Below are positions 1 to 64,000 of a stretch of DNA of 64,000 nucleotides, piece by piece (within the stretch, counting starts at the first letter, position 1; the number at the start of each line of letters is the position of its first letter). The translations under genes and the position numbers were made by a program. The notes beneath the pieces are model-generated. The model was not told the DNA's origin. It saw only the letters and a list, made by a program, of their open reading frames with translations, and ran no database searches. Source of the DNA: Bacteroidaceae bacterium (lineage in GTDB: Bacteria > Bacteroidota > Bacteroidia > Bacteroidales > Bacteroidaceae); NCBI GenBank assembly GCA_017469525.1, contig JAFUGG010000013.1, positions 124,001 to 188,000 of the forward strand, read 5' to 3'.

Positions 1-836
1 TCCCGACGTGGGCTATGGGTGTGTTCGTCTGCATCCTCACGGCACTTGTCATCATGGGCGGCGTAAAGTCCATTGCCCGTGTCTGCACCATCTTCGTTCC
101 CTTCATGGCCGCGCTCTATGTCCTGGGCTGTCTGTATATTCTCTGCATGAACAGCAGCTTCGTCTGGCCTGCCGTCCGGCTCATCGTAGAGTCTGCTTTC
201 AATCCTACGGCAGCAGGCAGCGGCTTTGTCGGAGCTACGGTGATGATGGCAGCACGCTATGGCATAGCTCGCGGCCTCTTCTCCAACGAAAGCGGCATGG
301 GAAGTGCTCCCATCGTGGCTGCAGCAGCACAGACGCGCAACCCGGTAAGGCAAGCGCTCGTCTCCAGTACAGGTACTTTTTGGGACACCGTCGTCATCTG
401 CGCTCTCACGGGACTGGTGCTTGTCAGCAGCATCTTGGCTTATCCTGACATCAGCTATGCCGACGGTGCAGCCTTGACGAAGGTTGCCTTCTCCAAGATA
501 CCATACGTTGGCGCACCCTTGCTCACCTTCGGCATCCTCACCTTTGCCTTCAGCACCATCCTCGGCTGGAGCTATTACGGCGAGAGTGCCGTCAACTACA
601 TCGAGCGCCATCGCATCAACCGCTTCTACCGCATCCTCTACATCGTGGCACTCTTCTTCGGCAGCATCATCAGCCTCGACGTCATCTGGAACATCGCCGA
701 CACCATGAACGCCCTCATGACAATCCCCAACCTCGTCGCCCTGCTCCTGTTGAGCGGCGTCGCTGCACGCGAGACCAATAAATATCTCTGGAGCGGCCGC
801 CTCGACGAAGACATGGAGGACACAAAGAAGGATTGA
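1..836 (+). CDS. Sodium:alanine symporter (AGCS family), C-terminal part
   Basis: The 5' end lies outside the window; the reading frame is open from base 3 and about 278 residues are visible. The protein is a multi-pass inner-membrane permease. The strongest signature is GIARGLFSNESGMGSAP (about residue 95 of the visible part), the conserved re-entrant segment of the AGCS family, followed by RNPVRQALVSSTGTFWDT, also typical of the family. Further hydrophobic helices follow and the protein ends in a short charged tail (DEDMEDTKKD). The family imports alanine, glycine or similar small amino acids with sodium; which substrate applies here cannot be read from the sequence. About 150 bp separate it from the sigma factor gene. 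Confidence 0.9.
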   Translation, partial: PTWAMGVFVCILTALVIMGGVKSIARVCTIFVPFMAALYVLGCLYILCMNSSFVWPAVRLIVESAFNPTAAGSGFVGATVMMAARYGIARGLFSNESGMGSAPIVAAAAQTRNPVRQALVSSTGTFWDTVVICALTGLVLVSSILAYPDISYADGAALTKVAFSKIPYVGAPLLTFGILTFAFSTILGWSYYGESAVNYIERHRINRFYRILYIVALFFGSIISLDVIWNIADTMNALMTIPNLVALLLLSGVAARETNKYLWSGRLDEDMEDTKKD

Positions 837-989
837 AGCGAAGACATATAATATATAATAATGTATAAGTAAAGAGATGATGTGTTTTCTTATTGCAAAA
901 AAGTTGTTGTTGCCGTAGAAAAACGTTGCCCTGAATTGTCATTAGTATAGAAACAGCCCCGCAAAGGGGGAATACTGAAGCAACATTCT

Positions 990-1478
990 ATGACTGACAA
1001 AAAGATACTTCGTGCCCTGTTCCTGCGTCACTACAATGAGATGTTACGTCTGGCCAGAACGCTCTTGTACGACGACATGGAGGCCGAGGACACAGTTCAG
1101 GACGTGTTCCTGAAGCTCGGGCAGAGCGACATCCTGCCTGCCGAGGACAAGATGAGAGCCTACCTGCTCACGGCGGTGCGCAACGGATGCATGAACCGCA
1201 TCAGGCAGATGTCGTTCGCCGACCGCTTCCGCAAGCTCTATCCCCTTGAGTTTAGTGACGACTGGCAGCTCGACGAGCAGCGGATGCAGACGCTCGATGC
1301 CATTCGCGACTACGCAGAGACCCATCTCACCGAGCCGCACCTCAGCATCTTCCGCCTGCGCTTCGAGCAAGACCTCAAGCTGAAGGACATTGCCGACAGG
1401 CTCGACATGAACATCAAGACCGTCTTCAAGTATCTCAGCCAGTCCATAGCGTGCATTCAGAAACAATTCAGAGTCTAA
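990..1478 (+). CDS. RNA polymerase ECF-type sigma-70 factor
   Basis: A 162-residue ECF sigma factor. Region 2 is seen in the first 60 residues (HYNEMLRLARTLL, then DTVQDVFLKL, the helix that contacts core polymerase and the -10 element). Region 4 is a helix-turn-helix near the end (LKDIADRLDMNIKTVFKYL). There is no extra domain. The gene lies 21 nt upstream of a membrane protein with an anti-sigma-like N-terminus and a TonB-like C-terminus, so the two probably form one regulatory pair. In Bacteroidetes such sigma factors commonly control surface uptake systems, but no SusC/SusD-type genes are present next to this one, so the regulon is unknown. Confidence 0.9.
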   Translation: MTDKKILRALFLRHYNEMLRLARTLLYDDMEAEDTVQDVFLKLGQSDILPAEDKMRAYLLTAVRNGCMNRIRQMSFADRFRKLYPLEFSDDWQLDEQRMQTLDAIRDYAETHLTEPHLSIFRLRFEQDLKLKDIADRLDMNIKTVFKYLSQSIACIQKQFRV

Positions 1479-1499
1479 CCCAACAAAAAAGCAAACGTC

Positions 1500-2255
1500 A
1501 TGAAAACTCAGAACGAAAACATCATCCGCCTCCTGGAGATGCTCGACAATCCGTCGGCTTACTCCGAGCAGGAAATCCGCGACATCATCAATCGTGACGA
1601 CGAAGCCCGCGAGGCATACCGCCTCATGGCAGCAGCAAAGCAAAGTTACAGAAAGAAACATACAGCAGAAGAGGCAGACGCGCAGACCGCTTGGCAGCGT
1701 TTCGAGCAAAGGCATTCCATGCAGACACGTCCCATGCATCGCTGGATGCGCATCGCCGCCATCTTCGTTGCAGCAGCCTTTATCACAGGGTTGTCCTTCG
1801 GTGCATTCCGTGCCATCGCGCCCCAGAAAGATAAGGTTGCACAGACAGACTCTATCTTCAACGTCGTAGCTGTGAATGCCGATTATCCAGGCGGCTTCGA
1901 GAAGTGCTTCGACTTCATGTCCAAGAACATGAACTATCCCCGTCCCTGCAAATTCTTCGGCATTAAGGGGCGCCTCATTGTCACATTAGTTGTGGAAAAG
2001 GACGGCAGCCTCTCGAACTTCAGGAAAGTACGTGGTCCCGGCATCAGGCTCACGCAGAAGCAGGTGGACGAATACAATGCCGCCTTCCCCGACAATTCGG
2101 AGAACCTGCAAGTCGGGCAGGACGTGGGCGAACTGCTATTCGTCGAGTCTGAACGCATTTTGAGGATGATGCCACATTGGACGCCTGCTAAAGATGCCGA
2201 GGGAAGAATCGTCCGCAGCCGCTTTACAATGCCGTTCATCTTCAGATTGGAATAA
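1500..2255 (+). CDS. Single-pass membrane protein: anti-sigma-like N-terminus fused to TonB C-terminal domain
   Basis: 251 residues. The first ~80 residues are cytosolic and helical (LLEMLDNPSAYSEQEIRDII, then DDEAREAYRLMAAAKQSY), as in Bacteroidetes anti-sigma/FecR-type partners. One membrane helix follows (about 82-102, IAAIFVAAAFITGLSFGAF). The periplasmic part (about 130-251) resembles a TonB C-terminal domain: NYPRPCKFFGIKGRLIVTLV, VEKDGSLSNFRKVRGPG, and a final MMPHWTPAKDAEGRIVRSRF with FTMPFIFRLE. It sits 21 nt after the ECF sigma gene and is followed by a strong terminator. I infer that it ties outer-membrane receptor state to the sigma factor or energises a receptor. The fusion reading rests on motif similarity only. 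Confidence 0.75.
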   Translation: MKTQNENIIRLLEMLDNPSAYSEQEIRDIINRDDEAREAYRLMAAAKQSYRKKHTAEEADAQTAWQRFEQRHSMQTRPMHRWMRIAAIFVAAAFITGLSFGAFRAIAPQKDKVAQTDSIFNVVAVNADYPGGFEKCFDFMSKNMNYPRPCKFFGIKGRLIVTLVVEKDGSLSNFRKVRGPGIRLTQKQVDEYNAAFPDNSENLQVGQDVGELLFVESERILRMMPHWTPAKDAEGRIVRSRFTMPFIFRLE

Positions 2256-2294
2256 CTGTTTGGTAAAGAAGTTAATAAATCGGTGCGCCACCTG

Positions 2295-2329
2295 GCTCCT
2301 GCGTCGCGACGACGTGGGAGCTTTTCTTT
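2295..2329 (+). terminator. Rho-independent terminator after the sigma/TonB pair
   Basis: GCTCC at 2295-2299 pairs with GGAGC at 2317-2321, and an inner CGTCG/CGACG stem closes on a 3-nt loop. TTTTCTTTC follows directly. It lies about 40 nt after the stop codon of the TonB-like gene. Confidence 0.8.
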
Positions 2330-2373
2330 CGTTACAGGCGTCCGCTGTTCATCCTCACAGCGATGGTTGTTTG

Positions 2374-2453
2374 TCTCACATGTGAGACAAAGTTTTCTCA
2401 CACGTGAGACAAACGTTTCTCATACATGAGAAAATAACTTCTCACACGTGAGA
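2374..2453. repeat. 22-nt-pitch palindrome array A (4 units)
   Basis: Four 14-nt inverted repeats with 2-nt centres: TCTCAC-AT-GTGAGA (2374-2387), TCTCAC-AC-GTGAGA (2396-2409), TCTCAT-AC-ATGAGA (2418-2431), TCTCAC-AC-GTGAGA (2440-2453). The centres fall at 2380.5, 2402.5, 2424.5 and 2446.5, exactly 22 nt apart. Unit 3 carries a paired change in both arms that keeps the symmetry. The first unit extends to a perfect 20-nt palindrome (2371-2390). The array is intergenic, about 120 bp upstream of the promoter of the next gene. Confidence 0.9.
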
Positions 2454-2574
2454 CAAATGGAACACTTGTGGAGCTTTCGTTCAACCTTCAGTCATAAATC
2501 GATGTCGGTCCGTTTAGTTCTGCCTTATGATTGCTTCATATTGTCCTCAAGTTGTACTCCAAGCGGTTATTCTC

Positions 2575-2605
2575 TTTGTGGTTTCAAAGAAAAGTTGTAC
2601 CTTTG
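2575..2605 (+). promoter_or_regulatory. Bacteroidetes-type promoter of the lactonase-like gene
   Basis: TTTG at 2575-2578, 19 nt, then TACCTTTG at 2598-2605. This matches the -33/-7 promoter of Bacteroidetes. The ATG lies 21 nt further down at 2627, which argues against the longer reading frame that starts upstream of the promoter. Confidence 0.75.
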
Positions 2606-2626
2606 CATACCTTTGAAATCATTATT

Positions 2627-3481
2627 ATGGAAAAGACAAAGATATATGTACTTAGAACAGGCGAAGTGCGGGTGTCTCCGTACCTCCCCTTCGGTGGTGA
2701 CGACTGCAGCATCATCAAGGCATCCGGAATCACAACCCCAAAGTCGAAATGGATATGGTTGCCCGTGTTCAGCTTCCTGATTGAGCATCCGAAAGGACTG
2801 ATACTCTTCGACACAGGCTGGCACAGGGACATGTCGCCCGACGGAGTGTTCGACAAGAAGGCACAGATTAAGTCCCTTGGCTCATGGTTCCTCTATCAGA
2901 TCAATCAAGGACGTATTGTCAAAGGAGAAGCCATCGACGAACAGTTGGCAAGCCTCGGAATAAGGCCGGTAGATATTGACTACGTCCTGATTTCGCATCT
3001 CGACTGTGACCATGCCAATGGCCTCTCACAGGTGAAAGACGCCAGGCATATCCTCGTTTCGAAAGCAGAAATGGATGGTACAACCCGAAAGAGCTTCCTG
3101 ATTCGCATTCGTTTCCAGAAGCGTTGGTGGGAAGGCGTTGACCTGAAGACATTCGAATGGAACGGCACGGAAGGCCCCGTCGGCAAGTCATACGATGTGC
3201 TGGGCGACGGCAGTCTTGTGATGGTGAATATCCCAGGGCATAGCGAAGGCCTCTGCGCCTTGAAGATAAAGAACGACGAGGGCAAGTACGTCCTTCTGTT
3301 TGCCGATGGCGGTTATGCCACCAAATCATGGCGAGACATGATAACCTCTGGCATCACGCTCGACAAGAAGCTGCAACGTCAGTCCCTGCAATGGATCCGT
3401 GAGCAAAGCATGTCGCCCGACTGCCTCGCATCGCTTGCAACCCATGACACCGACGTCCAGCCGCATGTCATAGAACTCTGA
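2627..3481 (+). CDS. Metallo-beta-lactamase-fold hydrolase, N-acyl homoserine lactonase-like
   Basis: 284 residues from the ATG at 2627, chosen because the promoter lies inside any longer frame. The zinc-binding motif SHLDCDHANG (about residues 124-133) fits the HxDxDH form of the AHL-lactonase branch. Further metal ligands are expected at PGHSEG (about 205-210) and in LLFADGGYATKSW (about 224-236). An FDTGWH segment stands near residue 65. No signal peptide is seen, so it is probably cytosolic. The fold hydrolyses lactones, beta-lactams or phosphoesters; a quorum-signal substrate is only a family-level guess. It forms its own transcription unit between array A and the restriction-modification genes. 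Confidence 0.8.
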   Translation: MEKTKIYVLRTGEVRVSPYLPFGGDDCSIIKASGITTPKSKWIWLPVFSFLIEHPKGLILFDTGWHRDMSPDGVFDKKAQIKSLGSWFLYQINQGRIVKGEAIDEQLASLGIRPVDIDYVLISHLDCDHANGLSQVKDARHILVSKAEMDGTTRKSFLIRIRFQKRWWEGVDLKTFEWNGTEGPVGKSYDVLGDGSLVMVNIPGHSEGLCALKIKNDEGKYVLLFADGGYATKSWRDMITSGITLDKKLQRQSLQWIREQSMSPDCLASLATHDTDVQPHVIEL

Positions 3482-3594
3482 GCAATAGTCTCCCCACCAT
3501 CATGCCCTCAAAATCTCCCAAATGGGTAGAGTAGGGCTGAGGCTCACCTTGAAAATTATTCTTCAATCTTAGCTCATAATTCTAAAAAACTTCG

Positions 3595-3602
3595 TATCTT
3601 TG
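3595..3602 (+). promoter_or_regulatory. -7 element of the restriction-modification operon
   Basis: TATCTTTG lies 20 nt before the ATG of the putative restriction endonuclease. No clear -33 TTTG is seen at the usual distance. Confidence 0.55.
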
Positions 3603-3622
3603 TACCCAAATATCAAATATGA

Positions 3623-4489
3623 ATGAAATCATTCGCAGATTATAAGAAAGATGCACCTAACTGGATAACAATGGCTGGTGGCGAATTCTACCCAGACATA
3701 TTGTCGGATGCTTGCGAATTATACAAGCCTGTGCTGGTGCTCTTCGGTCAGTTGCTGAAGACGTCCGAGTCATCTGTGAGGCTCTTGCAAGAGATAACAG
3801 ATGTCAAACAGGTGTGGATGCGAGTACAGCTTTATCGTGTGTTTAGAAAATATGTCTCGCCGCAAACGCCAGTAGAGATACTGAAAAAGAGGTCGATGAT
3901 TCCAATGGTATGTGAACAATATGGCAAGAGTTTCCGACAGGTCGACCGTGTTCAGGCAGCATTCAATGGTCGTCCTTTGCCAGACGAAGCCATATGTGCT
4001 GTATTGCGGGAATACAAGGACAGAGGACAGAAAGGCTATGACTTGACGGAACGTTTCTTTACGATGTTCACAAATGCTTTTCCCAATCTAATTATTGAAG
4101 GACCTGTGCGTGCAGGTGCAGACATTCAGATGCAAAGTATATTTGCAGATTACCCCAATCCGTCGCGTCCTGTAGATTTCGTTATTAAAGACAAGAAAGG
4201 AAATGTTCTTGCCATTGGCTTCGCTCGCTATGACGGTGATCGCGGTGGCGCACAAGAGGATGACCGAACAGGCGGCTATTCAAATTGTGCCAAAGAAATC
4301 CTACAATATACCAAGCGTCATCAGCTGTCAACAAAGGTTATCTTTGTAAATGACGGCCCTGGTCTGCTGCTTGGTTCCATGTGGAAAGACTATTCCACTA
4401 TTGAAAAGATAGATTCGGAGAAGGTGATGGTTCTTACGCTCAGAATGTTTAATGAAAGGCTTACAGCCGAGTGGCTCACAAAAAAATAA
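3623..4489 (+). CDS. Putative type II restriction endonuclease
   Basis: 288 residues, directly followed by a DNA methyltransferase, which is the main reason for the call. The likely nuclease core is about residues 175-225: a conserved-looking acidic strand RPVDFVIKDKKGNVLAIGF followed by ARYDGDRGGAQEDDRTGG, reminiscent of PD-(D/E)XK restriction enzymes, though I cannot assign the catalytic lysine with certainty. The N-terminal half is helical. No signal peptide. The two genes are more A/T-rich than their neighbours, and the pair sits between housekeeping genes, which suggests horizontal gain. Recognition sequence unknown. Confidence 0.65.
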   Translation: MKSFADYKKDAPNWITMAGGEFYPDILSDACELYKPVLVLFGQLLKTSESSVRLLQEITDVKQVWMRVQLYRVFRKYVSPQTPVEILKKRSMIPMVCEQYGKSFRQVDRVQAAFNGRPLPDEAICAVLREYKDRGQKGYDLTERFFTMFTNAFPNLIIEGPVRAGADIQMQSIFADYPNPSRPVDFVIKDKKGNVLAIGFARYDGDRGGAQEDDRTGGYSNCAKEILQYTKRHQLSTKVIFVNDGPGLLLGSMWKDYSTIEKIDSEKVMVLTLRMFNERLTAEWLTKK

Positions 4490-4494
4490 TAGCA

Positions 4495-5718
4495 ATGGCA
4501 GTTCGTGTAGCGTCAATGGGTAGAACAGTTCAGCGATTGAACTTAGTTCCAAAGCCAGATGTGCGGTTTGTCCAGACAGCATGGCATAAAGGCGATAGTA
4601 TCAAACGTCTTTATCATGCCGACAATATCGATGTGCTTACAGCTCTGAGTCAAGACATGGAAGTTTGTGGTCATGTAACACTTATCTATATTGATCCGCC
4701 ATACAATACCGGCGGAACTTTTGAGACTCGCGACTTCAAGTATGCCTACGATGACCGTTTCAGCATACAAACTTATCTGAATTTCATGCGTAAGCGATTA
4801 GAGCTTATGTATAATCTTCTTTCTTCAGAAGGTTCTATATATGTTCACTTGGATAGTAATATGGTCTTTCATGTAAAGGTTATCATGGACGAAATTTTCG
4901 GAATGCAGAATTTCAAAGGCATGATTACTCGCAAGAAGTGTAAGTCGAAGAACTTTACACGAAAGACCTATGGCAACATCTCTGACTACATACTATTCTA
5001 CTCTAAGACAGATGAACCGGTATGGAACCGTCCTTATGAAGAATGGAGCGACGAAAAAGTTCTGAAGGAATATCCCTACATCGAAGAAGGAACAGGACGG
5101 CGTTACAAGAAAGTACCAATTCACGCTCCCGGCACTCGCAATGGTGCCTCAGGCGAACCTTGGCGAGGTATGATGCCTCCAGAAGGCAAGCATTGGCAGT
5201 TTACCCCTGACAAACTTGAAGAAATGGATAAACGTGGAGAGATATATTGGTCGCAAAATGGCAATCCTCGTCGTAAAGTCTATTTCGACCAAAGTCAAGG
5301 TGTACCTGTACAGGATATTTGGCTTGATTATCTTGATGTGAACAACCAAAACACGCTTGTTACAGGTTATCCAACAGAGAAGAATATCGATATGCTAAAG
5401 CGAATCATCGAAACGTCTTCACGTCCCGGCGACCTTGTCCTTGATTGCTTTGCAGGATCAGGAACTACACTCCTTGCTGCCGAGCAGCTTGGCAGGCAAT
5501 GGATAGGTGTGGACATTGGTGATGAAGCTATCCATACCATCCAAAACCGTTTCCTCAATGGCAGCAGGCCAATGGGCGACTATGTAAGGAAAAAGGTACA
5601 AATACAAAAACCGTTGACTTTATTTAGTGACGAGGATTTCGAAGATGGACCTCATAAAGCTCCAAAGACAGACAATCAGGCTAAAGCAATTAGTTATGAC
5701 ATGTTTGATGAACGATGA
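4495..5718 (+). CDS. DNA methyltransferase (DPPY class, amino-group methylation)
   Basis: 407 residues from ATG 4495, five bases after the endonuclease stop; a GTG at 4471 would overlap the endonuclease. Motif IV is IDPPYNTGGTFETRDFKYAY (about residues 64-83) and motif I is DCFAGSGTTLLAAEQLGRQW (about 313-332), followed by IGVDIGDEA. The order IV then I is the beta group, which makes N6-methyladenine or N4-methylcytosine. A long central segment (about 130-290) should hold target recognition. It protects host DNA from the partner nuclease. Its stop codon overlaps the xseA start (ATGA at 5715-5718). It shares the A/T-rich composition of the endonuclease gene. Confidence 0.88.
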   Translation: MAVRVASMGRTVQRLNLVPKPDVRFVQTAWHKGDSIKRLYHADNIDVLTALSQDMEVCGHVTLIYIDPPYNTGGTFETRDFKYAYDDRFSIQTYLNFMRKRLELMYNLLSSEGSIYVHLDSNMVFHVKVIMDEIFGMQNFKGMITRKKCKSKNFTRKTYGNISDYILFYSKTDEPVWNRPYEEWSDEKVLKEYPYIEEGTGRRYKKVPIHAPGTRNGASGEPWRGMMPPEGKHWQFTPDKLEEMDKRGEIYWSQNGNPRRKVYFDQSQGVPVQDIWLDYLDVNNQNTLVTGYPTEKNIDMLKRIIETSSRPGDLVLDCFAGSGTTLLAAEQLGRQWIGVDIGDEAIHTIQNRFLNGSRPMGDYVRKKVQIQKPLTLFSDEDFEDGPHKAPKTDNQAKAISYDMFDER

Positions 5719-7043
5719 TTAAACTAATGGCAGACGAAGCGCTGACACTATTTGAGCTGAACAGCCTGGTGCGGGATGTCATCGAGGGAAACTTCGACGA
5801 CGAGTACTGGGTGGTGGGCGAGCTGAGCGACATCAGTACGCCTGCCTTCGGCGGACACTTCTACGGCGAACTCGTTCAAAAGGATGAGGAGAGCGACCGC
5901 ATCGTGGCAAGGGCAAGGATAACCTGCTGGGCACGCAATTATAATATAATAAGGTTGCGCTTCCAGAAGGAGGCAGGTGAGACGCTCCGCAAGGGTTTGC
6001 AGGTGAAGCTGCTGGTCAAGGTGACGTTCCACGAGCAGTACGGCTATTCGCTCAATGTGCTCGACATCGACTCTACGTTCACACTTGGCGACCTCGCCAA
6101 ACGACGTCGTGAGATACTACTTCAACTGGATAAGGACGGCATCCTGCACGACAACCAGAGCCTTCCGCTGCCTCGCTTGCTCCGACGTATCGCCGTCATC
6201 AGCAGCCCGACAGCAGCCGGCTATGGCGACTTCTGCCATCAGCTCGAACAGAACGACTACGGCTTCCACTTCGATGTGAAACTCTTTCCTGCCATCATGC
6301 AAGGCGACGGGGTGCCTGAGAGCATTATTGCTGCGCTCGAAGCCATAGCCTCACCCCCGACCCCTCTCCCGGGGGAGAGGGGGGGACAGTCGCGAGAAGC
6401 TCCCTCTCCCACGGGAGAGGGTTGGGGAGAGGCTGACCTTGTCGTCATCATTCGGGGTGGGGGAGCAAGCAGCGACTTGAGCGACTTCGACAGCTACGAG
6501 CTGGCGGCCTGCATCGCGCTTTATCCTTTGCCTGTGCTGACAGGCATCGGGCATGAAAGGGACGAGACTGTGCTCGACTTCGTGGCTCATACGCGTGTCA
6601 AGACACCGACTGCCGCCGCAACATTTATCATCGAACATCAGGCCGAGGAAGCAACTTTGCTCGACGAATACTATCAGCGCATCACGCACTCAGCCAGAGA
6701 GCACATCCTCCGCGAGAAGCAGCGTCTGGAGCATCAAAGAGCCATCCTTCCGTTGCTCTTTACGAACATCTGTCGCGACTGGCAAACGAGGTTGACGCTC
6801 TTGAGTCAAAGATTCGTGACAGCAAACTCTCGTCGCATCGAAAACGAGAAGCACAGCCTTCAGCTCATGAAGCAACGCCTCGATGCACTCGACCCAAAGC
6901 TTCTCCTCAAGCGTGGCTACACCATCACCACTTGCGGCGGCAAGCTGGTCCGCAGCATCGAAGGCCTTGTAGAAGGCGAAGTCCTGACGACACAAACGGA
7001 AAAAGGAGAAATACTGTCGAAGATACTAATAATTCAAAATTAA
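5715..7043 (+). CDS. xseA: Exodeoxyribonuclease VII large subunit, with in-frame repeat insertion
   Basis: 442 residues. The N-terminal OB fold (about 10-110; LFELNSLVRDVIEG, YWVVGELSDIS) is followed by the catalytic domain (RRIAVISSPTAAGYGDF; VVIIRGGGASSDLSDFDSYE; VLTGIGHERDETVLDFVAH). The enzyme degrades single-stranded DNA together with XseB. Residues about 212-240 are not native: they are read from an inserted double palindrome (SPPTPLPGERGG ... SPTGEGWGEA) that falls in the loop before the RGGG strand and keeps the frame. The start at 5715 overlaps the methyltransferase stop; ATG 5727 (MADEALTLFEL) is an equally good start. The last codons overlap an A/T-rich 7-nt repeat. Confidence 0.92.
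   Translation: MIKLMADEALTLFELNSLVRDVIEGNFDDEYWVVGELSDISTPAFGGHFYGELVQKDEESDRIVARARITCWARNYNIIRLRFQKEAGETLRKGLQVKLLVKVTFHEQYGYSLNVLDIDSTFTLGDLAKRRREILLQLDKDGILHDNQSLPLPRLLRRIAVISSPTAAGYGDFCHQLEQNDYGFHFDVKLFPAIMQGDGVPESIIAALEAIASPPTPLPGERGGQSREAPSPTGEGWGEADLVVIIRGGGASSDLSDFDSYELAACIALYPLPVLTGIGHERDETVLDFVAHTRVKTPTAAATFIIEHQAEEATLLDEYYQRITHSAREHILREKQRLEHQRAILPLLFTNICRDWQTRLTLLSQRFVTANSRRIENEKHSLQLMKQRLDALDPKLLLKRGYTITTCGGKLVRSIEGLVEGEVLTTQTEKGEILSKILIIQN
6349..6437. repeat. In-frame CTCTCCC/GGGAGAG double palindrome inside xseA
   Basis: Two inverted repeats lie 40 nt apart: CCCCTCTCCC-GG-GGGAGAGGGG (6361-6382) and CCCTCTCCC-AC-GGGAGAGGG (6402-6421). They are translated as a Pro/Gly/Glu-rich loop. 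Similar G/C-rich CTCCC...GGGAG strings appear between genes at 14368-14400, 27368-27390, 27418-27450 and 42108-42136, so this is a dispersed element that has landed in a gene. Confidence 0.85.
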
Positions 7044-7058
7044 TAAATTCAAAATTCA
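7031..7058. repeat. 7-nt tandem repeat at the 3' end of xseA
   Basis: AATTCAA, AATTAAT, AAATTCA, AAATTCA: four units of 7 nt. The xseA stop codon (7041-7043) lies within it, so the last residues of XseA (IIQN) are read from the repeat. Confidence 0.5.
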
Positions 7059-7096
7059 AAAGCTCTTTCTTCTAAGGGAGAGGGTAGGGGGCCGCT

Positions 7097-7297
7097 ATGA
7101 AAGAAGAACTGACTTACGAGCAGGCGATGCAGAAACTCGAGGAGATGGCGTCGCAGATGGAGCAGGGCGAAATAGGCATTGACGTGATGGCCGAAAGACT
7201 TCGCGAAGCACAAAAGTTGATGAAGTATTGTCACGAAAAGCTCTACGAAGCAGAAAAAAACTGCAAATCCTTGCTGAATGTCGAGGAAAAGGCGTAA
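7097..7297 (+). CDS. xseB: Exodeoxyribonuclease VII small subunit
   Basis: 66 residues, the normal size. The pattern LTYEQAMQKLEEMASQMEQG followed by LREAQKLMKYCHEKLYEAE is the standard XseB helical hairpin. It binds XseA and is needed for nuclease activity. It lies 53 nt after xseA in the same direction. Its stop codon TAA is also the first part of a TAACTTTG promoter element. Confidence 0.9.
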   Translation: MKEELTYEQAMQKLEEMASQMEQGEIGIDVMAERLREAQKLMKYCHEKLYEAEKNCKSLLNVEEKA

Positions 7298-7302
7298 CTT
7301 TG
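7295..7302 (+). promoter_or_regulatory. -7 element for ilvE, overlapping the xseB stop codon
   Basis: TAACTTTG begins at the xseB stop TAA. A weak -33 (CTTG, 7270-7273) lies 21 nt upstream. Transcription from here would give a leader of about 130 nt that contains the repeat-built stem at 7325-7429. Confidence 0.5.
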
Positions 7303-7324
7303 CAGGGCAAAACATGAGTTGAGA

Positions 7325-7429
7325 GGTTAGTAGTTAGAGGTTAGTGGTTAGAGAATACCACAGGTCCTCTATAGTCAGCAGCCAAAAACATTCCTCTAAC
7401 CCCTAACCTCTAACCTCTAACCACTAATA
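7325..7429 (+). repeat. Inverted blocks of 7-nt repeats (GGTTAGA / TCTAACC) in the ilvE leader
   Basis: The left block 7325-7352 reads GGTTAGT, AGTTAGA, GGTTAGT, GGTTAGA. The right block 7395-7429 reads TCTAACC, CCTAACC, TCTAACC, TCTAACC, ACTAATA. The two blocks are complementary and about 42 nt apart, so a leader transcript could fold into a long hairpin just before the ilvE start codon. Confidence 0.75.
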
Positions 7430-7438
7430 CAGAAAGCA

Positions 7439-8461
7439 ATGAAAGAAATCGATTGGAGTAACCTTTCCTTTGGTTACATGAAGACAGACTATAATGTGCG
7501 CTGTTACTATCGGGACGGTGCATGGGGTGAAATCGAGGTTTGCAGCGAGGAGACCATTCCCCTGCACATGGCGGCAACCTGCCTGCACTACGGCCAGGAG
7601 GCATTCGAGGGACTGAAGGCCTACCGCTGTCCCGACGGCAAGGTGCGTGTGTTCCGCTCCGACGAGAACGCTGCCCGCCTGCAAAGCACCTGCCGCGGCA
7701 TCCTGATGCCCGAGCTTTCCACGGAGAAATTCAACGAGATGGTGGACAAGGTGGTGCGCCTGAACGAGCGTTTCATCCCGCCCTACGAGAGCGGAGCCAC
7801 GCTCTACATCCGTCCCCTGCTGATTGGCACGAGCGCACAGGTCGGCGTCCATCCTGCCACGGAATACCTTTTCCTCATCTTCGTCACGCCCGTCGGCCCG
7901 TACTTCAAAGGCGGCTTTGCCACGAATCCCTACGTCATCATCCGCGAGTACGACCGCTCTGCTCCGCTCGGCACCGGCATCTACAAGGTGGGCGGCAACT
8001 ATGCAGCCAGCCTCCGCGCCAATAAGATGGCGCACGACCTCGGCTACAGCTGCGAGTTCTACCTCGATGCGAAGGAGAAGAAGTACATGGACGAGTGCGG
8101 TGCTGCCAACTTCTTCGGCATCAAGAACAACACGTACATCACGCCGAAGAGCACCAGCATCCTGCCCAGCATCACGAACAAGAGCCTCATGCAGCTTGCC
8201 ATGGACCTCGGTATGAAGGTGGAGCGCAGGCAGATACCCGAGGAAGAGCTTGCCACATTCGAGGAGGCAGGAGCTTGCGGAACGGCAGCCGTCATCAGTC
8301 CCATCGAGCGCATCGACGACCTTGATACCAAGCAGAGCTTCATCATCTCGAAGAACGGTGAGCCCGGTCCCATTTGCCGCAAGCTCTATGAGAAGCTTCG
8401 CGGCATCCAGTACGGCACCGAGCCCGACATTCACGGTTGGACAAGAGTTGTGATTGAATAA
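7439..8461 (+). CDS. ilvE: Branched-chain amino acid aminotransferase
   Basis: 340 residues, class IV PLP aminotransferase. LHYGQEAFEGLKAYR (about 50-64) precedes the Arg-rich substrate region. The PLP lysine is expected in GIYKVGGNYAAS (about 180-191). The cofactor phosphate loop includes DECGAANFFGIKN (about 219-231) and EEAGACGTAAVISP (about 276-289). It exchanges amino groups between glutamate and the keto acids of leucine, isoleucine and valine, in the cytosol. It is preceded by a leader with inverted 7-nt repeats. No other branched-chain pathway gene is in the window. Confidence 0.93.
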   Translation: MKEIDWSNLSFGYMKTDYNVRCYYRDGAWGEIEVCSEETIPLHMAATCLHYGQEAFEGLKAYRCPDGKVRVFRSDENAARLQSTCRGILMPELSTEKFNEMVDKVVRLNERFIPPYESGATLYIRPLLIGTSAQVGVHPATEYLFLIFVTPVGPYFKGGFATNPYVIIREYDRSAPLGTGIYKVGGNYAASLRANKMAHDLGYSCEFYLDAKEKKYMDECGAANFFGIKNNTYITPKSTSILPSITNKSLMQLAMDLGMKVERRQIPEEELATFEEAGACGTAAVISPIERIDDLDTKQSFIISKNGEPGPICRKLYEKLRGIQYGTEPDIHGWTRVVIE

Positions 8462-8495
8462 ACTTACATATTATATAATAATAAAATACCACCCG

Positions 8496-10034
8496 ATGAA
8501 ATCGAAACTCTTACTCCTACTGCTCATCCTTGTAGGAACATCTTCGAAGTGCTTCTCTGAGGATATTCAGAAAGCACTTCAAGTGCTTAACCGAGGTGTC
8601 AATGTGCGAGCTGAAGCCTCTGCCAGCAGTGCAAAGATTGCCAGCAATCCGGAATACCTCCTGGTAGTAGACGAGGATGAAGAATGGTATCATGCCTATA
8701 TCCTGATGAACGCCAATGGTGAGGAGTCAGGTGAAATCCTGCCACAGCTCGGATATGTCTCCAAGAAAGTCTGCAAGGTTCGTGAGCCGAAGGCTATTAA
8801 CAGCGCTTATATCCAAAATGCCATCAAGCATGCCAGTATAACAGCCAGTGTAAGAGAGTCTGGTAAATATAAAGGTTTATGTGCATTCTCATTCAATTCA
8901 AGCTATGCTGCCGATGACAGAGAATATCTGTTCCTTGGAATATTGTATGACAACTATGTTTGGGGCGTCAGTATAGCTTTTGTATGTGATTATGGTGAAA
9001 AGCGAATAAGGAGTTTTGGAGATGATGGTGAAAGGCTGAATGTCCCCTTTGCCCGCATTTACCCCGACAATAGTGATACATATGTCTGGAATGCTTTGAC
9101 AGATGATGAAATTAATAAAATCCTCAGTATCACTGCAGCGAATGAGTACTTATTGCCTGGCAAGGTGAGATTTTCCTTCCGCGATGGTGATGGAGAGACA
9201 GGCGACAGTTTCGTGATATATTCATCCCCCTTGCAAGAACAAAATGAGAGTACTGTAGATGAGAATTCAGAAGAGACAACAGCTGAGCCAACTCCATCGT
9301 TTGAGCATGAGAAATTCACCATAAAGCCGTTTAAGTTTGATAAGTTTATTCAGGTCACTAAGAATGGCGTGAACATACGCAAACAGCCCAACACACAGAG
9401 CCCGAGGCTCATGAAGCTGTACGACCAGACAGAGGAGTGCATGGAATGCCCGGCCGAGCATAAGTGGATGACAAGGCAGTTGAAGCCCAATGAAGGTGAG
9501 AATGCCTCTTATGAAGGCCTGGAATTGCCACTTACGGGAGAAAGCGGCGATTGGTATCAAGTATATATCGGCGATATAAGTAGTTATATGTTGGACGACT
9601 ACGGCTACATTTCCAAGCAATTCTGCAGAGTGACACACAGAGAACCTATGCAACTTCCTGTTGAAAGGATGGATGACATAAGTGGCTTTGCAATTTATAT
9701 GGTGGAATCTGGGAAATATAAAGGCTTGTGCATTTCAGTCGAAAAAGACGAGTTCTATGGTCAGACTCTTCGATTGGGCGTTTATTACGATGGCATGTGT
9801 GTCTTCCCATATAGCATTCCCTATTGGGATTCCGAGAAAATATACATAGAGAATAATAACCTCAATGTTAAGCCCGGAATGTTGAGCAAGTCCAACCTCA
9901 CCACATCTTCTGCCTTGCTCGACTACTTGGTGAGTAACCTGAGTCATATGAGTTCGGAGTTTACAACGATTTATTATGGAGATTCAGAGTCGCCAAGCTC
10001 CATCATGATGCCGACAAGCAAGATTTTCAAATAA
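8496..10034 (+). CDS. Exported protein with two SH3-like repeats, function unknown
   Basis: 512 residues from ATG 8496 (the frame opens earlier but a signal peptide begins here: MKSKLLLLLLILVGTSSKCF). The protein is an internal duplication. Copy 1 starts NRGVNVRAEASASSAK (about residue 32) and copy 2 NGVNIRKQPNTQSPRLMKL (about 290); these are bacterial SH3 (SH3b-type) signatures. Each is followed by a partner segment containing SGKYKGLC (about 128 and 405). An acidic linker (about 250-275) joins the halves. SH3b domains often bind cell-wall peptides, but no catalytic domain is visible. A hairpin terminator follows. Confidence 0.7.
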   Translation: MKSKLLLLLLILVGTSSKCFSEDIQKALQVLNRGVNVRAEASASSAKIASNPEYLLVVDEDEEWYHAYILMNANGEESGEILPQLGYVSKKVCKVREPKAINSAYIQNAIKHASITASVRESGKYKGLCAFSFNSSYAADDREYLFLGILYDNYVWGVSIAFVCDYGEKRIRSFGDDGERLNVPFARIYPDNSDTYVWNALTDDEINKILSITAANEYLLPGKVRFSFRDGDGETGDSFVIYSSPLQEQNESTVDENSEETTAEPTPSFEHEKFTIKPFKFDKFIQVTKNGVNIRKQPNTQSPRLMKLYDQTEECMECPAEHKWMTRQLKPNEGENASYEGLELPLTGESGDWYQVYIGDISSYMLDDYGYISKQFCRVTHREPMQLPVERMDDISGFAIYMVESGKYKGLCISVEKDEFYGQTLRLGVYYDGMCVFPYSIPYWDSEKIYIENNNLNVKPGMLSKSNLTTSSALLDYLVSNLSHMSSEFTTIYYGDSESPSSIMMPTSKIFK

Positions 10035-10108
10035 ATGATGTCCGCTAAAAACGGCTTACCGAACATAGAGCTGTTAATTTGCACACTGATATTCAGGTGG
10101 TAAGAAAA

Positions 10109-10148
10109 GCGGCAGTCACTCGTGTTTGAGTGGCTGCCGCCTTATCTT
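10109..10148. terminator. Bidirectional hairpin terminator
   Basis: GCGGCAGTCACTC (10109-10121) pairs with GAGTGGCTGCCGC (10128-10140), one mismatch, 6-nt loop. It lies between convergent genes. A T-run suited to the minus-strand ribH transcript lies at its left edge (AAAA on plus). Confidence 0.85.
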
Positions 10149-10180
10149 ATTTCCTTCTTATTCTCTTATCTTTCAGCTCC

Positions 10181-10663
10181 CTATTCCCAGCCCTTTGCCA
10201 TCTTGATGGCTGTGACGGCACATTCGTCGCCTTTGTTGCCAAGCATACCGCCGCTGCGTTGCTCGGCCTGCTCGAGGGTGTTGCAGGTAAGCAAGCCGTA
10301 GATGACGGGAATCTTTCCTTCGCGATTCAAGTCGGCAAGACCTTGCGTGACACCTTGGCAGATGTAGTCGAAGTGAGGTGTGTCGCCACGAATGACGCAT
10401 CCGATGGCTATGACGACATCAACGAGGCCTGAGCTGACGAAGCGTGCGGCGCCATAAATCAGCTCGAAGCTTCCGGGGACGGGTTTGACGATGATACTTT
10501 CCTCGCGGACACCATGCTTCATGAGCGTCTGGCAGGCACCCTCGAGCAAAGCCCCTGTGATTTTTTCGTTCCATTCACTGACTACGATACCCACGCGCAA
10601 GCCCGTTGCATCGGGAACGGAGTGGATGTCATAGTCGGAAAGGTTGTGGAGAGCTGAAGCCAT
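10181..10663 (-). CDS. ribH: 6,7-dimethyl-8-ribityllumazine synthase
   Basis: 160 residues. The family motifs are in order: [19 protein letters not shown] (about 25-43), [15 protein letters not shown] (about 62-76), [17 protein letters not shown] (about 86-102, with the catalytic His) and [20 protein letters not shown] (about 118-137). It condenses the ribityl pyrimidine with dihydroxybutanone phosphate in riboflavin synthesis. Its start overlaps the stop of the upstream TPR gene (TAATG), so the two are translationally coupled; that pairing is common in this order, with no known functional link. Confidence 0.95.
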
Positions 10664-11334
10664 TACTGTGCAGCTTCGATGTATTTGTCGATGTCGTAAT
10701 AGACGCTGCTCTGCTGATACTTGCTTTTAATCTGCTTGTAGCAATCGAGAGCCTTGTCGTTCTGACCGAGGGCAGCATAGATCTGACCTGCTTGCAGGAG
10801 GCAAGTGGGGCTGATGGTGTTGTTGTCAGCTTCGCTGGCAGCCTTGATGAGCAGTTCGGCAGCCTTCTCGTTTTCGCCGAGTTCTGCATAGCAGTTGCCT
10901 TTGAGAGCGATGGCAGCGGGGCTAATCATGGCGTCGCCGCAGCCGTCGAACTTGTTCAGCATATCGATGGCTTCCTGATACTTCTCGGTTGCTGCATAGC
11001 ACTTGGCAGCATAGAGGCATGCGATGTTGCCGGCTTTGGTGTTTCCGTATTCGTCGATGACTGCCAGGAAGCCCATGTTCTCGCCGTCGCCGTTGAGTGC
11101 TTTCTCGTAGTTGCCGTCCATGAAGGCTTGCTCTGCATGGAAGATGCTCTCGTTGGCGCTGTTGTTACGCGGAGTGATGTAGAACTGGTGTACGAGCAAG
11201 GCGATGATGATGATGGCCAGCAGGCCGCCACCTCCCCAGAGGATTGCTTTCTTGTTTTTCTCGTAGAATGAAATAGAGGTAGAGAGTGTCTGGTCGAACT
11301 CGTTTACCTGTTGTTTTGCGTGTTTCTTTGACAT
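10663..11334 (-). CDS. TPR protein with N-terminal membrane anchor
   Basis: 223 residues. One membrane helix lies near the N-terminus (about 32-52, [19 protein letters not shown]) after a charged cytosolic head. The rest is periplasmic and built of tetratricopeptide-like helices: [75 protein letters not shown]. The layout resembles YfgM-type proteins, which assist protein folding or secretion, but direct evidence here is only the architecture. It is the first gene of a two-gene unit with ribH. A TATCTTTG element on the minus strand (11367-11374) is the likely promoter. Confidence 0.8.
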
Positions 11335-11366
11335 TTTATTTTTTGATTTTGTTTAAATTTTGCATG

Positions 11367-11374
11367 CAAAGATA
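11367..11374 (-). promoter_or_regulatory. -7 element for the TPR-ribH unit
   Basis: TATCTTTG on the minus strand, 33 nt before the start codon. A block of 7-nt repeats (AAAGCGT, AAAGTGG, AAAGTGA, AATGAGG; 11381-11408) occupies the position just upstream. Confidence 0.55.
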
Positions 11375-11479
11375 CAAATAAAAGCGTAAAGTGGAAAGTG
11401 AAATGAGGAAAATTATTCGTTTGAGTGCGTTTTTTGCATTTTTCTCTATTCATTAATCTTTAATATCTAATCTTTTCTG

Positions 11480-11487
11480 TACCTTTG
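11480..11487 (+). promoter_or_regulatory. -7 element for recF
   Basis: TACCTTTG ends 9 nt before the recF ATG at 11497. A TTG codon inside it (11485) is therefore not the start, and the transcript should have a very short leader or none. Confidence 0.65.
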
Positions 11488-11496
11488 CACGAAGAA

Positions 11497-12600
11497 ATGC
11501 GACTCGATAAGCTTACCATATTTAATTATAAGAACATCAGCGAGGCTGAGCTTCACTTCTCGCCAAAGCTGAATTGTTTCATCGGCAACAATGGCGAGGG
11601 GAAGACGAATGTGCTCGATGCCATCCATTTCCTCAGCTTTTGCCGTAGCTACAGCAGCAGCATCGATGCTCTTTGCGTTCGCCACGGGGAAGAGTTCATG
11701 TCGTTGCAGGGACTCTACGAACACGAGGACGGCACAGAGGAGGACATCCACATCGGGCTGAAGGTGGGGCAGAAGAAGGTGGTGCGCCGCGGTAAGAAGG
11801 CGTATCGTCGCATAGCGGAGCACATTGGGCTGATACCGCTTGTAATGGTCTCGCCAGCCGACCAGGTGCTTGTCTCGGGCGGAAGCGAAGAGCGGCGACG
11901 CTTCATGGATATGGTCATCTGCCAGTACGATCCGGCCTACACGGAGTCGCTTCTGCGGTATAACAAGGCTTTGCAGCACCGGAACGTCCTGCTGAAGCAA
12001 GACGAGGAGACTCCTATCGACCCTGAGATTTTCCTTATTTTCGAGGAACAGATGGCCCACGAAGGCGAGTACATCTATCGAAAGCGCAGCGAGTTTATTT
12101 CAGAACTCATCCCCGTCTTTCAGCAGTTTTTCGACGAAATCTCCGACGGACACGAACAGGTTGAACTTCGCTATGTGTCTCACTGCCAGCGCGGTCCGTT
12201 GCTCGAACAGCTTACGAGCCAACGCTTCAAGGACAAGGCCGTGGGCTATTCGCTTCATGGTACGCACAAGGACGACCTCGAGATGCTGCAGGGCGGCTAT
12301 CTCGTCCGCAGGGAAGGCTCGCAGGGACAGAGCAAGACGTTCCTCGTCGCTCTGAAGCTGGCGCAGTTCGACTTCCTCAGCCGCACGGGTTCCAACACCA
12401 CGCCGCTGCTTCTTCTTGATGACATCTTCGACAAGCTCGACGCCAATCGGGTGGAACGAATCGTGAAACTGGTTGGAGGAGGACGTTTCGGACAGATCTT
12501 CATCACTGACACCAACCGCGAACACCTTGATGCCATACTCGCCTCGATGGACGGCGACAACCGGATGTTCTATGTGGAGAGAGGGGAGATAAGGGCATGA
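11497..12600 (+). CDS. recF: DNA replication and repair protein RecF
   Basis: 367 residues from ATG 11497 (MRLDKLTIFNYKN); an upstream TTG falls inside the promoter. The Walker A is FIGNNGEGKTNVLDAIHFLS (about 28-47), the SMC-like signature is REGSQGQSKTFLVALKLAQF (about 269-288), and Walker B is LLLLDDIFDKLDANR (about 303-317). RecF loads RecA at single-strand gaps together with RecO and RecR; recR is about 5 kb away in this window. The last codons overlap the start of the DUF721 gene by 4 nt. Confidence 0.95.
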   Translation: MRLDKLTIFNYKNISEAELHFSPKLNCFIGNNGEGKTNVLDAIHFLSFCRSYSSSIDALCVRHGEEFMSLQGLYEHEDGTEEDIHIGLKVGQKKVVRRGKKAYRRIAEHIGLIPLVMVSPADQVLVSGGSEERRRFMDMVICQYDPAYTESLLRYNKALQHRNVLLKQDEETPIDPEIFLIFEEQMAHEGEYIYRKRSEFISELIPVFQQFFDEISDGHEQVELRYVSHCQRGPLLEQLTSQRFKDKAVGYSLHGTHKDDLEMLQGGYLVRREGSQGQSKTFLVALKLAQFDFLSRTGSNTTPLLLLDDIFDKLDANRVERIVKLVGGGRFGQIFITDTNREHLDAILASMDGDNRMFYVERGEIRA

Positions 12601-12887
12601 TACACAGCAAGTCACAACCTTTTCAGGATGTTCTGCTGGCTTTCCTGCGTCAGGAAGGCTTGGAGACGCCCTTGCTCGAGTTTCGTGTCACGCAAGCTTG
12701 GCCCGAGGTGATGGGCGACGTCATCAGCCGCTACACCCGTCAGGTCTTTGTGCGCGACGGCAAGCTGCATGTCCAAATCACGAGCGCCCCGCTTCGGCAG
12801 AACCTACTGATGGAGCACAAACGTCTTGCACAAAAGCTCAACGAACACGTCGGCTCGTATGTCATCAGCGACGTTTGTTTCTTCTGA
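12597..12887 (+). CDS. DUF721 family protein
   Basis: 96 residues. The pattern WPEVMGDVISRYTRQVFVRD followed by GKLHVQITSAPLRQNLLMEH is that of DUF721 (DciA-like) proteins, often found beside recF or dnaA and, in the long DciA form, involved in loading replicative helicase. This is the short form, without the extra N-terminal domain. Its ATG overlaps the recF stop (ATGA), so translation is coupled. Confidence 0.85.
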   Translation: MIHSKSQPFQDVLLAFLRQEGLETPLLEFRVTQAWPEVMGDVISRYTRQVFVRDGKLHVQITSAPLRQNLLMEHKRLAQKLNEHVGSYVISDVCFF

Positions 12888-13160
12888 AGAGCAACCTTCC
12901 CGCTTTGACAATTTGCTACTGAAACGCCCTTTTTCCTTACATCCTGATTTCTTCAAACATGTTTTCCTGCTCGTCTGAAACATGTCCCCGTACCCCCACA
13001 CATGTTTTCTTAAATTTTCTAATTTCTCACAAATTGTTGATAATGAAGAGGATATATTTAGACTTAATTCTTTCAAAATATAAAATCTGTTGTTTTGACT
13101 AATAAAAGCGACAAAAAGGAAAGGGAGTTTTGTATTGTAAACCGTATCGAACAATAGAAC

Positions 13161-13238
13161 TTCACAGGTGAAAATGCCCGAATCGACGTGTGAAGTTGGC
13201 AAACTTCTCGTGAGAACTTTATAAAATCGACGTGTCGA
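13161..13238. repeat. 22-nt-pitch palindrome array C (4 units)
   Basis: Units with 5-nt arms and 2-nt centres: TTCAC-AG-GTGAA (13161-13172), TCGAC-GT-GTGAA (13183-13194), TTCTC-GT-GAGAA (13205-13216), TCGAC-GT-GTCGA (13227-13238). The centres are exactly 22 nt apart. Arms are mixed from a small set of half-sites. The array lies in the 628-nt gene-free stretch 12888-13515, which otherwise holds only A/T-rich DNA and the hisG promoter. The half-sites are those of array D, read from the other strand. Confidence 0.9.
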
Positions 13239-13438
13239 GTCGGGAAATTTTGCATTTCAAATCGAAATTTACGCTATTTCGTCTCAGTTTTGTTTTCAAA
13301 ACTATTTGACAAAATGAAAGTAAAATGTAAAATAGTCAGACACGGTGCTTTTTTTACATTATTCAGTCCAATCTTTTGGTCGACAACGTCGAAACTGCTT
13401 ACGCTCGACAAAGCAAAAGAAAAAACCTGGCATTTTCT

Positions 13439-13469
13439 TTTGTTTTATGCTCGCTTATTCGTACCTTTG
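13439..13469 (+). promoter_or_regulatory. Promoter of the his operon
   Basis: TTTG at 13439-13442, 19 nt, then TACCTTTG at 13462-13469; hisG starts 46 nt further at 13516. I see no histidine-rich leader peptide, so control by attenuation of the enterobacterial type is not indicated. Confidence 0.75.
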
Positions 13470-13515
13470 CAGCGCGAAATATTGAATGGTAAATCATTAA
13501 ATGTTAAAAGACATA

Positions 13516-14367
13516 ATGTTAAGGATAGCAGTACAATCAAAAGGACGTCTCTTCGAGGACACAATGGCGTTGCTTGCCGAGGCAGGTATCAAGGTGAGCA
13601 GCAGCAAAAGAACATTGCTCGTGCAAAGCAGTAATTTCCCCATCGAGGTGCTTTATCTGCGCGACGACGACATTCCGCAGAGCGTGGCAAGCGGTGTGGC
13701 TGACCTCGGCATCGTTGGTCTGAACGAATACGAAGAAAGGGCTGAGGATGCACAGGTTGTGCGCCCGCTGGGATTCTCGAAGTGTCGTCTCTCCCTGGCT
13801 GTGCCTAAGGGATGCGGCTACGACGGATTGAAGTGGTTCGAAGGAAAGAAGATAGCAACCAGCTACCCTAATATCCTGCGCCGTTTTATGCAGGAAAATC
13901 ACATCGCTGCAGACATCCATGTCATAACCGGCAGCGTAGAAATCAGCCCGGGCATCGGCCTCGCGGACGCCATCTTCGACATCGTCAGCAGCGGCTCCAC
14001 GTTGGTAAGCAATAACCTTGTTGAGGTGGAAACCGTCATGAAGAGTGAGGCCATCCTTATTGCCAACAAAGAACTTGACAACGAAAAACGCTCTGTGCTC
14101 GACGAGTTGCTGTTCCGCATTGAGGCCGTCAAAGCAGCTGAAGACAAGAAATACGTCTTGATGAACGTTCCCACAGAACGTCTGAAGGACATCGTCGCCG
14201 TGCTGCCGGGCGTGAAGAGCCCCACAGTCATGCCTCTCGCAACAGATGGCTGGAGCTGCGTCCACACGGTCATCGAGGAAAAACGTTTCTGGGAAATCAT
14301 CCGCGAACTGAAGCAACTGGGCGCAGAAGGCATTCTCGTTGTGCCCATTGAGAAGATGATTCCGTAA
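13516..14367 (+). CDS. hisG: ATP phosphoribosyltransferase (long form)
   Basis: 283 residues from ATG 13516 (MLRIAVQSKGRLFEDTMALL), the start that matches the family; an in-frame ATG at 13501 adds five residues. It catalyses the first step of histidine synthesis, joining ATP and PRPP. The catalytic half includes DDDIPQSVASGVADLGIVG (about 53-71) and the PRPP loop region ISPGIGLADAIFDIVSSGS (about 144-162). The C-terminal ~75 residues form the regulatory domain of the long form (PGVKSPTVMPLATDGWSCVH near 233), which mediates feedback by histidine. First gene of the his cluster. Confidence 0.95.
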   Translation: MLRIAVQSKGRLFEDTMALLAEAGIKVSSSKRTLLVQSSNFPIEVLYLRDDDIPQSVASGVADLGIVGLNEYEERAEDAQVVRPLGFSKCRLSLAVPKGCGYDGLKWFEGKKIATSYPNILRRFMQENHIAADIHVITGSVEISPGIGLADAIFDIVSSGSTLVSNNLVEVETVMKSEAILIANKELDNEKRSVLDELLFRIEAVKAAEDKKYVLMNVPTERLKDIVAVLPGVKSPTVMPLATDGWSCVHTVIEEKRFWEIIRELKQLGAEGILVVPIEKMIP

Positions 14368-14400
14368 AGCCCCCCTCTGTCTCCCCCTTTGGGGGGGAGA
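14368..14400. repeat. CTCCC/GGGGGAG inverted repeat between hisG and hisD
   Basis: CCCCCCTCTGTCTCCCCCTT is followed by TGGGGGGGAG. The gap of 51 nt between hisG and hisD consists almost wholly of this G/C-rich element, related to the one inserted in xseA. Confidence 0.55.
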
Positions 14401-14418
14401 ATAACGTTGAATAAAACA

Positions 14419-15699
14419 ATGAAGATATATCAATATCCATCCCAAGAGGAACTCTCCGAGCTGCTGCGTCGGCCGGTTCGCGATGCGTCGGAACTCGGTG
14501 CCACCGTTGCGTCTGTCCTTCAGGACGTTAAGCAAAAAGGCGATGCAGCGGTACGTGACTACGAGGAGAAGTTCGACCATGTTCGCCTCTCGGAACTCGC
14601 CGTTTCGGAAGACGAGATGCGTGCCGCCGAGGCACTTGTCAGTGATGAACTCAAGCAGGCCATCAAGGTGGCACATCAGAACATACATCGTTTCCACGAA
14701 GCACAAAGGTTTGAAGGAGAGCACATCCAGGTGACGAACGGCGTGGAGTGCTGGCAGAAATCCGTTGCCGTCGAGCGTGTCGGGCTCTATATTCCTGGCG
14801 GAACGGCTCCTTTGTTCAGCACCGTTCTCATGCTCGCCACGCCAGCCAAGATTGCAGGATGCAAGGAAATCGTCCTCTGCACTCCGCCCGCGAGGGACGG
14901 AAGCGTTAATCCAGCCATCCTCGTTGCTGCCAGGACGGCAGGCGTCAACCGTATCTATAAGATAGGCGGCGTGCAGGCTATCGGTGCAATGGCTTACGGA
15001 ACGGAGAGCGTCCCCAAGGTCTATAAGATATTCGGCCCGGGAAATCAGTTCGTGATGTGTGCCAAGCAACAGGTCAGCCTGCATGACGTGGCCATCGACA
15101 TGCCGGCAGGTCCGAGCGAAGTGGAGGTTCTTGCCGATGAGACGAGCAATGTCAGCTTCGTGGCAGCCGACCTTCTCAGCCAGGCAGAACACGGCCCGGA
15201 CAGTCAAGTGCTGCTTGTCTGCAAGAGCATCGACACGGCTCAGAAGGTGGAGGAAGAAGTTAAACTACAACTTTCAAAGCTCCCCAGGAAGGACATTGCT
15301 GCTCAAGCACTTGAACACAGCAAGGCGATTGTGGTTCGCGACGAAAATGAGATGATGGACATCACCAATCGTTATGCGCCCGAGCACCTCATCATCGAGA
15401 CCTCCAACTACATGGAACTCGCTGAGAAAGTCGTGAATGCCGGCAGCGTTTTCCTCGGTCCTCTGACCCCCGAAAGCGCAGGCGACTACGCCAGCGGCAC
15501 GAACCATACGCTCCCCACCAACGGCTATGCAGTCGCCTACAGCGGCGTCAACCTCGACAGCTTCTGCCGGAAAGTGACCTTCCAGCACATTCAGCCAGAA
15601 GGCATCAAGAGCATCGGTCGCGCCGTCGAACTGATGGCCGAGGCCGAAGGGCTTGATGCTCACAAGAATGCAATGACCTTGAGAATGAAAAGCCTATGA
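14419..15699 (+). CDS. hisD: Histidinol dehydrogenase
   Basis: 426 residues from ATG 14419; an upstream TTG falls in the G/C-rich intergenic repeat. Family motifs: [20 protein letters not shown] (about 118-137), [17 protein letters not shown] (about 204-220), [15 protein letters not shown] (about 228-242) and the zinc and base residues in [16 protein letters not shown] (about 253-268). It oxidises L-histidinol to L-histidine in two NAD-dependent steps. Its stop overlaps the hisC start (ATGA). Confidence 0.95.
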
Positions 15700-16733
15700 A
15701 GAACTTGGAATCCTTAGTGCGTCCCAACATCTGGGCACTCGAACCTTACAGCTGCGCTCGCGACGAGTTCAAAGGCATGGAGGCACATGTCTTTCTCGAT
15801 GCCAACGAGAATCCCTACAACGATCCCATCAATCGTTATCCCGACCCCCTGCAGGAAAAGCTCAAGGCTCGCCTTGCTCCGCTCAAGGGAGTACGCGCCT
15901 CGCAGATATTTCTGGGCAATGGAAGCGACGAAGCCATCGACCTTGTCTATCGCATCTTCTGTGTTCCGGAAGAGGACAACGTTGTTGCCATCGCCCCGAC
16001 CTACGGCATGTATAAGGTCTGCTCCGACATCAACGACGTGGAATACCGAAGTGTCGCACTCTCAGAAGATTGGCAGCTCAACGCTAAAGCCTTGCTCGCA
16101 GCAACCGACGCGCACACTAAAGTCATCTGGATATGCTCGCCGAACAATCCGTCGGGCAACGATTTCCCACGCGAGACGATACACGAAGTGCTCACAAACT
16201 TCGAGGGAATCGTGGTGATTGACGAAGCCTATTCCGACTTCTCGACACAGATTCCGTTCCGCAGCTTGCTGGATAATTACCCGAATCTCATCGTCCTGAA
16301 CACGTTCAGCAAGGCTTGGGCGTCGGCAGCAATACGCCTCGGCATGGCTTTCGCAAGTGAGGAAATCATCGCCCTCTTCAATAAAGTGAAGTACCCATAC
16401 AATGTAAACCTGCTGACACAAGAGAAGGCGCTGGCCTTGATAAACGACTTCGCAGCCATCGACGGCTGGCAGGCACAAATACGTCGCGAGCGTGAACACG
16501 TCCTGCCTGCTTTGGCAGAGCTACCTATCGTGCTGAAAGTCTTCCCGACAGACGCAAACTTTGTGCTCGTCAAAGTAACGGAAGCCGACCGCATCTACCG
16601 CTATCTCGTTGAGCAAGGCATTGTCGTACGCAACCGCAATCGTGTCCAGCTTTGCGAGAACTGCCTTCGCATCACCATCGGAACAAGGCAGGAAAACAAC
16701 GAACTGCTCGGGGCGTTGCGCTTCTTCAAGTAA
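15696..16733 (+). CDS. hisC: Histidinol-phosphate aminotransferase
   Basis: 345 residues, class I/II PLP aminotransferase. Seen: [20 protein letters not shown] (about 31-50), [19 protein letters not shown] (about 71-89), [14 protein letters not shown] (about 149-162), [11 protein letters not shown] (about 177-187) and the PLP lysine in [20 protein letters not shown] (about 203-222). It makes histidinol phosphate from imidazole-acetol phosphate and glutamate. The start overlaps the hisD stop by 4 nt. Confidence 0.95.
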
Positions 16734-16779
16734 AGACTCCCTAACCTCCTTAAGGGGGAATAATTGATTAAAAAGTGAA

Positions 16780-17844
16780 ATGAAACGGATTTTATTCATC
16801 GATCGGGACGGCACGATACTTCGTGAACCTGCCGACGAACAGATTGACAGCTTCGAGAAGTTCAGCTTCGTGCCCGGAGCCATCAGTGCCCTTCGCTTCC
16901 TCCGCCAGCATACCGACTTCCTCTTCGTCATGGTGAGCAATCAAGACGGACTGGGCACAGACAGCTACCCTGAGGAAACTTTCTGGCCGACACAGAACTT
17001 GATGCTCGACATCCTGCGAGGCGAGGGCATCTGCTTCGATGCTATCCACATCGACCGAAGTTTCCCGAAAGATAACTTGCCTACTCGCAAGCCAGGAACA
17101 GCCATGTTGACTGACTACATAACAGACGATTATGACCTCAAGGGAAGCTTTGTCATCGGCGACCGCCAAACGGATGCCAAGCTCGCGGAGAACCTCGGAT
17201 GCGGCAGTTTCATACTGGGCGAGGACATGGATTGGCAGAAGATTGCGGAGCTCATTTTTGCCGGAGAACGCATCGCAACGGTGAAACGTACTACAAAGGA
17301 AACGGACATCGAGGTGCGCATCAACCTCGACGGCAATGGAAAGGCTGATATCGAGACCGGACTTGGCTTTTTCGACCACATGCTGGAACAGATTGCGAAG
17401 CACGGCATGACTGACCTCTTCGTCCGTTGCAATGGGGACCTCGACGTCGATGAGCACCACACCATCGAGGACGTGGCACTTGCTTTAGGCGAGTGCATCC
17501 GCAAAGCCCTCGGCGACAAACGTGGCATCGAACGCTACGGCTACTGTCTGCCGATGGACGATTGCCTTTGCCAAGTGGCACTCGACTTTGGTGGAAGGCC
17601 CTGGCTGGTGTGGGAAGCCGAGTTCCATCGCGAGAAGGTGGGCGAGATGCCGACCGAGATGTTCCTCCACTTCTTCAAAAGCCTGAGCGACAGCGCCGCA
17701 ATGAATCTGAATATTAAGGCAGAAGGACAGAACGAGCACCACAAGATAGAAGGCATCTTCAAAGCGTTTGCCCGCAGCCTTAGAATGGCCGTCCGAAGAG
17801 ACATCACACATTTCCAACTTCCTTCAAGCAAAGGCGTTCTTTAG
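16780..17844 (+). CDS. hisB: Bifunctional histidinol-phosphatase / imidazoleglycerol-phosphate dehydratase
   Basis: 354 residues, a two-domain fusion. The N-terminal ~165 residues are a HAD phosphatase ([15 protein letters not shown], with [12 protein letters not shown] and [15 protein letters not shown]). The C-terminal ~190 residues are the dehydratase ([52 protein letters not shown]), which binds manganese through the two histidine clusters. The gap to hisC (46 nt) holds another short G/C-rich repeat (CCTCCTTAAGGGGG). hisF, hisA, hisH and hisI are not in the window. Confidence 0.95.
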
Positions 17845-17846
17845 AG

Positions 17847-18461
17847 ATGATGCAGTCCAATTATTCTTCCCAACTGCTTGAGAAAGCCGTTTCCGAGATA
17901 AACCGGCTTCCCGGCATTGGCAGCAAGACAGCACTTCGACTGGCTCTCCACCTACTCAAGCAGGAAGAGGGCAGGGTAGAGGCGTTGGCCGAGAGCCTGG
18001 TCAACATGCGTCGAGGGGTGCATTACTGCAAGGTCTGCTACAACATCTGCGATGATGAGCGATGCGAAATCTGTAGCAATCCGAGCCGCGACGCCAGTCA
18101 GGTCTGCGTAGTAGAAAACGTGCAGGACGTGATGGCCATCGAGAACACGATGCAGTACCGCGGTCTCTACCACGTCCTTGGCGGCGTCATCAGCCCCATC
18201 GACGGTATCGGACCGAGCGACTTGCAGATAGAAAGTCTCGTCGAGCGCGTTCGTCAGGGCGGCGTGGCCGAGGTCATCCTTGCTCTAAGTCCCACGATGG
18301 AAGGCGATACAACCAATTATTACATCTTCCGGAAGCTGGAGGAAACAGGCGTCAAAGTGACCGTCATCGCCAGAGGCATCGCGCAAAACGACGAGTTGCA
18401 ATACACCGACGAAGTCACCTTAGGCAGGGCACTTGCCGGACGAATACCGTTTGGAAGATAA
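17847..18461 (+). CDS. recR: Recombination protein RecR
   Basis: 204 residues. Helix-hairpin-helix [20 protein letters not shown] (about 18-37), four-cysteine zinc finger [20 protein letters not shown] (about 57-76), then a Toprim domain ([33 protein letters not shown]). It acts with RecF and RecO in gap repair. It follows hisB by 2 nt, so it is co-transcribed with the his genes. Confidence 0.96.
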
Positions 18462-18484
18462 ACTACACTCATGATGTTGCATAA

Positions 18485-18586
18485 CGCCACACGTCTAATC
18501 GCATTTTCTCACACGTGAGACAAAGTTTTCTCACACGTGAGACAAGGATTTCTCACACGTGAGACAAACCAACTTCACACGTCAAA
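18485..18586. repeat. 22-nt-pitch palindrome array B (3 full and 2 flanking degenerate units)
   Basis: Three identical units TCTCACACGTGAGA at 18507-18520, 18529-18542 and 18551-18564. In exact 22-nt phase on either side lie degenerate units that keep the CACACGT core (18485-18498 and 18573-18586). The unit is the same as in array A, 16 kb away. Intergenic, between recR and a small membrane protein. Confidence 0.9.
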
Positions 18587-18601
18587 TAATCTTACTTTAC
18601 G

Positions 18602-18841
18602 ATGATAGTTTACATTCTTACCCTGTTGTGTGCGGCAACCATCCTGATTGCTGCGTTCTTTGCTATACGTTATAGGAAGGTGAATGCCTACATTCGTTTG
18701 GCTGCAATTGCTTTGTCTGCGCTCTTCGTGCTGTACCTCTACTTCAAGTTCGACGACACGTCGCAGCTCTACGGACTTGGCATCCTGGCCGTCGCCCTTG
18801 TGTTCCCTCTGATAGACATCAAGCGAAATGTTAAGGAGTAA
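18602..18841 (+). CDS. Small membrane protein, function unknown
   Basis: 79 residues with three hydrophobic stretches: 2-22 (IVYILTLLCAATILIAAFFA), 33-50 (LAAIALSALFVLYLYF) and 57-72 (YGLGILAVALVFPLI), separated by short basic loops. No soluble domain. Its 3' end overlaps the next gene by 14 nt, so the two are probably translated together. I do not recognise a named family. Confidence 0.65.
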   Translation: MIVYILTLLCAATILIAAFFAIRYRKVNAYIRLAAIALSALFVLYLYFKFDDTSQLYGLGILAVALVFPLIDIKRNVKE

Positions 18842-19340
18842 CCTGCTAAGACTGAGAGCGGTAGAGCCAGAAGACCTCGACCTGATGTACCTCATCGAGA
18901 ACGACACCGAGCTATGGTCCATGGGATTGGCAACGGTGCCGTACTCCCTCTATGCCCTCAAGCAGTACATTGCTGAGTGCAGTTACGATTTTTACCAAGA
19001 CCGCCAGCTCCGTCTCGTCATAGAAACGTCCGACGGAATAAGCGTCGGCTTTGTAGATATGCATAAGTACGACTCTCAGCACCATCGTGCCGAGGTGGGA
19101 ATCGTCGTGGTTCCAGAGCAGCAACGAAAGGGCATCGCCACCGAATCGCTTCGTCTGCTCGCCGATTATGCTTCGAAACATCTGGGCATTCATCAGCTCT
19201 ATGCCCTTGTCCCTGAGTGCAATAAGGCATCCGAAGCCCTGTTCCGCAAGTGTGGATATAAAGAAACTGCCATCCTCGAGGACTGGTTGAAGAGCCCAGA
19301 AGGATGGCAGTCGGTGAAAGTTTTTCAGTTAGTTGTTTAG
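18828..19340 (+). CDS. GNAT family N-acetyltransferase
   Basis: 170 residues. Acetyl-CoA loop VVPEQQRKGIATESLRLLAD (about 88-107), preceded by the strand AEVGIV and followed by LYALVPECNKASEALFRKCG (about 123-142), the usual C-terminal half of SpeG/RimJ-like acetyltransferases. N-terminus LRLRAVEPEDLDLMYLIEND also fits this branch. Substrate unknown (polyamine, ribosomal protein N-terminus or small amine are possible). Confidence 0.85.
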   Translation: MLRSNLLRLRAVEPEDLDLMYLIENDTELWSMGLATVPYSLYALKQYIAECSYDFYQDRQLRLVIETSDGISVGFVDMHKYDSQHHRAEVGIVVVPEQQRKGIATESLRLLADYASKHLGIHQLYALVPECNKASEALFRKCGYKETAILEDWLKSPEGWQSVKVFQLVV

Positions 19341-19421
19341 GAATCAGTTCGTTTGGTAGATTGGGAAGGTTACATATGTTCCTAAACGACCAAACGACCA
19401 ATTTCCCAAACGACTAACTGA
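19324..19421. repeat. 8-nt-period inverted repeat between convergent genes
   Basis: The right half reads AAACGACC, AAACGACC, AATTTCCC, AAACGACT (19384-19415). The left half, around CAGTTAGTTGTTT (19326-19338), is its inexact complement (AAACGACTAACTG, 19408-19420). The structure could fold as a hairpin and may end transcription from both sides. Confidence 0.6.
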
Positions 19422-19968
19422 AGTAACGCTTCAGCAAGCCAGCGAAGCCAGCTCCGTGACGAGCCTCGTCCTTTGCCATCTCGTGAACTGTGTCGTGGAT
19501 GGCATCGAAGCCGGCAGCCTTAGCGTTCTTGGCGATGCGGAACTTGTCTTCGCATGCACCGGCTTCAGCAGCTGCGCGCTTCTCCAGATTAGTCTTCGTG
19601 TCCCAAACACACTCGCCCAGCAGTTCTGCGAAACGGCTTGCATGGTCTGCCTCCTCGAAGGCATAGCGCTTGAAAGCCTCGGCAATCTCGGGATAACCTT
19701 CGCGGTCGGCCTGACGGGCCATTGCCAGATACATACCAACCTCGCCGCATTCACCGTTGAAGTGGTTGCGCAGGTCCTGAATCATCTCCTCGGAAACGCC
19801 CTCGGGCTTGCCGTCACCAATCTTATGAACGGTGGCATAAGTCATGTCGGTATCGTCCTTCAACTCAGAGAACTTCGAGGCAGGAGCCTTGCAGATGGGG
19901 CACTGTTCGGGTGCAGCATCGCCTTCGTAGATATATCCACAAACGGCGCAGATGAATTTCTTCTTCAT
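19414..19968 (-). CDS. Reverse rubrerythrin (rubredoxin domain first)
   Basis: 184 residues. The N-terminal rubredoxin domain has two Cys pairs ([13 protein letters not shown] and [10 protein letters not shown], residues 5-30). The ferritin-like diiron domain follows (about 60-184) with ligand motifs [52 protein letters not shown] and [17 protein letters not shown]. Classical rubrerythrin has the reverse order. Such proteins reduce hydrogen peroxide in anaerobes, fitting an obligate anaerobe. A TATCTTTG element on the minus strand (20033-20040) is the likely promoter. Confidence 0.92.
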
Positions 19969-20032
19969 AATTGTAATCAGTTTTGGTTATTATTAATGAT
20001 GATGTTATATGCCTTTTCACTATTTTCAAGTA

Positions 20033-20040
20033 CAAAGATA
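20033..20040 (-). promoter_or_regulatory. -7 element for the rubrerythrin gene
   Basis: TATCTTTG on the minus strand, 65 nt upstream of the start codon; no clear -33 partner. Confidence 0.5.
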
Positions 20041-20104
20041 AGCTTTTTCTTCATATTAAGCACGATTTTTCCACATTCTTTATTATTTATTAACTAATTT
20101 TTCG

Positions 20105-20112
20105 TAACTTTG
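20105..20112 (+). promoter_or_regulatory. -7 element for tRNA-Gly
   Basis: TAACTTTG, 23 nt before the first base of the mature tRNA. Confidence 0.55.
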
Positions 20113-20135
20113 CGGAGCAAACAAGAGAAATCGAT

Positions 20136-20208
20136 GCGATAGTAGCTCAGTTGGTAGAGCTTTGGCTTCCCAAGCCAAAGGTCGCGGGTTCGAGCCCCGT
20201 CTATCGCT
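20136..20208 (+). tRNA. tRNA-Gly (anticodon CCC)
   Basis: A complete cloverleaf: acceptor GCGATAG/CTATCGC, D stem GCTC/GAGC, anticodon stem TTGGC/GCCAA with loop TTCCCAA, T arm GCGGG-TTCGAGC-CCCGT. The anticodon CCC reads GGG. CCA is not encoded. It lies 60 nt upstream of the glycosidase gene. Confidence 0.95.
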
Positions 20209-20268
20209 CTTTATCTCGTGGGAATGGACTTGTCTTCCATTCCCGATATACGCAACAACTAATGCCTT

Positions 20269-22521
20269 ATGAAAACATTTCTTCAGCTCCTTGGCTTGTG
20301 TTCCATCCTTCTTTCATGCAATAGCAGCAAGCCTTCATGTGCACTTTCCGACGTGGAAAACGCCTGCTTGGAGGGCATTAGCAGCGACACGACGTTCTCG
20401 AAATGCTATCTCACCGCCGGCGAACGTGCGTGGTGCGTGGGCTGGCAAGACGGCACCTTCCCCGACATAAACAGCCACATCCCCCGTGACGGCGGCGGAC
20501 TTTGGGCTCCTCCAGTCAAGATTGCCGACGGTTTTTCACTTCGAATCGACGATGTTCTGCTGAGCAACCCCGACTTTTATATTACTTATCCGTATGCAGG
20601 AACGTTTACTTACCGGCAGGCAGTCGAGGGCCTGGAGGTGGAGCGACTGCAGTTCATTCCCCAGAACATACCTGGAATGTTGGTGCGCTACCGCATCAAG
20701 AACACCGGCTCACAGGTCAGGAACCTCTCCCTCCGCTTTTCCGTCCGCCTGCATCTCTTCCCTTCTTGGGAAAGCAATCGCGTGGGCATCTCCGACGGAC
20801 CTGATTCTTTCCAGGCAGACAACACCACAGGAACGCTCGTGGCAACCGACGACACCAACCACTGGGCAGCAGTCTGTAGGGCTTCAAACTGGAACAAAGT
20901 GCAGGCGGATGAGGTCGAAGAGCTCAACACGCATGAAGGCGGGCACACGGGAACCATCTTTAGTACGCTCAACATAAAGGGTGGAAAGACGGCAGACATC
21001 TGGTACTTCATAGCCGGCGAAGAGCATGGCATCGACCACGCCACAGCAGCTTGTCGCTCTCTGGAAGAGTTTCCCGAGACGCTTCTTTCAGAGAACAAGG
21101 CACTCTATACGTCTATACTGAACCGCTCTGTCATCAACATTCCCGACACGGCACTGCAGTCGGCATACGACTGGGCACGTATAGGCACCCAGTGGCTCGC
21201 GGCTTCTTTGCACGACAAACGTTTCCTTCAGGCCGGAGCATTGACTTATCCCTGGCTCTTTGGCTGCGACAACTCGTACTCCATACAGGGCGTGGCAGCC
21301 ATCGGAGACCATGAACTCGGCGAGCAGACGCTGTCGGCCCTGAAGGAAGTTTCAGTCAAGACCAACGGCAACGGACGTATCATTCACGAGATGCTCCCCT
21401 TTGGTGCCGTCTACAATCCAGGCAACACGCAGGAGACGGCACATTTCATCGTCGCCGTTCGCGAGCTCTTCCGCTGGACTGGTAACGTCGAGTGGCTTCG
21501 GGAGATGTTTCCTTATATGGAAAAAGGGCTGGACTGGCTGTATGGCGAACGAGACAAAAACGACAACGGCTTTCCTGAAGGCCCCGGAATAATGGAGGTG
21601 CGCGGGCTCGACGCAGAGCTCATCGACGTAGCCGTCTACAGTTGTCTTGCCTTGCGCGACATGGCAGAAATGGCTGCCTTTCTTGGCGAAAACGACAAGA
21701 TGGCAGGATGGCAGAGTCGTGCCGACTCGCTTTGCAGGAAGATAAACCGTGAGTTTTGGGACGAGAAGCGCGGACTTTATTGCGACTTTTTCGGCAAGCG
21801 CGAGGATGCAGTCCGTGTTGCTCGTGAGGCTTCGTTGCAATATCCCAAGAACGCCGACTACTATCTTGGGCTGGCCGATGCTTTCGAATCGCTCGCCGAT
21901 GGCACTGAACATGGCTTCATCACCAACGCAAATTGGGTGATTTCAACGCCTATGGAGACAGGGATGGCGCCTTCAGACCGAGCTCTCAGGGCGCTCGACA
22001 TCATCAGGGAAAAGCATTGCGGTGCCTACGGACCGTATCTTTCGGCAACAGATAAAGACCACTTCATGACCATTTCAACTGGCGTCCAGGCTGTGGCAGA
22101 AGCATGCTATGGGCGCATAGACGAGGCCATCTGGTATCTGGATCGCATTGCCGCCACTCTGCACAGGACTCTTCCCGGCTCGATGAACGAGATGATGCCG
22201 GATTATGGATGTCTCGTTCAGGCATGGACAATATATGGACTTGCCCGGACAATAGTGGGCTTCGTGTTCGGCATAGCGCCCGAAGCAGCCTCGAAAACCG
22301 TTTCCATCGCACCGTGTCTGCCGACCGGTTGGGACGACATATCCATTTCAAACGTGCGGGTCGGCACGATGACATGCTCGATGAAAGTCCATCGGGAAGG
22401 CGCGTCGATGCAAGCAGACATCACAACCGACGACCCGACATGGACGTTCCGCGTAGAGCTTCCGGGTCAGACGAAAGCAGTCGAGCTCTTCGGGAAAAAG
22501 ACTTATCGGGTGAAGAATTGA
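20269..22521 (+). CDS. Lipoprotein glycosidase of the six-hairpin (alpha/alpha)6 type
   Basis: 750 residues. The N-terminus is a lipoprotein signal (LCSILLSCNSS; Cys at about 17). A beta-sandwich domain (about 50-290) is followed by a six-hairpin catalytic-like domain (about 300-680) with DWARIGTQWLAASL, TYPWLFGCDNSYSIQGVAAI, NGNGRIIHEMLPFGAVYNPG, ETAHFIVAVRELFRWTGNVE, DNGFPEGPGIMEVRGLDAEL, and a small C-terminal beta domain. The layout resembles debranching enzymes and related clan GH-L/GH-M type hydrolases. I cannot assign the CAZy family. A cell-surface or periplasmic role in glycan breakdown is inferred from the lipobox. Confidence 0.75.
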   Translation: MKTFLQLLGLCSILLSCNSSKPSCALSDVENACLEGISSDTTFSKCYLTAGERAWCVGWQDGTFPDINSHIPRDGGGLWAPPVKIADGFSLRIDDVLLSNPDFYITYPYAGTFTYRQAVEGLEVERLQFIPQNIPGMLVRYRIKNTGSQVRNLSLRFSVRLHLFPSWESNRVGISDGPDSFQADNTTGTLVATDDTNHWAAVCRASNWNKVQADEVEELNTHEGGHTGTIFSTLNIKGGKTADIWYFIAGEEHGIDHATAACRSLEEFPETLLSENKALYTSILNRSVINIPDTALQSAYDWARIGTQWLAASLHDKRFLQAGALTYPWLFGCDNSYSIQGVAAIGDHELGEQTLSALKEVSVKTNGNGRIIHEMLPFGAVYNPGNTQETAHFIVAVRELFRWTGNVEWLREMFPYMEKGLDWLYGERDKNDNGFPEGPGIMEVRGLDAELIDVAVYSCLALRDMAEMAAFLGENDKMAGWQSRADSLCRKINREFWDEKRGLYCDFFGKREDAVRVAREASLQYPKNADYYLGLADAFESLADGTEHGFITNANWVISTPMETGMAPSDRALRALDIIREKHCGAYGPYLSATDKDHFMTISTGVQAVAEACYGRIDEAIWYLDRIAATLHRTLPGSMNEMMPDYGCLVQAWTIYGLARTIVGFVFGIAPEAASKTVSIAPCLPTGWDDISISNVRVGTMTCSMKVHREGASMQADITTDDPTWTFRVELPGQTKAVELFGKKTYRVKN

Positions 22522-22584
22522 GTGACGTCCCCCGTCAGCTCGCTTCAAAAAGCAGAGAAAAAACGAATAAAGCCAACCAAGCAA

Positions 22585-23220
22585 ATGAAGTACGCCTTGT
22601 GTTCACTGGTTTTCATCCTGCTGGCAGCACTTGATTTCACCGCGATAGACGTGCCTGCCAAGATGACTTTTCCTCTGCTTTGGCTTTCTTTGGCAGCTTT
22701 GTGGCAGCGGCATTGGGCGTTGGCAGCGGCACTTTTCAGCTCTTTTCTGGGCGACGTGATGGGATGGAAGAACGAACTCATCCCGCAAATTGGCTTCTTT
22801 GCACTCGCTCAGATTCTATACATTATTATATATAGTTGCCTGATGCAGATGAGACATCCGCGCTCCAGACCAGTCAAGTTTGCTATCCTGGCACTTCTGG
22901 CGATGGTGTATGGCGTTGCAATGCTCTGGATATTCCCTCGAGTCGGTGACAAAATCATAGCTTATGGAATAGCCATCTATGCCCTTTTGCTGTTAGGGAT
23001 GTGCTATGCGGCATGCAGGCACAAGAGTTTATACCTCATTCTCGGAGCCATACTCTTTGTCATCTCTGACTTTATAATAGGCATAAACACTTTTGTTGAA
23101 AGAATTCCGCATGCTCACATATGCATCATGATTCCCTATTATGCTGGGCAGATGTTGCTTTTCGCAGGCACGCAGAAACTCTATCGCTTTACTTCTTGTT
23201 CATGTAGTTGTAGTAGCTGA
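22585..23220 (+). CDS. YhhN/TMEM86 family membrane protein
   Basis: About 211 residues from ATG 22585; a GTG at 22522 directly after the upstream stop would add 21 residues without membrane character. There are about eight hydrophobic segments, and the pattern ALFSSFLGDVMGW and FVISDFIIGINTFV matches YhhN proteins, whose eukaryotic relative hydrolyses lysoplasmalogen. The last residues (CSCSCSS) are low-complexity. The 3' end overlaps the convergent FMN-binding gene by 32 nt. Enzymatic function here is not shown. Confidence 0.75.
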   Translation: MKYALCSLVFILLAALDFTAIDVPAKMTFPLLWLSLAALWQRHWALAAALFSSFLGDVMGWKNELIPQIGFFALAQILYIIIYSCLMQMRHPRSRPVKFAILALLAMVYGVAMLWIFPRVGDKIIAYGIAIYALLLLGMCYAACRHKSLYLILGAILFVISDFIIGINTFVERIPHAHICIMIPYYAGQMLLFAGTQKLYRFTSCSCSCSS

Positions 23221-23593
23221 TGCCGCGACGTACATTCTCGATGACTGCTTCAGAAGAGACTGTCGCACCTGTTACAACGTCAACTTTCTTCTTGTCGGCA
23301 GTCTTGACGGACAGCCCGTTCCATTTCTTCATCAGTCCCTTCGCAACCATATCGAAGTACTTGGGTGTCTCTTCGTTCTCGAGGGCTTCTACCTTCAACA
23401 CCTTTCCTGCTTTGATATAGACCTTCACAGGTGTTGGGCCGACATATCCTTCAATGTCGGTGGCGAGTGTTGTTGTGTTGATGATGGTGACGTCCTTCTG
23501 TTTTGTCATGACAGGTTCGCCTGTCGTTTGGCTTGTCAGGAAGAGAAATGCTCCGACGAGAGCTGTTGTGGAAAATATCTTGTTCTTATTCAT
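23189..23593 (-). CDS. Exported FMN-binding-domain protein
   Basis: 134 residues. An N-terminal signal helix (about 7-25, IFSTTALVGAFLFLTSQTTG) is followed by one FMN-binding domain (about 45-128). VDVVTGATVSSEAVIENVRR carries the D-x-x-T-G-A-T motif to which FMN is joined covalently by the flavin transferase ApbE/Ftp. It starts 3 nt after an Fe-S aldo/keto reductase with a twin-arginine signal, so the two probably work as an exported redox pair. No apbE gene is in the window. Confidence 0.85.
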   Translation of the reverse strand: MNKNKIFSTTALVGAFLFLTSQTTGEPVMTKQKDVTIINTTTLATDIEGYVGPTPVKVYIKAGKVLKVEALENEETPKYFDMVAKGLMKKWNGLSVKTADKKKVDVVTGATVSSEAVIENVRRGISYYNYMNKK

Positions 23594-23596
23594 GCG

Positions 23597-24976
23597 TTAT
23601 GCTTTTTTCTTTCTTGTCATTTCAACGAGTCTGCTCAGATGCGTCGGGATGGGGAGCTGCTGTGGACATTTCGAGAGACATTCTCCGCAGTCCTGGCATC
23701 TGTTGGCGCGTGCCTTGTTGGGTATGGCTTCTTGATAAGCGGTAAGGTAAGCCTGACGCTTCTCCTCGTAGTCAGGTGCCGATGCATCGGGAAGCGGCAG
23801 ACGTCCGTCCACGACAGCCTTATTGTAGAAGGCAAAGTTGCCAGGAATATCTACGCCATGCTTGCAGGGCATGCAGTAGGCACACGTAGTGCAGCCTATG
23901 GTGGGAAGTCCTGACATCTTGTCTGCAATGCGTTCCAGAAGCTCGTTTTCAACGTTCGTACAGGGGGCAAGAGGTGAGAAGGTTTCCAAGTTCTCTTTGA
24001 GATGCTCCATGCGATTCATACCGCTTAATGCTGTCAGTACGTTTGGCTTGGAGCCAACCCAACGGAAGCCCCAGCGAGCTGGCGTGTCGTCCTTGCGTGC
24101 GCGGGCCAACTGTTCGCGGATATCGTCTTGTACATTGGCCAAGCCACCGCCTCGGAGTGGCTCCATAATGACTGCCTGGATGCCCAACTTCTCGAGCCTG
24201 CCGTAGAGATACTCCGCATTGGCATCGCCACGACGACGTCCTCCCCGTCTCTGAGCATGTGTCCAGTCGAGGTAGTTCATCTGTATCTGCACGAAGTCCC
24301 AGTGATACTTGTCGTTATTATCGATCAGCCAGTCGAACACTTTCACATCACCATGATAGCTGAAGCCGAGGTGACGGATGCGTCCGGCCTTACGCTCTTC
24401 GAGCAGGAAGTCAAGCAAACCGTTGTCGATAAAACGTGCCTTGAGGTTGTCTATTCCACCGCCACCAACGCTGTGCAGAAGGTAGTAGTCGATGTAATCT
24501 ACCTGCAGCTTGCGGAACGAGTTGTCGTACATCTCCTTGGCCTTCTCAAAGCTCCACAGGCTCTCATGCTGGTTTGACATCTTTGTGGCAACATAATATT
24601 TGTCACGAGGATGGCGGCTGAGGGCATTGCCTGTAGCCGTCTCATTGCTTCCTCCACCATAGATGGGAGCTGTGTCGAAGTAATTGATGCCGTGGGCCAA
24701 TGCGTAATCCACAAGCTCGTTTACCTTCTCCTGTTCGTGCGGCAAGCGCATCATGCCAAACCCAAGCAGCGAGATGTGCTCGCCCGTGCCGTTCTGGACA
24801 CGGTATGTCATCTTTATCTGTTCCGGTGCTTCGTCGTCAAGGGCTTTGCGCGATGAGCCAATGGCTTGCAGGGAGCCCACAGTGATAAGTGACAATGCCG
24901 TCGCCGACCCCAGTCCCAGTCGTTCAAGGAACTGGCGACGATTCATCTCTTGTTGTTGCTTGTTGTTCTTTTTCAT
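23597..24976 (-). CDS. Aldo/keto reductase with C-terminal 4Fe-4S domain and Tat signal
   Basis: 459 residues. The N-terminus has a twin-arginine signal (MNRRQFLERLGLGSATALSL, about 11-30). The aldo/keto reductase barrel follows (SLLGFGMMRLPHEQEKVNEL; YFDTAPIYGGGSNET; DYIDYYLLHSVGGGG). The C-terminus has two cysteine clusters: CTTCAYCMPCKHGVDIPG (about 365-382) and RCQDCGECLSKCPQQLPI (about 425-442), as in ferredoxin-linked members. Tat export of a folded Fe-S protein, coupled to a flavinylated partner, suggests extracytosolic electron transfer. Substrate unknown. Confidence 0.88.
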   Translation of the reverse strand: MKKNNKQQQEMNRRQFLERLGLGSATALSLITVGSLQAIGSSRKALDDEAPEQIKMTYRVQNGTGEHISLLGFGMMRLPHEQEKVNELVDYALAHGINYFDTAPIYGGGSNETATGNALSRHPRDKYYVATKMSNQHESLWSFEKAKEMYDNSFRKLQVDYIDYYLLHSVGGGGIDNLKARFIDNGLLDFLLEERKAGRIRHLGFSYHGDVKVFDWLIDNNDKYHWDFVQIQMNYLDWTHAQRRGGRRRGDANAEYLYGRLEKLGIQAVIMEPLRGGGLANVQDDIREQLARARKDDTPARWGFRWVGSKPNVLTALSGMNRMEHLKENLETFSPLAPCTNVENELLERIADKMSGLPTIGCTTCAYCMPCKHGVDIPGNFAFYNKAVVDGRLPLPDASAPDYEEKRQAYLTAYQEAIPNKARANRCQDCGECLSKCPQQLPIPTHLSRLVEMTRKKKA

Positions 24977-25022
24977 GTCGAGAATGATTTATATAAATAA
25001 GACACGCGTGCGCGGGAAAGGT

Positions 25023-27338
25023 TTAATCACTGAGTGAATAAGGCTTGCCAGTCGTGATGCAGCGCTTCTTGTTTGGCGTCGGGCTCATGATGAATTCGAG
25101 TGTGCCGCCATCCATGATGTCGCTGTGCGTAAGGTAAAGCTTGTCGTAAGGCTTGCCGTTGAGCTTTACTTCCTTGACATAGCGTTTTTTGTCGCTTACA
25201 CCGGGAGCCTTGATGAGGAAAATCTTTCCGTTAGGAAGTGTCAGCTTGCAGCTCGGTACATAAGGTGCACCGAGTACGTACTGGTCGCTTCCAGGGCAGA
25301 CAGGATAGAAGCCCATTGCAGTGAAGACGTACCAGGCCGACATCTGTCCGCAGTCGTCGTTGCCATGTAGTCCGTCTATGTTGTTGACGTACATGCGGTT
25401 CATGATTTCACGAAGCCAGTACTGGGCCTTCCAAGGCTGCGATGTCCAAGCGTAGAGGTAAGGGATGTGATGGCTTGGCTCGTTACCATGAACATAGCCA
25501 CCGAGCAGACATTCTTCTTCGATGTCCTCGTTGTCCTCGTAATACTTTTTGTCCAGAGGTTCTGCAAAGAGATTATCGAGACGCTCTATGAACTTCTTGT
25601 CGCCACCGAAACACGCAATCATGCCCTTCACGTCGTGAGGAACATGAAACGAATAGTTGGCGCTGTTGCCTTCGATGAAACCTTCGCCATAGGTTTGCAG
25701 GGGTGAGAAGTCCTTCTTCCATGAGCCGTCCTTATACTTTGGACAAGCCAACCCAATAGCAGGATTGAAGACATTCTTGTAGTTCATGGCACGTTGCTTA
25801 AATGTCTCAGCCATTTCCATGTTTCCTGCATCAAGCGCAGCCTGATAGATGGTCCAGTCATCATAGGCGTATTCAAGCGTGTTGCTCGCACTCGTTCTGC
25901 ATCTGTCGTAGGGTACATAGCCGTACTTGATATAGTCTGTCAAGCCTTCCATCCATTTGGAGGTGGCAGTGGCCTGCATTGCTTCGAGCATTGCTTTCTT
26001 GTTCTTTATGCCGAGTTTCTTGGCGACATCGTAGAGGACAGCCACCGAGTGATAGCCGCTCATGCACCAGCCTTCGTTTGCCATCAGATACCAGACAGGC
26101 AGGAGGTGGAGTGCGCTCTGCTGCTGAATGCGTATCATGCTCTCAGCCATATCTTGTCCTTGCTTGGGCTTGATGAGATTTAGCAGAGGATGTTCAGCGC
26201 GATAGGTGTCCCAAAGGGAGAAGATGGTGTAGTTCGTGAAGTCTTTAGCTTCGTGGATTTCCATGTCGTTCCCACGATACTTCCCATCAACATCCATATA
26301 GACACTGGGATTTATCATGGTGTGATAGAGCGAGGTGTAGAAGAGTGCCTTCTGGTCGTATGTGCCTTCAATCTCGAGGCCCGTGAGTTCCTTTGTCCAA
26401 AGTTCTGTTGCATGCTGCTTTGCTTGCTCGAAGGTGAGGCCTGCCGCTTCTGCCTGAAGGTTGGCAAGGGCACCGCTCTGGCTGACTGCAGAGAGTGCTA
26501 CCTTGATGGTGAGTTGGTGCGACTGCGGCAGCTTGATTTGGAAGTAAGCTGCAATCTCGCGACCTGCCATGTCTGGGAAGTTGTGGTGGATGTCGTTCTT
26601 GCGCCAGAAGCCTGAATACTTCATGCGTTGCTCGTCCTTGTAGCCAAAGTTATGAATGGGGTGTGAGAGCGAGATTGCGAAGTATGTGTAGTTCTGCCGA
26701 GCCCAGCCGTTCGTGATGCGATAACCCGTCAGCAGTGTGTCGTTCTCAACGCGGAGGTAGCTCCAAAGTGTCTTGCCTTCGTAGTTGTAGATGCCATGTC
26801 CAAGGTCAAGAATAAATTGTGCATCTTCTGTTGGGAAGGTGTACTGATGCACGCCAACGCGTTGTGTGGCCGTCAGCCTGGCCAGGATGTTGTAGTCCTC
26901 GAGCTTCACTTCGTAGTAGCCAGGCAAGCAGTGCTCTGTGTTGTGCGAGAAGCGTGAGCGGTAACCTCCATCGGGATTGTCGGCGGTGCCTGGATTGGTC
27001 TGTATCTTGCCTGTGGTAGGCATGATGAGTATGTCGCCAAGATCGCTGTGGCCTGTGCCCGAGAGGTGTGTATGCGAGAAGCCTACGATGGTCTTATCTC
27101 GGTGCTGATAGCCGGCGCAGTATTCATAGACCTTGCCTTGGTACCGTCCGTCCACATTGTGGGGAATGGTATCCGTTTCGGGCGAGAGCTGCACGATGCC
27201 GAAGGGCACGCAGGCTCCGGGGAACGTATGTCCCATGCCGTTGGTGCCGATGATAGGGTTCACGTAGTCGATGACGCTTTGCGAGTGGAGCGTGAAAGAG
27301 TGAAGGAGAAAGAAGATTAGTAAAGAGTAGGGTTTCAT
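25023..27338 (-). CDS. GH92 family alpha-1,2-mannosidase-type glycosidase
   Basis: 771 residues from the ATG at 27338 (MKPYSLLIFFLLHSFTLHSQ signal peptide); an upstream in-frame start adds 18 residues without a better signal. GH92 hallmarks: VNPIIGTNGMGHTFPGACVP (start of the mature protein), FSHTHLSGTGHSDLGDI, FSLWDTYRAEHPLLNLI, LGGYVHGNEPSHHIPYLY and NDDCGQMSAWYVFTAMGFYP. The family is calcium-dependent and trims alpha-mannose from N-glycans and similar chains. Export points to the periplasm or outer membrane. No SusC/D pair stands beside it. Confidence 0.93.
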   Translation of the reverse strand: MKPYSLLIFFLLHSFTLHSQSVIDYVNPIIGTNGMGHTFPGACVPFGIVQLSPETDTIPHNVDGRYQGKVYEYCAGYQHRDKTIVGFSHTHLSGTGHSDLGDILIMPTTGKIQTNPGTADNPDGGYRSRFSHNTEHCLPGYYEVKLEDYNILARLTATQRVGVHQYTFPTEDAQFILDLGHGIYNYEGKTLWSYLRVENDTLLTGYRITNGWARQNYTYFAISLSHPIHNFGYKDEQRMKYSGFWRKNDIHHNFPDMAGREIAAYFQIKLPQSHQLTIKVALSAVSQSGALANLQAEAAGLTFEQAKQHATELWTKELTGLEIEGTYDQKALFYTSLYHTMINPSVYMDVDGKYRGNDMEIHEAKDFTNYTIFSLWDTYRAEHPLLNLIKPKQGQDMAESMIRIQQQSALHLLPVWYLMANEGWCMSGYHSVAVLYDVAKKLGIKNKKAMLEAMQATATSKWMEGLTDYIKYGYVPYDRCRTSASNTLEYAYDDWTIYQAALDAGNMEMAETFKQRAMNYKNVFNPAIGLACPKYKDGSWKKDFSPLQTYGEGFIEGNSANYSFHVPHDVKGMIACFGGDKKFIERLDNLFAEPLDKKYYEDNEDIEEECLLGGYVHGNEPSHHIPYLYAWTSQPWKAQYWLREIMNRMYVNNIDGLHGNDDCGQMSAWYVFTAMGFYPVCPGSDQYVLGAPYVPSCKLTLPNGKIFLIKAPGVSDKKRYVKEVKLNGKPYDKLYLTHSDIMDGGTLEFIMSPTPNKKRCITTGKPYSLSD

Positions 27339-27461
27339 CGTGAGATACATTAATAATATAATAAAAAAGCTCTCCTTTTCAGGGGAGAGCATGTTATGGA
27401 TGGTGTCTCCCTTAAGGCACTCCTCTTTTGAGGGAGGGAGCGGGGAGGGGGGGCTAGTACA

Positions 27462-27740
27462 TTATGCCTTGGCCACTTGTTCCATGAAGTCCTTGCAGGG
27501 CTTGAAGTATGGAATATCGTGAGCGGGGATGACGAGTGTCGTGTTCTTGCTGATGTTGCGAGCTGTCTTCTGAGCACGATGCTTGAGTGTCCAAGTTCCC
27601 CAGCCACGGATGTATACATTTTCTTTGTTTACGAGAGACTCTTTGAGAGTGTCGATGAAACCTTCCACGGCAGCAAGTGCTGTGGGCTGGTCGATGCCTG
27701 TCTTCTCGGCAACGGCTTTTACCAATTCAATCTTTGTCAT
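27462..27740 (-). CDS. HU/IHF family DNA-binding protein
   Basis: 92 residues, normal HU length. MTKIELVKAVAEKTGIDQPT starts the dimerising helices. The DNA-binding arm region is read as NVYIRGWGTWTLKHRAQKTA with the tip NTTLVIPAHDIPYFKPCKDF. It bends and compacts DNA. Its own promoter (27791-27798, minus) and a G/C-rich inverted repeat downstream (about 27418-27450) frame it as a single-gene unit. Confidence 0.93.
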   Translation of the reverse strand: MTKIELVKAVAEKTGIDQPTALAAVEGFIDTLKESLVNKENVYIRGWGTWTLKHRAQKTARNISKNTTLVIPAHDIPYFKPCKDFMEQVAKA

Positions 27741-27790
27741 AATCGTTTGAGTTTTTATGTGTTTCGTAGTTGTTTTTCAGAAAAGTGATG

Positions 27791-27798
27791 CAAAGGTA
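27791..27798 (-). promoter_or_regulatory. -7 element for the HU gene
   Basis: TACCTTTG on the minus strand, about 50 nt before the start codon. Just upstream is a run of five 7-nt units (AAAAGTG/AAAAGTA/AAAAATG, 27804-27838). Confidence 0.6.
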
Positions 27799-27803
27799 CA
27801 ACA

Positions 27804-27838
27804 AAAAGTGAAAAGTAAAAAGTGAAAAATGAAAAATG
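27804..27838. repeat. 7-nt tandem repeat, five units
   Basis: AAAAGTG, AAAAGTA, AAAAGTG, AAAAATG, AAAAATG; 35 nt. The same word recurs at 44488-44515 and in weaker form at 11381-11408, each time just upstream of a minus-strand promoter. Confidence 0.75.
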
Positions 27839-27963
27839 TTAGCAATTATGCATATTTTTCTTTTTTATAACAAGGAAATAAGCCTCGAGTGTTGGTTATT
27901 GCAGCCCCCTAAAGTAAAGTCATTTAGATTCCGAATGGCTGTTTAGTTTTTCTCTTCGTAGGA

Positions 27964-28014
27964 GTTCCTGTTCTTCCTTTCTTTATATATGAGAAAGAAC
28001 GGAAGAACAGGAAC
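27964..28014 (-). terminator. Hairpin terminator after the sulfotransferase operon
   Basis: GTTCCTGTTCTTCC (27964-27977) and GGAAGAACAGGAAC (28001-28014) pair perfectly over 14 nt. It lies 25 nt beyond the sulfotransferase stop codon on the minus strand. Confidence 0.75.
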
Positions 28015-28038
28015 ATGTTCGCTGTGCGAGAATAGAAT

Positions 28039-29160
28039 TTAGACTTCTGCGTCGAGCTTTTCGTAGCCCCATTCGTCGAGGACTTCGCCCCAGTGCTCAT
28101 TCACGAGCTGGATGGTGCGGGGGGCATACTGATACTTGTTCTTCTTGTAGCCCTTTTTGCTCTGGATGTATTTCTCGATGGCAGGCTTTGACTCCTCCCA
28201 GCCGGGCAGGTTGAGCTTGCGGTAGATGTCTTCTGTGATGTTGAGCGCATCCTTTTCGATGTCTTCGAAGCGCACTTCGTAGAGAGTGCCTTCGGGAAGG
28301 CTCTGTTTCTGCTCTTTGTAGGCATGGTAGAGTTCCATGTAGTTGCGCAGGATGTTTTGTTCCATCTCTTCGTCGGTGATGGTGTGGAACTGGAGGGGCT
28401 TGATGGTGCTGAGATAGAAGGAGCGTGTGCTCTCGAAGACGGTGTACGGGTTGCGCATGAGATAGACAAAGCGTGCCCCCTGGAACAGCTCAGAGAGAGC
28501 TTTGATACGCCCCGTGTGGGGTGGGTTTTTGCTGAGGTACTGTGTGCCGCCTGTGTTCCAAAGACTAATCTTGACGAGTTTCTCAAATGCCTGCTTGAAC
28601 TCCTGCAATTCCTCGTCAGTGATGTCCTTGAAGGTGAGGAAACGGTCGCACCACTCCTGCATCCTTTCGGGGAAAAACCAGAAGTTGTAGTAGTTGCAGG
28701 CTGTCATGTTTGCCAAGGCGAACTCCTCTTCCTGTGGAAGGTCGGGAGCAAGTTCCATGTTGTCAGTGGGACGTTTGTTGGGCATCACCACTTTCATTAT
28801 GGGCTTGAAGAGACCTTGCAACGCCATGATGTAGTGGGGGAAGACGGTCTGATAGGTGGTGGTGTAGCCGAAGTGCTTGTCCTGAGCAAAGATGTTGTGG
28901 ACGAATGTCGTGCCGCTTCTCCAATGACCGAGAATGAAAAGTGGAGCATTCTCTAATGGCTTATTTGCGAGTTGATTACGATACTTCCTTTCTTGTAAAG
29001 CTACAAATGGGCTGAGAATGCGGCAGATGCTTTTCGTCAGGCAGTAGCTCGCCTTCTTTTCCTTCGAGACATATTGCCCTTCGGTGAGTGCTTTGAATGT
29101 CTTCCAATCTGCTCCGACAAGAGTGTTGACGGGCAGGTTCTCAAAACGCAATAATCCCAT
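28039..29160 (-). CDS. P-loop sulfotransferase
   Basis: 373 residues. The PAPS phosphate-binding loop is LFILGHWRSGTTFVHNIFAQ (about 74-93), the 3'-phosphate motif is ARFVYLMRNPYTVFESTRSF (about 228-247), and a C-terminal KGYKKNKYQY fits the last PAPS contact region. It moves a sulfonate group from PAPS to a hydroxyl or amine acceptor in the cytosol. It is the last gene of a unit with cysN, cysD, cysC and an SLC13 transporter, so the PAPS made by its neighbours is its likely donor. Gene clusters of this kind in Bacteroides have been linked to steroid sulfonation; the acceptor here is not shown. Confidence 0.88.
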   Translation of the reverse strand: MGLLRFENLPVNTLVGADWKTFKALTEGQYVSKEKKASYCLTKSICRILSPFVALQERKYRNQLANKPLENAPLFILGHWRSGTTFVHNIFAQDKHFGYTTTYQTVFPHYIMALQGLFKPIMKVVMPNKRPTDNMELAPDLPQEEEFALANMTACNYYNFWFFPERMQEWCDRFLTFKDITDEELQEFKQAFEKLVKISLWNTGGTQYLSKNPPHTGRIKALSELFQGARFVYLMRNPYTVFESTRSFYLSTIKPLQFHTITDEEMEQNILRNYMELYHAYKEQKQSLPEGTLYEVRFEDIEKDALNITEDIYRKLNLPGWEESKPAIEKYIQSKKGYKKNKYQYAPRTIQLVNEHWGEVLDEWGYEKLDAEV

Positions 29161-29161
29161 G

Positions 29162-30595
29162 TTACTTCTTTATTACAATCTCAATACCTTGTTTACTTAA
29201 TTCTTTTACAGCTTTCTCGATGGCTTCGTAGTGTTCTGTCGTGATTCCGAGCTTGGGAAGGTCGAGCGTGGGCAGATCTTCCTGCAGAAATTCTGCTTCG
29301 TCAAGCTGTTTCTCTATCATGCCCACGGCACAGGTGTTATTCGTGATGGGGTCGATGAGGATGAAGGCACCTGTGGCTCTGTTCCGCTTGTAGGCGTCGA
29401 AGAAGAGCGTCTTGGCCATCGTTATCTGAACCTGACCTATTTCGTTGAGCTTGAAGTCCTTGCCTTCGAGGTGTTCCATCGTATTGACATCGATACGATA
29501 GTCGATGGCACTGATGGTGGCACGCGTTGTGTTGGTATTTGCTTTGAGGAAGAACTGCTTGCTGCGGTCCATCGGCTCTTCGTCCATCCAGACGAGTTTC
29601 GTTTGCAGATGTCTTCCAACAAAGGGCAGATTGTCAGGTTTGACGAGCATTTCGCCCCGCGAGATGTCTATCTCGTCCTCGAGTGTGATGGTGACGCATT
29701 GGGGGCAGAAGGCGTAATCCAGTTCGCCGTCGTAGGTGACAATGCTCTTCACGCGACTGGTCTTCCTGCTGGGCAGTGCCATGACTTCGTCGCCCTTGCG
29801 GATGATGCCGCTCGCCACTTTTCCCGAGAAACCACGGAAGTCGAGGTTGGGACGAAGTACATACTGAACGGGGAAGCGGAAGTCCTGCATGTTGCGGTCT
29901 TGGTCGATGGGAACCGTCTCGAGGTATTGGAGCAGGGAAGTGCCTTCGAACCAAGGTGTCCTGTTGCTTTTCTCCACAACATTGTCGCCTTCCTTTGCTG
30001 AGAGGGGAAAGCACGTCACGTCTTCTATGCCAAGCTGACTCGTGAGCTCGAGATACTCGTTCTTTATCTTGTTGAATACTTCCTCCGAGAAGTCCACGAG
30101 GTCCATCTTGTTGACAGCAAGAACGATGTGCTTGATGCCGAGCAGCGAAACGAGGAAGGTGTGGCGGCGTGTCTGCGTGATGACGCCGGTTCGTGCATCA
30201 ACCAGGATGATGGCGAGGTTGGCCGTCGAACCGCCTGTAATCATGTTGCGAGTGTATTGCTCGTGTCCAGGCGTGTCGGCGATGATGAACTTGCGCAGGT
30301 TTGTCGAGAAGTAGCGATAGGCCACATCGATGGTGATGCCTTCCTCGCGCTCTGCCTTCAATCCATCGAGCAGCAGGGCATAGTCAATCTCTCCCGCTCC
30401 GGCATTGCCCACGCGCTTTGAATCACGCTCCAGGGCCTGAAGTTGGTCTTCGTAAAGCTTCTTGCTGTCGAAGAGCAGTCGACCGATAAGTGTTGATTTG
30501 CCGTCATCTACAGAGCCGGCAGTAAGCAATCTGAGGAGCGACTTCCGCTCGTCTGCATCAAGATATTCTTTTATGTTTAGTTGTTTGTTTTCCAT
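29162..30595 (-). CDS. cysN: Sulfate adenylyltransferase subunit 1 (GTPase)
   Basis: 477 residues. GTPase motifs: [20 protein letters not shown] (P-loop, about 21-40), [14 protein letters not shown] (switch I), [16 protein letters not shown] (switch II) and [10 protein letters not shown]. Translation-factor-like domains 2 and 3 follow. There is no C-terminal APS kinase, which is encoded separately by cysC. With CysD it makes APS from sulfate and ATP, driven by GTP. It starts about 55 nt after cysD and ends 1 nt before the sulfotransferase gene. Confidence 0.95.
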
Positions 30596-30618
30596 TTTTT
30601 TCGTTATTACGAAGTAAG

Positions 30619-30645
30619 GTCATAACGTCATAGCGTCATTACGAC
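30619..30645. repeat. 8-nt tandem repeat between cysD and cysN
   Basis: GTCATAAC, GTCATAGC, GTCATTAC: three 8-nt units, followed by GAC. The 55-nt gap holds nothing else. Confidence 0.55.
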
Positions 30646-30650
30646 TTCCT

Positions 30651-31559
30651 TTAAAAATATCCCTCGCGTTTTTTTTGTTCCATGCTTGCCTCCTGGTCGA
30701 AGTCGATGACGCGTGTTGTGCGTTCGCTCTTGGTCGTTGTCATCATCTCCTCTACTATCTCCTCGATGGTGGTGGCGTTGCTCTCCACAGCTCCTGTCAA
30801 TGGCCAGCAGCCAAGGGTGCGGAAGCGTACCATGCGCATGTGTATCTTTGGCACGAGTTCCTTTGGCAGGCGGTCGTCGTCGGCCATGATGAGGTTGCCG
30901 TCAATCTCCACACAGGGGCGTTCTTTTGCGAAATAAAGGGGCACGATGGGGATGTTCTCGAGGCGGATGTACTGCCATATGTCGAGTTCTGTCCAGTTAG
31001 AGAGTGGGAAAACGCGGATGCTCTCGCCCTTGTGGACGCGGCTGTTGTAGATATCCCAAAGCTCCGGGCGCTGGTTCTTGGGGTCCCACTGGTTGAACTG
31101 GTCGCGGAAGCTGAAGATGCGTTCCTTGGCGCGTGACTTCTCTTCGTCTCTACGTGCTCCTCCGAAGGCTGCATCGAACTTGTACTTGTTCAGCGCATCG
31201 AGCAGGGCCTTCGTCTTCATCAGGTCAGTGTGGACTTTGCTGCCGTGCGTGAAGGGGCCTACGCCGGCACGGAAGGCCTCCATGTTGCTCTCTACGATTA
31301 GGTTCCATCCGTGCTCTTTGGCATAGGAGTCACGGAACTCAATCATCTCCCTGAACTTCCATTTCGAGTCGATGTGCATCAGTGGGAATGGCACTTTTCC
31401 AGGGGCGAAGGCTTTTTCGGCCAGACGAACCATCACACTGCTATCTTTGCCGATGCTATAAAGCATGACGGGATTCTCGAACTCTGCTGCCACCTCGCGG
31501 ATGATGTGAATGCTCTCTGCCTCAAGCTCCTGAAGGTGGCTCAATCGATATTCTTCCAT
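30651..31559 (-). CDS. cysD: Sulfate adenylyltransferase subunit 2
   Basis: 302 residues. The PP-loop is [20 protein letters not shown] (about 31-50), with [16 protein letters not shown] and [20 protein letters not shown] (about 132-151) as family signatures, and [20 protein letters not shown] near the C-terminus. It is the catalytic ATP-pyrophosphatase subunit that forms APS together with CysN. It has its own promoter (31583-31614), with a 22-nt-pitch array directly upstream of it. Confidence 0.95.
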
Positions 31560-31582
31560 TATTGACTTTTAAATTTTGGGTG

Positions 31583-31614
31583 CAAAGATACGAAGATTAT
31601 TTGAAATGGACAAA
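31583..31614 (-). promoter_or_regulatory. Promoter of cysD-cysN-sulfotransferase
   Basis: On the minus strand TTTG (31614-31611), 20 nt, TATCTTTG (31590-31583). This is a near-ideal Bacteroidetes promoter. Array E begins 1 nt upstream of the -33 box, where an activator would be expected to bind. Confidence 0.75.
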
Positions 31615-31615
31615 C

Positions 31616-31693
31616 CACTGCAGAGAAGTTCGCCAACTTCTCAGCAGAAAATGACAATCTTCTCTGCAGAAGTTTATTAACTTCTCTGCAGAA
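31616..31693. repeat. 22-nt-pitch array E (4 units) upstream of cysD
   Basis: Units: CACTG-CA-GAGAA (31616-31627), TTCTC-AG-CAGAA (31638-31649), TTCTC-TG-CAGAA (31660-31671), TTCTC-TG-CAGAA (31682-31693). Centres are 22 nt apart (31621.5, 31643.5, 31665.5, 31687.5). It fills most of the 165-nt gap between cysC and cysD. Confidence 0.88.
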
Positions 31694-31724
31694 CTTTTAT
31701 CTCGTCTGATGTCAGGCGTGATGA

Positions 31725-32315
31725 CTATTTTTGTGTTATCAGCCCGACCACAGCCTCAACTTCCTCCTCGAGTGTCATCCGGCTGGTGTCGAGGCTGAGA
31801 TCGGGGTGCTCTGGAGCCTCGAATGGTGCGCTTATGCCTGTAAACTCCTTCACCTCTCCTCTGCGAGCACGTGCGTAGAGTCCTTTCACGTCGCGACGCT
31901 CGCACTCCTCGAGGGGAGTGGCTATGTAGACCTCGCGGAAGTCGTCCGGCCCAATGATGTCGCGAGCCATCTCCCGAAGTTCCTTAGTGGGAGAGACGAA
32001 GCAGGCTATCGTGACGATGCCCGTCTGAACGAAGAGCTTTCCTATCTCGGCTATGCGGCGTATGTTCTCGCGGCGGTCTTCTGGTGAGAAACCGAGGTTT
32101 GAGTTGATGCCGGCACGGATATTGTCTCCGTCGAGAATGCGGCAGAGGATGCCTCGCTTGTGGAGCTCTCTTTCAACGCCGATGGCAACGGTACTCTTGC
32201 CGCTGCCGCTCAAGCCTGTCATCCATATCATGACGCCCCGCTGACGGAGCAACTGCTCTTTGTCCTCGCGACTCAACATCTTGTCGAAAATGGGGTAGAT
32301 TACCTTATTGGCCAT
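31725..32315 (-). CDS. cysC: Adenylyl-sulfate kinase
   Basis: 196 residues. The P-loop is MIWMTGLSGSGKSTVAIGVE (about 29-48); LDGDNIRAGINSNLGFSPED (about 60-79) and RENIRRIAEIGKLFVQTGIV (about 81-100) are classical APS kinase signatures; REVYIATPLEECERRDVKGL follows. It phosphorylates APS to PAPS. Its start overlaps the end of the transporter gene by 16 nt. A reductase (cysH) is absent, so PAPS is probably made for sulfonation rather than for sulfur assimilation. Confidence 0.95.
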   Translation of the reverse strand: MANKVIYPIFDKMLSREDKEQLLRQRGVMIWMTGLSGSGKSTVAIGVERELHKRGILCRILDGDNIRAGINSNLGFSPEDRRENIRRIAEIGKLFVQTGIVTIACFVSPTKELREMARDIIGPDDFREVYIATPLEECERRDVKGLYARARRGEVKEFTGISAPFEAPEHPDLSLDTSRMTLEEEVEAVVGLITQK

Positions 32316-33865
32316 ATTAAAGGAATGATAAAGACACTTATAACGAAAACAATGATATTCAGCGGTAAACCAACTTTAGTGTAGTCAGTGAAGCGGTAGC
32401 CTCCGATGCCTTGAACAAGCAGGTTCGTCTGATAGCCGATGGGTGTGCTGAAGGCTGCACTGGCTGCCACACAGATACATATAAAGAAGGGCATGGGGTC
32501 GACGCCAAGCTTCACTGCAACGGCTTGTGCCAGGGGAAAGGCCAATGCAGCAGCGGCATTGTTCGTGATGAGTTCCGTGAAGAGGTTCGTGATGAGGAAC
32601 AGGATGGCGAGCATGGCATAAGGTCCGTGCTCTGTCTGCCCGATGATGTCGGCCAGGGCTATGATGCCGTCGGCTATGAAGTCTGCAAAGCCCGAGTTCT
32701 GCATCCCCTTCGAGATGGCAAAGGCACAGGCTATCGTCACGAGGACGTCCCACGAGAGGTATTTGCTGTATTTGCGAGGGTTGAAGATTCTGGTCCATGC
32801 CATGATGACAGTCGTGACGCAGACAAAGAAGAACATGTCGAACCTGAAGCCAGGAACTGCCTCCCTGACAAACGGCAGCTCACCAATCGTTGCCCCTATT
32901 ATCATGAAGAGAAGCAGGATGACGGCCAGATAGCGCTTGCGATGGCAAAGTGGTTCCCTGTCGGCATCGTAGCTCGAGATGAGGAATGCCGTAGATTCTC
33001 TGTATGTCTGCACGAACTTGTCGTCCGTCTCAAGCAGAAGTGTGTCGTGGTTTTCGAGAGGCATATTGGGCCAATCGCCGCTGAGCAACGCACCGCCTCT
33101 GCGAATGGAATGGACATGCGCACCATAATGACGGTAGAAGTCGAACTCTCTGAGGTTCTTGCCAAGTCCAGGGAAACGGCTTCTCAATACAACTTCCACA
33201 AGACGCATGCCTTCAGGCGTCTCTTCGAAATTTGTTTCGCTCTCCCTGTTGTCGGGCAGGAGGTAGTGACTGTAGAAGATGAGGTAAGCCAGGCCTACGA
33301 TGCAGATGATGATGCCCACCTTTCCCAGTTCGAACATTCCCATGCCTTCTCTGCCAGAGTCTTGAATAAGGCCATCCACAACGAGGTTAGTGCTCGTTCC
33401 TATCAACGTACAGATGCCGCCCAGGACTGTGGCGTAGCTCAGCGGGATGAGGAACTTGGTGTACGGCAGACCCACCTTTCTTGCCCAGTTTTTGATGATG
33501 GGGGCAAAGATGACGACGACTGGCGTGTTGTTCAGGAATGCCGACAACGCGGCTATGGTTGGCAGGAGCCTTGCGTTCGCCCTCGTGATGGTTGTCTGCT
33601 TCTTGGGAAGCAAGCTGAGGATGATGCGCTCCAGTACACCGCTTCTTCTCACGCCCTCGCTGACGAGGAAGAGCAGGGCAACCGTAATCATACCTTTGTT
33701 TGAGAAGCCTTCCAGGCATTCCTTTGGGCTCAGTATGCCTGCACAGAGCATCATGACGACGCAGGTGAACAGGATAAGCCCTGGCTTCAGTTTGTCTGCT
33801 ATCAGTGCCCATATCATGAACACTAAGCAAAATGCTACAAAATAAACGCTAAACATATTATCCAA
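32300..33865 (-). CDS. SLC13/DASS family anion transporter with RCK_C-type domain
   Basis: 521 residues. About eleven membrane segments in two inverted halves, each with an Asn-Thr/Ser-type loop: FLNNTPVVVIFAPIIKNWAR and IGTSTNLVVDG in the first half, ELITNNAAAALAFPLAQAVA in the second. A cytosolic RCK_C-like domain lies in between (about 215-300, VVLRSRFPGLGKNLREFDFY). In this position, 5' of cysC and cysD, sulfate is the likely substrate. It overlaps both radA (8 nt) and cysC (16 nt). Confidence 0.9.
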   Translation of the reverse strand: MDNMFSVYFVAFCLVFMIWALIADKLKPGLILFTCVVMMLCAGILSPKECLEGFSNKGMITVALLFLVSEGVRRSGVLERIILSLLPKKQTTITRANARLLPTIAALSAFLNNTPVVVIFAPIIKNWARKVGLPYTKFLIPLSYATVLGGICTLIGTSTNLVVDGLIQDSGREGMGMFELGKVGIIICIVGLAYLIFYSHYLLPDNRESETNFEETPEGMRLVEVVLRSRFPGLGKNLREFDFYRHYGAHVHSIRRGGALLSGDWPNMPLENHDTLLLETDDKFVQTYRESTAFLISSYDADREPLCHRKRYLAVILLLFMIIGATIGELPFVREAVPGFRFDMFFFVCVTTVIMAWTRIFNPRKYSKYLSWDVLVTIACAFAISKGMQNSGFADFIADGIIALADIIGQTEHGPYAMLAILFLITNLFTELITNNAAAALAFPLAQAVAVKLGVDPMPFFICICVAASAAFSTPIGYQTNLLVQGIGGYRFTDYTKVGLPLNIIVFVISVFIIPLIWPIR

Positions 33866-35231
33866 ACAATTCTCTTACAGCTTCTACCACTCGGCGCACA
33901 GGCACGAGCTCTATCTTGTAACTCTTTGTGTCGAGACCCTTCGCATTGTGCGCAGGAATGAGGATGCGCTTGAACCCCAGCTTTTGAGCCTCTGCAATTC
34001 TTTGTTCAATTCTTGCCACCGGACGTATCTCGCCGCTCAGTCCCACCTCGCCAGCCATGCAGACATCGCCTTCGATGGGCATATCTCCATTGCTCGAAAG
34101 TACGGCTGCAATTACACTCAGGTCGATTGCGGGGTCAGTTACGCGCAGTCCTCCGGCTATGTTCAGGAAGACATCCTTCTGAGCAAGTTTGAAGCCGACG
34201 CGCTTCTCCAGTACTGCAAGGAGCATGTTCAAGCGTCGCCCATCAAAGCCTGTCGTGCTTCTCTGAGCAGTTCCGTAGGCTGCCGTGCTGACCAAAGCCT
34301 GCGTCTCTATCAGGAAAGGTCTCACACCTTCTATTGAGCAGGAAATGGCGACGCCTGAAAGCCCTTCACGATTGTCTGTGAGGAGCAGTTCGCTTGGGTT
34401 ACTTACCTGCCGAAGTCCATCGTGTCGCATTTCGTAAATGCCCAATTCGCTTGTGCTTCCGAAGCGGTTCTTCATGCTTCGAAGGATGCGGTAGAGGTGG
34501 TGCTGGTCGCCTTCGAACTGCAAGACGACATCCACGATGTGCTCCAAGACCTTTGGTCCTGCCAGCGAGCCTTCCTTATTTATATGGCCGATGAGCAGAA
34601 TGGAAGTGCCGCCTGCCTTTGCATATCTGAGCAGAGCTGCCGCACATTCCCTGATCTGAGTAAGCGAGCCAGCTGATGACTCGACTGTTTCTGTCTGAAC
34701 GGTTTGTATGGAATCGATGACAACGAGGTCGGGCTGCATCTCTTCGATGTGCTGGAAGATTGTTTCGAGGGATGTTTCGCAAAGGACGTAGAGCCCTTCG
34801 TTCTTTGGCCCAAGCCTGTCCGCTCTCAGCTTGATCTGCCTTGCACTTTCCTCACCACTCACATAAAGGATGCGTCTTCCTTGCAGTTGAAGGACCGTTT
34901 GAAGTGTGAGAGTACTCTTGCCGATGCCAGGCTCGCCACCAAGAAGAACGAGGCTTCCAGGCACGAGACCTCCGCCAAGAACGCGGTTCAGCTCGCCATC
35001 GTTCATGTCGATGCGAGGCTCAGCACCAGCTTCAATCTCGTGTAGAGGTACAGCACCCTCACCGCTTCCTCTTTTGGGGAGAGCTTTCGAAGCTGCAGAC
35101 TTTGCCGATGGGGCCGCAACCTTCATCTCCTTCATCGTTCCCCAGCGATTGCAAGCAGGGCATTTGCCCATCCACTTCACGCTTTCTTGCCCGCAATAAT
35201 CGCAGACATATACTGTTTTATCTTTTGCCAT
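33858..35231 (-). CDS. radA: DNA repair protein RadA
   Basis: 457 residues. An N-terminal zinc finger (YVCDYCGQES, GKCPACNRWG) is followed by the RecA-like ATPase (LLGGEPGIGKSTLTLQTVLQ, Walker A; VVIDSIQTVQTE, Walker B), the RadA KNRFG motif (SMKNRFGSTSELGIYEM, about 253-269), and a C-terminal Lon-like domain (GGLRVTDPAIDLSVIAAVLS). It processes recombination intermediates by moving branches. It is the first gene of the transporter-cys run, although a functional link is unlikely. Confidence 0.96.
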   Translation of the reverse strand: MAKDKTVYVCDYCGQESVKWMGKCPACNRWGTMKEMKVAAPSAKSAASKALPKRGSGEGAVPLHEIEAGAEPRIDMNDGELNRVLGGGLVPGSLVLLGGEPGIGKSTLTLQTVLQLQGRRILYVSGEESARQIKLRADRLGPKNEGLYVLCETSLETIFQHIEEMQPDLVVIDSIQTVQTETVESSAGSLTQIRECAAALLRYAKAGGTSILLIGHINKEGSLAGPKVLEHIVDVVLQFEGDQHHLYRILRSMKNRFGSTSELGIYEMRHDGLRQVSNPSELLLTDNREGLSGVAISCSIEGVRPFLIETQALVSTAAYGTAQRSTTGFDGRRLNMLLAVLEKRVGFKLAQKDVFLNIAGGLRVTDPAIDLSVIAAVLSSNGDMPIEGDVCMAGEVGLSGEIRPVARIEQRIAEAQKLGFKRILIPAHNAKGLDTKSYKIELVPVRRVVEAVRELFG

Positions 35232-35252
35232 AACTATGAACTATGCACTATG
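35232..35252. repeat. 7-nt tandem repeat between radA and tex
   Basis: AACTATG, AACTATG, CACTATG: three units in the 41-nt gap. Confidence 0.5.
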
Positions 35253-35272
35253 AAGCTTTAGCTCGACGTAAG

Positions 35273-37417
35273 TCAACTATGGACTGCTTTCATGCTTAAC
35301 GAGATTCTTTCCCTCTGCAAATCAACTCCGACAACGCGAACCATTACCTGTTGTTGCACTTTTACAACGGTTGTAGGGTCTTTCACGTAGTGGTCGGCAA
35401 GTTGCGAGACATGCACCAAGCCCTTGGTATGCACGCCAATATCGACGAAGGCGCCAAAGTTCGTGATGTTTGTCACGATGCCTGGCAGAATCATTCCCTC
35501 GCGAAGGTCGCCTATCTCATGAACTGTTGGGTCGAAAGCAAAGGCATGCAAGGGCTGACGAGGGTCGAGTCCTGGTTTGTCGAGCTCAGTCATGATGTCT
35601 TTCAACGTTGGCAGACCAACATCATCACTAACGTATTGTTCGATGTTTATCTTGTCTCTCAACGACTTATCAGCCATCAGTTCCGCCACAGAACACTTCT
35701 GGTCGCGAGCCATTCGCTCCACCAACTCATATCTCTCGGGGTGAACTGCGCTGTTATCGAGCGGCTCTGTCCCGCCTTTTATGCGAAGGAAACCAGCCGA
35801 TTGCTCGAAGGCTTTGGCACCCAATCGCGGCACTTTCATCAACTCTTTACGAGAGCGGAAAGGCCCATTCTCACGTCGATAGCGAACGATATTCTGGGCA
35901 AGCGAAGGTCCGAGGCCGCTCACGTAAGTCAACAGCCACTGCGAAGCCGTATTGAGGTTCACGCCAACTCTGTTCACGCAATTAATGACGGTATCTTCGA
36001 GGCTCTTTCTGAGAGCCGTTTGATTGACGTCTTTCTGGTACTGACCCACGCCGATGCTGGACGGATCTATCTTGACGAGTTCTGCAAGAGGGTCCATCAA
36101 GCGACGACCTATGCTGACAGCTCCGCGAACGGTTACATCCTCGTTGGGGAACTCTTCCCGTGCAATCTCGCTGGCACTATAGATGCTGGCACCGTCTTCG
36201 CTCACGCTATAAACCTCCACATTATCGGGAAGGTCGAGGTGACGCACGAAGTCCTCTGTCTCTCGACCAGCTGTTCCGTTGCCGATACTGATGGCTTGCA
36301 CGCCATATTTCTCGACAAGATTCTGAACGGTCAGCATCGCCTTAACGCGCTCAGCACGAGGTGGATGCGGGAAGATGACGTCGTGGTGCAGCAGATTGCC
36401 TTCTGCATCGAGGCATACCACCTTGCATCCTGTTCGGAAGCCGGGGTCGATTGCCATCACACGCTTCTGTCCGAGGGGCGAAGCCATGAGCAGTTGTTCC
36501 AGATTACTAACGAAGACTCGAATGGCTTCGGCATCTGCTTTCTGCTTGGACGAAGCACCAAACTCGTTCGAGATGCTGGGCTCGAGGAGTCTCTTGTAAC
36601 CGTCCTTGACAGCTTCCTGCACAGCTCTGCTGCACTCATTATTGCCTCTCACGAACTGACGGGCGATTCGTTCCATTGCCGGCTCATCGTCAACACAGAT
36701 CGAGACACGCAGGATGCCTTCTGCCTCACCCCTTCGCATAGCCAGCAAACGATGGCTGGAGCAGCGTTTCAGGGGTTCCGTCCAGTCGAAGTAATCGCGA
36801 TAATTCTGGCCTTCAACGTCTTTGCCTTTGATGACTTTGCTCTGAATCTGAGCATGAATCGAGAAGGTAGTTCGCAGCGTTTGCCTTGCACGTTCGTCCT
36901 CGCTCACGCGTTCAGCAATAATATCCTTTGCGCCCTGAAGAGCCTCTTCCTCGCTAAGTTTGGCTCCCTCCTTGTCATTTTTAATTTTTAATTGTTCATT
37001 TTTAATTAACACCTTCAATGGTGTTGACGGTTGTCGCAGGATGGCATCGGCAAGCGGCTCCAGTCCGGCTTCTCGAGCGACCTGAGCACGAGTGCGACGC
37101 TTCTGCTTGTAGGGCAGATAGATATCTTCCAGAGTGGTCTCGTCCCAACATTCCTCAATACGGCTTCGCAGTTCTGGTGTGAGCTTTCCCTGAGCCTCTA
37201 TCGTCGTGAGAATGAACTCCTTGCGATGCTCCAACTCGTTCACGTTATCGAGTTCAGCAGCCACTTGAGCGACCTCAACATCCGTCATTCCGCCAGTTGC
37301 TTCCTTGCGGTAGCGGCTGATGAAGGGCACAGTAGCCCCTTCCTGCAGCAAATCGACGACTTGCCGCACATATTTCTCCTTGAGTCCAGTTCGCTCAGCA
37401 ATCAGATTGTAGTTCAT
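35273..37417 (-). CDS. tex: Tex family RNA-binding transcription accessory protein
   Basis: 714 residues from ATG 37417 (MNYNLIAERTGLKEKYVRQV); an upstream TTG lies next to the promoter. Domains: N-terminal helical Tex domain (PFISRYRKEATGGMTDVEVA), YqgF-like RNase H fold (MAIDPGFRTGCKVVCLDAEG, about 320-339), helix-hairpin-helix repeats (LRIKGGTEPLDNSAVHPERY nearby) and a C-terminal S1 domain (GMILPGIVTNITNFGAFVDI). Residues about 136-150 (VLIKNEQLKIKNDKE) come from an inserted 7-nt repeat. Tex acts on transcription and RNA quality; the exact role here is unknown. Confidence 0.94.
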   Translation of the reverse strand: MNYNLIAERTGLKEKYVRQVVDLLQEGATVPFISRYRKEATGGMTDVEVAQVAAELDNVNELEHRKEFILTTIEAQGKLTPELRSRIEECWDETTLEDIYLPYKQKRRTRAQVAREAGLEPLADAILRQPSTPLKVLIKNEQLKIKNDKEGAKLSEEEALQGAKDIIAERVSEDERARQTLRTTFSIHAQIQSKVIKGKDVEGQNYRDYFDWTEPLKRCSSHRLLAMRRGEAEGILRVSICVDDEPAMERIARQFVRGNNECSRAVQEAVKDGYKRLLEPSISNEFGASSKQKADAEAIRVFVSNLEQLLMASPLGQKRVMAIDPGFRTGCKVVCLDAEGNLLHHDVIFPHPPRAERVKAMLTVQNLVEKYGVQAISIGNGTAGRETEDFVRHLDLPDNVEVYSVSEDGASIYSASEIAREEFPNEDVTVRGAVSIGRRLMDPLAELVKIDPSSIGVGQYQKDVNQTALRKSLEDTVINCVNRVGVNLNTASQWLLTYVSGLGPSLAQNIVRYRRENGPFRSRKELMKVPRLGAKAFEQSAGFLRIKGGTEPLDNSAVHPERYELVERMARDQKCSVAELMADKSLRDKINIEQYVSDDVGLPTLKDIMTELDKPGLDPRQPLHAFAFDPTVHEIGDLREGMILPGIVTNITNFGAFVDIGVHTKGLVHVSQLADHYVKDPTTVVKVQQQVMVRVVGVDLQRERISLSMKAVHS
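36976..37010. repeat. 35-nt (5 x 7) repeat block inside tex
   Basis: CATTTTT, AATTTTT, AATTGTT, CATTTTT, AATTAAC on the plus strand. Read from the minus strand it encodes LIKNEQLKIKN inside Tex, in a loop before GAKLSEEEALQGAKD. It is far more A/T-rich than the flanking coding DNA. Confidence 0.8.
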
Positions 37418-37439
37418 ACTTATTCGTGCTAACAAGTTG

Positions 37440-37447
37440 CAAAGTTA
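37440..37447 (-). promoter_or_regulatory. -7 element for tex
   Basis: TAACTTTG on the minus strand, 22 nt upstream of the tex ATG. Confidence 0.6.
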
Positions 37448-37626
37448 CGAATTTTAATTGAAAATTAAAAACCGAACCTCGAAAAAAGTTCAATTAATTG
37501 TGTCGAATCACTCCATAATGAATGGAATAATTCTTTACAAATCGTGGTACGTTATTTTACTCAAAATGTTGTAAAGATTTTTTCCTGATGTCAACTTTTG
37601 CGGATCGAAACAAGGAAATTTCAAAC

Positions 37627-37704
37627 TTCACACGTGAACTTTTCCAACTCGACACGTCGATTTTGCAAACTTCACACGTCGAGTTGAGTGTTTCGACACG
37701 TCGA
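37627..37704. repeat. 22-nt-pitch palindrome array D (4 units)
   Basis: TTCAC-AC-GTGAA (37627-37638), TCGAC-AC-GTCGA (37649-37660), TTCAC-AC-GTCGA (37671-37682), TCGAC-AC-GTCGA (37693-37704). The centres are exactly 22 nt apart. Two half-sites, TTCAC and TCGAC, are combined in three ways. The array lies in the 762-nt divergent gap between tex and the surface protein gene; the rest of this gap (to 38179) is A/T-rich and I see no gene in it. Confidence 0.92.
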
Positions 37705-38179
37705 ATTTGTGCACAAAACACGCATAAATTACGCATATTACCAGTATATTTTGTGCATATGAAACTGCCGCATCTGTATATCAGGTAGATAGCAAATATC
37801 GATTATGCGCGTTCTATTCGTCCTCGCCACTGTTAGGTCGAAAATATCGCAAGGAAATTGGGGCAAAATCGTACTTTTTCATGACATTTTCGGCATTTTT
37901 AGTTCGTTTTGACCTTTAACAATTTTTCTTCATTAAATATCTTACCATAATCATCTTTATTTGCTAAGATTCTCTTTCGAACAGGTTAAGAAAGTATATA
38001 ATCGCCATATAATTGTACATATAATACTAGCTTTAACATTAATTAACGCAATTATTGCACATATTCATTATAAATATATATAATTTTACTACCAATTAAA
38101 TCGAAGATGATACCTTTTTGCCTCAAATTGCAAAACAAATCAAATTCAAACTATAATTAAACTAACTTATTTAACTAAA

Positions 38180-41100
38180 ATGAAAAAACAATTCTTTAGC
38201 CTTGCTCTCTTCGCAGCAGCATGGCTCGCAGGCGGCTCCGTCCAAGCATGGGACGAGCCAACACAAGTAGATGACGTTTATCAGATTGGTACTGCATCTG
38301 AACTAGAGTGGTTTGCTGAGTACGTCAACTCTGTAACAGGTAATGATGATCCAGACAAAGAAGCTAAGCTTAATGCGCAAGCTGTCTTGACGGCAGACAT
38401 CAACTTGACTGGCATCGACCACAGTCCAATTGGTCGTTACACAAACGAGAGTGGCGCTGTCATCGACACCTACAAGTTCTCTGGCAAATTCGACGGACAG
38501 TTCCACACCATCAGCAATCTGGTGATTGTCCGTCCTGATGACGAGGCACTTGGTCTCTTCGGCTTCTGCCGTGGCAATGCCAAAATCAAAAACATCATCA
38601 TGGATTCCACATGCTCCATCAAAGGTAAGAATCGCATCGGCTCTATCGTCGGCCTTATCCAGACCAATACTGGCGCAAGCGATGGACTTGAGATTCTCAA
38701 CTGTGTCAGCTATGCAACACTTACCACAACCTCGGGTGCAGCAGGCATGATTGGCGCCGGTTGCGAACAGTATCCCTACTTTGATATGGAGAACTGCGTG
38801 AATGCAGGTGCCGTTAATGCAGTCAACAAAGGTACTGCTTTCTGCGGATGGAACAAGTCTGCTGGCGGCAATGCCAGAATGTGGAACTGCCTCAACATTG
38901 CAGAGATTAGCGTTTTGGACGGCGGTAATCAGCTCTTCCGCGGCCAGAACCGTTCTATTGCCAACTGCTACGACACCTTCCACAGCGGCAGCAGTTTCCA
39001 GGGCGAGCACCCCACATACGTGACAGCCGATCCTTTGCACAGCGGCGAGATTTGCTACCTGCTGAACACCGCTCTTCGCAGCGACCTCGCAGAACAGGCC
39101 AATCCTAATGCTCATCCTTTCACTCAGGACCTTTCTGATCCTAACTCTATTCCTCTTCCAATCCCCGGTCCCACTGTATATCAGGTTGCTGATCTCGACT
39201 GTGCTGGCAATCCCAAAGGCGGTGTAACATACAGCAACACCGACGGCGGCTCTCGGGATGCTCACAACTACGACCCTGCAACAGGCCTTTGCACAGTTTG
39301 CTCTGCTCCCAAGGTTGACTGGATGAGTGCAGAAGATGACGGTTTCTTCTATCTTGGCACACCTGTTCAGGTAGAGTGGTTCTCCGCAATGGTTAGAGCT
39401 GGTTACGGCGCAATGAATGCCAAACTGACTGCCGACATCGACTATCAAAGTGTGCCCGACGCTCACCGTCCCATCGGAACAAGTGGCAAGAAGTACTTCG
39501 GTCACTTCGACGGTCAGGGCCATCGCATCAAGGGCATGGTGCTGACAACTGCCAGCAGACTCGACAACCGCGGCTACGACGGCAACGGCTTCTTCGGTTC
39601 TGTTCGCGGTGGCGGTACATCTGTTGATAACATTTATACAAACGAAGTCATCATCGAGAACCTCATCATCGACAGCTCTTGCTCCATTCAGCACGACAAC
39701 AACTTCGCAGCAGGCGTTGTGGCTCACATCAACAGCCGCAACGACGAGAACAGCAACATCATCATCCGTAACTGCGGCAACGAGGCAAACGTCAGCTCAA
39801 CTGGCAAGAACATTGCTGGCATCCTTGGCTGTGTAGAGGCAACAAACGTTGGTCTGAAGCTCTACAACCTCTGGAACAAGGGTAACATCACAGGCAACGG
39901 TGGCGAGAGTGCTGCTATCTGTGCTTGGACCGGTCAGCGCAATGTTGACGGCGAAGTTGACGTTGAGGGCTGCTGGAACATTGGTGAAGTAACAGGCATT
40001 GATGCAAACCACTACAATATGATCCGTCGCAACACTAACATCGTTCCTCGCAACATTGTTGACCTTTGCATTGCAAACGGCACCAATGGTGGCAATCAAG
40101 GCACTGTTGCTGTTCACAATACAGAAAATCCCATCTCAAGTGGTGAGTTATGTTATCTCTTGAACGGAGACCAGTCAACCATCGTTTACACCCAAACGCT
40201 TGGTACTGACGCAATGCCCGTATATGGCACGACTTCCTCGCAGGTTTATCAGGCAGGTACTGTTAACTGTATTGGCGCTGCCGTAGGTGGCATTAATTAT
40301 AATAATGTAAGTGGAGAGACCACCACACTTCCTCACGACATTTCCGACGAGATTGGTATGTGCTCAGTCTGCTACACGCAGTTCCAAGAGCCTGCACTCG
40401 TTGACGGCTACTATGAAATCAAGAATGCTGGCAACGTTGAATGGCTCTCTGCAGCAGTCGCTAATGGTGGTGGTAACTTAGTAATCAAGGCCAAACTGAT
40501 GAACGACATCGACTTCCTTAACCGTGAAAACCTACATAGCCCCATCGGTCCTTCAACAGGCACCAAGTTCAAGGGCGAATTCGACGGTCAGGGCTTCCGC
40601 ATCAAAAATATGACTATCGAGCGTCCCTCTGATAGCAATATCGGCTTCTTCGGTTTTTTGCAGGGTAATGCAGCCACAACGGTTAAGAACTTAATTATTG
40701 ATAGTTCATGCACAATACATGGCTACAATCGCGTAGGTGGCATCACGGGCAGCTGTCAGAACAACGGTGCCCTCATCACGCTCGAGAACATCGTCAACGA
40801 AGCCACCATCATCGCCGAACATCAGGATGCAGCCGGCATCATCGGCGGCCAGGAAGGCAACGCCCCGAAGTGGCTCATCAAAAACGTGCTGAACACAGGC
40901 ACCGTTACTGCAAAGAACACGGCTCCCTTTGCCGGTGCTCTCTGCTGCTTCCTTGGTAAAAATAACGAGAGCGTCATAGAGAACTTCGTGAACCTCGGAA
41001 CTATCAACGGCCACATGGGCGGCAACATAGGCCGCATCTTCGGCACTTATTCCAATGTTATAGATCTCTCTGATACTAATCCTGAGGGCACCAAGCCTAT

Positions 41101-41863
41101 TGGGGAAAATGAAAGCGTTGGTAACATTGGCTTCGATACTGGTTTGACGAAGGATGACATTGCAAACGGTAAACTTGCTTGGTACATCAACAGCAAGGAC
41201 AATCAAGCTGCTGATGCCTTCTTCCAGCGTCTCGGTACTGGTGGTGAGGCATATCCTTCTCCATTCGGTGCAGCTGGTGTGCTCTACTTGGGCGAGACAG
41301 GTTACACAACTATGTACGACACCCAAAACAGTTGGTCGTTGAGTGCTGATGCTCAAGCTTATATTGGAAAAGAAAGTGGCAGTTCTCTAAGTCTTGTTGG
41401 AATCGATGATGTTCCTGCAGGAACTGCAGTTATCATCAAAGGCACTCCAAACAAATATTCTAATAAGGAGTTTGTTGCTACAACCACAGCCGATGTAACA
41501 GACAATGCACTTCAAGGTTCTGACGGCAATGTTACTGGCGACGGCTCTACAATCTTTGCTCTTTCAAATAAGGCCAACGGCGTTGGCTTCTATCCTGTAG
41601 GTGATGGTGTAACCATTCCCGCTGGCAAGGCTTATCTTAAATACACTAGCACTGGCGGCAACGCTGTTAAGGGCTTTACCTTCGTCTTCGACGAGGACGA
41701 TGCTACAGGCATAAGCCTGATGGAAGATGGAAGAAGTCAGATGGAAGACGGTGCCATCTACAACATTGCAGGTCAGCGCTTAGATAATTCACAATTCATA
41801 ATTCATAATTCACAATTGAAGCGTGGCATTTACATTGTGAACGGTAAAAAGATTTTGAAATAA
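38180..41863 (+). CDS. Large repetitive secreted surface protein
   Basis: 1227 residues. Signal peptide MKKQFFSLALFAAAWLAGGS with cleavage after about 24. Three long repeats start near residues 25, 375 and 735. Each has an ELEWFAEYVN-like entry, a tadIDl strand, then FDGQ-(F/G)-H/F-R-I and a GxxG...IxNLIIDSSCSI segment, which resembles GLUG-type beta-solenoid repeats. Repeats 1 and 2 each end with an H...G-x-C-x-V-C linker (GLCTVCSAPK; GMCSVCYTQF). A C-terminal region (about 1050-1227) ends in a GIYIVNGKKILK-type tail seen on many Prevotella surface proteins. An A/T-rich 35-nt repeat has entered the tail in frame. Function unknown; adhesion is possible. Confidence 0.75.
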   Translation: MKKQFFSLALFAAAWLAGGSVQAWDEPTQVDDVYQIGTASELEWFAEYVNSVTGNDDPDKEAKLNAQAVLTADINLTGIDHSPIGRYTNESGAVIDTYKFSGKFDGQFHTISNLVIVRPDDEALGLFGFCRGNAKIKNIIMDSTCSIKGKNRIGSIVGLIQTNTGASDGLEILNCVSYATLTTTSGAAGMIGAGCEQYPYFDMENCVNAGAVNAVNKGTAFCGWNKSAGGNARMWNCLNIAEISVLDGGNQLFRGQNRSIANCYDTFHSGSSFQGEHPTYVTADPLHSGEICYLLNTALRSDLAEQANPNAHPFTQDLSDPNSIPLPIPGPTVYQVADLDCAGNPKGGVTYSNTDGGSRDAHNYDPATGLCTVCSAPKVDWMSAEDDGFFYLGTPVQVEWFSAMVRAGYGAMNAKLTADIDYQSVPDAHRPIGTSGKKYFGHFDGQGHRIKGMVLTTASRLDNRGYDGNGFFGSVRGGGTSVDNIYTNEVIIENLIIDSSCSIQHDNNFAAGVVAHINSRNDENSNIIIRNCGNEANVSSTGKNIAGILGCVEATNVGLKLYNLWNKGNITGNGGESAAICAWTGQRNVDGEVDVEGCWNIGEVTGIDANHYNMIRRNTNIVPRNIVDLCIANGTNGGNQGTVAVHNTENPISSGELCYLLNGDQSTIVYTQTLGTDAMPVYGTTSSQVYQAGTVNCIGAAVGGINYNNVSGETTTLPHDISDEIGMCSVCYTQFQEPALVDGYYEIKNAGNVEWLSAAVANGGGNLVIKAKLMNDIDFLNRENLHSPIGPSTGTKFKGEFDGQGFRIKNMTIERPSDSNIGFFGFLQGNAATTVKNLIIDSSCTIHGYNRVGGITGSCQNNGALITLENIVNEATIIAEHQDAAGIIGGQEGNAPKWLIKNVLNTGTVTAKNTAPFAGALCCFLGKNNESVIENFVNLGTINGHMGGNIGRIFGTYSNVIDLSDTNPEGTKPIGENESVGNIGFDTGLTKDDIANGKLAWYINSKDNQAADAFFQRLGTGGEAYPSPFGAAGVLYLGETGYTTMYDTQNSWSLSADAQAYIGKESGSSLSLVGIDDVPAGTAVIIKGTPNKYSNKEFVATTTADVTDNALQGSDGNVTGDGSTIFALSNKANGVGFYPVGDGVTIPAGKAYLKYTSTGGNAVKGFTFVFDEDDATGISLMEDGRSQMEDGAIYNIAGQRLDNSQFIIHNSQLKRGIYIVNGKKILK
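41783..41817. repeat. 35-nt (5 x 7) repeat block inside the surface protein C-terminus
   Basis: GATAATT, CACAATT, CATAATT, CATAATT, CACAATT. It encodes the peptide NSQFIIHNSQL between GQRLD and KRGIYIVNG, that is, inside the conserved C-terminal tail. Confidence 0.85.
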
Positions 41864-41865
41864 TA

Positions 41866-41901
41866 GACCTTAAAGACCTTAAGGACCTTAGGGACTTAAA
41901 A
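41866..41901. repeat. 9-nt tandem repeat after the surface protein gene
   Basis: GACCTTAAA, GACCTTAAG, GACCTTAGG, GACTTAAAA: 9-nt units directly after the stop codon and before the small ORF at 41916. Confidence 0.6.
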
Positions 41902-41915
41902 AAAAGAAAACAAAG

Positions 41916-42098
41916 ATGAAAAAGACATATATTTCCCCTGCAGCGCTGACCGTTCAGCTCAGCATAAAATCTGTCATGTTGTCAGAGTCACTTCCGTTTG
42001 TAAAACCTGAAGGAGAACTCGATGAAACCAACTCCGTAACGGAATCAGGCCAAATCCTTACGAAGGAACACAAGTCCCTCTGGGACAACGAGTGGTAA
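41916..42098 (+). CDS. Small Bacteroidales peptide, function unknown
   Basis: 60 residues: MKKTYISPAALTVQLSIKSV opens it and SLWDNEW closes it. The lysine-rich start with YI-P-A, a central MLSESL and an acidic end resemble the numerous short orphan proteins that lie beside secreted proteins in Prevotella and Bacteroides. No signal peptide of normal length, no cysteine. It lies 52 nt after the large surface protein in the same direction. Neither a target nor a precursor role is shown. Confidence 0.6.
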   Translation: MKKTYISPAALTVQLSIKSVMLSESLPFVKPEGELDETNSVTESGQILTKEHKSLWDNEW

Positions 42099-42193
42099 GT
42101 AATTCATCCAAACCCCTCCTCCGAGAGAGGGGGAGAACATTCATGCAGAGGCAGGCGATGCGTTCGTCTGCCTCTGCTGTATTGCGTCTATAA

Positions 42194-42227
42194 TCGACAC
42201 GTCCTTCTTGCCATAGGGACACGTCCT
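42194..42227. repeat. 22-nt-pitch mini-array I (2 units)
   Basis: TCGAC-AC-GTCCT (42194-42205) and GGGAC-AC-GTCCT (42216-42227), centres 22 nt apart. The AC centre and GT-starting right arm match arrays B, D and F. It lies in the 706-nt gene-free stretch 42099-42804. Confidence 0.6.
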
Positions 42228-42436
42228 TCCTTGGCACGGATTAGATAATCAAACTATTGCTGCCCTGAGAAATCGTGTTCACCTCATTTTTTTGTGTCTA
42301 TCCATCGGCTTTCCTGACGAAAATCAGATAAAGGGGGCTTCTTCGCTTCTTGCGCTCCTTTGGTACTTTTCCCGGGACAGCAATAAAAATATTTACATTT
42401 TTAGTGAACATCTGCCGAGGATTTCGCTCCCCTCCG

Positions 42437-42572
42437 TTCTGTCAGATTTTTAATCCGACAGAATTGAATATGAGCATTTGAAATGCGATAAAATAAAATA
42501 TGAAAAGAATTTCGGGATTACAAATCCCTATATTAACCCCGGTCGGATTACAAATCCGCCCGAACAGAGAAC
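42437..42572. repeat. Dispersed palindrome-rich element, copy 1
   Basis: TTCTGTC...GACAGAA, then TTGAATATGAGCATTTGAAA, then GGGATTACAAATCCC and CGGATTACAAATCCG. A diverged copy with the same order of blocks lies at 49311-49494. No open reading frame or terminal repeats of an insertion sequence are evident. Confidence 0.65.
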
Positions 42573-42725
42573 TCATATCGAACTATATATTTTTATGTAC
42601 CCCATAGTATGGTTTCTTCTGCGACGCCTCATAGCTTTATCTATTTTCTTTTCTCTCCTTCTGTTACTTTTTTTCTGAAGATTGGAAGAAAAAATGTATA
42701 AAATCATCAAATTTTGTAGATTTTG

Positions 42726-42757
42726 TTTGGCATGAATGTGAAAAAATCATAACTTTA
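42726..42757 (+). promoter_or_regulatory. Promoter of the EF-Tu-domain protein gene
   Basis: TTTG (42726-42729), 20 nt, TAACTTTA (42750-42757; last base differs from the TTTG consensus). The start codon lies 47 nt downstream. Confidence 0.5.
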
Positions 42758-42804
42758 CGGCGTGAAATAAAATAATGTACTGTAACCTTAACAACATTAA
42801 GCTT

Positions 42805-43794
42805 ATGAAAAAGTTTACTCTCATGGCCGTTGCTTCCTTGTTTGCAATGGCAGCAAGTGCACAGTCGGTGCAGATTTTCAGTGGCGGCGAGGTGGTTGGC
42901 CAGAAGGCGCTCAGCGAGGTTGACTCCATAGCCTTCAACGAGCAGGATGCGGGCAAGGCAGCGGCCACCCTCAAGAAGTCCTACATCACGATGGAGGTGG
43001 GCGAGCAGGTTGCCTACGACAAGATTCTCGACATGAACAACCTGACGCCAGACGAGCTCACTATTGTCAGCTCCGATGATGCCGTTGTCAGCCCCACCAG
43101 TTCCTATCTTGAGGCAAAGGCAGAAGGTTCTGCCGTCATCATGGTGTCGTACATCGGCGTGAAGGAACCTCTGCGTATTGTTGTCAAAGTCGGCAAATTT
43201 GGCGTGATGGTTGTCGATGACGTGTTTACCATTACAGGCAGAGGCACTGTTTCAAGCGGGACTATTTCTGCCGGCGGCTTCTCTGTCGGTCAGACCGTGA
43301 CACTTATGAGTCCGAGCACGTCCATCAACCCAATTACCACTGTGATAGCTGGTATTGAGATGTTCCATAAGACCGTGACATTTGCTACGACAGGAGATGC
43401 GGTAGGTCTTCTGCTTCGTGGCGTGGATAAATCAAATGTCGAGAGAGGTTCTGTTATTGTGGGTGGCACTTTCCCTGAATATGGAAGAAATTACACGATT
43501 AAGGCCAGGTTGTATGTTCTGACCAAAGCCGAAGGTGGTCGCCACACGCCATTCTTCGCTGGTTATCGTCCGCAAATGTACGTCAATTTAGAGGACTTTA
43601 CTGCCCCTGTCACTGCTCTTGGAAAGGTGGATGGCGAAACGGTTGATATGGTTTTGCCAGGACAAACCGTCGTCGATATCGAATTCACTTTCGCCTCTGA
43701 TGCCGCCGCAGTTCCCTGGACCTACCTCGGCCAGCCCTTCACGCTCCGCGAAGGCGGCAATACTATAGCCCGTGGTATCATCACCGGCTTTTGA
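42805..43794 (+). CDS. Secreted protein of EF-Tu domains 2 and 3 with Ig-like segment, no GTPase domain
   Basis: 329 residues from ATG 42805. Residues 1-20 are a signal peptide (MKKFTLMAVASLFAMAASAQ). Residues 21-45 are the short VQIFSGGEVVGQKALSEVDS segment common in Prevotella exported proteins. Residues about 57-128 look like a bacterial Ig-like (BIG2) domain. Residues about 131-220 are EF-Tu domain 2 (DVFTITGRGTV 139-149, GIEMF 183-187, GLLLRGV 201-207, VERG 212-215). Residues about 226-329 are EF-Tu domain 3 (EGGRHTPFF 243-251, GYRPQMY 253-259, LREGGNTIARG 314-324). The G domain (NKCD, DTPGH motifs) is missing. It cannot act in normal translation elongation. A role as surface-displayed adhesin, tRNA/RNA binder or decoy for EF-Tu-targeting toxins is speculation. 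Confidence 0.85.
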   Translation: MKKFTLMAVASLFAMAASAQSVQIFSGGEVVGQKALSEVDSIAFNEQDAGKAAATLKKSYITMEVGEQVAYDKILDMNNLTPDELTIVSSDDAVVSPTSSYLEAKAEGSAVIMVSYIGVKEPLRIVVKVGKFGVMVVDDVFTITGRGTVSSGTISAGGFSVGQTVTLMSPSTSINPITTVIAGIEMFHKTVTFATTGDAVGLLLRGVDKSNVERGSVIVGGTFPEYGRNYTIKARLYVLTKAEGGRHTPFFAGYRPQMYVNLEDFTAPVTALGKVDGETVDMVLPGQTVVDIEFTFASDAAAVPWTYLGQPFTLREGGNTIARGIITGF

Positions 43795-43808
43795 TGAGAC
43801 ATTACTAT

Positions 43809-43853
43809 AAACAGAAGAGCGCTCAGCCTTGATGGCTGGGCGCTCTTCTGTTT
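43809..43853. terminator. Bidirectional hairpin terminator
   Basis: AACAGAAGAGCGCTCAGCC and its complement around a TTGAT loop (43829-43833), 18-20 bp with one G-T pair. It separates the EF-Tu-domain gene (plus) from tRNA-Arg (minus). Confidence 0.9.
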
Positions 43854-43860
43854 GCTTAGT

Positions 43861-43933
43861 GACTCCGCTGGGATTCTAACCCAGGACCTTCAGAACCGGA
43901 ATCTGACGCTCTATACAGCTAAGCTACGGAGCC
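43861..43933 (-). tRNA. tRNA-Arg (anticodon CCG)
   Basis: On the minus strand: acceptor GGCTCCG/CGGAGTC, D stem GCTT/GAGC, anticodon stem TCAGA/TCTGA with loop TTCCGGT, T arm CTGGG-TTAGAAT-CCCAG. The anticodon CCG reads CGG. CCA not encoded. Confidence 0.93.
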
Positions 43934-43939
43934 AATTTC

Positions 43940-44029
43940 AATTCATAATTCTCAATTCACAATTATTTTCTTCGAGAGGAGTCGGGTCGTAACCTTAATT
44001 ATTAATTATGGATTGTGAATTATGAATTG
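43940..44029. repeat. Inverted blocks of 7-nt repeats between tRNA-Arg and the DUF3127 gene
   Basis: Left block 43940-43967: AATTCAT, AATTCTC, AATTCAC, AATTATT. Right block 43995-44029: TTAATTA, TTAATTA, TGGATTG, TGAATTA, TGAATTG. The blocks are roughly complementary, the same word family as the in-frame block at 41783-41817. Confidence 0.7.
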
Positions 44030-44030
44030 C

Positions 44031-44441
44031 TTAGAAAGGCAGTTCGTCTGTTGCGTCTGGTGCAGTAAATGGAACTGCATCGATGGGGGCTGCCTGTGCG
44101 ACGGGAGCGGCCTGGGGGGCAGCAGGAGCGGCTTGTGCCTCGGGAGCTGCAGCAGGTGCAGGAGCTGCCTGACCGCGATCTATGCGGAATGCACGGACGT
44201 CGTTGAACCAGCGGCCGTTGTACTCGTGTGCATCGATGTCGAAGTGAACCGTCAGCTCTTCGCCTACCTGAATATTGAAGGCGGCAAGACGGTCAACGCC
44301 AAAGACGTCGAACACCATCTTGCGGGGGTACTCACCCGGAACTTCCAATACAAACGACTTGGCCTTCCATTCGTTGCCCGTTCTGCTACTTACTCCGCCG
44401 CGCTCGTTGAACTCGGCTATAATTTTACCTGTTAATTCCAT
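44031..44441 (-). CDS. DUF3127 protein with SSB-like C-terminal tip
   Basis: 136 residues from ATG 44441. The N-terminal OB-fold-like DUF3127 domain (MELTGKIIAEFNERGGVSSR; PGEYPRKMVFDVFGVDRLAA, about 1-85) is followed by an Ala/Pro-rich linker (AAPAPAAAPEAQAAPAAP) and an acidic, aromatic end (DATDELPF), which mimics the protein-interaction tip of single-strand binding protein. A role in single-stranded DNA handling is inferred from this layout. Its promoter (44475-44482, minus) faces away from that of dnaN. Confidence 0.85.
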   Translation of the reverse strand: MELTGKIIAEFNERGGVSSRTGNEWKAKSFVLEVPGEYPRKMVFDVFGVDRLAAFNIQVGEELTVHFDIDAHEYNGRWFNDVRAFRIDRGQAAPAPAAAPEAQAAPAAPQAAPVAQAAPIDAVPFTAPDATDELPF

Positions 44442-44474
44442 TTTATTTGTGTGATAAATTTGTGAATATGGCTG

Positions 44475-44515
44475 CAAAGATACCAATAAAAGAGAAAAGT
44501 GAAAAGTGAAAAGTG
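44475..44515 (-). promoter_or_regulatory. -7 element for DUF3127 with 7-nt repeats upstream
   Basis: TATCTTTG on the minus strand at 44475-44482. The 7-nt units AAAAGAG, AAAAGTG x3 (44488-44515) occupy the space where the -33 region would be. Confidence 0.55.
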
Positions 44516-44554
44516 AAGAATTGTTTGTTTCATGCGTTTTTTTTATTCATTTTC

Positions 44555-44585
44555 TTTGTTATGGTACGAAAAAAGACTATCTTTG
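44555..44585 (+). promoter_or_regulatory. Promoter of dnaN
   Basis: TTTG (44555-44558), 19 nt, TATCTTTG (44578-44585), 34 nt before the dnaN ATG. Confidence 0.75.
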
Positions 44586-44619
44586 TCGTGCGAAAATGTA
44601 CACATAACTAATAAATAAC

Positions 44620-45744
44620 ATGAATTTCAAAGTATCAAGCACGGCTTTCTACAGCCGCCTGACTGCTGCCAGCAAGGTGATGGCAAGCAAGAACTCTATG
44701 CCCATCCTGGATTGTTTCCTGCTCGATGTGGCAAACGGCACAATCACAATCACTGCATCCGACAGCGAGAAGTATTTCATCACAACCGTTCCCACCATCG
44801 AGCAAAGCGGCGACGCACGCTTCTGCATTCCTGCAAAGACACTCATCGAGTCGATGAAGGAACTGGCTGAACAGCCCCTTAATATCGGCTACAACTCCGA
44901 GTCGCAGGAGGTGAAGGTGGTTCACAACTCCGGTTCGTTCGTCGTGATGGCAATGGACGCTGCTCCTTATCCCATGGCAAAAACCGTGAGCGACGATGCC
45001 ACACGCATCGAACTGCCTGCAAGCGTACTGCTCAATGGCATCAACCGTTGCCTCTTCGCCACTGCCAACGACGAGATTCGTCTCGTGATGAACGGCATCT
45101 ATGTCGATATCAAGCCCGACTGCATCGTGTTTGCCGGCACAGATGGCCGTAAGCTCGTGCGCAACACGAACCGTACCGTACAGAGCGGTCTCACCGCTGG
45201 TTTCATCCTGCAGAAGAAGGTGTCTGCCATCCTGAAGGCTGTCCTGACGAAGGAAGAGGAGAACATCACCATCGCCTTCGACAACGAGAAGGCTACCATC
45301 ACGTCTGCCGACATGACGATGCACTTCCGCCTCATCGAAGGTCGCTACCCGAACTACAACGCTGTCATCCCCGAGAATAATCCCTTCTCGGCAAATGTTG
45401 ACCGTCAGGCCCTGATGAGCGCCCTGAAGCGCGTCAGCGTCTTCTGCAACCAGAGCAGCGGCCTCGTCAAGCTCGAACTGGGCAACAACAACATCAAGCT
45501 GACCGGTCAGGACAACGAATATGCCACACGTGCCGAGGAGTTCATCCTCTGCGAATACACCAACAACCCCATCAGCATCGGCTTCAGCTGCACCTTCCTG
45601 CTCGAGATTGCAGGCATCCTGGACAGCGAGACGCTTAGGATAGAGGTGGCAGACCCCAGCCGTCCCGGCGTGATTCGTCCTGCCGACGACAACCCAGAGG
45701 ACGAGGTACTGATGCTCCTCATGCCGATGCGCGTAGAAGACTAA
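44620..45744 (+). CDS. dnaN: DNA polymerase III beta sliding clamp
   Basis: 374 residues, three similar domains of about 125. Seen: MNFKVSSTAFYSRLTAASKV, MPILDCFLLDVANGTITITA, ISIGFSCTFLLEIAGILDSE and the C-terminal EDEVLMLLMPMRVED, matching the family's final LMPMR. It encircles DNA and tethers the replicase. The next gene, a polymerase III epsilon-like exonuclease, starts 3 nt later. dnaA is not near. Confidence 0.96.
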   Translation: MNFKVSSTAFYSRLTAASKVMASKNSMPILDCFLLDVANGTITITASDSEKYFITTVPTIEQSGDARFCIPAKTLIESMKELAEQPLNIGYNSESQEVKVVHNSGSFVVMAMDAAPYPMAKTVSDDATRIELPASVLLNGINRCLFATANDEIRLVMNGIYVDIKPDCIVFAGTDGRKLVRNTNRTVQSGLTAGFILQKKVSAILKAVLTKEEENITIAFDNEKATITSADMTMHFRLIEGRYPNYNAVIPENNPFSANVDRQALMSALKRVSVFCNQSSGLVKLELGNNNIKLTGQDNEYATRAEEFILCEYTNNPISIGFSCTFLLEIAGILDSETLRIEVADPSRPGVIRPADDNPEDEVLMLLMPMRVED

Positions 45745-45747
45745 GCG

Positions 45748-46515
45748 ATGAAACTCAAGCTCGAGAAGCCCATCATCTTCTTCGACCTCGAGACGACTGG
45801 CCTCACGATAGGCAAGGACCACATTGTAGAGCTCTGCTACATACGCCTCGAGCCCAATGGCAACGAACGGGCTGAGACCATACGTTTCAACCCCGGCATC
45901 CATATCTCGAAGGAGAGCAGCGACATCCACGGCATCACGGACAGCGACGTGAAGGACTGTTCCACTTTTGCCGAGAAAGCAGAGGAACTGGCGAAAGTCT
46001 TTGAGGGCTGCGACTTGGCTGGCTACAACAGCAACCGCTTCGACGTGCCGATGCTTGCCGAGGAGTTCGCTCTCTGCGGCATCGACATACACATCAACGA
46101 AAGGCGTCTGGTTGATGTGCAGAACATCTTCCACAAGATGGAACAACGCACCCTCGTGGCTGCCTATAAGTTCTATTGCGGGAAGAACCTCGAGAATGCC
46201 CACAGTGCCCTGGCCGACACAAAAGCCACGCTCGAAGTACTCGAGGCACAGCTCGACAGATATTCAGAGCTCAAGAACGACGTCGCTTTCCTTGCCGACT
46301 TCAGCCAGCTTTTCCGAGGCGTTGACCTTGCCTTGCGATTTGTCTATGACGAGAACAATATCGAGATCATCAACTTCGGTAAGTACAAAGGACAAGCTGT
46401 GAAGGATGTACTCAAGAAAGACCCCAACTTCAAGCACTGGATGCTGCAAGGCGACTTTACGCACAACACGAAACAAACACTTGAACGACTCGCATTGAAG
46501 TATGCTGGAAAATAA
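45748..46515 (+). CDS. DnaQ-like 3'-5' exonuclease
   Basis: 255 residues. DEDDh motifs: IIFFDLETTGLTIGKDHIVE (Exo I, about 9-28), LAGYNSNRFDVPMLAEEFAL (Exo II, about 89-108) and AHSALADTKATLEVLEA (Exo III, about 151-167). The C-terminal part (NFGKYKGQAVKDVLKKDPNF) is a short extension found in the Bacteroidetes form. Probably proofreading or repair. It overlaps coaBC by 14 nt. Confidence 0.9.
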   Translation: MKLKLEKPIIFFDLETTGLTIGKDHIVELCYIRLEPNGNERAETIRFNPGIHISKESSDIHGITDSDVKDCSTFAEKAEELAKVFEGCDLAGYNSNRFDVPMLAEEFALCGIDIHINERRLVDVQNIFHKMEQRTLVAAYKFYCGKNLENAHSALADTKATLEVLEAQLDRYSELKNDVAFLADFSQLFRGVDLALRFVYDENNIEIINFGKYKGQAVKDVLKKDPNFKHWMLQGDFTHNTKQTLERLALKYAGK

Positions 46516-47701
46516 GAAGATATTACTTGGCATAACGGGAAGTATTGCTGCCTATAAAGCATGTCTTCTTGTTCGTCTGCTCATCAAGAAAGGAGCGGAG
46601 GTACAGGTTGTGATGACGCCTGCTGCAAAGGAATTCATCACGCCACTGACGCTCTCCACCTTGACGCAGAAGCCAGTCGTCAGCGAGTTCTTCGACCGCA
46701 GGGACGGCAGCTGGCATTCGCATGTCAACCTCGGCCTCTGGGCAGACGCCATGCTCATCGCTCCCGCTTCGGCAAGCACTATCGGAAAGATGGCAAATGG
46801 CATTGCCGACAACATGCTAGTCACAACTTATCTGAGCATGCGGGCACCTGTGTTTGTGGCTCCGGCAATGGACCTCGATATGTATGCCCATCCCTCCACG
46901 CAGGCCAACCTGCAGAAACTCATCGGCTACGGCAACCATATCATCGAACCGGTGACAGGTTTCCTTGCTTCAAAGCTGGAAGGCAAAGGTCGCATGGAAG
47001 AGCCGGAGAAGATTGTGGAAGCCCTGGAGCAGTTCTTTGCCAGCAGGCAAAGACTTTTGGGCAAGAAGGTGCTCATCACGGCAGGTCCCACCTACGAGAA
47101 GATTGACCCTGTCCGCTTCATCGGCAACTACAGCAGTGGTAAGATGGGATTTGCCCTGGCAGAAGTCTGTGCCGAGCAAGGAGCAGAGGTGACGCTCGTC
47201 AGCGGTCCTGTCATGTTGCAAGCAAAGCATCCCGGCATCAGGCGCATCGACGTGGAGAGTGCCCAGGAGATGTACGAGGCTGCGACGAAGCACTTCCCAA
47301 AGATGGACATCGCCATCCTCTGTGCTGCCGTGGCAGACTTCACACCCAAGACGACTGCCGACAAGAAGATAAAACGAAAGGGCGACAACCTGAAGCTCGA
47401 ACTTCAGCCCACGCAGGACATTGCCGCAGCCCTCGGTGCCATCAAGAAAAAGAAGCAGGTGTTGGTGGGCTTTGCCCTGGAGACGGACAACGAGCTCAAG
47501 AATGCCCAGGACAAGATGGAGCGCAAGAATTTCGACTTCATCGTCCTGAACAGCCTTCAGGACAAGGGAGCAGGCTTCCGTGTCGATACAAACAAGGTGA
47601 CCATCATAGACAAGCATCAGGGGCTTACCGCCTACGATACCAAGTCGAAACAGGAAGTGGCACGGGACATTATAGAACATCTGGTCAGGCAAATGAAATA
47701 A
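46502..47701 (+). CDS. coaBC: Bifunctional phosphopantothenoylcysteine decarboxylase / phosphopantothenate-cysteine ligase
   Basis: 399 residues. The N-terminal CoaC flavoprotein half has ILLGITGSIAAYKACLLVRL (about 6-25), IAPASASTIGKMANGIADNM and VFVAPAMDLDMYAHPSTQAN. The C-terminal CoaB half has LITAGPTYEKIDPVRFIGNY (about 198-217), SSGKMGFALAEVCAEQGAEV and FALETDNELKNAQDKMERKN. Two steps of coenzyme A synthesis. Close spacing on both sides suggests one transcript from dnaN. Confidence 0.95.
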   Translation: MLENKKILLGITGSIAAYKACLLVRLLIKKGAEVQVVMTPAAKEFITPLTLSTLTQKPVVSEFFDRRDGSWHSHVNLGLWADAMLIAPASASTIGKMANGIADNMLVTTYLSMRAPVFVAPAMDLDMYAHPSTQANLQKLIGYGNHIIEPVTGFLASKLEGKGRMEEPEKIVEALEQFFASRQRLLGKKVLITAGPTYEKIDPVRFIGNYSSGKMGFALAEVCAEQGAEVTLVSGPVMLQAKHPGIRRIDVESAQEMYEAATKHFPKMDIAILCAAVADFTPKTTADKKIKRKGDNLKLELQPTQDIAAALGAIKKKKQVLVGFALETDNELKNAQDKMERKNFDFIVLNSLQDKGAGFRVDTNKVTIIDKHQGLTAYDTKSKQEVARDIIEHLVRQMK

Positions 47702-47716
47702 TGAAAGAATGAGGAA

Positions 47717-48634
47717 ATGAATAAATTCAAGTATATCCTACTCTCGCTTCTTTGTTCAATGTTCAATGTTCAATGGTCAATGGTGAACGCTCAGGAGCTT
47801 GAGGCACGTGTGACCATCAATCATACACAGATTGAGGCCACGCGCACCGAAGTGTTCGATGCCTTGCAGACAAAGCTGACCGACTTCCTCAACAACCATA
47901 AGTGGACGGAGATACCCTTCCGTGAGAACGAGAAGATACAGTGCAACTTCAACATCACGGTCAATACTTACAAACAAGAGGAGAACACCTTTGAATGCAC
48001 TTTGCTGATGAACTGCAGCCGGCCCGTCTATGGTAGCACATACAACACGGTGACCTATGCTGTGAACGACGGTAACTTCACCTTCGAGTTCTCAGAGTTC
48101 GACCAACTTGAATACCAGGAGAACCAAATTGACAACAACCTCGTGGCTCTCCTTGCCTACTATGCCTATATGATAATCGGCATGGACCTCGACACGATGG
48201 CCCTGAAGGGAGGAACTGACTGTTTCCACGTTGCCGAGGACATTGCCACGGCTGGCGAGAATATGGGCTTCCCGGGGTGGAAAGCATTCGGCGACAGCGG
48301 TAACCGTTTCGGCCTGCTGAACGACTACATGGACGGCTCGATGGAGTGCATGCGCGAGTTCAATTATATCTATCATCGCAAGGGCCTCGACCGCATGGCA
48401 GAGGTTCCCGACAGTGCCCGCGCCACCATTGCCGATGCGCTGGAACTGCTTCATGAAGCCAATACGGCCAAGAATATGACCCGCGTGGCACAACTCTTCA
48501 CTGAGTACAAGCGCAACGAGCTTGTGAACATCTTCGAGAAGAAAGGCACACGCGAGGAGAAGGACAAAGCCTACGAAATACTCTTTGCCATCGATGCCTC
48601 ACAAAGCAACGAATGGGATAAGATAAAGAAGTAA
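47717..48634 (+). CDS. DUF4835 family exported protein
   Basis: 305 residues. The DUF4835 pattern is clear: QELEARVTINHTQIEATRTE, FLNNHKWTEIPFRENEKIQC, DQLEYQENQIDNNLVALLAY, AYMIIGMDLDTMALKGGTDC and LDRMAEVPDSARATIADALE. The core of the signal peptide (CSMFNVQWSMVNA) is not ordinary: it is read from five copies of a 7-nt repeat (47754-47788) and ends in an AxA-like cleavage site. The family is widespread in Bacteroidetes and found beside coaBC, as here; function unknown. Confidence 0.88.
   Translation: MNKFKYILLSLLCSMFNVQWSMVNAQELEARVTINHTQIEATRTEVFDALQTKLTDFLNNHKWTEIPFRENEKIQCNFNITVNTYKQEENTFECTLLMNCSRPVYGSTYNTVTYAVNDGNFTFEFSEFDQLEYQENQIDNNLVALLAYYAYMIIGMDLDTMALKGGTDCFHVAEDIATAGENMGFPGWKAFGDSGNRFGLLNDYMDGSMECMREFNYIYHRKGLDRMAEVPDSARATIADALELLHEANTAKNMTRVAQLFTEYKRNELVNIFEKKGTREEKDKAYEILFAIDASQSNEWDKIKK
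47754..47788 (+). repeat. 35-nt (5 x 7) repeat block forming a signal peptide
   Basis: GTTCAAT, GTTCAAT, GTTCAAT, GGTCAAT, GGTGAAC. It encodes the hydrophobic segment and part of the cleavage region of the DUF4835 protein's signal peptide. Confidence 0.85.
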
Positions 48635-48843
48635 ATCAATACATTATTATATATTAATAGTTTCGTAGGCAATCATACCGCCCGACTTCACTATTCACTA
48701 TTCCTTTAAACAGTCCGCCTTTGGCTTAAACAAAAAAGAATATAGCAGCAAAGACGCGTCCGCTTGAACCTTGTCCTTTCCAAATTCGCCAAAACAAAGA
48801 AAAGAAGACACTGGGAGTAAAGCTTAAGCGCTCACTCGGTTCG

Positions 48844-48932
48844 ACGTGGACTTTCTGCTCGTTTAAGAGTGCCTAAGTGTTTGGCGATACCAGGAAAGAA
48901 CGTAGACGAATGGAGTCCACGTTCTTTTTGTC
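48844..48932 (+). terminator. Possible structured RNA or terminator: paired ACGTGGACT/AGTCCACGT
   Basis: ACGTGGACT (48844-48852) is complementary to AGTCCACGT (48914-48922), followed by TCTTTTTGTCG. A second long-range pair joins TTCGCCAAAAC (about 48786) with GTTTGGCGA (about 48880). Part of the gene-free stretch 48635-49528. It might end the dnaN-DUF4835 transcript, but the 61-nt loop is unusual. Confidence 0.35.
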
Positions 48933-48996
48933 GTCTTAATTCAAGTTTCGGAAGTTAAATCGGAAGTGAAAATTTCCCCCGCCGGACAGCAATGAT

Positions 48997-49172
48997 TAGC
49001 ATTCATGGCTCAAAGTAATAGCATTCATGGCTCAAAGTAATAGCATTCATGGCTCAAAGTAATAGCATTCATGGCTCAAAGTAATAGCATTCATGGCTCA
49101 AAGTATTAGCATTCATGGCTCAAAGTATTAGCATTCCTTTTGCAGCAAAGAGGTATCCCTTTTGCAGTGATG
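48997..49172. repeat. 22-nt tandem repeat array H (8 units)
   Basis: Four perfect copies of the 22-mer that begins TAGCATTCATGGCTCAAAGT (48997-49084), two copies with one change (49085-49128), then two units that keep the 22-nt phase but change sequence to a CCTTTTGCAG word (49136-49145 and 49158-49167). Located between convergent genes in the gene-free stretch 48635-49528. Confidence 0.92.
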
Positions 49173-49310
49173 TATTGTGACTTATGGGAGGGCTTCGTCG
49201 TGCAGTGTTTAATTACATCAAAACCTTTGTGCCTTTTCTATTAAACATGAATTTACTATGCATTTGCCATGAATTATATTGGTTCTGTTCGGTTTGATTA
49301 CAAAATCCTT

Positions 49311-49494
49311 GTTCTGCCGGATTTGAATTCCCGCAGCATTGAATATAAGCATTTGCAATGCGAAAAGACAGAATTTCTTTGAGACTAATTGCGGGATTGC
49401 AAATTCCCACATTAAGTTGGGCCGGATTCTTGCGGTCCTGTAGGTGCGCAGGCGGAGGTCAAATCCGACCAACAGGGCATAACTCTTACGTCCT
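49311..49494. repeat. Dispersed palindrome-rich element, copy 2
   Basis: TTCTGCCGG, TTGAATATAAGCATTTGCAA, AGAATTTC, GGGATTGCAAATTCCC, then GTCAAATCCGACCAACAG: same block order as 42437-42572, with a further insertion near 49430-49455. Confidence 0.6.
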
Positions 49495-49528
49495 GCTTCG
49501 ACCCTATTTTCATTTCTGTCGGAAGCCT

Positions 49529-51529
49529 CTAATCCTCCAGCTCAGCCTGCAGGCGGAGCATCTCGTCGCGAAGGATGGCTGCATCGACAAACTCCAGCTT
49601 CTTGGCTGCTTCCTGCATCTTCTTCTTGAGGCTTGCTATGCGCTTCCGCTTCTGCTCGTCGGTCATCGTCTCTGCCTCGGCAACGGCAAGGACTTCATAA
49701 TGTGCCGGTTCGATGTAGGCTTGCTGACCTTCCTGGCCTTCGCTGAAGGGCGATGACTGGTCTTTGCGTATTTGTCGGGGCGTGATGTGATGCTCTTCGT
49801 TGTAACGCAGTTGCTTCTCGCGACGACGATTGGTCTCATTGATGGTGGCAGCCATACTTTCTGTAATCGTATCGGCATACATGATTGCTTTGCCGTTGAC
49901 GTTACGTGCAGCACGACCTATCGTTTGCGTAAGGCTGCGCTGGTTGCGGAGGAAGCCTTCCTTGTCCGCATCGAGAATGGCAACCAACGATACTTCCGGC
50001 AGGTCGAGGCCTTCCCTGAGGAGGTTCACTCCGACCAGCACATCGTGCTTCCCCATGCGAAGTTCGCTGAGGATGCGCACGCGGTCGAGCGTATCGACGT
50101 CGCTATGGATGTAAGTTGCCTGGATGCCACCAGAAAGCAGGTATTCCGTAAGCTCCTCGGCCATACGTTTCGTGAGCGTCACGACAAGGACACGCTCCTT
50201 CCTCTCGATGCATCTTTGAATCTCTTCCATGAGGTCGTCCACCTGATTCTCCGTGGGACGAACCTCGATAAGGGGGTCGAGCAGACCCGTAGGCCTGATG
50301 ACTTGTTCCACGACAACGCCTTCGCTTTGCTGAATTTCATAGTCTGCGGGAGTTGCACTGACATAGATAATCTGATTTGTCATCTCCTGGAACTCCTCGA
50401 ACTTGAGCGGACGGTTGTCCTTGGCAGCTGGCAGACGGAAACCATAATCCACGAGTGTCGTCTTGCGTGCCTGGTCGCCTCCGTACATGGCATGCAGCTG
50501 TGGCACAGAGACATGGCTCTCGTCGATGACCATGAGAAAGTCCTTGGGGAAGAAGTCGAGCAGGCAGTAGGGACGTGTGCCAGGCTTGCGACCGTCGAAG
50601 TAGCGGCTGTAGTTCTCTATGCCAGAACAATGTCCCAGTTCGCGAATCATCTCGATGTCGTAGGTGACACGTTCGTGCAGACGCTGTGCCTCAAGCTCCT
50701 TGCCCTGACTCTCGAAGAAGGCAACCTGAGCCCGCAGGTCCTCCTGAATCTGAACGATGGCTCGTTCCTGAGCATCCTTCGATGTCAAAAAAAGATTGGC
50801 AGGATATACCTTGTAGCAATCATACAGCTGTATGCGCACAAGAAGCTCAGTGTCAAGTTCTTCTATGCTCTCGATTTCGTCGTCCCAGAAAGTAATCCTA
50901 AGCAGGAAATCACTGTATGCAAGGGCGATGTCCACGGTGTCGCCTTTCACACGATATTCGCCTCTGGAGAGAGTTATATCATTGCGGACATATAGCAGCT
51001 CGTTCAGCCGACGCAGCAATTCGTTGCGGTCGAGCTTCTGCCCCACGTGAAGTTCCAGAAGATTCTCGTAGAAGGTGGAGGGGTTGCCCATGCCGTAAAT
51101 GCACGAGACGCTGCTGACCACGATGACATCCTGCCTTCCTGAGAGCAAAGCACTTGTGGCCGAGAGTCGCATCTTGTCTATTTCATCGTTGATGGCCAAG
51201 TCCTTCTCGATGTAAGTATCGGTGGCAGGCATATAGGCCTCAGGCTGATAGTAGTCGTAGTAGCTGACGTAGTACTCCACCGCATTGTGCGGGAAGAACT
51301 GCTTCATCTCGCCGTAGAGCTGTGCGGCAAGCGTCTTGTTGTGCGAGAGGATGAGGGTAGGGCGGTTGATGTTCTTGATGACATTGGCAATGGTGAATGT
51401 CTTTCCACTGCCCGTAACGCCCAAAAGCGTCTGTGCCTTGACGCCCTGTCGGATGCCTTCCGTCAGTTGTTGGATGGCCTCTGGTTGGTCGCCTGTAGGC
51501 ACATAATCTGATACCAATTCGTAATTCAT
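49529..51529 (-). CDS. uvrB: UvrABC system protein B
   Basis: 666 residues from ATG 51529 (MNYELVSDYVPTGDQPEAIQ); a longer frame would run through the promoter. Walker A TLLGVTGSGKTFTIANVIKN (about 34-53), beta-hairpin region YYVSYYDYYQPEAYMPATDT, helicase motifs (MVIDESHVSVPQLHAMYGGD; SLTQTIGRAARNVNGKAIMY) and a C-terminal UVR domain (IASLKKKMQEAAKKLEFVDA). Damage verification in nucleotide excision repair. The -7 element TACCTTTG (51534-51541) ends only 5 nt from the start codon. Confidence 0.96.
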   Translation of the reverse strand: MNYELVSDYVPTGDQPEAIQQLTEGIRQGVKAQTLLGVTGSGKTFTIANVIKNINRPTLILSHNKTLAAQLYGEMKQFFPHNAVEYYVSYYDYYQPEAYMPATDTYIEKDLAINDEIDKMRLSATSALLSGRQDVIVVSSVSCIYGMGNPSTFYENLLELHVGQKLDRNELLRRLNELLYVRNDITLSRGEYRVKGDTVDIALAYSDFLLRITFWDDEIESIEELDTELLVRIQLYDCYKVYPANLFLTSKDAQERAIVQIQEDLRAQVAFFESQGKELEAQRLHERVTYDIEMIRELGHCSGIENYSRYFDGRKPGTRPYCLLDFFPKDFLMVIDESHVSVPQLHAMYGGDQARKTTLVDYGFRLPAAKDNRPLKFEEFQEMTNQIIYVSATPADYEIQQSEGVVVEQVIRPTGLLDPLIEVRPTENQVDDLMEEIQRCIERKERVLVVTLTKRMAEELTEYLLSGGIQATYIHSDVDTLDRVRILSELRMGKHDVLVGVNLLREGLDLPEVSLVAILDADKEGFLRNQRSLTQTIGRAARNVNGKAIMYADTITESMAATINETNRRREKQLRYNEEHHITPRQIRKDQSSPFSEGQEGQQAYIEPAHYEVLAVAEAETMTDEQKRKRIASLKKKMQEAAKKLEFVDAAILRDEMLRLQAELED

Positions 51530-51533
51530 GTTG

Positions 51534-51541
51534 CAAAGGTA
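51534..51541 (-). promoter_or_regulatory. -7 element for uvrB
   Basis: TACCTTTG on the minus strand, ending 4 bases before the ATG. The mRNA would have almost no leader. Confidence 0.6.
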
Positions 51542-51564
51542 CGAAAAAAGTTTATAGTTCATGG

Positions 51565-51594
51565 TTTGTAGTTCACAATTATTTTGTATCTTTG
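51565..51594 (+). promoter_or_regulatory. Promoter of the charge-polarised protein gene
   Basis: TTTG (51565-51568), 18 nt, TATCTTTG (51587-51594), 22 nt before the ATG at 51617. Confidence 0.65.
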
Positions 51595-51616
51595 CAGCAA
51601 AATAAATTTATTCGTT

Positions 51617-52495
51617 ATGAAAGTGAAAGAGAAAAAGGCAAAAGTAAAGAAAGAAGAGAAGGAGAAGAAAACTTCGGAGAAGAAAGCCCCGAAGAAGAAA
51701 GCGTTGAGAAAAGGCTCAAAGTTGCTTGAATGCATTCTCGACTTAAATGCCAATAATATCTGGGACTACGATGAGTATTCAATTTCTGAGGCTTGGGAAC
51801 GCGAGCGGGAAGAGGAAGACTTCTCCATAAGCGAGCCTAAGCTCCTCAATACGATAAGGCTTGCCTTCGAGGTGGTACATTACAATCCGGCAGACGAGCG
51901 CGAGGCAAAGAAATATGAAAAAGGCGGCTGGGAGAAGTTGACACATTGCAAAGAAGAAAAAGGCTGTGTGGCAATCCGCAGGAAAGCAATCGAACGCATC
52001 ACGGACCTCAGCTACGAGAACATCCGTCACATCTCGACTGCCATGCTCCTCGAGCTCATCGACCGCAACTTTGGCGGTGGTTGGGACGCAATCGCCCTTG
52101 CTATTCGTGACATTATAGAGACTGGATTTGAGATTAGCACGACTCAACTTCCCGCAAGCCGCATTCATGCTCCGGGCGGGACGGTAGAGAAGAAGGTGGC
52201 ACAGGGCTTCGACGTCCTGGAGATTCCCAAGGGAACTTGGGTGGAAGCTATCTTTGCAAAGAAGAAAGACCCTGTTGAAAAAATCCACATGGACTTGCCG
52301 GAAAGGGAATACGACGAGGACGGAAATCCCCTTTCGCTTCCCTCCGACATGGACAGTTCTGAGGAGAATGAAGACGAAACACTCGACAACGACGACACTT
52401 ACTACAGCAGCTTGACGCCAGAAGCCGACGTGAAAGACATCGAGGAAGAAGGGTTGTCAATCGAAGACGTCAGTGAGAGCGAGGAAGACGAGTAG
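51617..52495 (+). CDS. Uncharacterised charge-polarised protein
   Basis: 292 residues from ATG 51617. The first ~35 residues are almost all Lys and Glu (KEKKAKVKKEEKEKKTSEKK), like an RNA- or DNA-binding tail. A compact helical middle (about 85-190: RRKAIERITDLSYENIRHIS, ELIDRNFGGGWDAIALAIRD) might be a small folded domain. The last ~75 residues are very acidic (SSEENEDETLDNDDTYYSSL). I recognise no family. It stands alone between uvrB and an RNA methyltransferase, with its own promoter. A role with nucleic acids is a guess from charge only. Confidence 0.7.
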   Translation: MKVKEKKAKVKKEEKEKKTSEKKAPKKKALRKGSKLLECILDLNANNIWDYDEYSISEAWEREREEEDFSISEPKLLNTIRLAFEVVHYNPADEREAKKYEKGGWEKLTHCKEEKGCVAIRRKAIERITDLSYENIRHISTAMLLELIDRNFGGGWDAIALAIRDIIETGFEISTTQLPASRIHAPGGTVEKKVAQGFDVLEIPKGTWVEAIFAKKKDPVEKIHMDLPEREYDEDGNPLSLPSDMDSSEENEDETLDNDDTYYSSLTPEADVKDIEEEGLSIEDVSESEEDE

Positions 52496-52497
52496 TC

Positions 52498-53247
52498 TCA
52501 TCGCCTCCTGAACTCAGCACAAACAATCCCTGTAGCGACCGCCACGTTGAGACTTTCCGTGGTGAGTGAGCCTTTGGGATAGTTGGGAACATACAATCTG
52601 TGGTTTACCAACTTCGCAACAGGCTGGCTGATGCCGTTCCCTTCATTGCCCATCACGATGATGCCATGCGGGGAAAGCTCTTCCTTATATATATCCGTTC
52701 CGTCGAGGAAGGTGCCGAAGACAGGCATCTCGGCCTGCTTCAAGACTTCGGGAAGGTTGCAATAGAAGACCTTAACCCGTGCCAAAGCACCCATGCAGGA
52801 CTGTACACACTTCGGATTATAGACATCTGCCGTTCCATCGGAACACAGAACGTCGTGTATGCCAAACCAGTCCGCTATACGGAGAATCGTGCCAAGATTG
52901 CCAGGGTCTTGTATGCCATCCAATGCGATGACGAGTTTCTCTTGCAGGGATGAGACGTCGAGCCGCCTCTCGGGAACAGACATCACGGCCAAGACGCTTT
53001 GAGGCGTTCGCAGGAGACTCGCCCTTTCCAGTTCTTCATGACTCACCTCATCGACCTCCTTGACTGCCCGAAGGAGGTGGCGGTTCTGGTCGAGCCATTC
53101 TTTGGTGGCTGCAATATATAAAGGAGTGGAGTAGGGAAGCAGCTCCCCCACAAGCTTGGGGCCTTCGGCAACAAATGCCTTTTCTTGCAGGCGATACTTT
53201 CGCATCTCCAACGACTTAATCCATTTAATTCGAGTTCGAGATATCAT
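52498..53247 (-). CDS. TrmH/SpoU family RNA 2'-O-methyltransferase
   Basis: 249 residues. The N-terminal substrate-binding segment (KSLEMRKYRLQEKAFVAEGP) precedes the SPOUT knot: VIALDGIQDPGNLGTILRIA (motif 1, about 105-124), IIVMGNEGNGISQPVAKLVN (motif 2, about 197-216) and VPNYPKGSLTTESLNVAVAT (motif 3, about 221-240). It methylates ribose in rRNA or tRNA; which site cannot be said. It ends 2 nt from the end of the preceding plus-strand gene (convergent). Confidence 0.9.
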   Translation of the reverse strand: MISRTRIKWIKSLEMRKYRLQEKAFVAEGPKLVGELLPYSTPLYIAATKEWLDQNRHLLRAVKEVDEVSHEELERASLLRTPQSVLAVMSVPERRLDVSSLQEKLVIALDGIQDPGNLGTILRIADWFGIHDVLCSDGTADVYNPKCVQSCMGALARVKVFYCNLPEVLKQAEMPVFGTFLDGTDIYKEELSPHGIIVMGNEGNGISQPVAKLVNHRLYVPNYPKGSLTTESLNVAVATGIVCAEFRRR

Positions 53248-53294
53248 AGTTATCGGTTCAAAGCTTTCTGCAAAGTTACGAAAAATAATAAAAT

Positions 53295-53322
53295 TATGAA
53301 TTATGAACTATGAATTATGAAC
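53295..53322. repeat. 7-nt tandem repeat, four units
   Basis: TATGAAT, TATGAAC, TATGAAT, TATGAAC, directly before the -7 element of the BamA/TamA-like gene. Same word family as 41783-41817. Confidence 0.7.
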
Positions 53323-53325
53323 TAA

Positions 53326-55605
53326 ATGTCGTATCTTTGTCGCGTGAATCACGTAAAACGGCTCATAAAACCAGTTCTCCTGTTGCATTTCCTCATTGTT
53401 TTGGGCGGATGTCACACGTCTCGTTTCATTCCGGAGGACGAGTATCTGCTCACCGGAACGAGTGTCAGTTGCGAAGACAAGCTGGTGAGGACTGAAGAGC
53501 TACAGGCCTACATGCCCCAGCGCCCCAATAGCAAGTGGTTCTCCATCTTCAATGTTCCGCTCGGCATATACAGCCTCTCGGGCCGAGACAGCACGAAGCG
53601 CTTCAACCGTTTCCTGCGTCATCTGGGCGAGGCGCCTGTCATCTACGACCGCGAGCGCACCATACAAGCCTGCAACAACATGCAGCTTGCGGTCCGCAAT
53701 CAGGGCTATCTCAATGCGGAGGTGCTCTTGCTGGAGAAGGCGAAGAAGGACAAGATGAAGATTTTCTACCGTATCGTGCCTCACGAACGCTACCATATCC
53801 ACGAGTTCTCGCTCGATGTGCAGGACGATTCCCTGCGTCGGATACTCGACAGCCTCGACTATCATCCGGCGTTGGCACTCAACTCCGTGCACAGGAAACC
53901 TTATAGCATCAACGACTTGGATGCCGAAAGGAGCCGGCTCTACGGGTTGCTCGTGGAGAATGGATACTATAAGTTCAACAAAGACTTTGTTCACTTTCGT
54001 GTGGACACGACGTTCGGGCAACATCTGGCCGACGTTGAAATGATTGTGCGAGCAGCCTCGGGAAGTGCCGACACTGCAAGCCTCTCACATCGTCGCTATC
54101 ATATCGGGAACATTACATACGACTTCCAGGACGAGAAACCCTTCCTGCGCCCAAAGGTTCTACGGAATGCCATGGCCATCAGCAAAGGTGGACTCTATCG
54201 GGAAAAAGACATGCACGAGACGTATGCACGCCTTACGCGACTCAGTGCGGTGATGGGTTCCAACGTCCGCATCGAGGAGCGGAACGATGATAGCGACACC
54301 ATCGACGTCAACATAATGCTTAGCCCAAGCAAGCGCAACTCTTTCAGTGCCGAGCTGGAAGGCACCAACTCTGCCGGAGACTTTGGTGCCGCTGCCAGCG
54401 TCACCTACCAGAACCGGAATCTCTTCCGTGGCTCGGAGCTCTTCAACATTAAGGTGCGCGGCGCTTTCGAGGCGATAAAGGGACTGAGCGGATATGCCGA
54501 CCAGAACTTCATTGAGTACAGCATCGAGTCGGGCATCACGTTCCCCGACTTCAAGTTCCCTTTCCTCCGGCCTTCTTTCAGGCGTAACGCCCAGGCGACC
54601 ACAGAGGTGAATCTGGCTTACGACTCGCAAGACCGCCCCGAGTTTCACCGCCGCGTGCTGACGGGTGTGCTGCGTTACCGGTGGACGCGACGCAACAGAC
54701 AGCTTCAGCACCGCTTTGACCTGCTCGATATAGACTACGTGTTCATGCCCTGGATAAGCGATACATTCCGCGAGAAGTACCTTAGCGACCCGCAGAACCG
54801 CAACGCTATTCTGAAGTACAATTACGAGAACCTGTTCATTATGAACTGGAGCTACCACTTATCCTACGCCTCGCGGCCGCTCGGAGCTTCAGCCTCAAAC
54901 TACGGAACGAACGCATACACCATCCGACTCGGCCTCGAGACGGCAGGCAACCTGCTCTATGGAATCACCAATGCGGCACGCACCAAGCAGAACGACGACG
55001 GGCAATACACGCTTTTCAATATCGCCTATGCACAGTACACAAAGCTCGACTTCGCCTTTTGCAAAAGCTTCCTCATCAACAAGAACAACTCCCTGGCGCT
55101 CCATGCAGCGCTGGGCATTGCTGTTCCCTACGGCAATTCCTACATCCTGCCATACGAGAAACGCTACTTCAGCGGCGGTGCCAACAGCGTCCGAGGCTGG
55201 AGTGTCCGCGAGTTGGGACCTGGCAGCTTCAAGGGGTCGGACGGAAGAATCGACTTCATCAACCAGACGGGCGACATCAAGCTCGACCTTAACGCAGAAT
55301 ACAGGACGCACCTCTTCTGGAAGATCGACGGCGCGGCTTTCATCGATGCAGGCAATATCTGGACCATCAGGGACTATAAAGACCAGCCGAGAGGGCAGTT
55401 CCGGTTCGACGAGTTCTGGAAGCAAATCGCCGTTTCTTACGGTCTCGGGCTCCGACTCAACTTCAACTTCTTCATCCTGCGGTTCGATGCAGGCATGAAG
55501 GCAATCAATCCCGCCTACACGACCAGGCGGGAGCATTTCCCCATTACACACCCCAAACTCAAGCGCGACTTTACCTTCCACTTCGCCGTCGGAATGCCGT
55601 TCTGA
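53326..55605 (+). CDS. BamA/TamA-like outer-membrane beta-barrel protein with lipoprotein signal
   Basis: 759 residues from ATG 53326, but a TATCTTTG promoter element lies at 53331-53338, so translation may start at GTG 53344 (six residues shorter). The signal LLLHFLIVLGGC ends in a lipobox Cys. Periplasmic POTRA-like domains (about 30-330; YLNAEVLLLEKAKKDKMKIF, RYHIHEFSLDVQD) precede a 16-strand-type barrel (about 360-759) with the conserved GGANSVRGWSVRELGPGSF (about 617-635) and a final aromatic residue (FHFAVGMPF). It belongs to the Omp85/TamA side of the family, which inserts or exports proteins or lipids. Confidence 0.88.
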   Translation: MSYLCRVNHVKRLIKPVLLLHFLIVLGGCHTSRFIPEDEYLLTGTSVSCEDKLVRTEELQAYMPQRPNSKWFSIFNVPLGIYSLSGRDSTKRFNRFLRHLGEAPVIYDRERTIQACNNMQLAVRNQGYLNAEVLLLEKAKKDKMKIFYRIVPHERYHIHEFSLDVQDDSLRRILDSLDYHPALALNSVHRKPYSINDLDAERSRLYGLLVENGYYKFNKDFVHFRVDTTFGQHLADVEMIVRAASGSADTASLSHRRYHIGNITYDFQDEKPFLRPKVLRNAMAISKGGLYREKDMHETYARLTRLSAVMGSNVRIEERNDDSDTIDVNIMLSPSKRNSFSAELEGTNSAGDFGAAASVTYQNRNLFRGSELFNIKVRGAFEAIKGLSGYADQNFIEYSIESGITFPDFKFPFLRPSFRRNAQATTEVNLAYDSQDRPEFHRRVLTGVLRYRWTRRNRQLQHRFDLLDIDYVFMPWISDTFREKYLSDPQNRNAILKYNYENLFIMNWSYHLSYASRPLGASASNYGTNAYTIRLGLETAGNLLYGITNAARTKQNDDGQYTLFNIAYAQYTKLDFAFCKSFLINKNNSLALHAALGIAVPYGNSYILPYEKRYFSGGANSVRGWSVRELGPGSFKGSDGRIDFINQTGDIKLDLNAEYRTHLFWKIDGAAFIDAGNIWTIRDYKDQPRGQFRFDEFWKQIAVSYGLGLRLNFNFFILRFDAGMKAINPAYTTRREHFPITHPKLKRDFTFHFAVGMPF

Positions 55606-55637
55606 CAATTTCAAAACGTAAAAATTTTGATTTCAAA

Positions 55638-56441
55638 ATGTTGAAACTCTCCGTCCTCATCCCCACATACAATGAAGATTGCAGCCGTCTGGTCAGGGAC
55701 CTGCAGGCGCAGCTGCCGACAGATGCAGAAATCATCGTTGGCGACGACAGTCCTCCCCACAACCTTGGCAGGTCAGCCAGGCGGAATGCTCTTGCCGAGG
55801 AAGCGAGAGGGGAGTGGCTACTCTTCATCGACGCCGACGCGGAAGTGAGAAGCAGGAGTTTTATTGCCAACTACATGGCAGCCTGCAGCCAGGCTCCCGT
55901 CGTGTGTGGCGGAACCGGCAATCTGCCTGCCTGCCCTCGGCCGGAAGCACGTCTGCGCTACGACTACGAGGTGCGGGCGGAAAAGAGACTCACCCTCCAG
56001 CATCGGCAGGCACATCCCTACGACGGCTTCACGACGTTCAACTTCCTCATCCGGCGCGACCTCTTCCTCTCCATACGCTTCGACGAAAGCCTGAAACACT
56101 ACGGGCACGAGGACACGCAATTCGGCTTGGAACTGAAGAAGAGAGGTGTCCCCGTCCTCCACATCGACAATAAGCTGACCCACCTCGGCATTGAAGACGC
56201 AGCCGACTACCTTCGCAAAATGGAGACCAGCCTTAGAACCCTGGCCTCGATGAGCGTCGAGCAGAAACAGAACGTACGCATCTCGAAGCTTGCACTGCGG
56301 TTGGAGCACATGCATCTGCTTGGACCGGTCCGGTTTGTATATAGCGTGAGTAAGTCGCTCTTACGCAAGAACTTACTCGGCCATCGCCCCAGCCAGGTCC
56401 TTTTCGCCTTTTACAAACTGGGCTACTACATTTGCCTCTGA
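55638..56441 (+). CDS. Glycosyltransferase family 2
   Basis: 267 residues. GT-A fold: LSVLIPTYNEDCSRLVRDLQ (about 4-23), GDDSP, and the metal-binding DXD-like FIDADAEVRSRSF (about 63-75). HYGHEDTQFGLELKKRGVPV (about 154-173) is the acceptor/catalytic region. No membrane segment in the middle; the C-terminus (LFAFYKLGYYICL) is hydrophobic and may lie on the membrane. Sugar and acceptor unknown. It follows the BamA/TamA-like gene by 32 nt. Confidence 0.88.
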   Translation: MLKLSVLIPTYNEDCSRLVRDLQAQLPTDAEIIVGDDSPPHNLGRSARRNALAEEARGEWLLFIDADAEVRSRSFIANYMAACSQAPVVCGGTGNLPACPRPEARLRYDYEVRAEKRLTLQHRQAHPYDGFTTFNFLIRRDLFLSIRFDESLKHYGHEDTQFGLELKKRGVPVLHIDNKLTHLGIEDAADYLRKMETSLRTLASMSVEQKQNVRISKLALRLEHMHLLGPVRFVYSVSKSLLRKNLLGHRPSQVLFAFYKLGYYICL

Positions 56442-56446
56442 AATCT

Positions 56447-56545
56447 GCAATGCGTTGCATCGGAATTTGCAACACCTTGAAAATAATTTGTAACACGTTG
56501 GAATTTCATTTGCAACACGTTGGAATTTTGCTTGCAACGTGTGTA
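56447..56545. repeat. 22-nt-pitch array F (5 units) upstream of rarA
   Basis: GCAAT-GC-GTTGC (56447-56458), GCAAC-AC-CTTGA (56469-56480), GTAAC-AC-GTTGG (56490-56501), GCAAC-AC-GTTGG (56512-56523), GCAAC-GT-GTGTA (56534-56545). Spacing is 22, 21, 22, 22. It fills the gap between the glycosyltransferase and the rarA promoter. Confidence 0.85.
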
Positions 56546-56602
56546 CTTATCCAACGACACGCTTTTTCCCCGTTTTTTCTTTCTTTTTTCTGATTTTCTT
56601 CG

Positions 56603-56610
56603 TAAATTTG
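56603..56610 (+). promoter_or_regulatory. -7 element for rarA
   Basis: TAAATTTG, 8 nt before the rarA ATG. No clear -33 in the T-rich sequence upstream. Confidence 0.55.
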
Positions 56611-56618
56611 CAGGCGTT

Positions 56619-57908
56619 ATGCAACCTTTAGCAGAAAGAATGCGTCCGTTGACGCTCGACAATTATATCGGTCAACAACACTTGGTGGGACCAGGTGCGG
56701 TGCTCCGTAGAATGGTAGAAAGCGGCCACGTCAACAGCTTTATCCTGTGGGGACCTCCAGGAGTGGGGAAGACCACGTTGGCAAGCATCATTGCCCGCAA
56801 GCTGGAAGTGCCTTTCTTTACACTCAGTGCAGTGACCAGCGGGGTTAAGGATGTTCGCGACATCATCGAGAAGGCTCGCTCCACACGGTTCTTCAACCAG
56901 AACAATCCAATACTTTTCATCGACGAGATACACCGCTTCTCCAAGTCGCAGCAAGACTCCCTGCTGGGTGCCGTGGAGCAAGGAATCGTCACACTCATCG
57001 GCGCGACGACGGAGAACCCTTCCTTTGAAGTCATCCGTCCGTTGCTTTCCCGTTGCCAAGTATACACGCTCAATCCGCTCGAGAAAAAGGACCTGTTGCA
57101 ACTTGCAAGCTATGCCGTGGCGCACGACATCGAGCTGAGCAAACGTGCATTCCGTTTCACCGAAACCAGTGCAATGATTCGCTTCAGCGGCGGCGACGCG
57201 AGGAAACTCCTCAACATACTGGAGCTGGTCTATGAGTCGGCACCCGAAGAGGGCGACATCGAAGTGACGGATGCCCTCGTGACAGATTGCCTGCAGCAGA
57301 ATCCACTTGCTTACGACAAGGACGGCGAGATGCATTACGACATCATTTCCGCCTTCATCAAGAGCATCAGAGGCAGTGACCCCGACGCCGCCATCTACTG
57401 GCTCGCCCGCATGATCGAGGGTGGGGAAGACCCTGCATTCATTGCTCGCAGGCTGGTTATCAGCGCGAGCGAGGACATAGGACTCGCCAACCCGAACGCC
57501 CTCCTGCTTGCCAATGCCGCCTTCGACGCCGTGATGAAGCTCGGGTGGCCGGAAGGTCGCATCCCTCTGGCTGAAGCCACCGTATATCTCGCCACGAGTC
57601 CGAAGGGCAATTCGGCTTATATGGCCATCAACGACGCACTTCAAAAGGTTCAGGAGACGGGCAATCAACCTGTCCCGCTACACCTCAGGAACGCTCCTAC
57701 GTCGTTGATGAAAGACCTCGGTTACAGCAAGGGCTACAAGTATGCACACGACTATGAAGGCCATTTCGTGCTTCAGCAGTTCCTGCCCGACGAGTTGAAA
57801 GACCAGAGATTCTGGCATCCACAGAGCAATCCACAAGAAGACAAACTCCGGGCACAAATGGAGAAATGCTGGGGGAAAAACAAGTACGAAGACGAGACAG
57901 GCAGATGA
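56619..57908 (+). CDS. rarA: Replication-associated recombination protein A
   Basis: 429 residues from ATG 56619 (MQPLAERMRPLTLDNYIGQQ); the longer frame runs through the promoter and array F. AAA+ motifs: ILWGPPGVGKTTLASIIARK (Walker A, about 44-63), ILFIDEIHRFSKSQQDSLLG (Walker B, about 97-116), ATTENPSFEVIRPLLSRCQV (sensor 1 and arginine finger, about 129-148), SGGDARKLLNILELV (sensor 2). The C-terminal domain has EDIGLANPNALLLANAAFDA. It acts at stalled replication forks. Its stop overlaps the next small ORF (ATGA). Confidence 0.95.
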   Translation: MQPLAERMRPLTLDNYIGQQHLVGPGAVLRRMVESGHVNSFILWGPPGVGKTTLASIIARKLEVPFFTLSAVTSGVKDVRDIIEKARSTRFFNQNNPILFIDEIHRFSKSQQDSLLGAVEQGIVTLIGATTENPSFEVIRPLLSRCQVYTLNPLEKKDLLQLASYAVAHDIELSKRAFRFTETSAMIRFSGGDARKLLNILELVYESAPEEGDIEVTDALVTDCLQQNPLAYDKDGEMHYDIISAFIKSIRGSDPDAAIYWLARMIEGGEDPAFIARRLVISASEDIGLANPNALLLANAAFDAVMKLGWPEGRIPLAEATVYLATSPKGNSAYMAINDALQKVQETGNQPVPLHLRNAPTSLMKDLGYSKGYKYAHDYEGHFVLQQFLPDELKDQRFWHPQSNPQEDKLRAQMEKCWGKNKYEDETGR

Positions 57909-58105
57909 GCGACGGGAATTTCAACAGAGCATTGCTCCCTTCAACGCCTTACAGAAGCGGAGTCAAGATGGGGTTTCAACAAGCAAAAGCAAAGGCTGTC
58001 AATGCCTTAAGTCATGCCTTGGAACAAGTAGAGCCGTCCCTGTCGCCGCAGCAAAAGGTTGACATTCACAAGATCTTTGATGAAGAACTAAGACTTCTTC
58101 CTTAG
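57905..58105 (+). CDS. Small protein translationally coupled to rarA
   Basis: 66 residues. The ATG overlaps the rarA stop (ATGA), a common sign of coupled translation. It reads MSDGNFNRALLPSTPYRSGV, then a Lys/Ala-rich helix (MGFQQAKAKAVNALSHALEQ), ending in DEELRLLP. Composition and length suit a small helical protein. The 3' end overlaps the convergent lipid kinase by 18 nt. I do not recognise a family. Confidence 0.5.
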   Translation: MSDGNFNRALLPSTPYRSGVKMGFQQAKAKAVNALSHALEQVEPSLSPQQKVDIHKIFDEELRLLP

Positions 58106-59143
58106 CTTTCGCAGGAGTTCCTTGTTGATGGTGCTGATGCGACGCTGACGTTCCATGAAGTCAGCCTTGATGTCCGCTCCGATTGACGTTATCTCATTGT
58201 TCACGCCATGGTAGAAGTCGGAGAATGCACGCAGAAGCGGCGGCTGATACGGCTGCTCCTTCGTGTTGACGACCATGCGGATACCTTTCGGCACAAGCTT
58301 TACATCCAGTTCCTTACCCGCGTCCTTCGGGTCGCCGTCAAAGTGGATAACTCCTGGTGCAGAGCGTTTTATGTGTAGTTGTTGGCAACGGAATGAATGG
58401 ATTCGGCTGTTCGTTGTGATGGTTTTATTGAATAGCTGGATGGCTATCTGCGGGGCTTCCAGGACGGTGAAAGGTTCCATAAGAGTCACGTCCATTAGTC
58501 CATCGCTCATACTTGCGTGCGGGGCAATGTAAACGTTATTACCGTACTGACTCGCGTTGGCACATGCAATGAGGAAAGCCTTATAGGTCTGACGTTCGCC
58601 GTCAATCGTTATCTCATAAGTGTCAGGCTTATACTTCAGTCCTTCCTTCAGCGTGTTCTCTATGTAGGTAAGCAGTCCGCGACGTCCGGCCTTGGCAAAC
58701 CTGTCGCTGATGAAAGCGTCGAACCCCACGCCGCAAGTGCAAAAGAAGGGCACATCGTCTATTATTCCGTAGTCGAGAGACTCGACGTGATAGTCGGCGA
58801 GTACTTGCAAAGCGCCGTCCGGATTCATAGGGATGTAGAGGTGTCGCGCCAGTCCGTTGCCACTTCCACAGGGGATGATGCCGAGCGCAACATCTGTATG
58901 GACAAGGCTTCGGGCTACTTCATTGACCGTCCCATCGCCTCCGACGGCAACTACAACGTCAGTCCCCTCCTTGATGGCCTCGCCTACCAACTCTGCGGCA
59001 TGTCCCTTGCGCTCCGTATAGCAGAGTGTCCACCGGAAACGCTGGCTGTCGAGGTATTTCGGGATAAGGTCAATGATATGCCTTTTGTCTGATGTCCCTG
59101 AGATAGGGTTCACGATGAATAATATCCTGATACGTTTGTCCAT
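58088..59143 (-). CDS. Diacylglycerol/sphingosine-kinase-type lipid kinase
   Basis: 351 residues from ATG 59143 (MDKRIRILFIVNPISGTSDK). The catalytic signature is VVAVGGDGTVNEVARSLVHT (about 66-85), followed by LGIIPCGSGNGLARHLYIPM (about 89-108), both as in DAGK_cat lipid kinases. SDGLMDVTLMEP lies near 225. It phosphorylates a lipid hydroxyl using ATP. It is divergent from serine palmitoyltransferase (166 nt between start codons), so a sphingoid base or ceramide is a plausible substrate besides diacylglycerol. TACCTTTG (59153-59160, minus) ends 9 nt before the ATG. Confidence 0.85.
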   Translation of the reverse strand: MDKRIRILFIVNPISGTSDKRHIIDLIPKYLDSQRFRWTLCYTERKGHAAELVGEAIKEGTDVVVAVGGDGTVNEVARSLVHTDVALGIIPCGSGNGLARHLYIPMNPDGALQVLADYHVESLDYGIIDDVPFFCTCGVGFDAFISDRFAKAGRRGLLTYIENTLKEGLKYKPDTYEITIDGERQTYKAFLIACANASQYGNNVYIAPHASMSDGLMDVTLMEPFTVLEAPQIAIQLFNKTITTNSRIHSFRCQQLHIKRSAPGVIHFDGDPKDAGKELDVKLVPKGIRMVVNTKEQPYQPPLLRAFSDFYHGVNNEITSIGADIKADFMERQRRISTINKELLRKLRKKS

Positions 59144-59152
59144 ATTCGGATG

Positions 59153-59160
59153 CAAAGGTA
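59153..59160 (-). promoter_or_regulatory. -7 element for the lipid kinase gene
   Basis: TACCTTTG on the minus strand; 9 nt separate it from the ATG, so the leader is very short. Confidence 0.6.
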
Positions 59161-59255
59161 AGGAAAAAAGTTCAATTCCTATACATTATTTATATAATTA
59201 GGCAGGAAGAGTATTTTTTTTGTGTTGAGTGTGCTATTATTTCAAGAAAAAGGAG

Positions 59256-59263
59256 TACCTTTG
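59256..59263 (+). promoter_or_regulatory. -7 element for the serine palmitoyltransferase gene
   Basis: TACCTTTG, 46 nt before the ATG. The -33 region is T-rich but has no TTTG at the ideal distance. Confidence 0.55.
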
Positions 59264-59309
59264 CACAAAAATTTGAGCCTTTTCGAAGGCTTGCTACTTA
59301 AACTACAAC

Positions 59310-60494
59310 ATGGGATTATTACAAGACAGATGCGCTAAATACACTCTTCCTCAAGAGTTCATGGCGCAGGGTATTTACCCTTATTTCCGCGAAATAGAAG
59401 GAAAACAAGGCACAGAGGTTATCATGGAAGGCCGTCGCGTGCTGATGTTTGGTTCGAATGCATACACCGGTCTGACTGGCGACCAGCGCGTCATTGACGC
59501 AGGTTGCGCTGCCATGCAGAAATATGGCAGCGGATGTGCCGGCAGCCGATTCCTCAACGGAACGCTCGACATACACGTCCAGCTCGAAAAGGAACTGGCT
59601 GAGTTTGTCGGCAAGGACGAGGCACTCTGTTTCGCAACAGGCTTCACCGTGAACAGCGGCGTGATAAGCCAGATCGTTGACCGCAATGACTATGTCATTT
59701 GCGACGACCGCGACCACGCCAGCATCGTGGATGGGCGCCGTCTTTCATTCGCCACACAGCTCAAGTACAAGCACAACGACATGGAAGACCTCGAGAAGCA
59801 ACTCCAGAAGTGTGAGCCTGACCGAGTGAAACTGATTGTCGTCGATGGCGTCTTCAGCATGGAAGGTGACCTTTGCAAACTGCCCGAAATCGTCGAGCTG
59901 AAGAAGAAATACAATGCCACCATCATGGTGGACGAGGCACACGGAATCGGTGTGTTTGGCAAGCAGGGTAGGGGCGTCTGCAATCACTTCGGGTTGACCG
60001 ACGACGTGGACCTCATCATGGGCACCTTCTCGAAGAGTCTTGCTTCCATCGGAGGCTTCATTGCAGCCGACAGCAGCATCATCAACTGGCTCCGCCACAC
60101 AGTTCGCACCTACATCTTCAGCGCCAGTTGCACACCGGCAGCCACTGCCGCAGCTCGCGAAGCACTGCACATCATCCAGAAGGAACCCGAGAGGCTGGAG
60201 GCACTTTGGAGCGTTACAAACTATGCCTTGAAGCGTTTCCGCGAGGAAGGTTTCGAGATTGGCGACACCGAGAGCCCCATCATTCCGCTCTATGTTCGCG
60301 ACACCGACAAGACATTCATGGCAGTTGCCAAGGCCTTTAATGAGGGCGTGTTCATCAATCCTGTCATTCCTCCTGCCTGCGCACCGCAGGACACTTTGGT
60401 CCGCTATGCGCTCATGGCAACCCACACACGCGAGCAAGTCGACGAATCAGTCGTTAAGCTCAAGAAGGTGTTCAAGGAGTTGGGAATCCTCTAA
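59310..60494 (+). CDS. spt: Serine palmitoyltransferase-like aminotransferase (alpha-oxoamine synthase)
   Basis: 394 residues. PLP-dependent alpha-oxoamine synthase: MFGSNAYTGLTGDQRVIDAG (about 46-65), GSGCAGSRFLNGTLDIHVQL (about 73-92), VVDGVFSMEGDLCKLPEI (about 179-196), MVDEAHGIGVFGKQGRGVCN (about 209-228) and the PLP lysine in IMGTFSKSLASIGGFIAADS (about 239-258). The sequence fits the Bacteroides serine palmitoyltransferase that starts sphingolipid synthesis; glycine C-acetyltransferase is the closest alternative. Divergent neighbour of the lipid kinase. A strong terminator follows. Confidence 0.88.
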   Translation: MGLLQDRCAKYTLPQEFMAQGIYPYFREIEGKQGTEVIMEGRRVLMFGSNAYTGLTGDQRVIDAGCAAMQKYGSGCAGSRFLNGTLDIHVQLEKELAEFVGKDEALCFATGFTVNSGVISQIVDRNDYVICDDRDHASIVDGRRLSFATQLKYKHNDMEDLEKQLQKCEPDRVKLIVVDGVFSMEGDLCKLPEIVELKKKYNATIMVDEAHGIGVFGKQGRGVCNHFGLTDDVDLIMGTFSKSLASIGGFIAADSSIINWLRHTVRTYIFSASCTPAATAAAREALHIIQKEPERLEALWSVTNYALKRFREEGFEIGDTESPIIPLYVRDTDKTFMAVAKAFNEGVFINPVIPPACAPQDTLVRYALMATHTREQVDESVVKLKKVFKELGIL

Positions 60495-60519
60495 ACACTT
60501 CAATCAAGACTGCACACAA

Positions 60520-60560
60520 GGCAACATCTGACCCTGAAAAGGCAGATGTTGCCTTTTTTC
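60520..60560 (+). terminator. Rho-independent terminator after spt
   Basis: GGCAACATCTG (60520-60530) pairs with CAGATGTTGCC (60543-60553), followed by TTTTTTC. Confidence 0.9.
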
Positions 60561-60616
60561 TTTCAAATCATATGCCAACCTTTGCAACTGGATTCAATCA
60601 CAAAACAGACTGTATT

Positions 60617-62413
60617 ATGAAACTCCGCCTTAGTCTCTTGTTCGTTTGCGCTATTTTCGCCCTTACCTCAAAGGCAGAAGCCGACTTCACCGAAACGCTC
60701 TTCGGACCGAATGTCCACGTATACAAACCCACCGACTGCATGGACAGCATTCATGCTGACGTTGAGCGTATTCACTCCAAACTATTCAATAAGGACTTCA
60801 GTCGCGACCGTTATGCCCTCCTCTTCATGCCGGGCGACTACAGGGAGGCTGGTTTGCTGCACATTCCCTTCTACGTCCATGCCGCCGGACTTGGCAAGAC
60901 GCCGCTTGAGGTGAAGGTGAGCAACGTCCATACGCCACCCCATCTGCCCGATGGCAACTGCACTTGCACCTTCTGGCGAAGCATCGAAAACCTATCAGTC
61001 ATAGGCAGAGAGACTTACGACGAAGAGGAGACTTTCAAGTGGAGTGTCTCTCAAGCGGCTCCCATCCGCCGTGTCTACAGCGAACGAACCGTTCGGCACC
61101 AGTGGGGCAAGGGCTGGGTGAGCGGTGGTTTCACTGCCGACTGTTGGTTCGTAGCCCCTGTTGGCAGCGACCACCAACAGCAATGGTACACCCGAAACAG
61201 CCTCTTGGAAAAGGGTAGGGGCGAGTTCCGTGAAATGAAATACAACTATGTCTTCCAAGGTGTAGAACTTGGAAAAGACGTGGACAGAAGCACATACACG
61301 GACAACTGGGACAGAGGCGGCAACGTCACATTCGTGCCTCAGACACCCATCATCCGTGAAAAGCCCTTCCTTTTTATTGGCGACGACGGACGCTACAAAG
61401 TGTTCCGACCGGCACTCCGACGCAACGCTTCAGGTCTTTCGTGGAGCAAAGATAGGATAGGGGACGGCGAGGAAATCGACTTGCAAAGTGCCTTCTATCT
61501 CGTCAAGCCAGGCACTTCGGCTTCGGAAATCAATCGTCAACTCTCTCAGGGAAAGCATATTATGTTCCTCCCTGGCATCTTCGTGCTCGAGGAACCCCTG
61601 CGAGTCAGCCGTCCGAACACCATCGTGATGGGACTTGGATGGAGCACCGTCGTGCCCGGCGAAACGAATTCAGAGGCGGCAATCATCGTTGAGGACGTGG
61701 ATGGTGTGAGTATCTGCTCGCTGCTCTTCGATGCTCATTACTCGTCGCACAGTTTGCTCTCGGTTCGTGGAGGCAAGCGGCACCGCAAGAATCCCACGCT
61801 GCTAGCCGACTTGTTCTTCCGTGTGGGAGGCTTCAGACCAGCCCCCGTGCATGTGGATTGCGCTTTGGAAATCGCTCAGTCCGACGTCATTGGCGACCAC
61901 TTCTGGCTTTGGAGAGCCGATCATGGCGTGCGAGGAAGCGTCGGATGGAACGTCAACACAGCCCCCATAGGACTTCACGTCACCGGAAACTACGTGACAA
62001 TCTACGGACTTTTCAACGAACATTTCCAACAATATCAAGCCCTTTGGGAAGGTGAACACGGGCGAACTTTCTTCTATCAATGTGAGACGCCGTACGATGC
62101 GCCAAGCCAGGATACCTATATGAGCCACGGCGGAACGGTGAAAGGTTTTGCCGCCTATAAGGTTGGCGACATGGTGCGTCATCACGAAGCTACTGGCTTT
62201 GGCATCTACGATGTGCTTTTCAATTCCGAGATTCGAATTGAGAGTTCTGTCGAAGTTCCAGAGAAGAAAGGTATCAAGCTGCGTCACATCTGCAACAACT
62301 CGCTGTCGAATCCCGGTCCGCGAGGCTTCGGCTTCATCGTCAACCACAACACACCAAGCACATACAATACATGGCGCGACAACAGGACCTACGTCGATAA
62401 ACTCGATTTCTGA
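60617..62413 (+). CDS. Exported beta-helix-type protein, function unknown
   Basis: 598 residues from ATG 60617 with signal peptide MKLRLSLLFVCAIFALTSKA; an ATG at 60572 precedes a non-signal stretch. The mature protein has the look of a right-handed beta-helix of the GH55/pectin-lyase kind: FGPNVHVYKPTD, GKHIMFLPGIFVLEEPLRVS, VMGLGWSTVVPGETNSEAAI, IAQSDVIGDHFWLWRADHGV. Related sequences are sometimes labelled adenylyl cyclase, for which I see no support. Probably periplasmic or surface, perhaps acting on a glycan. Array G follows its stop codon. Confidence 0.65.
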   Translation: MKLRLSLLFVCAIFALTSKAEADFTETLFGPNVHVYKPTDCMDSIHADVERIHSKLFNKDFSRDRYALLFMPGDYREAGLLHIPFYVHAAGLGKTPLEVKVSNVHTPPHLPDGNCTCTFWRSIENLSVIGRETYDEEETFKWSVSQAAPIRRVYSERTVRHQWGKGWVSGGFTADCWFVAPVGSDHQQQWYTRNSLLEKGRGEFREMKYNYVFQGVELGKDVDRSTYTDNWDRGGNVTFVPQTPIIREKPFLFIGDDGRYKVFRPALRRNASGLSWSKDRIGDGEEIDLQSAFYLVKPGTSASEINRQLSQGKHIMFLPGIFVLEEPLRVSRPNTIVMGLGWSTVVPGETNSEAAIIVEDVDGVSICSLLFDAHYSSHSLLSVRGGKRHRKNPTLLADLFFRVGGFRPAPVHVDCALEIAQSDVIGDHFWLWRADHGVRGSVGWNVNTAPIGLHVTGNYVTIYGLFNEHFQQYQALWEGEHGRTFFYQCETPYDAPSQDTYMSHGGTVKGFAAYKVGDMVRHHEATGFGIYDVLFNSEIRIESSVEVPEKKGIKLRHICNNSLSNPGPRGFGFIVNHNTPSTYNTWRDNRTYVDKLDF

Positions 62414-62465
62414 TGATTTTCTTACTGAATTTTCCATCCTCGTTGCCCAACTTAGCGTGCCGGGT

Positions 62466-62537
62466 TGTTTGCACATACATGTAGATGCAATTGCATATAC
62501 ATGTAAATGCAATTGCATCTACATGTATGTGCAAACA
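62466..62537. repeat. 72-nt palindrome that is also a 22-nt-pitch array (G, 3 units)
   Basis: Arms of 31 nt (62466-62496 and 62507-62537) are perfectly complementary around a 10-nt centre, itself TACATGTA plus one mismatched pair. TACATGTA occurs at 62476-62483, 62498-62505 and 62520-62527, exactly 22 nt apart, with TGCAATTGCA halfway between (62486-62495, 62508-62517). It lies in the gene-free stretch 62414-62786, whose remainder is A/T-rich. Confidence 0.93.
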
Positions 62538-62719
62538 CCTTGGCGTATTATCTCTGCCTGAGAAACTTAGGATTTTGGGCAAAAAGGAGTGCCGAATAGG
62601 ACGTTTCCTTTATATGGTTCATATAGTATAATGTAATAAAACCGTCATTGCTTATTAAACATAACGTCCATTAAATATTCAAAATACTGATAAATACAAT
62701 AACATCACGATGGTTTTAT

Positions 62720-62750
62720 TTTGATATTATGAGAAAAAAACTTAACTTTG
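62720..62750 (+). promoter_or_regulatory. Promoter of the oxidoreductase gene
   Basis: TTTG (62720-62723), 19 nt, TAACTTTG (62743-62750), 36 nt before the ATG. Confidence 0.75.
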
Positions 62751-62786
62751 CAGAGTTGAAACAAGATTTGATGCAACAAAAATAAT

Positions 62787-63767
62787 ATGAAGATTTCAAT
62801 AGCAGGAACAGGTAAGATTGCCGAAGAAGTCATGCGAATGCTGCATGAGGAATTTGCAGGAAAGATTGAAGTGACAGGCATTTACGCCCGAGAACACAGC
62901 ATAGAACATGCCATCGACCTTTGCCAAGCGTACGCTCCGACGGGTTTCGTCTTCACCGACTACCAGCGAATGCTTCAGGAAGCCGAGGCAGATTATGTTT
63001 ACATCGCCAATGCCAACCACGTTCATCATGAGTTTGCGATGCAAGCAATGCAGGCCGGAAAGAACGTAATTGTTGAGAAGCCCATCGCAGTCAACCGTGT
63101 TCAGACAGAGGAACTCATTGATACGGCCATCCAGAGATGCGTTCACCTGCTGCCAGCCTTCTCGTTGCTCTACATGCCTCTTTTCAGGAAAATGCAGGAA
63201 GAACTGCCTAAGATTGGCAAAGTCAGAATGGTTCATTGCAACTTTGCCCAGCGAAGTAGCCGCTACGACCGCTATCTCAAAGGCGAACTGACGCCAGTCT
63301 TCGACCCGGAAATGGCGGGCGGGACACTTGCCGACCTCAACATCTACAACCTTTGCTTTGCGATTGCCCTCTTCGGACCGCCAAGAACTATCCGCTACGA
63401 CTGCAACCGAGGCTACAATGGCATTGACCTTAGTGGCACCCTACTCTGCCATTATCCCACTTCCCTGGCAGTCCTGAGCGCTTCGAAAGACTCGGACGGA
63501 ATCTCTTACGGCTGTATTCAAGGCGAAGACGGATACATCGAAGTGCATGGCCCGGTGAGCATTCTCGACTCCTTCACCCTTCATCTGAACGGTCAGCCAC
63601 CCGTCACATTCAAGAGCGAGACAGGTCGCCACCGCCTTAGCTACGAGTTCCAGGAGTTCCTTTCACTCGTCGAAAACAGGCAGGAATGCCACATTGTCAT
63701 ACCTTACGTAACAAGAGTCATGCAGGAGATTGCCATTGCGCAAGAACGCATGATACAAGACATTTAA
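62787..63767 (+). CDS. Gfo/Idh/MocA family oxidoreductase
   Basis: 326 residues. N-terminal Rossmann fold: MKISIAGTGKIAEEVMRMLH (dinucleotide loop, 1-20), DYVYIANANHVHHEFAMQAM (about 71-90) and AGKNVIVEKPIAVNRVQTEE (about 92-111, the EKP catalytic motif). The C-terminal domain carries the substrate-side GGTLADLNIYNLCFAI (about 178-193), where His is usual after DxxIY in many members but is Asn here. It probably oxidises or reduces a sugar or inositol with NAD(P). A sulfatase gene begins 14 nt later, so both may serve sulfated-glycan use. Confidence 0.88.
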   Translation: MKISIAGTGKIAEEVMRMLHEEFAGKIEVTGIYAREHSIEHAIDLCQAYAPTGFVFTDYQRMLQEAEADYVYIANANHVHHEFAMQAMQAGKNVIVEKPIAVNRVQTEELIDTAIQRCVHLLPAFSLLYMPLFRKMQEELPKIGKVRMVHCNFAQRSSRYDRYLKGELTPVFDPEMAGGTLADLNIYNLCFAIALFGPPRTIRYDCNRGYNGIDLSGTLLCHYPTSLAVLSASKDSDGISYGCIQGEDGYIEVHGPVSILDSFTLHLNGQPPVTFKSETGRHRLSYEFQEFLSLVENRQECHIVIPYVTRVMQEIAIAQERMIQDI

Positions 63768-63781
63768 CAAAACCCTATATC

Positions 63782-64000
63782 ATGAAGAAACTTCCCTTCC
63801 TTCTCCTTGGCAGTTGTGCCATGCAAAGTGCTCAGGCACAACGTTGGAACATCGTCTACATCATGAGCGACGACCATTCCTATCAAGCTATCAGCGCCTA
63901 CGGACACCAGCTTTCCCGACAGGCTCCGACGCCCAATCTCGACCGACTTGCCGAGCGAGGAATGCTCTTCCACCGTGCTTATGTCGAGAACTCCCTCAGC
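63782..64000 (+). CDS. Sulfatase, N-terminal part (cut by the window end)
   Basis: 73 residues visible. Signal MKKLPFLLLGSCAMQSAQAQ (a lipobox LGSC is also possible). The mature start RWNIVYIMSDDHSYQAISAY carries the two Asp metal ligands of the sulfatase family. HRAYVENSLS ends the window. By analogy with N-S-(I/L)-(C/S)-x-P-S-R, the final Ser would be the residue converted to formylglycine (serine type), but the next bases are not visible. Exported; cleaves sulfate esters, probably of glycans. Confidence 0.85.
   Translation, partial: MKKLPFLLLGSCAMQSAQAQRWNIVYIMSDDHSYQAISAYGHQLSRQAPTPNLDRLAERGMLFHRAYVENSLS

Follow-up and report, generated by a model that had tools for sequence, protein, structure and literature searches.

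Description of the locus

The window is the whole stretch of DNA analysed, 64,000 nucleotides from a member of the Bacteroidaceae. Its features are listed in Table 1. The product of the PorD gene is matched by PF16119 (DUF4835) with E=1e-99 and 333.6 bits (cut-off 25), and by NF052317, the NCBIfam equivalog of the type IX secretion (T9SS) protein PorD, with 340 bits (cut-off 170). PorD is present in 134 of 139 genomes of the genus. The SprA_N domain is found in the window genome (E=2.9e-220) and in none of 14 control genomes. SprA being a core component, the type IX secretion core is encoded by the window genome. The DUF4835 protein of Porphyromonas gingivalis appears in a listing as a hypothetical type IX component (PMC9722745).

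Residues 1-25 of PorD are MNKFKYILLSLLCSMFNVQWSMVNA, followed by QEL. By inspection, a basic n-region (MNKFK), a hydrophobic stretch (YILLSLLCSMF) and a cleavage region (ending in VNA before QEL) are distinguished. By this layout, and with suitable residues at positions -3 and -1, the segment is predicted to be a Sec-type signal peptide (signal peptidase I).

Five 7-nt units are read within this peptide: GTTCAAT at 47754-47760, 47761-47767 and 47768-47774, GGTCAAT at 47775-47781 and GGTGAAC at 47782-47788. The period is exact over 23 nt, 47753-47775. TRF independently delimits a tract at 47753-47782 (period 7, 95% matches), in frame in the PorD ORF. None of 1000 shuffles that reorder the codons of the signal peptide reaches its lag-7 score of 22 (p=0.001). 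Markov-simulated contigs contain no arrays of this kind. The five units given for this signal peptide in a preliminary description are thus confirmed by direct reading, by TRF and by codon shuffles. The same description had the array encode the core and the cleavage region, which is correct for residues 13-24 only. The hydrophobic core begins before the array, and YILLSLL (residues 6-12, about half of the core) lies outside it; C13 is partly inside and A25 outside. The array provides the last part of the core and the greater part of the cleavage region, neither of them in full. Likewise, the view that a non-coding repeat word has become an export signal is retained in part: a mostly non-coding word supplies a portion of the signal, not the whole. 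Export of the array-written protein is presumably normal.

Table 1. Genes and repeat features of the window (positions counted from its first nucleotide).
Feature	Position	Strand	Basis
Second in-frame coding heptamer array, AATTCAC/AATTCAT, peptide NSQFIIHNSQL	41786..41817	+	C73:165786-165817
Intergenic heptamer array AAAAGTG (example; C73:168488)	44488..44517		TRF
Dfp/CoaBC-type flavoprotein gene (pantothenate metabolism), upstream neighbour of PorD	46502..47701	+	PF04127, PF02441
PorD/DUF4835 gene, 305 aa	47717..48634	+	PF16119 and NF052317 matches
Signal-peptide coding region of PorD	47717..47791	+	Read from sequence; orthologues with common QEL mature start
Five-unit heptamer array of PorD, residues 13-24	47754..47788	+	Direct reading, TRF, codon-shuffle p=0.001
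Intergenic heptamer array AATTATG (example; C73:177292), 4 nt ahead of a called gene start	53292..53321		TRF

Heptamer arrays of the genome

Arrays were counted in 716 kb of the window genome, sampled without regard to repeats. Period-7 arrays number 64, with none in simulations. Neighbouring periods are mostly represented by 0-5 arrays in the same sample; period 8 has 19 and period 9 has 12. Called coding sequence (598 kb) holds 17 of the 64 period-7 arrays and the remainder of the sample (119 kb) holds 47. In this genome, non-coding DNA holds period-7 arrays at more than 10 times the density of ordinary coding DNA. They are longer than chance predicts and belong to the heptanucleotide simple sequence repeats of bacteria. 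No period-7 arrays were found in 100 kb from each of two genomes that belong to other families of the order.

The set of words is small. The 64 arrays use 24 distinct words; nulls made of random intergenic heptamers or of letter-permuted words always require at least 50. In the examined DNA of the window genome, 24 arrays belong to the GTTCAAT/GGTCAAT family, a count that is not a density, the sample having been chosen partly for holding such arrays. Their flanks are unrelated. A probe of three AATTATG units is distributed patchily; of 149 genomes from the order, 32 have a match. Assembly artefact was considered as a source of the arrays and rejected; arrays are conserved across separately assembled genomes, e.g. 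in MetH of L173, L174, L176 and L177.

Period-22 arrays form a second repeat class, distinct from the heptamers, with 93 period-22 segments in the 716 kb. Arrays of 22-bp units lie in the window at 2369-2457, 18504-18582, 37619-37680, 48997-49136, 56464-56538 and 62469-62534. Several of the units are near-palindromic, e.g. TTGCATATACATGTAAATGCAA. Arrays of GGTTAGN occur as inverted pairs about 20-45 nt apart (window 7317-7427, C73:16198/16267, L115:10429-10511). Six GGTTAG-type pairs are present in the 716 kb, one of them within a saccharopine dehydrogenase gene. An inverted array pair was also considered as the element behind the PorD array; by inspection, this array has no such partner.

Arrays within genes

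Across five genomes of the genus, array density per 100 kb is 24.5 for signal-peptide DNA, 3.6 for the rest of the coding DNA and 40 for non-coding DNA. Signal-peptide DNA is about 7 times denser in arrays than other coding DNA. It holds 6 of the 53 coding arrays (binomial p=4e-4), signal peptides being called by a simple rule and the cases being few. Checked by eye, one of the six calls is false (an N-terminus resembling dihydrofolate reductase), and at least two real signal peptides are missed by the rule (the M16 peptidase of L103 and a protein of G017). The enrichment stands despite the false call, the missed ones and the small number. Signal peptides clearly written by arrays in the window genome are those of PorD, a LolA-like protein (MKRLTLLFILHFSLFTFHFAFAQ), a GH127 enzyme (MTKRAFLFFILHSSFFILSAQ) and an M16 peptidase (MKKLIILLCLGWSMVNGQWSMAQ).

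The majority of coding arrays lie outside signal peptides, within enzymes. Arrays are found in frame inside histidyl-tRNA synthetase, methionine synthase, saccharopine dehydrogenase and a YgiQ-type radical SAM protein, and also in a 4-alpha-glucanotransferase, where the array lies between the starch-binding domain and the catalytic domain. The second coding array of the window lies close to the C-terminal end of ORF 38180-41863 (1227 aa), whose start resembles a signal peptide.

This second array and the one at L117:2734-2754 occupy the same C-terminal point, just before an RGIYI motif. A weaker heptamer array, ATTTTTA (window 36977-37007), lies in a 714-aa ORF on the minus strand (35273-37417), presumably Tex. 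Methionine synthase carries arrays at two sites, depending on the species: near residue 119 in G012 (L235, contig C1, 13230-16883; array 106 nt long) and near residue 957 in the window genome (L125:12111-12142). Genome G062 (L255-L274) has many coding arrays, three of them in one 490-aa protein; some encode likely transmembrane segments (LLFTFHFSLFTFIVVFF).

Repeat words at one site in different species

PorD orthologues were collected from 40 relatives, from named rumen metagenome-assembled genomes and from the genus, giving 58 distinct sequences. The genomes compared are largely metagenome assemblies, one for each species, so the comparison shows variation between species only. Significant signal-peptide arrays are present in 14 of the 58 (0 of 400 codon shuffles equal; p<=0.0025). 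Among orthologues with a peptide of this kind, the majority have no array. At least seven unit words are used: GTTCAAT, TTGCTCC, TTATTAT and TTTTCAC with period 7, TTTTCACC with period 8, TCTATCTTCC with period 10, and GTTATC/GTTTTC with period 6 or its multiple. The period is 7, 8 or 10 in 12 of the 14 scoring arrays. Distant orthologues have ordinary signal peptides. The same peptide written in other codons in distant genera, as ordinary protein conservation would produce, is absent from this comparison, the distant signals being unrelated and ordinary and the near ones carrying different repeats.

In the tree built from the mature domain, species with an array lie scattered, and 11 state changes are needed, the array label here including three weaker arrays as well. 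L032 and L056 are sisters on this tree; their mature PorD DNA is 90% identical, and their signals are written in different words. L056 and L005 have a common word and signal peptide, and their mature domains fall in separate groups. This pair may reflect recombination or an older state that was retained.

Three units of GTTWWC were searched for in sampled genomes. They give 10-134 matches per genome in six genomes of the clade with hexamer arrays in its PorD signals, and 0-4 matches in nine other genomes. Words of the GTTCAAT type are abundant in both clades, so the match between PorD word and genomic dialect is demonstrated for the hexamer only. The linker of HisS is a further site with different words, carrying arrays of CTCTCAA, TTCACTC, AATTGTC or ATTCTTC according to species. 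The YgiQ array stands in for codons, and the net length of the protein is unchanged relative to its relatives.

Origin of the coding arrays

Repeat words of the genome probably enter permissive coding sites as frame-preserving replacements, the words differing by clade. The source would be the genomic population of arrays, mostly of 7-nt units and built from a limited set of words that differs between clades. Coding arrays would be tolerated mainly where almost any suitable peptide serves. Candidate sites are the core and cleavage region of Sec signals, loops, linkers between domains and certain segments that are likely to span the membrane. Words rich in T, among them GTTCAAT and TTTTCAC, are stop-free on one strand and yield fairly hydrophobic seven-residue repeats (SMFNVQC, FSLFTFH), three 7-nt units making 21 nt, or seven codons. 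Over the lifetime of species, one word may be swapped for another at a permissive site with the frame kept, the word used being one common elsewhere in the same genomes, at least in one clade. Because single-unit steps break the frame, including in the HisS gene, stepwise slippage is the less plausible route, and replacement would rather take its template from other arrays or proceed through transient misalignment (template switching or gene conversion). Selection would then remove arrays unless the peptide they encode can be tolerated. Signal peptides need only hydrophobicity and a small residue before the cut, which would explain an array density that approaches that of non-coding DNA. No intermediate stage of a word replacement was seen among the compared genomes. 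An activity that rewrites tandem arrays from one another throughout the genome is conceivable, although rather doubtful; it would maintain a small dialect in each clade, copy it to intergenic sites and, at tolerant places, to signal peptides, linkers and essential enzymes, and exchange whole segments of peptide with the frame unbroken.

The principal alternative is low constraint: each array would arise by independent local slippage, with no exchange between arrays, and the sharing of words would reflect a sequence preference of slippage. Signal peptides are in general poorly conserved, which suits this reading, as do seed words that adjoin arrays: in L032, CTTGCTCC lies next to the GTTCAAT-type array, and the close relative L056 has a TTGCTCC array. 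Independent births, however, predict varied words, and the 64 arrays share far fewer than the nulls. Slippage by 7, 8 or 10 nt also passes through broken frames, so that units of 3n would be expected, in contrast to the periods of the PorD arrays given above. The sharing could yet come from a slippage machinery that strongly prefers certain words; low constraint as a whole is considered unlikely, though a rival to be taken seriously. Chance composition would explain the repeats by the Leu, Phe and Ser codons of signal peptides, which do use few, T-rich codons. This is refuted by the composition-keeping shuffles, none of 1000 of which reaches the PorD score, and by the lack of arrays in most orthologues with the same kind of peptide. 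Insertion in frame of a mobile element with a defined body is suggested by the repeat-coded peptides inside unrelated conserved enzymes. The Rickettsia palindromic elements are of this type: they are palindromic, have a longer consensus and encode in-frame peptides at tolerant protein sites. The likeness ends with the in-frame repeat peptides. The 24 same-word arrays have only the short units in common, with unrelated flanks and no palindromic body, and the YgiQ array involves no net insertion. An element of this kind is hardly credible.

Phase variation was proposed in the preliminary description: slippage of 7-nt units would switch the gene on and off. Type IX secretion would then be switched with PorD. 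In favour of this reading, seven is not a multiple of three, a gain or loss of units (+1, -1, +2 or -2) truncates the PorD ORF to 20-30 aa, and SprA, a core component of type IX secretion, is present in the genome. The switching itself is not borne out. Only three units of the tract are perfect, and two are variants. The window genome and the nearest species, RUG606 and RUG11599, have five units each, differing by substitutions only, with no indel. None of the 134 PorD matches in the genus (one genome per species) has an internal stop. Many relatives have PorD signal peptides without an array, and arrays are also present in the HisS gene, where an OFF state is expected to be lethal. In neuO of E. 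coli K1, the closest precedent, a heptanucleotide repeat also lies in the 5' coding region; its unit number ranges over 3-53 and differs among isolates, and the frame is often lost, with 65.6% of genomes OFF (PMC13001214), whereas the five imperfect units of PorD are constant in three species and in frame. In the genomes compared, PorD does not look like a phase-variable locus of the neuO type, which has many perfect units, a varying unit number and out-of-frame alleles. Rare slippage may occur within populations, but on-off switching of PorD is very improbable. Replacement by words of the genome, as set out above, is the preferred explanation.

Comparison with known repeats

Long heptanucleotide simple sequence repeats of bacteria were surveyed by Mrazek et al. 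2007, summarised in PMC4679880. As far as this summary describes them, the surveyed repeats resemble the present arrays: units are of 5-11 nt with 7 dominant, occurrence is above expectation and location is mostly intergenic. Relative to that summary, the present arrays differ in occurring also in frame in conserved proteins, in being over-represented in signal-peptide DNA and in having words that vary by species at one site. Direct repeats of TAACTGA are known from Beggiatoaceae, Cyanobacteria and some Bacteroidetes (PMC4679880). They too are heptamers, mostly intergenic, with a few at protein ends; TAACTGA is one fixed word, whereas here many words, clade dialects and use in signal peptides and linkers are found. 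Heptanucleotide repeats of 13-38 units upstream of hmw1a/hmw2a of H. influenzae modulate expression (PMC2651432). Both these and the PorD array have 7-nt units tied to a surface function.

Significance

Heptamer repeats as such are known. What appears to be a new variation on them is that they serve again and again as replaceable segments of coding sequence, following the dialect in one clade; no description of recurrent coding heptamers in Bacteroidales was found in a limited literature search, with most subscription journals outside it. Bacterial heptamer repeats have so far been known as intergenic curiosities or on/off switches. Here they would be raw material for protein sequence: an export signal, the linker of a tRNA synthetase and loops of enzymes are written in the genome's own repeat words in uncultured rumen bacteria. 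The arrays offer a natural, countable system for the origin of new coding sequence from non-coding repeats and for the spread of words without a visible mobile element. Shared repeat-written signals can also lead homology searches to pair unrelated proteins. This was seen with the LolA-like protein (TTTTCAC array) as the query, which returned N-termini of unrelated proteins through its repeat-written signal, including that of PorD of G079.
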